Below are positions 1 through 34,606 of a stretch of DNA of 34,606 nt, piece by piece. The position numbers and the translations under genes are program-made. The DNA comes from Chloroflexota bacterium (GTDB lineage Bacteria > Chloroflexota > Anaerolineae > Promineifilales > Promineifilaceae). The DNA lies in contig JAKEFB010000234.1 in assembly GCA_022616275.1 (NCBI GenBank), forward strand, positions 1 through 34,606. The letters run 5' to 3'. The notes below the pieces were generated by a model. It did no database searches, was not told the DNA's origin, and saw nothing but the letters and a program-made list of their open reading frames with translations. Positions within the stretch are counted from its first letter, which is position 1; every line of letters begins with the position of its first letter.

Positions 1-778
1 ACCCATTGTTGATGGTATTCATAGCAAAGAAGGGGCCGGCGAGATAAGCCCAGGCAGCTACTTCAATCTGAACACCACAATTTACAGGTGCAAAAAACCC
101 ATCGGGGTTATTGCTGGAATCAACTACAAAGATGGTGAAGGCCCAGTCGGTGTTGTTCTGATCACGCAGATCGTTATCGTACTCACGCACTTCCAATAGG
201 TAAGAACTACCCCCTGGAGGGTAATCATCGTAACCCAGGTTCGCCGTTACATTGTCAACCCAAAGTCCTTCCTCACCACACAGCGAAGCCCCGCCACCTG
301 GCCGATCAATAGGTTCATAGTTTGTAGGTACAATCAAGGGTGAGCCTGCTGTGATGTGAAAATCAACACTGGTTCCTGTATCTACTGCGCGGGCCTCCCA
401 CCAATTGAGCGCATTTTGAACTTCGCTCAGAACCAAATTGACATCACTGGAAGCCCAACCGCCTTGTGTGCAGGGGTCAATTTGCCCATTGCAGTTGGGC
501 AGTATGATTGATACAGCAACCGTGCCTAGCATAAAATCTGAGGTTTGAGACCAACCTGGTTCCCAACCTGATATGCCTCTTTCCATGGTGATCTCGGCTT
601 CCTGTTCGCGGATAGCTTCTGGCACATATACCAAATCGTTTGGCAGGGTTCTTGAATCTGCTGCGGTAAGGATAGGTGTCGAAGACCGATTTACACCTAA
701 AACCAATAAACTCAACAATAGGAAAGCAGCCAGTAAAATAAAGGCTCTCTTAAAGAACAGGTTTTTTAGGTAGCTCAT
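1..778 (-). CDS. Exported protein of unknown function, N-terminal part (cut by window edge)
   Basis: The frame is open on the minus strand from an ATG at 778 to base 1, so only the first 259 residues or so are visible. An ideal Shine-Dalgarno site, GGAGGG (787-792), lies 8 nt upstream and fixes the start. The protein begins MSYLKNLFFKRAF followed by a hydrophobic stretch (LLAAFLLLSLLVLG), a signal peptide or anchor. The mature part contains an EVREYDNDLRDQNNTDW stretch, then FTIFVVDSSNN and AYLAGPFFAMN. I recall this pattern from secreted Chloroflexota proteins in which a zinc-protease HExxH motif follows. That motif would lie outside the window, so protease function is only a guess. The GC content is clearly lower than that of the genes after 2.4 kb. 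Confidence 0.75.
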   Translation of the reverse strand, partial: MSYLKNLFFKRAFILLAAFLLLSLLVLGVNRSSTPILTAADSRTLPNDLVYVPEAIREQEAEITMERGISGWEPGWSQTSDFMLGTVAVSIILPNCNGQIDPCTQGGWASSDVNLVLSEVQNALNWWEARAVDTGTSVDFHITAGSPLIVPTNYEPIDRPGGGASLCGEEGLWVDNVTANLGYDDYPPGGSSYLLEVREYDNDLRDQNNTDWAFTIFVVDSSNNPDGFFAPVNCGVQIEVAAWAYLAGPFFAMNTINNG

Positions 779-934
779 TGGGAATTCCCTCCTTTACTTT
801 TAGTAAGAGCACCCCGTATTTGGCTTTAACCGCCCAAACTGACTTAACGGCCGATCTGCTTCTTTCTAAAACTTGCTTGCTGTAAAACCTCCTCTTGGTT
901 CCAACACCAAACCTGATTTAACGTACAGTTCGCT

Positions 935-2032
935 TTACTCCAAGATACACTGCCACAAACCGTTATTGGTCGCAGCCCAAATCACATTAGTGTCATATGG
1001 GTCGGGCGCTAATCGTTTCACTGATACGCCTATACCACACTGACCTAGCGGAGACCAATTAAATCCTGTGTCATAACTTACAAATACGCCGTCACTCGCA
1101 CCGAGGTAAACTGTAGAAGAAATATGCGGATCAAAAAGAAGGAAATTAGCATCTACCCCCTCCCATAACGCTTGCCAGTTTTCAGCCCGATCTTCACTGA
1201 CGTACACACCTAATGAGGTCGCTGCATAAACTCTTTGGGGCAGATCAGGATGCAGCACGACGTGAATATCGTGCGCCCCAGTTGAGCCTGTAGGTAGGCC
1301 GTTATTGGCAGCAAACCAGGAATTGCCAGCATCCGTACTTTTTTGGACACCGGCTAATTTGGTGCCCGCGTAAACAACAGTTGGCGAAATAGGATCAAAG
1401 GCAAAGGTTAAGGCATTGGTGAACATGGGAGATACGAGGTACCAATTCTGCCCCCCATTTACCGTCTTGAAAATCTCACCGCCAACAGGCTCCCAGTTAC
1501 CCGACCCTGCCAGCATGATCGTTGGGGTAAGTGGATGGAGAGCAACGCTGTATAACGTTGGAGATAGAGAAGACCAGCCGGGTATCGGCTCCCAAGAATC
1601 TCCGCCATTTTGCGTCCAATACATGCCGTATGACGACCACGTGGCGAGATACATCGTCGTATGGGTTATTGGGTGAACATCTATATCATAGATTCGGCTA
1701 TAAATTTGCTGTTGTGTCCAAGTAGCGCCATCATCGTAGGTTTCAAAAAGGCCAACTAGAAAAATGCTTGCATAGGCATGTCCAGGCAGGTCGGGGTCCA
1801 GGTACAGATCAGTTGCGCTTTCACCGGCGAAGCCCAAAGGAACCCAGGTAGCGTTAGGTGGTTGCCTAATAATAAAAGGAAGATAACTGAGCGTGTTTGA
1901 TTTTCTGCTAAGTCGTTGGATACTGTCAGCCGACAAAGCGGATTGCTGTTGGAAGAAAAGGAAAAACGCAATGGCAGCGAGCAGGACTAATAGTAGGTAA
2001 ATCAGAGTGCTACGATCAGGATGCTTACCCAC
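935..2032 (-). CDS. Membrane-anchored or secreted BNR/Asp-box beta-propeller protein
   Basis: This 365-residue protein has an N-terminal membrane segment (about residues 9-27, LIYLLLVLLAAIAFFLFF) after a short basic head, so it is exported or anchored outside. The rest consists of repeated Asp-box blades of the sortilin/BNR type: YDDGATW, QNGGDSW, VNGGQNW, TDAGNSW, EDRAENW and YDTGFNW, each followed by a strand such as VYAGT or VYLGA. This is typical of six- or seven-blade propellers of the VPS10/sialidase fold, here probably a binding or scaffold protein. No catalytic residues of a sialidase can be assigned. The start is GTG (2030-2032), with GAGGGTG upstream as a moderate ribosome binding site. 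It is on the same strand as the exported protein at 1-778, 156 nt upstream of it in the direction of transcription. Confidence 0.8.
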   Translation of the reverse strand: MGKHPDRSTLIYLLLVLLAAIAFFLFFQQQSALSADSIQRLSRKSNTLSYLPFIIRQPPNATWVPLGFAGESATDLYLDPDLPGHAYASIFLVGLFETYDDGATWTQQQIYSRIYDIDVHPITHTTMYLATWSSYGMYWTQNGGDSWEPIPGWSSLSPTLYSVALHPLTPTIMLAGSGNWEPVGGEIFKTVNGGQNWYLVSPMFTNALTFAFDPISPTVVYAGTKLAGVQKSTDAGNSWFAANNGLPTGSTGAHDIHVVLHPDLPQRVYAATSLGVYVSEDRAENWQALWEGVDANFLLFDPHISSTVYLGASDGVFVSYDTGFNWSPLGQCGIGVSVKRLAPDPYDTNVIWAATNNGLWQCILE

Positions 2033-2385
2033 GGCTCACACCCTCACAAGCCATTTTTGCATGAGTAACATTTTAGTAAATAACGACACCCAACTGGTAT
2101 ATTGGATTCACAAACAGTTCTGCTGCAGAGGGATAGGCCCCCTGCCATTACGTTCTTAGCTTTCCTGAAATTATACAGAATAAAATAGCCAGCGTCACAA
2201 TACCCCGATTAGCATTCAGCAATTCTCAATCTGACCAGAGGTAGCGGCTGTAAAATTGCTCCAAAAGGCAGGTTTTTCCAGAGATAGAATTTTAGATTGA
2301 GAATTGCTGCCGGTAACGGTAAGCCCTTGACAGGCTCAAGACAGGCTTGCACCATGAGCCGACCGGCCCTGTGACAATGTAGCCC
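2033..2385. other. Intergenic stretch with one long inverted repeat
   Basis: These 353 bases between two minus-strand genes contain no credible coding frame. They hold a 16-bp perfect inverted repeat (listed separately) and, around 2324-2340, the word CTTGACAGGCTCAAG. That word resembles a dispersed element also seen inside the RHS gene near 34531. The low GC of the first 2.3 kb ends close to here. Confidence 0.6.
2217..2309. repeat. Perfect 16-bp inverted repeat with 61-nt loop
   Basis: CAGCAATTCTCAATCT at 2217-2232 is exactly complementary to AGATTGAGAATTGCTG at 2294-2309. The match stops at once on both sides. No T-run follows, so it is not an intrinsic terminator. It may be a small mobile or snap-back intergenic element. 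Its arms resemble the AATCTCCAATCT words of the palindrome at 23820-23861. Confidence 0.8.
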
Positions 2386-5300
2386 TTAGCTCTCAAGTGC
2401 ATAAGTGATCGCTGCACTGGCACCGTTGGCAGCCAGGGTCTGGCCTTCCAGCCAGGCAGCGGCAAAGGCCGTTTCGCCCAGGGTCCGGCGAGCCGCCCCG
2501 GCCGTCCGTTCGTAGAGGGAGCGCATGAACGGCCCCATGACCACCCCGGTCGCCTCAGTCAGCGTGCCGGCCGCGGCCGCCAGCCGCGTAGCCAGCACGG
2601 CCCGGTCGGCCGCCAATCCTTTTTCCAACGCCAGGCTTCCCAGGCCAATGAGGGCAAAGGCGATGCCCCGTTTGTCGCTCATCTCCTGCTGCAAAACCAG
2701 GCCTTCCACCAGGTAGGCCCTGGCCTTCTCGCTTTCCCCTTCCAGAGAGGCAATGTAGCCCAGGTAACTGAGGCCGTAGGCCAGGCCTCGCTTGAAGCCC
2801 ACTTCCCGCGCCAGCGCCACCGTCTCCTCGCCCCGCGCCCGGGCGGACTGGATGTGGCCCTCGTCCAGTTCCATGCGCGTCAGGCCTTCCAGGGCGTGGA
2901 TGCAGCCCTCCTTATCGCCAATCTCCCGGCTTAGGGCCAAACCTTCCTCCAGCAGCGGCCGGGCGGCGGCATAGTCGCCCAGGTCACGCACCACCGTACC
3001 CACGTTCGCCAGCAGGAGGGCGGTGCTGCGCCTGTCACCTAATTCCCGGTAGAGGGCCAGGCTCTCTTCCAGCCGGGCGCGGGCCGTCACGTAGTCTCCC
3101 TGCTCGTGGGCCACGGCCGCCAGGCTGTTAATCGAATTGGCCACCCCCCACTTGTCGCCCATTTCCCGCCGCAGGGCCAGGCTCTCCTCCAGGTAGGCTT
3201 TGGCGGTGGCGTAATCGTCCTGGGCGTAGGCGATATTACCCAGGTTGTTCAGCGAGCCGGCCACGCCCCGCCGGTCGTTCAGTTCCCGGCGCAAAGCAAG
3301 GCTTTCGGCGTACTGTTTCCTGGCGGCCTTATAATGACCCTGGAGGAAATAAACGTTGCCCAGGTGGTTGAAGACCAGGGCCAGCCCCGGCCGGTCTCCG
3401 GCCGCCTGGGCCAGCTTCAGGCTGGCCTCCAGGTAACTTTCGGCCCGGCCATAGTCGCCCTGCCGCCAGAAGAGAATCCCGCTTTCGGCCCAAACCTGGC
3501 TGACCCCCACGGGGTCGCCCAGGGCCTCAAACCCGGCCTGGGCCTGTTCCAACCAGGCCAGCGCCCGGTCAAAATTGCCGGCGTTCGACAGCAGGCTACC
3601 AATGGCCCGCCGGCTACGGGTGGCGGCCGCGGCGTCGGCCGTGGCCTCGGCCAGGGCCAGGGCGTGATGATAGTGCGTTCCTGCTTCCGACCAGCGCCCC
3701 ACCAATTCCAGGGTAGCGCCCAACTGGAGCAGCACTTCAATTTGCGCTTCCTCGGGCTCCAGGGCCAGCAGCCGTTCGTAGGCGGCAATGGCCGTTGTAT
3801 TGGCGTAGGCGGCTCGGGCCATTTCGGCCACCAGCTTGACATAACGCCGCTCGTGGGCAACCTCTTCGGCTTTGCAGTAATGATAGGCCAGGTCGGGGTA
3901 GTGGGGGGCCAGGTCGGCGGCATAAACCTGCTCAATTACTCCGGCCGCCAGGCGATGCAACTCCCGTAAGCGGGCGTGCAACTGCATGGCGTAAGCGGCG
4001 TCGCGCAAGAGGGCGTGGCGGAAGATGTAGCGGACCTCACTCAAAGCCGACCAGATGGCTTCGGTCTCGGCCCGTTTCACCTTGGCCGGCAGATGGGCGT
4101 CGTCTTTCAGCATCTGCGACAGGACCTGGACCTCAAACTCCTGGCCCAGCACGGCCGCCGTCTGCACCACGGCCTTGATCTGCGCCGCCAGCCGATCCAG
4201 CCGGGCCACCAGCACGGCGTTAATCGTCGCCGGCACTTCGGCCATCTCTTCCTGGCCGGCCCACCAGGCGCCATCTTCGACCCGCAACAGCCCCCGTTCG
4301 CGAAAATCCAGCAGCAGTTGTTCCACGAAAAAGGGATTACCGCTCGTCTTTTCGGCCAGAAAGGCCGCTAATTCGTCACTGATGGGTAGGGAATGGCCTT
4401 GAGCGCCGGCCAGAAGTTGCGTGGCCAGCTCACGGGCGGCGGCCAGCGGCAGTTCGCCCAGGTCCATGAATTGTTGCTTGACGCCAGGGTCTACTTCCAG
4501 CGCGATGCGGCCGCCGTCGTCCCCGGAACGGCCGGTACAGATAACGGCCACAGGATAGGCGGCCAGGTTGCGCAGCAAGAGTTTGAGCAGTTCCCGTGAG
4601 TCGGCATCCAACCAATGAGCGTCCTCGACATGCAGCACCACCGGCCGGCGCAGGCTTTCTCCTTTCACCAGGGCTTTGAAGGCCGCCAGCGTATTCTCAA
4701 AGCGTAGCTTTGGCTCCAGTTGCTCATACAGAGAGCCTTCCCAGCGCAGGTCTACCAGCGCCGCCAGGAACGGGTGGCTGCGGGCCAACTCTTCAACCAA
4801 GAAGCCTGCTTTTTCGGCCACATCTGAGTGCTGCAAGTCGGCAATCACTGTGTCCAGGACCTGGTGAAAGAGGGCCAGGTTTTCTTCGGCCGTATGATCA
4901 GGGGAGTGGGAAAAATAATGGCGCAGGAAGTGCTTGAAGGGGTGGAGCGACTGGCGCAAAATTTCTTCGGCCGGGCAGAAAAACCATTGCGGCGTCGCTG
5001 CTTCGCCGGCGCGCTGGGCCAACCGCTGCTGGCATTCATAGACGAGCCGGCTCTTACCCATCCCCGGCCCGCCGTGAATGGTTATGAGGCCGGCACCCTG
5101 TCCCTGAAAAATCGGCTCAAGCCAGGCCGCCAACCGGGCCACTTCGGCCGACCGGCCGACGAAGGCCCCGGTGAAAAAGCGGGCTTCGGGCGTGCTCTGG
5201 CGGCCCACCAGACGGGAGACCATGACCGGCTCGTTTTTGCCCTTGAAGGTATAGGCGCCCAGGCGATCAAACTGGTATCCTCTGCTCTTCAGGCGTTCGG

Positions 5301-6399
5301 CCGTCTGGACACTGGCCCATTGCTCGCCCCAGGGCGCAGCGGCCATGAGCCGGGCCGACAGGTTGACGGCGTCGCCAATGGCCGTGTATTCGCTGCGCTC
5401 CTGGCCGCCCAGGAAACCGGCGTAAACGGTATCGAAGGAAAGCCCGGCCCGCCACCTGACCTGCCAGGCCTGGCTGCGCAGGGCGAGCAGAAAGTCGGCC
5501 GCCCGTTCCAACTCTGTCTCGTGAGCCACCGGCGCACCAAAGAGAACGAGGAGGACGCCGCCCTTGTCGCCAAAATCCAGCTTGTTGAAATAGCCGCCAT
5601 AGCTGGCCACCAGTTCCAGGACGCGACTGACAAAGGCGTCGAGGGCGCTCACCGCTTCCAGCCCGTCAAAGGAGATGAAGACGCTGGCTACGTCGCGGAA
5701 CTCGGCCGGCGCGTCCAGGTCTATGACCGCATCGAGCACAAACGGCCGCAACGCTTCCGGCTTCAAGGCGGCCGGGCGCCTGCCTCTTCCGGCCGGTAGC
5801 CCGGCCGCACCTGGCGCCAATAGGGAATAGCCCCCTTGCGCGGCCATCCGGCTGGCCGTCGCTGCGGCCTGCGCGAATTCAGAACTGGCGATGATCTCGC
5901 CCTGGGCCGCCAACCGCTCGGCAGCGATGCAGTTCTCAATGGCCGGGCCACGGAAGAAATAGGCGTTTCGTCCCTCCGCCCCGACGATGCCCCACTCGAC
6001 CCGGCCGAGGCCCAGGCCTGCTTTCACCCCCAGGGTAAAGTCGCCGTATTTCGTCTGGACGCGGCCGTTTTCGGCAAAGAACTCCTGGACGAAACGGGCC
6101 ACCTGGGCAGCGCGCCAGATGGCGCCTTGACGGCGAAGCGGGAAAAGCGCCGTAAAAGCGTCGCCGGCAAAGGTGGAGATAAAGCCACCATGCCCGTAAA
6201 CCACTTCCACCAGCGGCGAAAAAACGCCGTTCATGGCCTCAGTCAGCGCCTCGGCGCCGGCCTTGCGGTGTTGCATTAAGGCTTCGGTCAGGGCCGTGAA
6301 GCCGGAAATGTCAATAAATAGGGAAACTGCCTTGAACTGGCCCACTCGTCGCCCGGCCTGGCGCTGTTGATGGACAAAGTGGGGAATCAAATTTCGCAT
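2386..6399 (-). CDS. Soluble adenylyl cyclase-like protein: two class III cyclase domains, ATPase and TPR array
   Basis: This 1337-residue protein has no signal peptide and is probably a cytoplasmic cAMP-producing sensor. Cyclase domain 1 (about 20-190) has both metal aspartates, D30 in FIDISGF and D80 in STFAGDAF. Its own transition-state motif is degenerate (GPAIENCIAAERL). Cyclase domain 2 (about 235-400) lacks the first aspartate (FISFDGL). It carries the complementary set: K279 in GDKGG, T339 in YTAIGD, and N346 and R350 in AVNLSARL. This makes one composite active site, as in mammalian ADCY10. A STAND-like ATPase follows, with Walker A GGPGMGKS (443-450) and Walker B VVLHVED (587-593). 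About nine TPR units of 40 residues fill roughly 880-1240. The adenine-contacting Lys and Thr suggest ATP as substrate. No clear Shine-Dalgarno precedes the ATG at 6399. The input signal is unknown. Confidence 0.9.
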   Translation of the reverse strand: MRNLIPHFVHQQRQAGRRVGQFKAVSLFIDISGFTALTEALMQHRKAGAEALTEAMNGVFSPLVEVVYGHGGFISTFAGDAFTALFPLRRQGAIWRAAQVARFVQEFFAENGRVQTKYGDFTLGVKAGLGLGRVEWGIVGAEGRNAYFFRGPAIENCIAAERLAAQGEIIASSEFAQAAATASRMAAQGGYSLLAPGAAGLPAGRGRRPAALKPEALRPFVLDAVIDLDAPAEFRDVASVFISFDGLEAVSALDAFVSRVLELVASYGGYFNKLDFGDKGGVLLVLFGAPVAHETELERAADFLLALRSQAWQVRWRAGLSFDTVYAGFLGGQERSEYTAIGDAVNLSARLMAAAPWGEQWASVQTAERLKSRGYQFDRLGAYTFKGKNEPVMVSRLVGRQSTPEARFFTGAFVGRSAEVARLAAWLEPIFQGQGAGLITIHGGPGMGKSRLVYECQQRLAQRAGEAATPQWFFCPAEEILRQSLHPFKHFLRHYFSHSPDHTAEENLALFHQVLDTVIADLQHSDVAEKAGFLVEELARSHPFLAALVDLRWEGSLYEQLEPKLRFENTLAAFKALVKGESLRRPVVLHVEDAHWLDADSRELLKLLLRNLAAYPVAVICTGRSGDDGGRIALEVDPGVKQQFMDLGELPLAAARELATQLLAGAQGHSLPISDELAAFLAEKTSGNPFFVEQLLLDFRERGLLRVEDGAWWAGQEEMAEVPATINAVLVARLDRLAAQIKAVVQTAAVLGQEFEVQVLSQMLKDDAHLPAKVKRAETEAIWSALSEVRYIFRHALLRDAAYAMQLHARLRELHRLAAGVIEQVYAADLAPHYPDLAYHYCKAEEVAHERRYVKLVAEMARAAYANTTAIAAYERLLALEPEEAQIEVLLQLGATLELVGRWSEAGTHYHHALALAEATADAAAATRSRRAIGSLLSNAGNFDRALAWLEQAQAGFEALGDPVGVSQVWAESGILFWRQGDYGRAESYLEASLKLAQAAGDRPGLALVFNHLGNVYFLQGHYKAARKQYAESLALRRELNDRRGVAGSLNNLGNIAYAQDDYATAKAYLEESLALRREMGDKWGVANSINSLAAVAHEQGDYVTARARLEESLALYRELGDRRSTALLLANVGTVVRDLGDYAAARPLLEEGLALSREIGDKEGCIHALEGLTRMELDEGHIQSARARGEETVALAREVGFKRGLAYGLSYLGYIASLEGESEKARAYLVEGLVLQQEMSDKRGIAFALIGLGSLALEKGLAADRAVLATRLAAAAGTLTEATGVVMGPFMRSLYERTAGAARRTLGETAFAAAWLEGQTLAANGASAAITYALES

Positions 6400-6472
6400 G
6401 GTGGGATCAGCTTACTTGAATCCGGCGGCCGTTGTCCAGCTCAAAAGATGTTCATTTTTTGACCAATTTGTA

Positions 6473-6529
6473 AAATTACCCTCCCGGAGGTTCAAACGAG
6501 GCAATCGCCAACCTCCGGGAGGGTAATTT
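6473..6529 (+). promoter_or_regulatory. Perfect 20-bp hairpin enclosing the ribosome binding site of the SDR gene
   Basis: Bases 6473-6492 are an exact reverse complement of 6510-6529, with a 17-nt loop. The right arm ends at the base before the ATG at 6530. It contains the only Shine-Dalgarno candidate, GGGAGGG (6517-6523), 6 nt from the start. In an RNA covering both arms this site is fully paired. It could be a translational switch, a thermosensor, or a repeat element inserted at the start. If transcription starts in the loop, the site is free. Confidence 0.75.
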
Positions 6530-7303
6530 ATGGCAAACACGCTTGATCAATTCCGGCTCGACGGCCGGGTGGCTGTTATCACCGGTGGCAACCGGGGTCT
6601 GGGCCAGGCGCTGGCCGAGGCGCTGGCCGGGGCCGGCGCTTCCATCGCCATCCTCAGCCGCCAGCCTGGCGCGGCGGCCGTGGCCGCCGCCCAACTGCAG
6701 GCCAGCGCCGGCGTACCGTGCCGGGGCTACACCTGCGACGTCACTGCGCCGGAACAGGTAGAGGCCAGGGTGGCCCAGATTGCGGCCGACCTGGGCGGCG
6801 TTGACATCCTGGTCAATAACGCCGGCATCAACATTCGCGGCCCCATTGAACAGTTAACGCCGGCCGATTTCCAGCAGGTGATGGCGACCAACGTGACCGG
6901 CGTCTGGCTGATGTGCCGTGCGGCGGCCGCCCATTTGCAGGCCAGCCGGCATGGACGAGTGATCAACATCGGCTCGATGCTTTCCCTGGTCGGCCTGCCC
7001 AACCGCACGGCTTACGCCAGTAGCAAAGGAGCTATCCTGCAGCTCACCCGGGCCCTGGCGCTGGAGTGGGCGCCCCATCGGGTCACCGTCAACGCCATCC
7101 TGCCTGGTCCGTTCCGGACCGAGATGAACGAGCAGTTATTGAACGACCCTGCTACCTACCAGGCTTTCATCAGCCGGATTCCCCTGGGACGCTGGGGCGA
7201 GCCGGAAGAACTGGCCGGCGCCATCCTCTTTTTGGCCAGCGATGCTGCCAGTTTTATGACGGGGACCGCGCTGGTTATAGACGGTGGCTGGACCGCCCGC
7301 TAA
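6530..7303 (+). CDS. Short-chain dehydrogenase/reductase, classical FabG-like type
   Basis: This 257-residue protein has the full classical SDR signature. The nucleotide-binding TGGNRGLG is at 18-25, NNAG at 96-99, and the catalytic Ser149, Tyr162 and Lys166 (YASSK) are present. The C-terminal ending ALVIDGGWTAR is that of FabG and gluconate/2-dehydro-3-deoxygluconate 5-dehydrogenases. It therefore oxidises or reduces a sugar-like or acyl substrate with NAD(P)(H) in the cytoplasm. The exact substrate cannot be read from the sequence. The start follows the GGGAGGG site buried in the hairpin at 6473-6529. It faces the TrpB-like gene tail to tail, with 11 nt between the two stops and no room for a terminator. 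Confidence 0.92.
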   Translation: MANTLDQFRLDGRVAVITGGNRGLGQALAEALAGAGASIAILSRQPGAAAVAAAQLQASAGVPCRGYTCDVTAPEQVEARVAQIAADLGGVDILVNNAGINIRGPIEQLTPADFQQVMATNVTGVWLMCRAAAAHLQASRHGRVINIGSMLSLVGLPNRTAYASSKGAILQLTRALALEWAPHRVTVNAILPGPFRTEMNEQLLNDPATYQAFISRIPLGRWGEPEELAGAILFLASDAASFMTGTALVIDGGWTAR

Positions 7304-7314
7304 CCCGTCCGTCA

Positions 7315-8682
7315 TCAAAACGCAACAGCGGGTAGCTGGGTCATTGCTGCTTCAATCGCCTCGGCCGGGTACGCGTAATCTTCCAGGGCGCCACGTTGGA
7401 AGGCGTCGTAGGCGGCCATGTCGAAGTGGCCGTGGCCGGAGAGGTTAAAGGCAATCACCCGCCGCTCGCCGCTCTCTTTACAGCGCAGGGCTTCGTCTAT
7501 GACGACCCGGATGGCGTGGGCCGATTCCGGCGCGGGCACGATGCCCTCGGCCCTGGCAAAGGTGGTCGCCGCTTCGAAAGTGGCCAGTTGCGGCACGGCG
7601 CGGGCTTCGATGGTCCCGTGTTCGACCAGGGCGCTGACGCTGGGGGCCATGCCGTGGTAGCGCAACCCGCCGGCGTGGATGCCGGGCGGGACGAAGGTGT
7701 GGCCCAGGGTATACATTTTGACAATCGGGGCTGTGCCGGCCGTGTCGCCATAATCAAAGGCGTAGGAACCCCTGGTCAGCGAAGGGCAGGAAGCCGGCTC
7801 GACGGCCACAATGCGGGTCGTGGCTCCCTGGGTCAGGTTCCGATGCACGAACGGGTAGGCTAGGCCGGCAAAGTTGGAGCCGCCACCGACGCAGCCGACG
7901 ACCAGGTCGGGATAGTCGCCAGCCGCTTCCAGTTGTTGCAAGGCCTCCAGCCCAATGACGGTCTGGTGCATCAGGACGTGGTTGAGAACGGAGCCAAGGC
8001 TGTATTTCTTGCGGCCGCCGGAGGTAGCGGCCGCTTCCACGGCCTCGGAGATGGCGATGCCCAGGGAGCCGGGGTTGTCAGGCTCTTCTTCCAGCAGACG
8101 GCGGCCGTAATGGGTGCGATCGGTCGGACTGGCGAAGACCTGCGCTCCGTACGTTTGCATCAGCACCCGGCGATAAGGCTTCTGCTCGTAGGAGATCTTG
8201 ACCATGTACACTTCCAGGTCGAGGTCAAAGAAGCTGCAGGCCATGGCCAGCGCCGAACCCCACTGGCCGGCTCCGGTTTCCGTCGTCAGCGCCTTTGTTC
8301 CTTCCTGCTTGTTGAAGAATGCCTGGGCTACGGCCGTGTTGGGCTTGTGCGAGCCGACCGGACTGACTCCTTCGTACTTGTAGTAGATACGGGCCGGCGT
8401 GTCCAGCGCCTTCTCCAGGCGGCGGGCGCGGAAAAGAGGCGTCGGCCGCCACAGCTTGTAGATCTCCCGCACCGGTTCGGGAATCTCGACCCAGCGCTCG
8501 GGACTCATTTCCTGCATGATCAGGCTCATGGGAAAGAGAACGCTGAGAAAGTCCGGCGTCACCGGCTCCCTGGTTGCCGGGTGCAAGACCGGCGCCGGCG
8601 GCACAGGCATGTCGGCGTTGATGTTGTACCAGGCCTTCGGCAACTCGCTTTCCGGCAAAACGTATTTATACGGTTCGTTCAT
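7315..8682 (-). CDS. Tryptophan synthase beta chain, type 2 (TrpB2-like), PLP-dependent
   Basis: This 455-residue protein joins indole and L-serine to form tryptophan if it acts like studied TrpB2 enzymes. The PLP lysine lies in GSHKPNTA (about residue 113), the catalytic-type Glu in [10 protein letters not shown], and the phosphate loop is GGGSN. The N-terminal extension before RPTPL and the total length fit the TrpB2 class, which often lacks a TrpA partner. No trpA is visible here. The ATG at 8682 is chosen over a TTG at 8688 because GGAGG (8692-8696) sits 9 nt from the ATG but only 3 nt from the TTG. Its role may be indole salvage or a related beta-replacement reaction. Confidence 0.9.
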
Positions 8683-8851
8683 AGCCAATAACCTCCATCA
8701 ATCTCCACTGTCTGATCGCCAATCTCTAAAAACAAGAAAACAGGCTTTGGTGATAGATGTAATTATGGCTACTTCAAGAAGTCATGCAAACGCGCGGAAG
8801 AGCCGCCCCACGACTCGAAGATTCATTTTGAGCGCCTTGCCAGCCTGCTAC

Positions 8852-9148
8852 CTAGCCTCCGGCCATGGCGCCGACAACCCGAAAAGGCTCGGCGCCTAGC
8901 GCCACTGCCTCGGGCAGAGGGGCATCCGGCGGCTGGTGCGACAAATCCTCTCCACAGGCGAAGAACCGGATGAACGGCCGGCGCTGTTGCGTGGCGTGGT
9001 CGCGAATCGTCCCGCGCAGCACCGGATACTGTGCCTCCAGGGCGTCCAGAACCGAGCGCTGCGTAACCGGACCCTCAACCTGAAGCGTGACCTCTTTGCC
9101 AACGTGGGCCAATGTCCCCAGATGGTACGGGAGAACGATGCGTATCAT
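8852..9148 (-). CDS. Ubiquitin-like MoaD/ThiS family protein with C-terminal Gly-Gly
   Basis: This 98-residue protein begins [17 protein letters not shown] and ends VVGAMAGG. A beta-grasp pattern (IRIVLP, then [32 protein letters not shown]) is followed by the exposed terminal Gly-Gly. In MoaD, ThiS and archaeal SAMPs that end is adenylated by an E1-like enzyme and then thiocarboxylated or conjugated. Its ATG overlaps the stop of the upstream propeller gene as ATGA, so the two are translationally coupled. The longer frame starting further upstream is discarded because it only reads through the neighbour's end. No E1-like, MoaE or ThiG gene is nearby. It could serve as a sulfur carrier or a protein modifier. 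Confidence 0.85.
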
Positions 9149-10260
9149 GTCACTGTTTGCACCTCGACAGACAACACGGCCGGCAAATCTCGGACGATGG
9201 GCGCCCAACTGTCGCCGGAATCGGCCGAGGCGTACACCTGCCCGCCGGTGGTGCCGAAGTATACGCCGCAAGGATCGAGCGAGTCAACGGCCATGGCATC
9301 GCGTAAGACGTTGACGTAGCAGTCGCTTTGCGGCAGGCCTTTGGTGAGCGCCTCCCACTCGTTTCCGCCCGTCCGGCTGCGGTAGACGCGCAGCTTGCCA
9401 TCGGGCGGATAATGCTCCGAGTCGCTCTTGATCGGGACGACGTAGATGGTGTCCGGCTCGTGGGCGTGAACGGCGATTGGAAATCCGAAGTCGCTCGGCA
9501 AGTTGCCGCTGACCTCGTGCCACGACTCGCCGCCATCGTCGCTACGCATGACGTCCCAGTGCTTCTGCATGAACAAGACGTTCGGCCGCCCCGGGTGCAT
9601 GGCAATGCGGTGAACACAATGGCCGACCTCGGCATCCGGGTCCGGCAGCTCATACGGAGATTTCAGGCCGTTGTTCACCGGCCGCCACGTCTGGCCACCG
9701 TCGTCGGTGCGGAACGCGCCCGCGGCCGAGATAGCGATGAAGATCCGGTCGGGATCGCCCGGGTCCAGAATGATCGTGTGCAGGCACATCCCACCGGCGC
9801 CCGGTTGCCAGAGTTGTCCTTTGGCCGTGCGCAGGCCGGGGAGTTCCTGCCACGTCTGCCCGCCGTCGCTTGTGCGGAACAAGGCGGCGTCTTCCACCCC
9901 GGCGTAGACCGTGTCCGGATCGGTCAGCGACGGTTCGAGGTGCCAGACACGCTTGAACTCCCAGGGGTGTTGCGTACCGTCGTACCACTGGTGGGTACCG
10001 GGGACGCCGTCATACACGAACTCGTTCCCCACGGGCGCCCAGGTCTCGCCGCCGTCGTTGGAGCGATGGATCACCTGTCCGAACCAGTCGCTGGACTGCG
10101 ACGCATACAGCCGATTCGGGTCAACCGGTGATCCCTTGAGGTGGTAAATCTCCCAGCCGGCAAAGTGGGGGCTGCTGACGTCCCACCGTTCGCGCTTGGC
10201 GTCTGAAGTAAGAATAAACGCACCCTTGCGGGTGCCGACCAAAACTCGAACTCCGCTCAT
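9145..10260 (-). CDS. Cytoplasmic BNR/Asp-box propeller protein (sialidase-like fold), coupled to a MoaD-like gene
   Basis: This 371-residue protein lacks any signal peptide ([17 protein letters not shown]), unlike the exported propeller at 935-2032. Six Asp-box blades are visible: [40 protein letters not shown] and SADSGDSW. Between them are [13 protein letters not shown] and [14 protein letters not shown] strands. Such proteins are usually annotated as exo-alpha-sialidase or glycosyl hydrolase, but I see no basis for sialidase activity in the cytoplasm. An AGGAGA site lies about 6 nt before the ATG. The last codons overlap the ATG of the Gly-Gly protein, so the pair is one operon. A functional link, for example as target or scaffold of the ubiquitin-like partner, is an inference. 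Confidence 0.88.
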
Positions 10261-10312
10261 ACTTTTCTCCTTTTGGGGTGACCGTCACTTCCGTAAGTGA
10301 CAGTCACCTGAG

Positions 10313-10789
10313 TTATGGTTTCAGGCTGCACAAGGCCTGTCGAATCTCACCCAGGTGATAGGCAGTGTGGACGATGACTGCTATGGCCCCACCGATGTGC
10401 TGCTCACCCGGCCACTCGACCGTATCGTTGATAAGTTGCTTGATGCGGTTATAGCTTTCACGCAGTTCCGTCTTGATCGCCTCCCATTCTTCGGGGGTGA
10501 CGGCCGCGGTCTCTCGCCAGATCTTGCCCCAGTCCTGCCGCTCGTTCTGTTGCGTGCGCACGCTGCGCTCTGTCACGTCCAGATAAAAGGCCACGTGCTT
10601 CACCTGCGCGGCCAGCGTGGCGCACTTGCCGCCCACCGGCACCGATGCTTCCGCAGCGGAAATCGTGGCCAGCGTCTCGAACATAGACGTGCCCCCGTCG
10701 AGGAAGTAACCCTGCACGTTGTCGAATGTCTCATCAAGCAACGTGTAGAGCGCGTTCGTGAAATGCTCCGCTTGAATTTGAGTGGACAT
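10313..10789 (-). CDS. DinB-like four-helix metal-binding protein
   Basis: This 158-residue protein has the DinB/YfiT fold signature. It is a helical bundle with histidines in HVAFYLD in the middle and HTAYHLGEIRQAL at the C-terminus, which bind a divalent metal in this superfamily. Many members are thiol-dependent transferases or of unknown role. No specific substrate can be named. The start is an ATG with AGGAGA 4 nt upstream. It is the gene nearest upstream of the propeller/ubiquitin-like pair on the same strand, about 50 nt away, and may be co-transcribed with it. A sigma-70-like promoter (10853-10881, minus) precedes it. Confidence 0.82.
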   Translation of the reverse strand: MSTQIQAEHFTNALYTLLDETFDNVQGYFLDGGTSMFETLATISAAEASVPVGGKCATLAAQVKHVAFYLDVTERSVRTQQNERQDWGKIWRETAAVTPEEWEAIKTELRESYNRIKQLINDTVEWPGEQHIGGAIAVIVHTAYHLGEIRQALCSLKP

Positions 10790-10852
10790 CAGTTCTCCTG
10801 ATTTTAGTTCAGATGACTTGTTATCCCACTTTATGAATAAGAGGTTGCCTCT

Positions 10853-10881
10853 ATTTTAGAACATCTATTCTATTTTGGCAA
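10853..10881 (-). promoter_or_regulatory. Sigma-70-like promoter for the dinB-like gene
   Basis: Read on the minus strand, TTGCCA (10881-10876) and TAAAAT (10858-10853) are separated by exactly 17 nt. Transcription would begin about 60 nt before the start codon at 10789. A small hairpin AGAGG/CCTCT lies in the leader. Confidence 0.5.
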
Positions 10882-10987
10882 ACAGGATTAGCTATCAGCC
10901 TGCGCTTCGCTGAGCGGCGCAAACAGCGTTTCTCATTGGGAGCGCTCTTCCTGCGGGGTTCGGAGAAAACGGGCCTTTGTCATCAAT

Positions 10988-11452
10988 TCATTCATCTGGG
11001 TAAACAGTAACCGGAACCACCGAACGAATTGGGAAACCAATATTGAGCGGTGTTACCTCCATAAGGTTCTGTAGACCATTCCTGGATAAATCTTTAATAA
11101 CAATCTCGACCGGCCGGGATTCTTCAGCCAGGCTGACCGTCACGTATAATGTAGTGCATTTGAATATGCAGAGTTTACTTCTCTCCTCGCGTACTGTGAT
11201 GCTCTTGACTGTAAACCATTCACCTTTCCTGGCCGGTTCAACGGCCGGCATTTCTTGAATTCTTAGAGCCTTCTCGGTCTCAGACCAGGCAGTAAATAGC
11301 TCGATCTGAATCTGGTTAGTTTCGTATGGTTGGTATCGATGCCAGGCAGTTAGGGCGTTTCCAATCGTTATAAACAACATCGGCAACCATGCAAAGATCA
11401 GGGCAGCGCGTGACATACTCTGTGATCTGTGCTGTTGTTTTTGCTTTTCCAT
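10988..11452 (-). CDS. Hypothetical protein with one N-terminal membrane segment
   Basis: I do not recognise this 154-residue protein. It has a basic, glutamine-rich head (MEKQKQQHRSQSMSR), one hydrophobic segment at about 16-35 (LIFAWLPMLFITIGNALTAW) and a hydrophilic outer domain. That domain is rich in beta-type segments such as WFTVKSITVREE, TTLYVTVSLAEE and PVEIVIKDLS, and includes two closely spaced cysteines (CIFKC). The single anchor and the beta-rich tail suggest a membrane-tethered extracytoplasmic domain. The Shine-Dalgarno site is weak (GAAAGA). The GC content is lower than in the flanking rhamnose locus. The next gene upstream on the same strand ends 38 nt away. Confidence 0.65.
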   Translation of the reverse strand: MEKQKQQHRSQSMSRAALIFAWLPMLFITIGNALTAWHRYQPYETNQIQIELFTAWSETEKALRIQEMPAVEPARKGEWFTVKSITVREERSKLCIFKCTTLYVTVSLAEESRPVEIVIKDLSRNGLQNLMEVTPLNIGFPIRSVVPVTVYPDE

Positions 11453-11490
11453 AGTCTTTCAGCCAGAATGTCACTTGCGGCCGTTGCCTA

Positions 11491-11940
11491 TCATAAACCC
11501 AGATACAACACAAAGGACGTAAAATCTGGGGCGATGACTTTCCAGCGCGCACCTTCATCACCCCACTGGCACATCATTACTCTTGGATTGTCAGGTGAAG
11601 TACGGTAATCCAGGCAAATAGCTTCTTCATCCCAGTTCATGGCAATGATGACTGCATAATCCACGTCGAGCACCGTTGAATCCTCCATGGGCGCTTCCAT
11701 GTGCTTTGATGAAGCAAGGGCATAAATATGCGCCAGTTTTTCATCATTTGCCAGGTGATGGTTTCCACTAGTCTCCCGACGCATACTCTCTATAGTGAGA
11801 AAATCAAATTCATCAGCACGTTCGCTGCCAGTTAACTCCGCCAGTACGGCCGTATCCTCCGGGCGCTTCCACTGGTTTTGCTCGATCAGCTTTAGGAGAA
11901 GCGGTGGTAGCGGTAAGCCATTTACCTCCACTAGATACAT
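11491..11940 (-). CDS. SMI1/KNR4 (SUKH)-like protein, short form
   Basis: This 149-residue protein ends with ICLDYRTSPDNPRVMMCQW and WKVIAPDFTSFVLYLGL. These resemble the second half of SMI1/KNR4 domains, where an ICLDYR-like strand and a C-terminal W...IA.SF helix are usual. SUKH proteins often act as immunity partners of polymorphic toxins, including RHS toxins, and also occur alone. No toxin gene is next to it. The RHS gene of this window begins 18 kb away. The ATG at 11940 has no good Shine-Dalgarno site. It follows, by 4 nt, a short frame that seems to be the end of a lost gene. The family assignment is by eye only. Confidence 0.65.
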   Translation of the reverse strand: MYLVEVNGLPLPPLLLKLIEQNQWKRPEDTAVLAELTGSERADEFDFLTIESMRRETSGNHHLANDEKLAHIYALASSKHMEAPMEDSTVLDVDYAVIIAMNWDEEAICLDYRTSPDNPRVMMCQWGDEGARWKVIAPDFTSFVLYLGL

Positions 11941-11944
11941 GGGA

Positions 11945-12073
11945 TTACTTCAAGAAGTCACGGAAACCCTGGTACAATTGTCGTAGTCCGGCCGGAAAAG
12001 CCTCGTTGGTGGTGATAATTTTGGCCAAGGCCAACTGGTAGTTGGGCAAGGGGTCCTGCCATAGCCAGTCCAT
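11945..12073 (-). pseudogene. Possible C-terminal remnant of a lost gene (42 codons)
   Basis: The minus strand reads MDWLWQDPLPNYQLALAKII and continues to a DFLK-stop ending. A few codons upstream of the ATG the frame is closed by TGA. The sequence looks like protein rather than noise, but it is too short for a domain I know. The 15 bases of its end (11946-11960) are identical to 8770-8784, where the minus strand again ends in ARLHDFLK-stop. Both may be tails of degraded copies of one family. Confidence 0.25.
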
Positions 12074-12211
12074 GTTAAGCCAGAAGTCAGGTCAACTCTT
12101 GTTACGAGTACAGGCGGTAGTATAGCATAACGCGATTACTGGAGTAGCCTGGCCCATTGCCGGCCGCCCACCCCAGGCTGCACCTCACTAATTGCAGCCA
12201 CGACTACCCCA

Positions 12212-12240
12212 TTGACACTCGTCCCTTATCTTGCTATACT
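12212..12240 (+). promoter_or_regulatory. Consensus sigma-70 promoter of the tetR unit
   Basis: TTGACA (12212-12217) and TATACT (12235-12240) are spaced by 17 nt. The expected transcription start near 12247 coincides with the palindrome at 12247-12262. Confidence 0.75.
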
Positions 12241-12246
12241 GTGGCT

Positions 12247-12262
12247 GTGAGTAAACACTCAC
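12247..12262 (+). promoter_or_regulatory. Probable TetR-family operator
   Basis: The 16-bp palindrome GTGAGTAAACACTCAC has two 6-bp arms around AAAC, followed by a further overlapping ACTCAC. It covers the predicted transcription start of the regulator gene. This placement fits autorepression, and ligand binding would release the whole unit. Confidence 0.6.
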
Positions 12263-12284
12263 TCACATATTGAGAGAGAAGCAT

Positions 12285-12881
12285 ATGCGAGAGGAAACAC
12301 ACCGGCAAATTGTGGATGCAGTCGAGAAGCTGATTCAAACGAAGGGGCTTGCACGAGTAACGACCAAGGAAATCGCCCAGGCAACTGGCTTGTCAGAAGG
12401 AGCGCTTTACAGGCATTTCGACCATAAAGAGGATGTCTTCTTTGCCGTTTTGCAGAAGCATTTGCCGATCCTGGTTGGCACTCTCGATAACCAGGTGGCA
12501 GGGACAAAAACGGTGCGAGAAAACCTGGTAGAAATTGCCCTTGCCGTTTTGAGTTACTATGAGCAACTCATTCCCATGAATGCATCCTTTTTCGCCGATA
12601 CCGTTTTACTCACTCGCTTTCGTGAAGCGCTCAGACAAATCGGGGGGAAACCACAGCACCTCCACGAACGTGTAGCGGCCTATATTGAGGAAGAGCAGCG
12701 GTTGGGGCGGATCAAGCCTCAACTGCCTGCCTTAAGCATTGCCATCCTCCTGTTGGCAGCAGTCCATCACTATGGTTTCTTGCGGCAACTGCTCGGCGAA
12801 AATCCGTTTGATACGGCCGAGCGACAGTTTGTCGAAAATATCGTACAGGTAGTGACTCAAGGCATTTTACCTTCCGAATAA
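12285..12881 (+). CDS. TetR-family transcriptional repressor
   Basis: This 198-residue protein has a TetR helix-turn-helix near the N-terminus (VTTKEIAQATGLSEGALYRHF) and a variable all-helical ligand domain after it. The ATG at 12285 follows GAGAGA at a good distance and is preferred to a TTG at 12270. It is the first gene of an apparent unit: 20 nt later comes a PPOX-type enzyme, and that gene's stop overlaps a diheme cytochrome c gene. It likely represses this unit through the palindrome at 12247-12262. The inducer is unknown. It may be a small toxic or redox-active compound, given the flavin/F420-type enzyme and cytochrome that follow. Confidence 0.9.
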   Translation: MREETHRQIVDAVEKLIQTKGLARVTTKEIAQATGLSEGALYRHFDHKEDVFFAVLQKHLPILVGTLDNQVAGTKTVRENLVEIALAVLSYYEQLIPMNASFFADTVLLTRFREALRQIGGKPQHLHERVAAYIEEEQRLGRIKPQLPALSIAILLLAAVHHYGFLRQLLGENPFDTAERQFVENIVQVVTQGILPSE

Positions 12882-12901
12882 ACCGCTGGAGATAACCACC
12901 C

Positions 12902-13310
12902 ATGAGCACTCAAAGCATAGCAAGGGCTGAACAGCCCGCATTTGCTCAACCCGACGTCGCCCAAGTTGCCTTATTGACCACTTTCCGCCGCAGTGGTCAG
13001 GCAGTCAGCACCCCAGTTGGGACCATGACCGGGGACGGAAAAGTGTATTTCATGACCCCCGCGAAGACAGGAAAGGCCAAGCGCATCAGGAACAATCCGC
13101 AGGTGACACTCGCTCCTTGCACATTTAAGGGAGAAAGGCTTGGACCAACTGTTGAGGGTGTCGCGCGCCGACTTAATGGTAGCGAAGCACAGCGCGCGCC
13201 GGCTAATCTGCGTTGGCGTTCTTGGGTTGGTTTGGGACATCGTTTATCGGCTGTGGTATCCTGGAGATAAAACAGCCGTCTATGAAATCTCGCTAGAAGA
13301 CAAGGAATGA
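12902..13310 (+). pseudogene. PPOX-type flavin/F420-binding oxidoreductase gene with a frameshift
   Basis: The first 98 codons or so read as a pyridoxamine-oxidase-fold protein of the F420-dependent type, with VALLTTFRRSGQAVSTPVG, KVYFMTPAKTGKAKRIRNNP and VTLAPCTFKGERLGPTVEG. The frame then runs into an unrelated end at 13270. In the next frame the expected tail appears, LGLVWDIVYRLWYPGDK and AVYEISLEDKE, ending at a TGA (13308-13310) that overlaps the cytochrome ATG. The shift lies in the tract GCGCGCGC at 13192-13199. Adding one GC unit gives QRARRLI and restores a protein of 136 residues. It is either a recently broken gene, a slippage-controlled gene or a sequencing error. GGAG precedes the ATG by 10 nt. 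Confidence 0.75.
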
Positions 13311-14266
13311 TTGGCATTCTTATCACCATCACGGTTGGCCTGTTGTTCAGCTTGCTGGCACTGCGCGTCCGGCGCAGTGAACGGGCGCTTTTCAAATGGG
13401 CTGGCAGCATTCTCAGTGGGCTGTTAGCAGTGGTATTGTTCTTACTAGGTGGGATAGCATTGGTCGGCCTCATCCGTATCGAGGCCCCGGCAGCACGCCC
13501 CGCGTCCAATCTCCAGGCCAACCACTCGCCAGAGCAGATTGCGCGCGGCGAGCGCCTGGCCCATTTGTGTACGACATGCCATTCCAGCACAGGGGATCTG
13601 CCTCTGGATGGCACTGTGCTCAATTTCATTGAGGCGCCCTTTGGCACGATTGCAGCGCCCAATCTGACTGCGGGCGGGAACCTGGACCAGTGGACTGATG
13701 GCGAGATCGGCCGGGCAATCCGTGAGGGCATCGGCCGGGATGGAAATGCCCTGGTGATTATGCCCTCACAGTATCTACGCCACCTGAGTGACCAGGACGT
13801 GGAAGCACTGGTAGCTTATCTGCGCTCACAGCCGGCCGTCGAGCACGAGGTTCCAGAGACGCGGCTGAATTTCCTGGGGCTGGTGGCCGTAGGCACAGGT
13901 CTGTTCCCCACCGCTGTTCAATCTGATGTTCCAGAATCCACTGGGGCGCCACCCGCTGGCCCGACAGTTGATTACGGCGAGTACCTTGTCAACTTCTCAA
14001 TGTGCCGGGATTGTCATGGCGTAAACTTGATGGGCGGCGATCCGGAAGGGTTTGTGCCTGTCGGCCCGCCGCTGCCACCACTCGTCGCCGCCTGGAGCGC
14101 CGAGGAGTTTATCACCACGATCCGCACCGGCGTCGATCCAGACGGACAGTTACTCGACGGCGAGCAAATGCCCTGGGCAACCTATTCAGCTACCTTCACT
14201 GACGACGAACTTCTAGCAATCTACGAGTATCTCCGCGTACTTGCCGCAGAGGGCAGCGTTGAGTAG
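13307..14266 (+). CDS. Membrane-anchored diheme cytochrome c
   Basis: This 319-residue protein has two N-terminal membrane segments (about 1-20 and 34-56). Two cytochrome c domains follow, facing the outside. Domain 1 has CTTCH (88-92) and a likely axial Met in MPSQYLRHLSDQDVEALVAYL (M152). Domain 2 has CRDCH (233-237) and a likely axial Met in GEQMPWATYS (M289). It resembles the diheme subunits that pass electrons from membrane or periplasmic dehydrogenases. Its ATG overlaps the stop of the restored PPOX frame as ATGA, so the two were translationally coupled. The electron donor is not identified. Confidence 0.9.
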   Translation: MIGILITITVGLLFSLLALRVRRSERALFKWAGSILSGLLAVVLFLLGGIALVGLIRIEAPAARPASNLQANHSPEQIARGERLAHLCTTCHSSTGDLPLDGTVLNFIEAPFGTIAAPNLTAGGNLDQWTDGEIGRAIREGIGRDGNALVIMPSQYLRHLSDQDVEALVAYLRSQPAVEHEVPETRLNFLGLVAVGTGLFPTAVQSDVPESTGAPPAGPTVDYGEYLVNFSMCRDCHGVNLMGGDPEGFVPVGPPLPPLVAAWSAEEFITTIRTGVDPDGQLLDGEQMPWATYSATFTDDELLAIYEYLRVLAAEGSVE

Positions 14267-14302
14267 GAAGTGGCCATCGCCAGATAGGTTAATATGGGGG
14301 CA

Positions 14303-17008
14303 TCATTCCTCTCGTTCATCAGCTACAGGCGTCGCGGCCGGCCAACTGAACCGGTAACGGCCGGACCCTAGCTTGACGATCACCTGGCCATTCTCTTGCT
14401 GGATTTCGTGAATAGCCTCCACCTGGCCCAGGGGCAGGCCCTGCTCGGTAACGGCGACAAGCGAGGGCGCCGGCAGGTGGACGATGGCCTCGGTGTTGGC
14501 CGGTATGGTCACGGCCAGTTCAAAGCGGCCGTTCTCCAGCGCCCACCTGGACTCGATCCGGCCGACCATCGAATCCAGCCAGGCCCCGGCGGAGGTTAAC
14601 TGCCCGCCCGGTTGCGGCCGGATGAGAATGCGCTTGTAGCCGGGCGCGCCAGGATCAACCTCAATCCCGGCCACCACGCGATACAACCACTCGCCAATAG
14701 CCCCGTAAGCGTAGTGGTTGAGGGAGTTCATGCTGGGGTCCTGAAACGTCCCGTCCGGCTTCAGGCCATCCCAACGCTCCCAAATGGTGGTCGCCCCCTG
14801 GGTAACGGGATAGAGCCAGGAGGGATAACTTTCCTGTTCCAGCAAGGCGTAGGCCAGGTCGAGATAACCATAGCGGCTGAGCACGTGGCATAAATAGGGT
14901 GTGCCCACAAAGCCGGTCGTTAAGTGATGCCCGCGCTTACGCACGTCTTCGGCCAGGCGGCGGGCCGCCCCGGCGTGGAGCGACGGCGGTAGGAGATCGA
15001 ACATCAGGGCCAGGATGTAGGCCGTCTGGGTATTACTGGCCAGGCGGCCGTTGGGGGTGACAAATTCCCGGCCGAAAGCAGCTTTGATTTGGGCCAGCAA
15101 GTGGGCGTAGGTCGCGGCCTCCTCCTCTTTCCCCAGGACGCGCGCCGCCTGTTGGACGATGCTGGTCGAATAGGCAAAAAAGGCTGTGGCAATCAGTTCC
15201 ACGTCCGTGACCGCATAGGGAGAGCCGGGGTTGGTCGAGTTGATGGCCAGCCAGTCGCCAAAGTGGGAACCGCTATCCCAGATCAGCCGGTCGCCGGCCT
15301 GCCGCCAGACGTAATTCACCCAGGCGGCCATGCTATCGTACTGTTCGGCCAGGATACGGGTGTCGCCGTAACACAGGTAGATCGTCCACGGGCCAATGAC
15401 GGCCGCGTCGCCCCAGGCGGCCGAACCGCCCTTGCCTAAAACGTCGGGAATGACGTGGGGGACGCAGCCGTCTTCGTATTGGTCGGCGGCCAGATCTTTG
15501 AGCCACCTGGTGAAAAAGCCGGCCACATTCCTATTAAAGCAGGCCGTGCGCAGGAAGACCTGGGCGTCTCCGGTCCAGCCCAGCCGCTCGTCGCGCTGCG
15601 GGCAATCGGTCGGGACCTCCAAAAAGTTGCCTTTTTGTCCCCAGACAATGTTGCGCTGTAACTGGTTGAGCAACGGCCGGGAACATTCAAAGTGGCCGGT
15701 CGGGGGAGTGTCCGAGTGAATGACGATGCCGGTTATCCTGTCCAGGGTTAGCTCGCCAGGATAGCCCGCGACGGCCACGTAGCGGAAACCGTGGAAGGTG
15801 AAGTGCGGCTCGTAAACCTCCTCCCCGCCGCCTTTCAGGACGTACTGGTCGGTCTGTTGGGCGCTGCGCAGGTTTTCGGTGTACAGATTGCCTTGTTGGT
15901 CAAGCGTCTCGGCGTGCCTGAGCGTGACCACGTCGCCGGCCTGGCCCTGGACCTGCAAACGTACCCAGCCGACCATATTCTGGCCCATGTCCACGACGGT
16001 TTCCCCGGCCAGGGTACGAACCAGGCCGGCCGGCCGTAGCTCTTCAATGCGGCGCACGGGCGGGCCAGCCTGGGCCACCAGGATAGCCTGGCTGTGCTCG
16101 ACGACCCGGACGCCGGCCCAGTCGTGGTCGTCGTAACCGGCCGTGCTCCAACTCGCCCTTTCCAGCCGGGCGTCATAGCTTTCGCCGTTATAGATGTCTG
16201 ACTTGAGAATGGGGCCGGTGGCCGCTTTCCAGCTTGCGTCTGTGCCGGCGACCTGCACCCGGCCATCCGCATAAACGATGACCAGTTGCAGCAGCAGGGC
16301 CAGGTCCCGGCCGTAAACATTGCGCCGGCCGTGCCAGCCTAAATAGCCGCGATACCAGCCGTCGCCCAGGGTGACGCCCACGGCATTGAGGCCGGCCTTT
16401 AAATAGCCTGTTACCTCATAGGTCTGATACTGCAGGCGTTTGTGGTAACTGGTCCAACCAGGGGTGAAGAGCAGGTCGCCGACGCGCTGCCCGTTCAGCT
16501 CCATTTCATACAGGCCCAGGCTGGTGACGTAGGCCCGGGCGCTTTGCACGTTACCCGCCACGGGAAAGGTTGTCCGCAGCAGGGGACAGGGCGGCGGGAC
16601 AGAGACGTCTTCGGCCAGGTCCGGCTGAATCCACTCCGCCTGCCACTCCACAGGGTTGAGCAGGCCCATCTCCCAAAAGGCCGGCTCGCTCCAGGCCGAG
16701 AGCTGCCCCCGATTATCCCAGACCCGGACCTTCCACCAGTAGCGCCGGCCGGACTCCAGCGGCCGGCCCTGATACACCTGATGGATCGAGTCCTCCGAAA
16801 ACACCCGGCCGGAGTCCCAGCAGTTGCCGTCGCCCTGTTCGAGCCGGCTTAAATCGTCGGCAACGAGGAGGTGATAGGCGGTCTGCCGGACGTTGCGTTC
16901 GCCGGCCTCCAGGCGCCAGCTTAGACGCGGCGGCCGGACGTCAAGGCCGATGGGGTTGGCCTGATATTCACAAGTTAAACCGGTAACGACGATTGAAGCG
17001 TTGACCAA
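14303..17008 (-). CDS. Alpha-L-rhamnosidase, GH78 family, cytoplasmic
   Basis: This enzyme releases terminal L-rhamnose from rhamnosides and so feeds the pathway encoded next to it. The protein of 901 residues shows the family order. First comes a fibronectin-like head (GLTCEYQANPIGLDVRPPRLSW), then a jelly-roll carbohydrate-binding domain (LGLYEMELNGQRVGD, FTPGWTSYHKRLQYQTYEV). The (alpha/alpha)6 catalytic domain follows, with the acidic motif DCPQRDERLGWTGD at about 468-481, and then a C-terminal beta domain (GYKRILIRPQPGG). TTG at 17008 is taken as the start because GGAGG (17016-17020) lies 7 nt upstream. The longer frame to 17041 runs into a repeat and has no such site. There is no signal peptide, so the enzyme probably acts on imported oligosaccharides or glycosides. 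Confidence 0.92.
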   Translation of the reverse strand: MVNASIVVTGLTCEYQANPIGLDVRPPRLSWRLEAGERNVRQTAYHLLVADDLSRLEQGDGNCWDSGRVFSEDSIHQVYQGRPLESGRRYWWKVRVWDNRGQLSAWSEPAFWEMGLLNPVEWQAEWIQPDLAEDVSVPPPCPLLRTTFPVAGNVQSARAYVTSLGLYEMELNGQRVGDLLFTPGWTSYHKRLQYQTYEVTGYLKAGLNAVGVTLGDGWYRGYLGWHGRRNVYGRDLALLLQLVIVYADGRVQVAGTDASWKAATGPILKSDIYNGESYDARLERASWSTAGYDDHDWAGVRVVEHSQAILVAQAGPPVRRIEELRPAGLVRTLAGETVVDMGQNMVGWVRLQVQGQAGDVVTLRHAETLDQQGNLYTENLRSAQQTDQYVLKGGGEEVYEPHFTFHGFRYVAVAGYPGELTLDRITGIVIHSDTPPTGHFECSRPLLNQLQRNIVWGQKGNFLEVPTDCPQRDERLGWTGDAQVFLRTACFNRNVAGFFTRWLKDLAADQYEDGCVPHVIPDVLGKGGSAAWGDAAVIGPWTIYLCYGDTRILAEQYDSMAAWVNYVWRQAGDRLIWDSGSHFGDWLAINSTNPGSPYAVTDVELIATAFFAYSTSIVQQAARVLGKEEEAATYAHLLAQIKAAFGREFVTPNGRLASNTQTAYILALMFDLLPPSLHAGAARRLAEDVRKRGHHLTTGFVGTPYLCHVLSRYGYLDLAYALLEQESYPSWLYPVTQGATTIWERWDGLKPDGTFQDPSMNSLNHYAYGAIGEWLYRVVAGIEVDPGAPGYKRILIRPQPGGQLTSAGAWLDSMVGRIESRWALENGRFELAVTIPANTEAIVHLPAPSLVAVTEQGLPLGQVEAIHEIQQENGQVIVKLGSGRYRFSWPAATPVADEREE

Positions 17009-17034
17009 GCGCAGCCCTCCTACGAAAATAATTT

Positions 17035-17058
17035 GACGCAAAGACGCAAAGACGCAAA
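17035..17058 (-). repeat. Three tandem copies of an 8-bp word (GACGCAAA)
   Basis: Bases 17035-17058 are three exact copies of GACGCAAA. The reverse reads as CTTTGCGTC repeats, a type of word I recall as a dispersed intergenic repeat in many bacteria. It lies just upstream of the rhamnosidase start. A 26-codon frame with a good AGGAG site (17020-17100, minus) runs through it but looks fortuitous. Confidence 0.7.
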
Positions 17059-17131
17059 GGTTGTAAAGAATTTTCGTTCATTGTGGTGCGCTCCGCGCAT
17101 GGAAACTCCTCTAAAAATAGGCGGGGATTGA

Positions 17132-17150
17132 GGTTAGGTAAAACCTAACC
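17132..17150. repeat. Short hairpin in the methyltransferase-rhamnosidase gap
   Basis: GGTTAGGT (17132-17139) and ACCTAACC (17143-17150) form an 8-bp stem with an AAA loop. No T-run follows on either strand, so a terminator role is uncertain. Confidence 0.55.
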
Positions 17151-17199
17151 CTGGGATTAGGGGATTGATAAAACCGGAGACCAACCATAGCCAGTATAT

Positions 17200-18006
17200 C
17201 TACTGCTTTGTTTTTCGTGCCTGTAAGGAAAAGAGGAACGGGATCAGCCCGTCTTGCCGGGTCAGCCGCCACCAGTTGTCTTCGCCCTTTTTCATACCGT
17301 CAAACTTGGCCCGCGCCGCGTAGGGGAACTCGTGCAGAAATTCGATGCGTAGCCCGGCGCCAATCAGGACGTTGATCACCTCGCCCAGCGTGTGGTTCCA
17401 AATATAAAAGGTGTGCATGTCCCCCTGGCCGCCAGTGGCGTAGGAGGGGACGTTCTCGATTTTGTCCGGCCCAGGGAAGAAGTAGGGATTGGCGAGCTTT
17501 AGCTCCGTTTCCGAGCCGGCGCCGAGGATGCGCATGAAGGGGTGGTCTTCGACGATGTAGAAGATGCCGCCGGGCGCGAGGAAGTGGGCGATGATCTCCG
17601 CCCACTGCTTCAAGTCGCGCAGCCAGTGGAGGACGCCGTAGGAAGTGAAGACGATGTCAAACTCCCCGAACAGGACGGCCGGCAAATTCTCCACGTCGGA
17701 ACAGATGAAATCGGCCGGAATATTCAGCTCCTGGCTTAGCGAGCGGGCCAGGGCAATCGAGCGCTCCGAGAAGTCCACGCCGGTGGCAATTGCCCCCCGC
17801 CTGGCCCAGGCCAGGGTGTCCATGCCGAAGTGGCATTGCAGGTGGAGCAGCCTTTTGCCGCGCACGTCACCCAGCTCCTCCAGCTCAATTGAGCGCAGCC
17901 GGTCTTTGCCGGCCTTGAAGGCGGGCACGTCGTAGAACGGCGATTGTTCGTGCTCGGTTGTCCACTCGTCCCACAAATTTCGATTGGCTTGCAGATATTC
18001 GTCCAT
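17200..18006 (-). CDS. Class I SAM-dependent methyltransferase
   Basis: This 268-residue protein has a class I methyltransferase core. The SAM loop is LLHLQCHFGMDTLAWARRGA with VDFSERSIALA as the acidic-loop strand (about 53-85). FDIVFTSYGVLHWL and APGGIFYIVEDHPF follow as strands 4 and 5 of the Rossmann fold. The N-terminal NRNLWDEWTTEHEQSPFYDV is typical of a family annotated only as methyltransferase. The substrate is unknown. A strong AGGAGGG site precedes the ATG at 18006. It diverges from the DeoR-type regulator gene across a 108-bp region that must hold both promoters, so it may respond to the same regulator. Confidence 0.88.
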   Translation of the reverse strand: MDEYLQANRNLWDEWTTEHEQSPFYDVPAFKAGKDRLRSIELEELGDVRGKRLLHLQCHFGMDTLAWARRGAIATGVDFSERSIALARSLSQELNIPADFICSDVENLPAVLFGEFDIVFTSYGVLHWLRDLKQWAEIIAHFLAPGGIFYIVEDHPFMRILGAGSETELKLANPYFFPGPDKIENVPSYATGGQGDMHTFYIWNHTLGEVINVLIGAGLRIEFLHEFPYAARAKFDGMKKGEDNWWRLTRQDGLIPFLFSLQARKTKQ

Positions 18007-18022
18007 AACACCCTCCTGTTGT

Positions 18023-18051
18023 TTGACAAATAAATTTTCCTATTATATGAT
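18023..18051 (+). promoter_or_regulatory. Sigma-70 promoter of the rhamnose operon regulator
   Basis: TTGACA (18023-18028) and TATGAT (18046-18051) are 17 nt apart. A start near 18058 gives a leader of about 57 nt before the GTG at 18115. No other promoter this good was seen further along the plus-strand series, so it may drive most of the operon. Confidence 0.7.
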
Positions 18052-18058
18052 TCTTTCG

Positions 18059-18072
18059 ATTTCTTACGAAAT
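18059..18072 (+). promoter_or_regulatory. Possible DeoR-type operator
   Basis: ATTTC (18059-18063) and GAAAT (18068-18072) form a small palindrome at the predicted transcription start. A wider pair, CTTTCG (18053-18058) and CGAAAG (18092-18097), encloses it. The position fits repression by the adjacent regulator, but no second copy was found for comparison. Confidence 0.35.
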
Positions 18073-18114
18073 AAGTTTTTACAACTAATTCCGAAAGCGG
18101 CAGCGAGGTTTTTC

Positions 18115-18885
18115 GTGGGCAAGGAACACCGTTTGGCCCAGCGGCGGCAGGAAATCTTAAACGTCCTGGAAGAGGCCGGGCAGCTTTCCGTGCTGGCGCT
18201 CTGCGCCCGTTTTAACGTCTCCGAGGTAACGATCCGCCAGGATTTGCAGGCCTTGAGCGAGCAGGGCCTGTTGTTGCGGACACGCGGCGGCGCGTTATCC
18301 ACCAACAGCCTGCCGGAGATGTCCTTCGAGGTGCGCCAGCAGCAAAACGCCGCCGAAAAAGCCCGCATTGGCCAGGCGGCCGCTTCCCTGGTCAATCACG
18401 GCGACACCATTATCCTCGATGCCAGCACCACTGCCCAGGCCATCATCCCCTTCATCAAAAACGTTCCCGAACTAACTGTCATCACCAACAGCCTCAAGGC
18501 GGCGCTAAGCCTGCTGGACGCCCCCCACATCCAGATCTTCTTGCCCGGTGGTAGCGTGCGCCGTGAGTCCATCTCTCTCGTCGGGCATCCCCTTGACGAC
18601 GTTTCAACCAGCTTGAACGTCCAGATTGGCTTTTTTGGCGCCCGTGGTCTGACCCTGGAAGAAGGCCTGACCGACGTCAACTTGAACGAAGTGGCCATGA
18701 AGCGGGCCATGGTCAATCGCTGCCGGCGCGTCGTCGGCCTGTTAGATGCCGGCAAATGGGGCAAGGTGGCCGCCGCTACCTTTGCGCCCCTTGACCGGAT
18801 AGACGCCATCATCTCCGATAGCAAAGCCCCGGCCGGGCTGGTGGCTCAATTGCAACAACGAGACATTGAAGTGATTTTGGTCTGA
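18115..18885 (+). CDS. DeoR-family transcriptional regulator of rhamnose use
   Basis: This 256-residue protein has an N-terminal DeoR helix-turn-helix (RRQEILNVLEEAGQLSVLAL, VSEVTIRQDLQALSEQGLL) and the RTRGGA turn. A sugar-phosphate-binding sensor domain of the isomerase-like fold follows (GDTIILDASTTAQAII, LTVITNSLKAALSLL, GARGLTLEEGLTD). DeoR-type repressors respond to phosphorylated intermediates, here probably L-rhamnulose-1-phosphate or a product. GTG at 18115 is chosen for its GAGG site 6 nt upstream. It heads the rhamnose transport and catabolic genes, as DeoR-type RhaR regulators do in several bacteria. The assignment to rhamnose is from context. Confidence 0.9.
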   Translation: MGKEHRLAQRRQEILNVLEEAGQLSVLALCARFNVSEVTIRQDLQALSEQGLLLRTRGGALSTNSLPEMSFEVRQQQNAAEKARIGQAAASLVNHGDTIILDASTTAQAIIPFIKNVPELTVITNSLKAALSLLDAPHIQIFLPGGSVRRESISLVGHPLDDVSTSLNVQIGFFGARGLTLEEGLTDVNLNEVAMKRAMVNRCRRVVGLLDAGKWGKVAAATFAPLDRIDAIISDSKAPAGLVAQLQQRDIEVILV

Positions 18886-18903
18886 AGCGTAGACCAGGTA
18901 AAT

Positions 18904-20385
18904 ATGGCAGGCCCCGTTCTGGAAATGAAACATATTTCCAAGCGCTTTGATATGACCCAGGCGCTTCAGGACGTTTCGCTGACCCTCTATCCCGGCGAGG
19001 TCCACGCCTTGCTGGGTGAGAATGGGGCCGGAAAATCCACTCTCATCAAAATCATGACCGGCATTCACAAACCGGATGAGGGCGGAATCTTGTTGGACGG
19101 CCAAGCGATCACGATTCAACATTCGGCGGACGCCCAAACCTATGGTATTGCCGCCATCTTGCAGGAGCCGATGATCTTCCCCGACCTCAACGTCGCCGAA
19201 AACATTTTCATCGCCCACCACAACATCGGCCCCATTATCCGTTGGGGCAAGATGTATCGCGAGGCAACGGCTATCCTGAATAAACTGGACATCAAGCTGG
19301 ACGTGCGCGCTCAGGCGAGGGGTTTGACCTTAGCGGCCCAGCAGGCAGTGGAAATCGCCAAAGCCATCTCCTTACAGGTACGTGTCCTGATCATGGACGA
19401 GCCGACGGCCTCCCTTTCAGCCCACGAGGTCGGGCAGTTGTTCAAACTAATCAGGACGCTTCGCAACCAGGGGGTGGCTATCCTGTTCATCAGCCACCGG
19501 ATGGAGGAGGTCTTTGAAATCGCCGATCGCGTCACGGTATTGCGCGACGGCCGTTTTATCTCCTCCGCCCCTCGCAGCGAAGTGACGCCGGAGGGGGCCA
19601 TTCGCGACATGGTCGGCCGGGAGATGAACGAATACTTTGCCAGGAGCCAGGCGCCACGCGGTGAGCTGTTGCTGTCGGTGCGTGGCCTGCGAAAAGAGAA
19701 CGTCTTTAGCGACGTCACCTTTGACATTCATCGTGGCGAAGTCCTGGGTTTTGCCGGGCTGGTTGGCGCGCGACGGACCGACGTTGGCCTGGCCTTGTTT
19801 GGCGTAGAGCCGGCCGATGCCGGCGACATCGTCTGGCAGGGTAAAAACGTGCCGATTCATTCCCCCGGGCAGGCCCTACGGCTGGGAATTGCTTATGTGA
19901 CCGAAGATCGCCGCCAGTTGGGCCTGACCATGCCCATGTCTATCGCCGCCAACATCTCTCTGCCGATGCTCCGCGAATACACCTCCCCACTGGGCCTGGT
20001 GAAACGGCCGGCCGAAAACGCCGTGGCTGAGAAATTTCGAGAACGCCTGGCCATACGCACGCCTTCAGTGCAGCGAGAAGTCAGCAAACTCTCGGGCGGC
20101 AACCAGCAAAAGGTCATGCTCAGCAAGTGGCTCAACGCCCACCCCCAATTGCTCATTTTGGACGAACCCACCCGAGGGATTGACGTCGGGGCCAAGGCAG
20201 AAGTACACAGCATGATTAACGACCTGGCCGAGCAAGGATTGGGCATTATCGTGATTTCGTCAGACCTGCCGGAGGTGCTGGCGATGAGCGATCGCATCCT
20301 GGTGATGCGCGAGGGCCGGCAAGTCGCCATTTTTGACCGGGCAGAGGCTACCCAGGAGCGGGTGCTGACGGCCGCTATGGAATAG
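18904..20385 (+). CDS. rhaT: L-rhamnose ABC transporter, ATP-binding protein (two NBDs)
   Basis: This 493-residue protein carries two ABC domains of the RbsA/MglA type and energises sugar import at the membrane. Domain 1 has Walker [10 protein letters not shown] (38-46), a signature region LTLAAQQ (141-147) and Walker [11 protein letters not shown] (161-170). In domain 2 the Walker A is degenerate ([11 protein letters not shown]). LSGGNQQ (396-402) and [12 protein letters not shown] are intact, the asymmetry usual in this family. It lies 18 nt after the regulator and before two permeases. Substrate specificity is taken from the operon. The symbol follows the rhizobial rhaSTPQ naming, not the E. 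coli symporter of the same name. Confidence 0.93.
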
Positions 20386-20430
20386 CTTCGCCGCCATTTC
20401 AAAGGAATTAACCTGGGCTCAGGAACCAGC

Positions 20431-21492
20431 ATGGACAAGATCAGGCGTACCATTCGACCCGAACAGATCCGCGAGGTGATTTTGTTATTTCTGATCCTTC
20501 TGGCGGTTATCTTTTTTGGCACGCAAATCGAAGGCTACTACAGCCCGCGCACCTTTACCCGTGTCAGCGCCAGCATCGCCATTCTGGCCGTGGTGGCGGT
20601 AGGGCAAACGCTGGTGGTGTTGATGCGCCACATTGATTTGTCGGTCGGCTCGATCGTTGGCTTTACGGCTTATTTTGTCGGCACCCAGATCGCCGACAAC
20701 AACGACATTCTCCCGCTGGCGGCCGTTCTGATGGCCGTTGGCGTCGGCGGGCTGATGGGGTTGGTCAATGGGGCCATCATCGCTTACGGCCGGGTCCCGG
20801 CCATCATCACCACCCTGGGCACGCTGGCCATCTATCGCACCCTGCTGGTCGAGTATTCCGACGCCCAAACGGTCATCACCAGCTCCCTGCCCCCATGGTT
20901 GATTGAATTGCCGCGCAAAAACCTGTTCGCTATTGGCGAGTTTGAGGTCCGCCTGATGGTCATTATCGCCCTGGTGGTCGTGGTGACTTTTCAGTTGGTC
21001 ATTACCTATCTGTCTTACGGCCGGCGGCTGTATGCCATTGGCTCAAACCCGGAGGCGGCGCGCATCGCCGGGATGCCCCTGCAACGGACCATACTGACCG
21101 CCTACGCTCTGTGTGGCGGGCTTTGTGGCCTGGCCGGGTTCATGTTCCTGGCCCGCTTCGGCAACATCACCGTCGTGGCTGCCCAGGGAATGGAGCTGCA
21201 AGTGGTGGCGGCCGTCGTCGTGGGCGGGGTCAATATCTTTGGCGGATCAGGCACGATGCTGGGCGCGTTGCTGGGGACCGTCCTGATTGCCACCCTGGAA
21301 CAAAGCCTGCTCCGCTGGCCGGTGATCAGTGAATTTTGGCGGGATGCCCTGCTGGGGCTGTTAATCCTGTTGGCGGTCGCTTCCGACGCCGTTATCTTGA
21401 AACGGCTGCGCAACCTCTGGGCGCAGCGCGAAAGAGAGGCCAGGCCGGAGAGCGAGAAACTCCAGGTAAAGGAGGGCAGCCGTGTGGCCTGA
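20431..21492 (+). CDS. rhaP: L-rhamnose ABC transporter, permease 1
   Basis: This 353-residue membrane protein of the ribose/xylose permease type has about ten hydrophobic segments. Family motifs are [18 protein letters not shown] near the first third, [13 protein letters not shown] as the cytoplasmic loop that docks the ATPase, and [20 protein letters not shown] late in the protein. An AGGA site precedes the ATG. The last 11 nt overlap the GTG of the second permease gene. The two together form the channel that receives rhamnose from the binding protein. Confidence 0.92.
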
Positions 21493-22462
21493 CTGGCAGT
21501 GGCTCAGGCGTTGGGAAGGCTTGCTCCTGGTGCTGCTGGTGGCCGTCGTCGCCCTCAACATCGGCCTGTCCCCTTTCTACCTGGGCCTTTCCAACCAGAT
21601 AAACCTGTTTCAACTATCCATTGAAAAGCTGATCGTCGCCCTGGTCATGGCCCTGGTCATCATTAACGCCGAGATTGACCTGTCAGTGGCTTCCGTTATG
21701 GGACTGGCGGCCTGTGTCCTGGCCTATCTGCACGAGCAAGGCACGCCGCTCTACCTGGCGATTCTGGTTGCGCTGGTGACCGGCGTGCTGTGTGGGGCCT
21801 TTAACGGCTTTTGGATCGCCTACGTCCGCCTGCCTTCGCTGGCCGTGACCCTGGCCGGCCTGGTGGGCTATCGGGGCGTGGCCCGCATCCTGTTGGAAGA
21901 CCGCTCTATCGGCGGCTTTCCCGATTGGTTTGACGCCCTGGGGCAGCGGCCGCTACTCGGCCCGTTGCCCCTGTCGCTGCTTCTTTTTGGCCTGTTCCTG
22001 GTCGTGGCCGTCATTGTCCTGCAGTACTCGGCCTTCGGCCGTTACGTCTACATCATCGGCAACAACCAGGAAGTCGCTCGCTACTCAGGGGTCAAACTGA
22101 AGCAGGTGAAGATGGTTTTGTTTATCGCCTCCGGCACGGTGGCCGCCCTGGCTGGGTTATTGCTGGCGGCCCGCTTGGGGGCGGTGCGTGGCAACACGGC
22201 CGAAGGGTTTGAGCTGGACATTATCACCATGGTCCTGCTGGGTGGCGTTAGCATTTTCGGCGGTTCGGGCACGCTGACCGGGGTTATATTGGCCATTTTG
22301 ATCATCCTTAACCTGCGGAATGGCATGTCCCTGGCCAACTTTTCCGGCAACGTCCAGACGGGCGTGACCGGCGCGCTGCTCATCCTGTCGGTGCTGCTCC
22401 CCAATCTGGTCCAGGCCGGCCGGGCCAGGTGGAAATACCGCCGGGCCGCAGGTGGAACTTGA
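21482..22462 (+). CDS. rhaQ: L-rhamnose ABC transporter, permease 2
   Basis: This 326-residue permease is homologous to the gene before it, with matching motifs [29 protein letters not shown] and [16 protein letters not shown]. The GTG start at 21482 overlaps the upstream gene by 11 nt and is supported by GGAGGG 5 nt upstream. Such overlap couples synthesis of the two subunits of the heterodimer. Bases 22463-22659 after it form an unusually long, structured gap before the binding-protein gene. Confidence 0.92.
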
Positions 22463-22552
22463 TGCTTTGTAACTCTTAAAAGGAGGAAAGTGCCTATAAG
22501 CTAACTTGAACTACGCCACTTCTTAAACCGGGCCAATCATCATTTGATAGGC

Positions 22553-22610
22553 GGAGGAGTTCGCATCTGAGGATGCGAACACCGGGCATCTAAGGATGCC
22601 CTACTCCTCC
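22553..22610 (+). repeat. Three-way-junction structured repeat before rhaS
   Basis: An outer stem GGAGGAGT (22553-22560) / ACTCCTCC (22603-22610) encloses two perfect hairpins. These are TCGCATC-TGAG-GATGCGA (22561-22578) and GGGCATC-TAAG-GATGCCC (22584-22601). All three stems are without mismatch. The first hairpin word recurs exactly at 27839-27856 before rhaB. It may be a REP-like element, an mRNA stabiliser between permease and binding-protein genes, or a regulatory RNA. Position and symmetry are seen; function is inferred. Confidence 0.8.
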
Positions 22611-22659
22611 AACTATGTTGAACAGAGCAGTAAGTAAGTTTCTAGAGAGGAGGATTGAA

Positions 22660-23811
22660 GTGAAAGCACATCAAGTGAAAGTACATGAAGTGAAGGCACA
22701 TCGAAGAGTGGTAATGATTTTGTTCTTACTGGTCGCGCTGGCCTTTTCCGGCTGTACCGGCGGTGGGGCAGAGGCGCCAACGGCAACGCCGGAAGCGGAG
22801 AGCGAGCCGACCGAGGCCGCACCCCCCGAGGAAGAACCGACCGAAGAACCGGCTCCGGCCGAGACCGTGCAAATGGTCTTGCTGCCAAAGTTCCTGGGCA
22901 TTCTGGTCTTTGACCAGGCGCACCAGGGGGCCATGGAAGCGGCCGAAGAGCTGGGCGCGGCCGATGGCCTGCAATTCCTGGGGCCGACGGCCGAAAACAG
23001 CGTTCAGGGCCAGATCGAGACGGTCACTTCGGCCACGACCCAGGGCGTAGACGCCATCATGATTTCTAACAATGCCGGCGACCAGATCGTGCCGGCCGTG
23101 CAGGCCGCCCGCGAAGCCGGGGTGACGATTGTGACCTGGGACTCGCCCATCCCTTCGGGTGAAGGTGAGCAGCTCTTCATCGCCCAGGTAGACTTTGACG
23201 AAACCGGCACCGTGATGGCCGACATGGCCCGCCACATTCTCGGCGAGGACGGCGGCCAGTTCGCCATCCTGTCGGCCTCGCCCGACGCGGCCAACCAGAA
23301 CGCCTGGATCGCCGCCATGCAGGAGGTACTGGAACAACCGGAGTACGCTAACCTGGAGTTGCTGGAAATCGTCTACGGCAACGACATATCCGAAGACAGC
23401 TACAACCAGGCCCTGGCCCTGGTAGACAAGTACCCCGACATGGAGCTGATCATGGCCCCAACGACAGTGGGTATTGCCGCCGCAGCCAAGGCGATGCAGG
23501 ACGAAGGGCTGTGCGATCAGGTCAAAGTGAGCGGGCTGGGACTGCCGGCCGAGATGGTCTCCTACACGCTTAACGGTTGCGCTCCCGAGTTTGCCCTGTG
23601 GAGCTTCAAAGACCTGGGCTACCTGACCTACTACGCCACTTATCTGCTGGCCACAGGTGAACTGGAAGCAGAAGAGGGTGTCACCTTTGAAGCCGGCCGG
23701 ATGGGTAGCTACACCATCGAAAAAGACCCAACTCGTGACAATGGCTTGCGGGTCCTGATGGGACCGTTCACGATCTATAATGCCGAGAACGTTGAGGAGG
23801 CGGCTCAGTAG
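22660..23811 (+). CDS. rhaS: L-rhamnose-binding lipoprotein of the ABC transporter
   Basis: This is a periplasmic-type sugar-binding protein of 383 residues. GTG at 22660 is chosen because GGAGG (22649-22653) lies 6 nt upstream. The longer frame from 22615 has no such site. A basic head is followed by [14 protein letters not shown], a lipoprotein signal with the acceptor Cys, then a Pro/Glu/Thr/Ala-rich linker to about residue 75. The type I binding-protein domain follows: [39 protein letters not shown] and [10 protein letters not shown]. It closely resembles rhamnose-binding RhaS proteins. The head is encoded by three near-identical 15-bp units (22660-22704) giving [15 protein letters not shown]. 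Confidence 0.92.
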
Positions 23812-23819
23812 CGGAGAGA

Positions 23820-23861
23820 AGATTAGAGATTGGAGATTGGCCAATCTCCAATCTCTAATCT
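23820..23861. repeat. Perfect 42-bp palindrome without loop
   Basis: Bases 23820-23840 are the exact reverse complement of 23841-23861. The arms themselves contain the tandem word GATTGGA. It starts 8 nt after the rhaS stop. No T-run follows, so read-through into rhaM is likely, with the hairpin protecting the 3' end of the upstream part of the message. Confidence 0.85.
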
Positions 23862-23911
23862 CCCTAATCTCCCCCTCTGCCAGATCATGACGAAAATGAG
23901 AGGAGTGGCGA

Positions 23912-24235
23912 ATGAAGCGGGTCGGTTTTCTACTCAAGGTCAAACAAGATAAGATCGTAGAGTACAAAAAGCACCACGAGGCTGTCTGGCCGGAGATGTT
24001 AGATGCTTTGCGGCGAAACGGCTGGCATAATTACTCGTTGTTTATGGGTGAGGACGGCCTGCTGTTTGGCTATTTTGAAACGCCGGAAAGTTTTCAGGCG
24101 GCCCTGGCCGGCATGGCCAAAGAAGAAATCAACGCCCGCTGGCAGGAGTTTATGGCCCCCTATTTTGAGAGTGTCGGCGGCCGCCACGCCGACGAGATGA
24201 TGATCGAGCTGGCAGAAGTTTTCCATTTGGATTGA
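23912..24235 (+). CDS. rhaM: L-rhamnose mutarotase
   Basis: This 107-residue enzyme interconverts the alpha and beta anomers of L-rhamnose, so that the imported sugar matches the isomerase. Length and sequence match the RhaM family: MKRVGFLLKVKQDKIVEYKK, then H21-H22 in HHEAVWPE (His22 corresponds to the general acid of the E. coli enzyme), NYSLFM and ETPESFQAALAGMA. An AGGAG site precedes the ATG. It lies 6 nt before rhaA, with which it is surely co-transcribed. Confidence 0.95.
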   Translation: MKRVGFLLKVKQDKIVEYKKHHEAVWPEMLDALRRNGWHNYSLFMGEDGLLFGYFETPESFQAALAGMAKEEINARWQEFMAPYFESVGGRHADEMMIELAEVFHLD

Positions 24236-24241
24236 GACGTT

Positions 24242-25516
24242 ATGCAACCTCCGACTGAGAAACAACTTCAGGCTGCCTATGTCCTGGCCCAGGAACGATA
24301 CGCCGGGTTGGGCGTGTCTACCGAACAGGCGCTGGTCAGGCTGCGCCAGGCGTCCATCAGCCTGCACTGCTGGCAGGGCGACGACGTTGGCGGTTTTGAG
24401 GAGCCTGACCGGGGGCTGAGCGGCGGCATTCTGGCCACCGGCAACTACCCCGGCAAAGCCCGCACGGCCGGCGAACTGCGGCAGGACCTGGACAAAGCCT
24501 ATAGCCTCACCCCCGGCCGGCACCGGCTCAATTTGCACGCCATTTACCTGGAAACGAACGGGCAGAGAGTCGAGCGCAACGACATCCGGCCGGAACACTT
24601 TGCCCGCTGGCTGGAGTGGGCCAGAACCAACCGGCATGGCCTCGATTTCAACCCGACCTGTTTCTCCCACCCCCTGGCCGATAGCGGCTTTACCCTATCG
24701 CACCGCGACGACCAGGTGCGCAACTTCTGGATTGAACATTGTATCGCCTGCCGGGAGATTGGGGCACATTTCGGCCGGGAGTTGGGCACGCCCTGTGTCA
24801 CCAACGTCTGGATCCCCGACGGTTACAAAGACACGCCGGCCGACCGCCAGAGCCCGCGCCTGCGGCTTAAGGATTCCCTGGATAAAATTTTTGCCAGGGC
24901 CATAGACCCCGACCACAACCTGGATGCGCTCGAAAGCAAGCTGTTTGGCCTGGGCTCGGAAAGTTACGTCGTCGGTTCGCACGAGTTCTACCTGGGCTAC
25001 GCCATCGCCAACCGCAAACTGTTGTGCCTGGATACGGGCCATTTCCATCCCACCGAAACGGTCTCGGACAAGATTTCGGCCGTCTTGACCTTCCTGGACG
25101 AAATCCTGCTGCACATCAGCCGGGGGGTGCGCTGGGACAGCGACCACGTGGTGACGTTCAGCGACGAGCTGCAGGCTATCATGCAAGAAGTTGTCCGGGG
25201 CGGCTTCCTGGATCGGGTTCACATCGGCCTGGATTTCTTTGACGCCAGCATCAACCGCGTCGCCGCCTGGGCGATTGGCGCTCGCAACGTTCTGCGCGCC
25301 CTGCTGCTGGCCCTGCTGGAACCGGCTGGCCGCCTGCGCGAGTTGGAAGAAGCGGCCGATTACACCACCCGGCTGGCCTTATTGGAGGAACTCAAGGGCC
25401 TGCCTCTGGCGGCCGTCTGGGACTATTACTGTTGGCAGCAGAGTGTTCCGGTCGGCATCCAGTTAATGGATGAGATCAAAGCTTACGAGCTACGGGAACT
25501 TGCCAAACGAGTTTAG
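24242..25516 (+). CDS. rhaA: L-rhamnose isomerase
   Basis: This 424-residue enzyme converts L-rhamnose to L-rhamnulose in the cytoplasm. Family motifs run throughout: [14 protein letters not shown] (40-53), [18 protein letters not shown] (137-154), [14 protein letters not shown] (186-199) and [20 protein letters not shown]. Metal-binding residues are H267 in DTGHFHPTE and D299 and D301 in WDSDHVV. All are shifted by five from E. coli H262, D294 and D296 as I remember them. The length matches the usual 419 or so. The Shine-Dalgarno site is weak, and translation may be coupled to rhaM. Confidence 0.96.
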
Positions 25517-25547
25517 GTAATCGCCCATAACTAACTTCATGGTTTGG

Positions 25548-25601
25548 GTTATTGGTTATTGGTTATTAGCCAGCGGGAGTCAATAACCAATAACCAATAA
25601 C
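25548..25601. repeat. Perfect 20-bp inverted repeat built of TTATTGG units
   Basis: Bases 25548-25567 and 25582-25601 are exact reverse complements with a 14-nt loop. Each arm is nearly three copies of a 7-bp word (TTATTGG or CCAATAA). It sits between rhaA and rhaEW. No T-run follows. It lies about 20 nt before the ATG of rhaEW, which has only a weak ribosome binding site. Confidence 0.85.
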
Positions 25602-25621
25602 GGCCAACTACTGGGATATTG

Positions 25622-27802
25622 ATGAACGATTACAAGTACGTCAACTACGCCTGGGAGGACGAGGTCGCTAGTAAGCTGGAGCCCGTGACCCGCCTGGTCT
25701 ACCGCTCCAACCTCCTGGGCAGCGACCAGCGCATCACCAACACCGGCGGCGGCAACACCTCGTCCAAAATCAGTATGCCCGACCCGCTGACTGGCGAGCC
25801 GGCCGAGGTGTTGTGGGTCAAAGGTTCCGGCGGCGATTTGCGGACCTCGAACCGGGCCAACTTCGCCTCACTGTATCTGGATAAGCTGAAGGGCCTGCAA
25901 AAGCTGTACGCCCAGGCGGAAGTGAAAGGCGTTAAGAGCGAGATTGAGGACCGGATGGTCGAGTTATATCCCCATACCGTCTTCAACCTTAATCCTCGGG
26001 CCAGTTCCATTGACACCCCTCTCCACGCCTTTATCCCCTTCCAGCACGTAGACCACACCCACCCGAACGCGGTCATTGCCGTGGCCGCCAGCCAGGACCA
26101 GGAACGCCTGACCCGGGAGATTTACGGTGACGAAATCGGCTGGGTCCCCTGGCAACGGCCGGGCTTTGACCTGGGCCTGGTGCTGCAGGCCCAATGTCGC
26201 CAAAACCCCAACCTGAAAGGGATCGTCCTGGGCCAACACGGCCTGATCAACTGGGCCAACGACGACAAAGCCTGTTATGAGTTGAGCCTGGGCCTGATCG
26301 AGAAAGCCGCCCGCTTCATTGAGGCCCACGATAAAGGCGCAGCAACCTTTGGCGGGCAAAAGTACGAACCATTGCCGGCGGCCGAACGAGAGGCCCTGCT
26401 GGCCCACCTGCTGCCCAGGCTGCGCGGCCTGGTCTCGCAACAGCAGCGGTTCATCGCCACCGTGCAGTCAGACCCGGCCATGCTACGTTTCGCCAACAGT
26501 TACGACGCGCCGCGCCTGGCCGAGCTGGGCACCTCCTGCCCGGACCATTTCTTGCGCACCAAAATTAAGCCACTTTACGTGGACTGGCAGCCTGACGCCG
26601 GGGACCTGGAGAGCCTGCTGAGTAAATTGGAAAGCGGGCTGGCCCAATACCGGCGGGATTACGCGGCCTATTACGAAGCCTGCCAACACCCTGATTCCCC
26701 TGCCATGCGCGACCCCAACCCGACAGTGATCCTCATTCCCGGCGTCGGGATGGTGGCTTGGGGCGCCAATAAGAGCGAGTCGCGGGTCACGGCCGAATTT
26801 TACAACTGCGCTGTCGAGGTCATGCGTGGCGCCGAGGCCATCAGCCGCTACGTGGCCCTGCCTCGCCAGGAAGCGTTTGACATCGAATATTGGGCGCTGG
26901 AGGAAGCTAAGCTGCGCCGGATGCCGCCGGAAAAGGAGCTGGCCCGCCACGTGGTCGTGGTCGTCGGCGCCGGCAGCGGCATCGGCAAAGCCACGGCCCA
27001 CCGCCTGGCCAGAGAGGGGGCGCACGTCGTCTGCGCCGATTTGGACGGCGAGGCGGCCGGGGCCACCGCCCAGGAATTGACCGGCATCCACGGGCCGGGC
27101 ATTGGGGTGGCCGGGACAGGTATTTCCGCCTGCGGTCCGGCCGTTGGCCTCCAGGTGAACATCGCCGACCGAAGTAGCGTTCAGGCGTTATTCCGGCAGG
27201 TGGCCCTGGCCTATGGGGGCCTGGATAGTCTCGTCGTCACCGCCGGCGTTTACGTGCCCCCGGACCGGGATAGCCGTATCCCGGACGATAAGTGGGCTTT
27301 GACCTACGCCGTCAACGTCACCGGCCAATACCTCATGGCCGACGAAGCGGCCAAAATCTGGCAGGCCCAGGGGCTGCCGGGCAGCCTGGTGCTGACGACG
27401 AGCGTCAACGCCACTATCGCCAAAAAGGGCTCCCTGGCCTACGACACCAGCAAGGCGGCCGCCAATCACCTGATCCGCGAGCTGGCTATCGAGCTGGCTC
27501 CCCTGGTCCGGGTGAACGGCCTGGCCCCGGCCACCGTGGTCGAAGGCAGCAGCCTCTTCCCCCGCGACCGGGTTATTAACTCGCTGATCAAATACGAAAT
27601 TCCCTTCAGCGAAGACGAGGACATCGAGACCCTGCGGCTTAAGCTGGCCGAGTTTTACGCCCGGCGCTCCCTGACCCGGTCGGCCATCACCCTGGCCGAC
27701 CAGGCCGAAGCGGCCTATTTGCTGGTCAGCAACCGCCTGAGCAAGACAACCGGGCAAATTTTAATCGTGGACGGCGGCCTGCCGGAAGCGTTTCTGCGAT
27801 GA
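25622..27802 (+). CDS. rhaEW: Bifunctional rhamnulose-1-phosphate aldolase / L-lactaldehyde dehydrogenase
   Basis: This 726-residue fusion does the last two steps of the pathway. The N-terminal half (about 1-430) is a class II aldolase of the AraD/FucA fold. Its motifs are TNTGGGNTSSK, WVKGSGGDLR, zinc-type histidines in HVDHTHPNAV (about 142-151) and VLGQHGLINW. It cleaves L-rhamnulose-1-phosphate to DHAP and lactaldehyde. The C-terminal part (about 440-726) is an SDR with VVVVGAGSGIGKA, catalytic Y607 and K611 (YDTSK), and ending ILIVDGGLPEAFLR. It oxidises lactaldehyde to lactate with NAD+. ATG at 25622 is preferred to a TTG just before it. The same fusion is known from Chloroflexus and some other bacteria. 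Confidence 0.95.
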   Translation: MNDYKYVNYAWEDEVASKLEPVTRLVYRSNLLGSDQRITNTGGGNTSSKISMPDPLTGEPAEVLWVKGSGGDLRTSNRANFASLYLDKLKGLQKLYAQAEVKGVKSEIEDRMVELYPHTVFNLNPRASSIDTPLHAFIPFQHVDHTHPNAVIAVAASQDQERLTREIYGDEIGWVPWQRPGFDLGLVLQAQCRQNPNLKGIVLGQHGLINWANDDKACYELSLGLIEKAARFIEAHDKGAATFGGQKYEPLPAAEREALLAHLLPRLRGLVSQQQRFIATVQSDPAMLRFANSYDAPRLAELGTSCPDHFLRTKIKPLYVDWQPDAGDLESLLSKLESGLAQYRRDYAAYYEACQHPDSPAMRDPNPTVILIPGVGMVAWGANKSESRVTAEFYNCAVEVMRGAEAISRYVALPRQEAFDIEYWALEEAKLRRMPPEKELARHVVVVVGAGSGIGKATAHRLAREGAHVVCADLDGEAAGATAQELTGIHGPGIGVAGTGISACGPAVGLQVNIADRSSVQALFRQVALAYGGLDSLVVTAGVYVPPDRDSRIPDDKWALTYAVNVTGQYLMADEAAKIWQAQGLPGSLVLTTSVNATIAKKGSLAYDTSKAAANHLIRELAIELAPLVRVNGLAPATVVEGSSLFPRDRVINSLIKYEIPFSEDEDIETLRLKLAEFYARRSLTRSAITLADQAEAAYLLVSNRLSKTTGQILIVDGGLPEAFLR

Positions 27803-27836
27803 CCGATAGATCGAAACGGAGGCTCCGATGCCGGAC

Positions 27837-27858
27837 GGTCGCATCTGAGGATGCGACC
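27837..27858 (+). repeat. Hairpin repeat before rhaB, shared with the rhaS leader
   Basis: GGTCGCATC and GATGCGACC form a 9-bp stem with a TGAG loop. The central 18 bases (27839-27856) are identical to 22561-22578. It lies in the 73-nt gap between rhaEW and rhaB, with CCTCCTC directly after it and GGAGG upstream that could close a wider stem. Confidence 0.8.
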
Positions 27859-27875
27859 TCCTCTGGGAGCGGGTT

Positions 27876-29357
27876 ATGATGAGCCAGACCGCCAATTTTC
27901 TAGCCTTTGACCTGGGCGCGGAAAGCGGCCGGGCGGTGCTCGGCCGCTTTGACGGCGAGCGATTGTCGGTGCAGGAAACTCACCGTTTCGCCAACGGGCC
28001 AGTCCGCCTGCCCGATGGTTTGCATTGGGACGTACTCCATCTCTTCACGGAAATCAAACGTGGGCTGGCCTTGACCGCCCACCAGCACGAACGCGACCTG
28101 GCCGCCCTGGGCGTAGACACCTGGGGGGTGGACTTTGCCCTGCTGGACAGGGACGGCCGACTGATCGGCGACCCCTACCATTACCGCGATAGCCGCACCG
28201 ACGGCATGATGGCCCGCGCTTTCCAGGCCGTGCCACGGGAAGAGATTTTTGCCCAGACCGGCATCCAGTTCATGCAGATTAACACCCTCTACCAACTGCT
28301 GGCCATGGTCGCCCAGGGCGATCCGGCGCTGGCCATCGCTCGCACCTTTTTGACCATTCCCGACCTGTTTAACTACTGGCTGACCGGGCAGAAGGTCTGC
28401 GAATTTACGAATAGCACTACTACCCAATGTGTCAATCCCCACCAGAAAAACTGGGCCAGGCCATTACTGAAGCAACTGGGTATTCCCGGCCACCTCTTTC
28501 CTGAGATTGTGCCGCCGGGCACAATCATCGGCCCGTTAACGCCGGCCGTGGCCGGGGAAGTAGGTTCGGCCGCCTTGCCGGTCATCGCCCCAGCCTGCCA
28601 CGACACCGGCTCGGCCGTTGCCGCCGTTCCGGCCGAGGGGACCGATTTTGCCTGGATCAGCTCGGGGACGTGGTCAATCATGGGCGTGGAGCTGCCGGAA
28701 GCGGTCGTCAACGATCAGGCGCTGGCCGCCAATTTGACTAACGAAGGCGGCGTGGCGGGCACTTTCCGCCTGTCGAAAAACGTCATGGGGCTGTGGCTGG
28801 TCCAGGAGTGCCGGCGGGCCTGGGCCAGCGAGGATAAGCATTATTCCTACGATGATCTGGCCCACCTGGCGGCCCAGGCCCGGCCGTTCCCGGCCGTCAT
28901 TGACCCGGACGACGAGGAGTTTCTCAAGCCGGGAGAGATGCCGGCCCGCATCCGCGCTTATTGCCGGCGGACCGGGCAACCACTCCCTGAAGATGATGGG
29001 GCGCTGGTTCGCTGCGTGCTGGAAAGCCTGGCCCTGAAATACCGTTGGGTGCTGGAACAACTGGAGGTCGTCACCGGCCGGCGCCTGGAACCAATCCACG
29101 TCCTGGGCGGCGGCGGGCAAAACCGGCTTTTAAACCAGTTGACGGCCGACGCCACCAACCGCCAGGTCATCACCGGCCCGGTGGAAGCCACAGCCACCGG
29201 CAATATCCTGGCGCAGGCGATCACCCTGGGACACCTGGCCTCGTTAAGGGAGGGACGAGAGCTGGTGCGCCGTTCTTTCGACGTGACCACCTACGAGCCG
29301 GCCGGCCGGCCGGAGTGGGAGGAGGCCTACCAGCGGCTGTTGGCTCCAGGCAGGTGA
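27876..29357 (+). CDS. rhaB: Rhamnulokinase (FGGY kinase family)
   Basis: This 493-residue kinase phosphorylates L-rhamnulose to L-rhamnulose-1-phosphate with ATP. It shows the FGGY actin-like two-domain fold. Motifs are FLAFDLGAESGRAVLGRFDG (8-27) for phosphate binding, GVDTWGVDFALLDRDG (79-94) for sugar recognition, and the catalytic Asp in CHDTGSAV (D243). ISSGTWSIMGVE, GLWLVQECRRAW and VLGGGGQNRLLNQLTADATN (adenosine pocket) follow. The length and all motifs fit RhaB. GGAG stands 6 nt before the first of two ATGs. It is the last recognised gene of the rhamnose series. Confidence 0.95.
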   Translation: MMSQTANFLAFDLGAESGRAVLGRFDGERLSVQETHRFANGPVRLPDGLHWDVLHLFTEIKRGLALTAHQHERDLAALGVDTWGVDFALLDRDGRLIGDPYHYRDSRTDGMMARAFQAVPREEIFAQTGIQFMQINTLYQLLAMVAQGDPALAIARTFLTIPDLFNYWLTGQKVCEFTNSTTTQCVNPHQKNWARPLLKQLGIPGHLFPEIVPPGTIIGPLTPAVAGEVGSAALPVIAPACHDTGSAVAAVPAEGTDFAWISSGTWSIMGVELPEAVVNDQALAANLTNEGGVAGTFRLSKNVMGLWLVQECRRAWASEDKHYSYDDLAHLAAQARPFPAVIDPDDEEFLKPGEMPARIRAYCRRTGQPLPEDDGALVRCVLESLALKYRWVLEQLEVVTGRRLEPIHVLGGGGQNRLLNQLTADATNRQVITGPVEATATGNILAQAITLGHLASLREGRELVRRSFDVTTYEPAGRPEWEEAYQRLLAPGR

Positions 29358-29930
29358 AATGATCAGGCAGGTCTTGAACTTCTCCTGGGGGCGTGAAAAG
29401 GCGTTCCTGATCTAAAGTTGTTTTGGCAAAAAGAGGAGTCGGTGGTGGAATTTTTGCAAGTTACTGTTCTTTAGGTACAATCTGGCATCTGTTCGTGCCG
29501 GGCGCAGTTGAAATAACTGCACAAAATGACAATTGGGAGGATAACCTACTGACTTAAATTCTACACGGAGGGGATACCGTCACAAGGGAGAGCTTTCTTT
29601 CCTGTTTTTTTACAGGCTCAACTGTATCTCGCAATTTTCACTCCCCCTGACGCTCCCACAACAAATTCGCATGCATTATCGGCCGGGTTTCACCGCTAAC
29701 GGTGTTGCTACGTGCCAGAGTCATGTATTCAACGGCGGCCGCAAAGCAGCGGAGCAGGTTGGCGATTGCTTTTCGGTGACCATTCATTGGTGAATCGTGG
29801 TTTTCTTCGGTTTAGTTTGGGTTATCATGCCTGTTACCCCCGTGTAAAAGGGGTGCAGCCTCCAGCAGAATTATCAAGGTGCGCAAATCGTGCCGCCAAT
29901 AATCTATTCAGAGCAATAAGGGAAACTGAA
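29358..29930. other. Long intergenic region between rhaB and the RHS gene
   Basis: These 573 bases hold no credible coding frame. Seen here are a possible promoter (29454-29481), a hairpin GCAGTT/AACTGC (29504-29520) and a weak stem CCTGT/ACAGG around a T-run (29601-29616). No clear intrinsic terminator follows rhaB. The GC content drops compared with rhaB. Confidence 0.5.
29454..29481 (+). promoter_or_regulatory. Possible promoter of the RHS gene
   Basis: TTGCAA (29454-29459) and TACAAT (29476-29481) are 16 nt apart. It would give a leader of more than 400 nt before the ATG at 29931, so another start closer to the gene cannot be excluded. Confidence 0.35.
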
Positions 29931-32900
29931 ATGCGTTCACAACCACTCAACCGCTGGTCTGTCCTTCTTGCTTCTATCATCGTTTCTTTAGGGCTGGTGG
30001 GGCTGTTTGTCCTGAGCCTGACCCCGGTCGCCGCCGCCACCATCCCGCCCCAAGAGGAGGCCGCGGCCGGAGCGGCGGCCGGCCCAGGCGGGGTAACAGC
30101 CCTGGCTTCAGTCAAACACTTTCAGTCTCCCCCGCCGGGCTCGGGCTCTCAAGGTAGTAATGACTTCATTATTTCATCGGACAACGGTACAGACATTTAC
30201 TACTTTGCCATTTACGGGGATGGCACGATTGGCCCTGAGGTAAAAATTTATACTGAAACCTCTGCAATCGTCTACGAGGGGTTTTTAGTTGGGGACTTTG
30301 ACCGTGATGGCAATAACGACTTCCTCTCTTTTGATAACAGTGGCACACTCTATTTATTTGAACAGACAGCACCGGCTGTATTCCAGCGTTCTACCCTCCT
30401 TTCCAGTACCGGGCTTCTACCTGGGGGTGGCTTTGTTGCTGCCGATTTCAACGGCGATGGCTACCTTGATTTCGCCGGGCGTATTGGCACCAAAACTGGT
30501 CAGGTCTTCTTGAATCAGCGGGACGGAACTTTCCAGGCAGGAAACACGTTTTCATATAACATCACTGTTGATAATGCAACGGCGCCTCAGTACGGCGCTG
30601 GCGATATAGACAGCGACGGCGATATAGACTTGGTGCTTGGCCGTTATCCCACAAATGGGTCGGGGTCTGTTTATAAGCTTCTTAACGATGGGAACGGGAC
30701 GCTCACATTTCAGAGCACAGCGGTAGCCACCCCTCCGCAAGCTGGACAGGCAACCTTCCTGGGCTTTTTCGATGGCGATGGCTATCTGGATATTATTGCC
30801 GGACAAGATGACGATAACGATCCTGGACAGGCCTGGGTATATTTTGGCAACGGAGACGGGACTTTTGCAGATGATGTTGATGAAGAAGCATATGATACAA
30901 ATCCAAGTACTGAGGGAGGTAACAACGAACCAGGCGGCGGCCGGGCAAGACCATTCCATATCAATGGCGATGGGTTTCTGGATCTGGTGGTCGTCTACCG
31001 GCAAGCTCCCCTCAATCCTGTCAGCTATTCCGTCAGCTACTGGTTAGGTAACGGCGATGGCACCTTCGACAAAGTAGAAGACTTCAGTACCAAGACAACT
31101 GATTCTCGTTTCTCCGTGCCTCCTATTCTCGATATAGTTGTGCCCTATTCCCAGGCCTGGGCTGACGAGTGCCCCTTCTGCGCCAGAGGTGAATTTACAG
31201 CCGATGGCGGCGACCCGGTCAACACCTACAGCGGCAACTTCAACTACCAGGAGGTAGACTTCAGCATCCCCATCCTGGGCATGCCGCTGGCGTTCGTCCG
31301 CAGCTACAACAGCCAGGCGACGGAGGTCTACACGACCCCCCTGGGACATGGCTGGACGCATAACTTCAATCTCCACCTCATCATTTCCGACGTGGTCACT
31401 GCCCCGGTCACACTGGTGGCGCCGCACGGCTCGCAACTGGGCTTTAACGTCGTCCTGGACGGCGACGACCCTCTCTACTTCCCCCGGCCGGGGGTGCGCG
31501 GCGAATTGGTCCGCAGCGGCGATCCGCACTATACCTACACCCTGACCGCGCCCAACCAGTACGTCTACACCTTTAACGAAGACGGGCAACTCATCGAGCA
31601 GGAAGACCCGCACGGCAACCGGCTCGTCTTCACCTACACCAACGGCTTGCTAACTCAGGCGAGCGAACCGACCGGCGTGCGCTATCTCGAATTTGGCTAC
31701 GACAACGACGGCCGGATCATCACCGTCACCGACTCTATCGGCCGGGACGTGACCTTCGAGTACGTGGACGGCGACCTGGTGACGGTGATGGACAGGCTGG
31801 ACCTGGTGACGACCTACAGCTACAGCGACTCGCTGCTGCTGGAGCGGGAGGACCCCAGCGGCCGGGTGACGTTCAGCAACGACTACGCCTGGGACGCCGC
31901 GGCCGAAGTGTACCGGGTCATTACCCAGACCAATGGGGCGGGCGAGACGCTGACCTTCGACTACGGCCCGGGCGGGCTGGTGACGATGACCAATGAGATT
32001 CACGTGGCCCGGGTGGACCGCTACACGCCGGCCGGCACGCTGGCCTACCAGGCTGACGCCGGCGACAACCGGACGGCGGGGGCCAACGACGTTCATTTGA
32101 ATAAGACCGGCATGACCGACGCCAACGGCAACACGACCCGCGTGGTCAAGGACCCCGACGGCTTGCCGCACCACGTCGCCGACCCCCTGGGCCACGAGAC
32201 GGCGTTGAGCTACGACGCCTTCAACAACCTGACCCAGGTGGTCAACGCGCGGGCATTGACGACGACGTTCGGCTATCACAATGAAGGCCTACTTACCTTT
32301 CTCACCCATGTAACTGACACCCTGGGTTTTGTGACGATTTACACACCCACTATCGCCGCAACTGATGGCATCAGCGGCCTGTTAAAGGCCCAAGAAGACC
32401 CTAACGGCAACATCACCACCTACGACTATAACGACTTTGGCCAGGTGACGCAGGTGGTCCAGGCCGCCGGCACGGCCGAGGCTATCACCACCACCTACGG
32501 CTACGACGGCGCCGGCCGGCTCATCACCACCACCCAGAGTTCGGTCGAAGAGAGCCACACCACTCTCAACGTCTACGACGACGGCGACCGGCTCACTGCC
32601 ACCGTCGCCAACTGGACGGGCGACGACCCGGAAGAGTGGCCAACCGACTGCGCCAACGGGACGAACGAGGCCAACATCTGCACCCGCTATGGCTACGACG
32701 ACGCCGGCCGGACCATTTCGACGACCAACGCCCTAGCGCAGACCAGCCTGACCTTCTACGACGCCGCCGGCCGGGTGGTGACCGGCGTCGTCAACTACGA
32801 TGGGGTGACGCCCGTCGGCCAGCTCTGCGCCAGCTTCAGCAACCCTGACCCGGAATATAACCTCTGCTCCCTGACCGGCTACGACGCGGCCGGCCGGGTG

Positions 32901-34606
32901 GTCTCGACCACCGGCAGCCTGGGCCACGTCAGCCGCGCGTTCTACGACCCCACCGGCCGGGTCCGGGGTACGGTCACCAACTGGCAGGGGGCCGGTAGTT
33001 CCACCATTACCAACACGGCCAGCCTGAGCAACTGCTTCGATTTGCCTACCGAACGAGACTACGACATCTGCACGCTGTACGAGTACGACGCCGTAGGCAA
33101 CACCATCGTCGTCACCGACACGCTCGGCCGGCTGACGCGGACCTTCTACGACCCGCTCAACCGGGTGGAGGCGACGGTCGCCAACTGGCAGGGGGCCGGT
33201 AGCTCGACCATCACCAACACGGCCAGCCTGGGCAACTGCTTTGAACTACCCATCGAACGGGATGACGACATCTGCACTCTGTACGAATACGACGAGGTGG
33301 GCAACACCATCGTCGTTACCGACACGCTCGGCCGGATGACCCGGACCTTCTACGACCCGCTCAACCGGGTGGAAGGCACAGTCGCCAACTGGCAGGGAGC
33401 CGGCAACTCGACCATCACCAACACGGCCAGCCTGGCTAACTGCTTTGACCTGCCGGCCGAACGGGATTACGACGTTTGCACCCTCTATGGCTATGACGAG
33501 GCCGGCAACCAGATTACCGTGACGAATGCTCTCAGCCAGACCAGTCTGACCGTCTACGACAGCGCCAACCGGCCGGTCATCCAGGTGGCTAACTGGGATG
33601 AAGAGACGCCCATTGCCTCCGACGGCGACGGCTGCGCCGACACAGCGACCAACCCGGCGGCAATTGAGAACCTCTGCACTACTACCGCCTACGACCACCT
33701 CGGCCGGCGCGTCTCGGTCACCGACCCGCTGGGCCAGGTGACCGAATTCGCCTACGACGGCCTGGGCCGGGTGGTGACGACGACGCGCACGCTCGACGGA
33801 CAGCCAGTACGGATGGTGACGGAGTACGACGCCCTCAGCCGGCGCCTTAGCCAGACTGACCCCCTGACCCATACGACGGTGTTCACCTACGACAGCCTCA
33901 ACCGGCTGGTGACGACGACCAGCCCTGAAGGGGTGACGATCACCCAACAGTACAACGCCGCCAGTTGGGTGATTACGACCACCGACAGCCTGAATCACAG
34001 CACGGCCAACAGTTACGACGACCTCGGCCGGCTGGTGGCCACGACCGACGCCGAGGGCAACACCACCCAGTACCTCTACGACGCCCTGGGCAACCAGGTG
34101 GCCATGCTGGACGCCGAGGGGATTACGACCACCTACCAGTACGACGGCCTCAACCGCCTGATCCGGGTCATTGAGAATGACGTGCCCGGCAACGACCCGA
34201 CCGACGACAGCGACGTCATCACCGAGTACGGCTACGACGCCCTGGGCAACCGGCTCTTCGTCGTCAACGCCCGGGCCATCACCTTCACCCTGACCGCCTA
34301 CGACGGCCTCAACCGGCCGGTGGTCATCAGCGACGCCCTGGGGGTGGAGACGTTGTATCGCTACAATGCCCTGGGCCAGCGCACGGTCATGACCGACGGC
34401 AACAACACCGTGACCCTCTACAGCTACGACGCCCTCAACCGCTTGACGCTGGTCGAGTACCTGGACGACAGCGAGACGGTCAGCACCACCTACGACGCCG
34501 TGGGCAACCGGCTGGTGATGACCGATACCACTTCGACAGGCTCAGGGCAGGGCCTTGGGGTCACGACTTACGCCTACGACGACCTCTACCGGCTGATTAC
34601 CGTCAC
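29931..34606 (+). CDS. Exported FG-GAP and RHS/YD-repeat protein (5' part, runs off the window)
   Basis: One frame is open from the ATG at 29931 (AAGGGA upstream) to the window end, 1558 residues, with no stop seen. A signal peptide covers about 1-36 (VLLASIIVSLGLVGLFVLSL then VAAAT). Five calcium-type FG-GAP loops follow at about 118-370 (DFDRDGNNDF, DFNGDGYLDF, DIDSDGDIDL, FFDGDGYLDI, HINGDGFLDL). A DUF6531-like entry module (GDPVNTYSGNFNYQEVDFSI, about 425) leads into RHS/YD repeats (YDxxGRxxxxT) to the end. RHS proteins form hollow beta cocoons holding a variable C-terminal toxin or an adhesive domain. That end is not visible, so toxin, adhesin or other cannot be decided. Confidence 0.92.
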   Translation, partial: MRSQPLNRWSVLLASIIVSLGLVGLFVLSLTPVAAATIPPQEEAAAGAAAGPGGVTALASVKHFQSPPPGSGSQGSNDFIISSDNGTDIYYFAIYGDGTIGPEVKIYTETSAIVYEGFLVGDFDRDGNNDFLSFDNSGTLYLFEQTAPAVFQRSTLLSSTGLLPGGGFVAADFNGDGYLDFAGRIGTKTGQVFLNQRDGTFQAGNTFSYNITVDNATAPQYGAGDIDSDGDIDLVLGRYPTNGSGSVYKLLNDGNGTLTFQSTAVATPPQAGQATFLGFFDGDGYLDIIAGQDDDNDPGQAWVYFGNGDGTFADDVDEEAYDTNPSTEGGNNEPGGGRARPFHINGDGFLDLVVVYRQAPLNPVSYSVSYWLGNGDGTFDKVEDFSTKTTDSRFSVPPILDIVVPYSQAWADECPFCARGEFTADGGDPVNTYSGNFNYQEVDFSIPILGMPLAFVRSYNSQATEVYTTPLGHGWTHNFNLHLIISDVVTAPVTLVAPHGSQLGFNVVLDGDDPLYFPRPGVRGELVRSGDPHYTYTLTAPNQYVYTFNEDGQLIEQEDPHGNRLVFTYTNGLLTQASEPTGVRYLEFGYDNDGRIITVTDSIGRDVTFEYVDGDLVTVMDRLDLVTTYSYSDSLLLEREDPSGRVTFSNDYAWDAAAEVYRVITQTNGAGETLTFDYGPGGLVTMTNEIHVARVDRYTPAGTLAYQADAGDNRTAGANDVHLNKTGMTDANGNTTRVVKDPDGLPHHVADPLGHETALSYDAFNNLTQVVNARALTTTFGYHNEGLLTFLTHVTDTLGFVTIYTPTIAATDGISGLLKAQEDPNGNITTYDYNDFGQVTQVVQAAGTAEAITTTYGYDGAGRLITTTQSSVEESHTTLNVYDDGDRLTATVANWTGDDPEEWPTDCANGTNEANICTRYGYDDAGRTISTTNALAQTSLTFYDAAGRVVTGVVNYDGVTPVGQLCASFSNPDPEYNLCSLTGYDAAGRVVSTTGSLGHVSRAFYDPTGRVRGTVTNWQGAGSSTITNTASLSNCFDLPTERDYDICTLYEYDAVGNTIVVTDTLGRLTRTFYDPLNRVEATVANWQGAGSSTITNTASLGNCFELPIERDDDICTLYEYDEVGNTIVVTDTLGRMTRTFYDPLNRVEGTVANWQGAGNSTITNTASLANCFDLPAERDYDVCTLYGYDEAGNQITVTNALSQTSLTVYDSANRPVIQVANWDEETPIASDGDGCADTATNPAAIENLCTTTAYDHLGRRVSVTDPLGQVTEFAYDGLGRVVTTTRTLDGQPVRMVTEYDALSRRLSQTDPLTHTTVFTYDSLNRLVTTTSPEGVTITQQYNAASWVITTTDSLNHSTANSYDDLGRLVATTDAEGNTTQYLYDALGNQVAMLDAEGITTTYQYDGLNRLIRVIENDVPGNDPTDDSDVITEYGYDALGNRLFVVNARAITFTLTAYDGLNRPVVISDALGVETLYRYNALGQRTVMTDGNNTVTLYSYDALNRLTLVEYLDDSETVSTTYDAVGNRLVMTDTTSTGSGQGLGVTTYAYDDLYRLITV
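32979..33590 (+). repeat. Tandem 204-bp (68-residue) repeat, three copies, in the RHS gene
   Basis: Units begin at 32979, 33183 and 33387, each opening with AACTGGCAGGG and exactly 204 bp long. A diverged unit begins at 33591, and shorter relatives begin near 32610 and 32793. The first two copies are strikingly alike, with many differences synonymous. Each unit holds a pair of cysteines (NCFDLPTERDYDICTLYEYD type) between YD repeats. Confidence 0.85.

Follow-up and report, generated by a model that had tools for sequence, protein, structure and literature searches.

A ubiquitin-like protein with a conserved Gly-Gly end is paired with a cytoplasmic Asp-box propeller in many bacterial groups

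A ubiquitin-like protein (Ubl) with a conserved C-terminal Gly-Gly was found to be tied, genetically and evolutionarily, to a cytoplasmic Asp-box propeller, and the view that the two form a dedicated two-protein module is well supported. It is close to certain that propeller and Ubl work together. The window (the whole stretch of DNA that was analysed, 34,606 nucleotides) is contig C149 of a Chloroflexota genome (G000; 8.5 Mb in 309 contigs, 98% complete, 5.5% contamination). An earlier sequence-only reading of this DNA had reported both open reading frames, and they were found where it had placed them, on the minus strand. The propeller gene (9145..10260, minus strand) is translated into 371 amino acids. 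The Ubl gene (8852..9148, minus strand) is translated into 98 amino acids ending in Ala-Gly-Gly (...AMAGG; codons of Gly97-Gly98 at 8855..8860, minus strand), a putative CysO/SAMP1-like ubiquitin-fold carrier. The Ubl ATG lies inside the propeller stop codon, as had been noted: in the ATGA at 9145..9148 (minus strand), the stop codon of the propeller and the start codon of the Ubl share bases 9148-9145. By inspection, the propeller has no hydrophobic N-terminal signal, in agreement with its first description as signal-less. Where such genes are annotated, the propeller is called a sialidase and the Ubl a MoaD/ThiS family protein.

Close propellers were defined as those at least 72% identical to the window propeller (n = 127). 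They comprise 47 from Chloroflexota and, from a scan of GTDB contigs, the best 80 of 567 confirmed relatives (77-88% identical), and so the nearest ones instead of a random draw. Adjacency was scored as a match, within 1 kb of the propeller, to an HMM made from the Ubl partners already identified. The Ubl was downstream of the propeller in all 125 evaluable close loci (46/46 in Chloroflexota, 79/79 among the best 80 of 567 GTDB relatives); the other two, one from each set, run into a contig end. An in-frame 4-nt overlap was present at 116 of the 125 close loci with a partner (85 ATGA, 30 GTGA and 1 TTGA), which is far beyond chance. In four close loci (L072, L081, L100 and L114) the Ubl lies 530-713 bases downstream of the propeller. 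In L025 and L034 an NTGA overlap is present, but the frame it opens is not that of the Ubl, which was recognised 46 bases further on. Among the best 80 of 567 GTDB loci, 77 have a phylum named by the record title, and these represent at least 16 phyla. At the level of whole genomes, a close Ubl (E<=1e-10) occurred in 47 of the 301 Chloroflexota genomes, the same 47 that have a close propeller; 254 genomes had neither and none had one alone (lists compared by eye). In one of the genomes (G053), propeller and Ubl are on separate contigs, each at a contig end.

Pairing was also found in more distant propellers. The propeller query matched 126 of the 301 Chloroflexota genomes (E<=1e-20), some of them weakly and through other Asp-box proteins. 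The strong matches correspond to 122 Chloroflexota loci (best match per locus, full-length except the partial L207 and L214), 47 close and 75 distant (33-46% identity in alignments, up to 50% in the search). Split, partial and weak matches (best segment at roughly E 1e-51 or poorer, e.g. in G051, G113, G146, G173, G226 and G277) were left out. An adjacent same-strand Ubl was present in 62 of the 74 evaluable distant Chloroflexota loci (34 downstream, 28 upstream), while 12 propellers had no Ubl within 1 kb. L045, counted as unpaired, harbours two propeller genes in tandem, and a Ubl follows the second. The pairing thus reaches beyond close relatives, across at least 16 named phyla and in both gene orders, which settles in its favour the doubt whether adjacency was confined to near kin. 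By contrast, the fixed stoichiometry that the sequence-only reading had drawn from the coupled start is not established: the 4-nt overlap occurs at only 7 of 66 distant loci, where the genes are mostly merely adjacent, and the order is reversed at 28 of the 74 evaluable Chloroflexota loci.

Plasmid copies showed both states. The Ubl is upstream of the propeller in three Betaproteobacteria (L138, L140 and L142; two annotated as MoaD/ThiS family) and downstream in the Nonomuraea gerenzanensis plasmid (L141), and no Ubl was found with the plasmid copies of three Rhodobacterales and one Streptomyces (L135-L137 and L139). In a tree of 97 propellers (15 close loci plus the distant ones, L214 dropped), gene order changed at least three times and paired or unpaired status at least six times; the tree was built by a quick method, with 29 of 94 inner branches open and long branches flagged. 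A second, unpaired propeller of the distant branch, one of the 12 without a nearby Ubl, is present in the window's own genome (L035/L232, G000:C88:24765-25826), where a PLP-enzyme-like ORF (named by eye) is convergent to it.

Propeller and Ubl diverge together. Correlating the pairwise divergences of the two proteins gave r 0.96 for all 189 pairs and, branch by branch, 0.51 for the 124 close and 0.86 for the 65 distant pairs (p 0.001 by Mantel permutation). In 75 of the best 80 of 567 GTDB loci, identity between phyla was about the same as identity within phyla, both for the propeller (80.0% vs. 81.6%) and for the Ubl (67.1% vs. 66.8%). This suggests that the pair was transferred as a unit, with the caution that the GTDB set was picked for nearness to the window propeller (best 80 of 567) and that most of its records are metagenome bins, whose contigs may be mis-assigned. 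As judged from these sequences, the two genes probably form a module that has moved between lineages as a unit. The nearest relative belonged to the same phylum for 50 of the 75 loci (among the best 80 of 567 GTDB relatives), indicating inheritance within phyla as well.

The Ubl belongs to a known fold, of which it is a divergent member. The window Ubl had no match in Pfam at E 1 and was also missed by a whole-genome search with PF02597 (E<=1). The three close-branch Ubls scanned against Pfam were all missed or below cut-off, and PF02597 was above cut-off in all six distant partners scanned (ThiS-fold homology). The same genome harbours a cluster of CysM-like, JAMM, CysO-like and MoeB/rhodanese E1 genes (G000:C189, L228). 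The Ubl profile, made from the window protein and 74 close relatives, gave a full-length alignment, through to the Gly-Gly, with this cluster's CysO-like protein (L228:4847-5128; hhalign probability 83, E 8.8e-6), which places the window Ubl within the ThiS/MoaD/CysO fold. Alignments A1 and A2 (A2 being the Ubl profile) hold 73 and 74, respectively, of the 80 GTDB loci (best 80 of 567). The MoaD/ThiS-type assignment of the sequence-only reading therefore stands at the profile level, but not as a Pfam match of the window protein at E 1.

The idea that the Ubl is an ordinary MoaD (or ThiS or CysO) whose gene adjoins that of the propeller by chance is extremely improbable and largely refuted. The only MoaE match in G000 is taken as a MoaD-MoaE fusion (L229); this MoaE carries its own fused MoaD, so no further MoaD is needed, and the small protein is probably not the MoaD of a MoaE elsewhere in the genome. 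Together with the separate CysM-JAMM-CysO-E1 cluster and its CysO-like protein, the fusion indicates that the Ubl is not a misplaced MoaD. Family scores agree with the rejection: the moaD equivalog TIGR01682 did not match the window Ubl at E 1, and matched three of six distant partners at 18.6-21.1 bits, far below its cut-off of 66.15. A chance neighbour would also be hard to reconcile with the distribution of the close Ubl, which occurs in the 47 genomes that have the close propeller and in no others. Three genomes have the pair and no MoaE match at E<=1e-5 (G235, 95% complete; G195, 93%; G220, 90%). What remains in favour of an ordinary MoaD is the PF02597 score in six of six distant partners and the frequency of MoaE, which 115 of the 126 propeller-matching genomes have (by eye) vs. 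246 of 301 overall; MoaE is somewhat commoner with a propeller match, and the separation from the molybdenum cofactor is thus not clean. The MoaD-MoaE fusion query also matched the flank of L184, possibly just through the partner Ubl.

The CysM-JAMM-CysO-E1 cluster makes an E1 and a JAMM peptidase available in trans. No MoaE or ThiG was recognised among the listed ORFs of the window (five ORFs scanned against Pfam), and contig C149 had no E1 when the whole genome was searched for ThiF (E<=0.001). The remark that no E1 is nearby is thus right for the window, but not for the whole family, as 2 of 210 loci (L034 and L206) have an E1 relative in their flanks; in G128, a ThiF-rhodanese gene lies beside the pair, convergent to it. 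JAMM or CysM relatives were found in the flanks of 0/210 loci. A ThiF match (E<=1e-20) was present in 45 of the 47 close-clade genomes (by eye) and in 266 of all 301. JAMM was present in 25/25 Chloroflexota genomes with tailed partners and in 25/26 carriers with untailed ones; since it was common without the pair as well (50/51 carriers vs. 42/50 genomes without a propeller match), finding it is not very informative. Neither E1 nor JAMM was found at the thresholds used in one carrier genome (G241, 94% complete). The association of E1, JAMM and MoaE with the pair across genomes is not strong enough to decide between readings. That one E1 can serve several carriers is known from mycobacteria, where MoeZR is reported to sulfurate MoaD1, MoaD2 and CysO (PMC3227635). 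G000 also harbours a separate Ubl cluster (L231, G000:C224:10500-15000) with a ThiF-family E1, a YukD-like Ubl, a UQ_con E2-like protein and a JAB match.

Of 191 partners, 189 have the Gly-Gly; the other two are L118, cut by a contig end, and L141, which ends in PALA. In the close clade all four Gly codons are in use at both Gly-Gly positions, showing that it is the residues that are conserved and not the bases. Mean identity among distant partners was 37%, and in an alignment of 14 of them, two of the five invariant columns were Gly-Gly. Residues beyond Gly-Gly were found in 30 of the 189 partners (9 close, 21 distant); the conserved Gly-Gly end of the first description is confirmed, but it is not always bare. 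In L160 (1619-2488, minus strand), the partner Ubl runs past Gly-Gly into a DUF1989 domain within one open frame. Upstream of the pair in L179 (4925-6199, minus strand), the end of another Ubl (PAISGG) continues in frame into a CoA-transferase family III domain.

Tails of this kind would be easily accommodated if the propeller were an enzyme and the Ubl its small, non-covalently bound subunit or its folding partner, with a Gly-Gly that is structural or used in docking and not activated. The DUF1989 fusion and the partner without Gly-Gly would pose no difficulty either, the in-frame overlap at 116 of 125 close loci would fit co-translational assembly, and an E1 lies beside the pair at just 2 of 210 loci. 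We nevertheless consider a non-covalent subunit unlikely, given that Gly-Gly makes up two of the only five invariant columns at 37% mean identity. JAMM in all 25 of the Chloroflexota genomes with tailed partners also argues against it, though JAMM is common anyway.

The propeller has five canonical Asp boxes (at residues 67, 130, 185, 240 and 345) and a degenerate one (at 295), so that the six boxes first counted hold if the degenerate box is included, the canonical boxes being five. It matches Sortilin/BNR Pfam profiles and is homologous over its full length (residues 4-366) to PDB 3b7f (YP_299179.1, Ralstonia eutropha; phmmer E 2.3e-66). Equivalents of H40, H161, H217, Q232, H234 and R320 are found in the alignment with 3b7f, which differs in being annotated as a glycosyl hydrolase. 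Another Sortilin/BNR-type protein is encoded in the window (935-2032, minus strand); it has an N-terminal hydrophobic stretch by eye, is probably secreted and lies outside the paired family.

Residue conservation was counted over a subset of the propellers, 109 close (from the 47 Chloroflexota and best 80 of 567 GTDB loci) and 28 distant. The residues kept in at least 93% of them outside the Asp boxes include His161 (9778..9780; 96% of distant, 99% of close), His217 (9610..9612; 100% of both), Gln232 and His234 (in Gln232-Lys233-His234, 9559..9567; each 96% of distant, 100% of close), Arg320 (9301..9303; 100% of both), W106, W151 and F258-G259-F260 (all coordinates on the minus strand). Lys233 is conserved in close propellers only. 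His161, His217 and Arg320 each lie 23-25 residues before the next Asp box. From this spacing and from general propeller topology, these three should be on the presumed innermost strands, and Gln232 and His234 in a presumed top-face loop. The conserved His161, His217, Gln232, His234 and Arg320 suggest a putative pocket of a non-sialidase type.

GH33 sialidases share the Asp-box propeller with this family and are characterised by a FRIP-type motif and a catalytic set of an Arg triad, Tyr/Glu and Asp. In the window propeller, no RIP or [YF]RI[PT] motif was present. Over the 109 close and 28 distant propellers, no Arg triad was conserved outside the Asp boxes, where only R320 was invariant, and no Glu was conserved family-wide. 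The sialidase reading was consequently rejected, and the earlier remark that the name is unsuited to this protein was borne out. A cytoplasmic, sialidase-like glycosidase with the Ubl as its regulator is very improbable: the fold and the database names ('sialidase family protein', 'exo-alpha-sialidase') speak for it, but the RIP motif, the Arg triad and an invariant Glu are all missing, and the nearest solved structure, 3b7f, was listed in 2009 as a seven-bladed Asp-box propeller with function not known (PMC2716378, in the part available). Where COG4447 appears in the available parts of two further papers (PMC6449761 and PMC6394551), it is in connection with aromatic-compound stress and with a periplasmic RND-associated protein.

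The Ubl is likely an activated carrier, as judged from the Gly-Gly constraint, the CysO-like profile and the presence of an E1. Our preferred reading, held at somewhat less than an even chance, is that an E1 acting in trans activates it and that it is a CysO/SAMP1-like carrier devoted to the propeller, its acceptor. At Gly-Gly the Ubl would be adenylated, and probably thiocarboxylated, by the MoeB/MoeZ-type E1-rhodanese of the cell, which the CysM-JAMM-CysO-E1 cluster would provide in trans; a tail beyond Gly-Gly, where present, could be trimmed by a JAMM peptidase. The two proteins would bind each other, and the activated tail of the Ubl would serve the propeller, its cognate acceptor, in which a single top-face pocket of His161, His217, Gln232, His234 and Arg320 may hold a substrate or a metal. 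Sulfur would be taken up at this pocket, as CysM does from CysO or ThiG from ThiS. The propeller as acceptor of sulfur is our best mechanistic guess, and a tentative one that we would place on the lower side of even. Reading the Ubl as a carrier is weakened by the tails after Gly-Gly in 30 of 189 partners and by L141, which lacks Gly-Gly; by E1 and JAMM genes that are common without the pair and rarely or never found in its flanks; and by the 12 of 74 evaluable distant Chloroflexota propellers that have no Ubl within 1 kb. It is possible, if doubtful, that the pair represents a ubiquitin-fold carrier system of a new class, with an Asp-box propeller (seven-bladed by homology with 3b7f) as the acceptor in place of any known kind of synthase; the propeller would have a conserved His/Gln/Arg pocket and possibly a metal that receives sulfide, and the whole would be a transferable two-gene unit over at least 16 bacterial phyla.

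The cargo may instead be the Ubl itself. In Haloferax, SAMPs are conjugated to lysines through an E1 alone, and propellers are common protein-binding scaffolds. The Ubl could thus be a protein modifier, with the propeller as its dedicated target or substrate receptor, lysine conjugation carried out by E1 alone and the Ubl removed by JAMM. With the NCBIfam SAMP1 model (NF041918, cut-off 60), two of six distant partners scored above cut-off (75.1 and 63.4 bits; L041 and L053, the former also above the cut-off of TIGR01687) and four below (38.4-56.8). These scores, the JAMM gene in 25/25 Chloroflexota genomes with tailed partners and the general role of propellers as scaffolds are consistent with a modifier. 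The same model, however, gave the CysO-like protein of the G000 cysteine cluster 59.5 bits, almost as much, and hence cannot tell a modifier from a sulfur carrier; the window Ubl itself reached just 17.9 bits, which is sub-threshold. The invariant His/Gln/Arg set would moreover resemble a small-molecule or metal site more than a protein-binding face. We therefore regard a protein modifier as rather unlikely.

To our knowledge, only a small number of ThiS/MoaD/CysO-fold carriers have been described, and every pair known so far has led to a pathway. ThiS-ThiG and MoaD-MoaE each consist of a small Gly-Gly sulfur carrier and a dedicated acceptor. The arrangement proposed here is similar, except that the proposed acceptor is a propeller, and the MoaE of G000 has its own fused MoaD. 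The mycobacterial CysO-CysM-Mec-MoeZ system, and its look-alike at G000:C189, also have a Gly-Gly Ubl of related profile, an E1-rhodanese and a carrier gene beside a partner gene; they differ in that the partner is a PLP enzyme and that E1 and JAMM are within the same cluster. The CysO-like protein of G000 differs from the window Ubl in its SPLL tail after Gly-Gly, and its gene adjoins that of the JAMM peptidase. The SAMP1/archaeal MoaD family (NF041918, TIGR01687) is the nearest profile family of the partners, but the window Ubl falls well short of its cut-off (17.9 vs. 60) and is tied to a propeller.

A catalogue of ThiS/MoaD-E1-JAB operons (Iyer, Burroughs and Aravind 2006; PMC1779556) includes, in its available part, a cysteine synthase-JAB-Ubl-E1 type, which is the type present at G000:C189; propeller, BNR, sialidase and Asp-box are not mentioned in that part. 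In the accessible portion of PMC1796856, propellers occur in surface proteins whose beta-grasp domain is a different one. A literature search, the scope of which lay largely outside subscription journals, found no paper on the propeller-Ubl pair. The near-inseparable pairing in many bacterial groups points to an undescribed two-part system. It gives the 3b7f family, which has a solved structure and a function not known, a candidate partner, and makes testable whether a Gly-Gly carrier hands over sulfur, or the Ubl itself, to a propeller.

The pair has no obligate third gene beside it. The gene upstream of the propeller in the window (10313..10789, minus strand) encodes a DinB-like protein (Pfam DinB_2 23.8 bits, just below the cut-off of 24.8). 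Counting the window's own, 6 of 111 close loci have a DinB homologue in this upstream, same-strand position, and the DinB-like gene is a loose neighbour and no obligate part. Relatives of YCII, 3-dmu-9_3-mt/PhnB, a DUF6596 sigma factor, DoxX_2, RibD_C and DinB were found in 42 of 111 close vs. 6 of 74 distant loci (counted at loci with at least 1.4 kb upstream; families named from 10 cluster representatives, 2 of them without a match), indicating that they belong to the surroundings of the close branch and not to the core. The DUF6596 sigma factor group is presumably ECF42, for which the literature search found nothing. An anti-phage defence system was rejected, as neither protein had a PADLOC match at E 0.01. 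Downstream of the pair in the window, a gene for a TrpB-like PLP enzyme (7315-8688, minus strand; PRK12391, 734.5 bits) was considered as part of an operon and rejected: a relative is beside the pair in 1 of 127 close loci, the window's own, and 0 of 83 distant ones. Relatives of the short-chain dehydrogenase encoded at 6530-7303 are present in 5 of 127 close and 3 of 83 distant loci.
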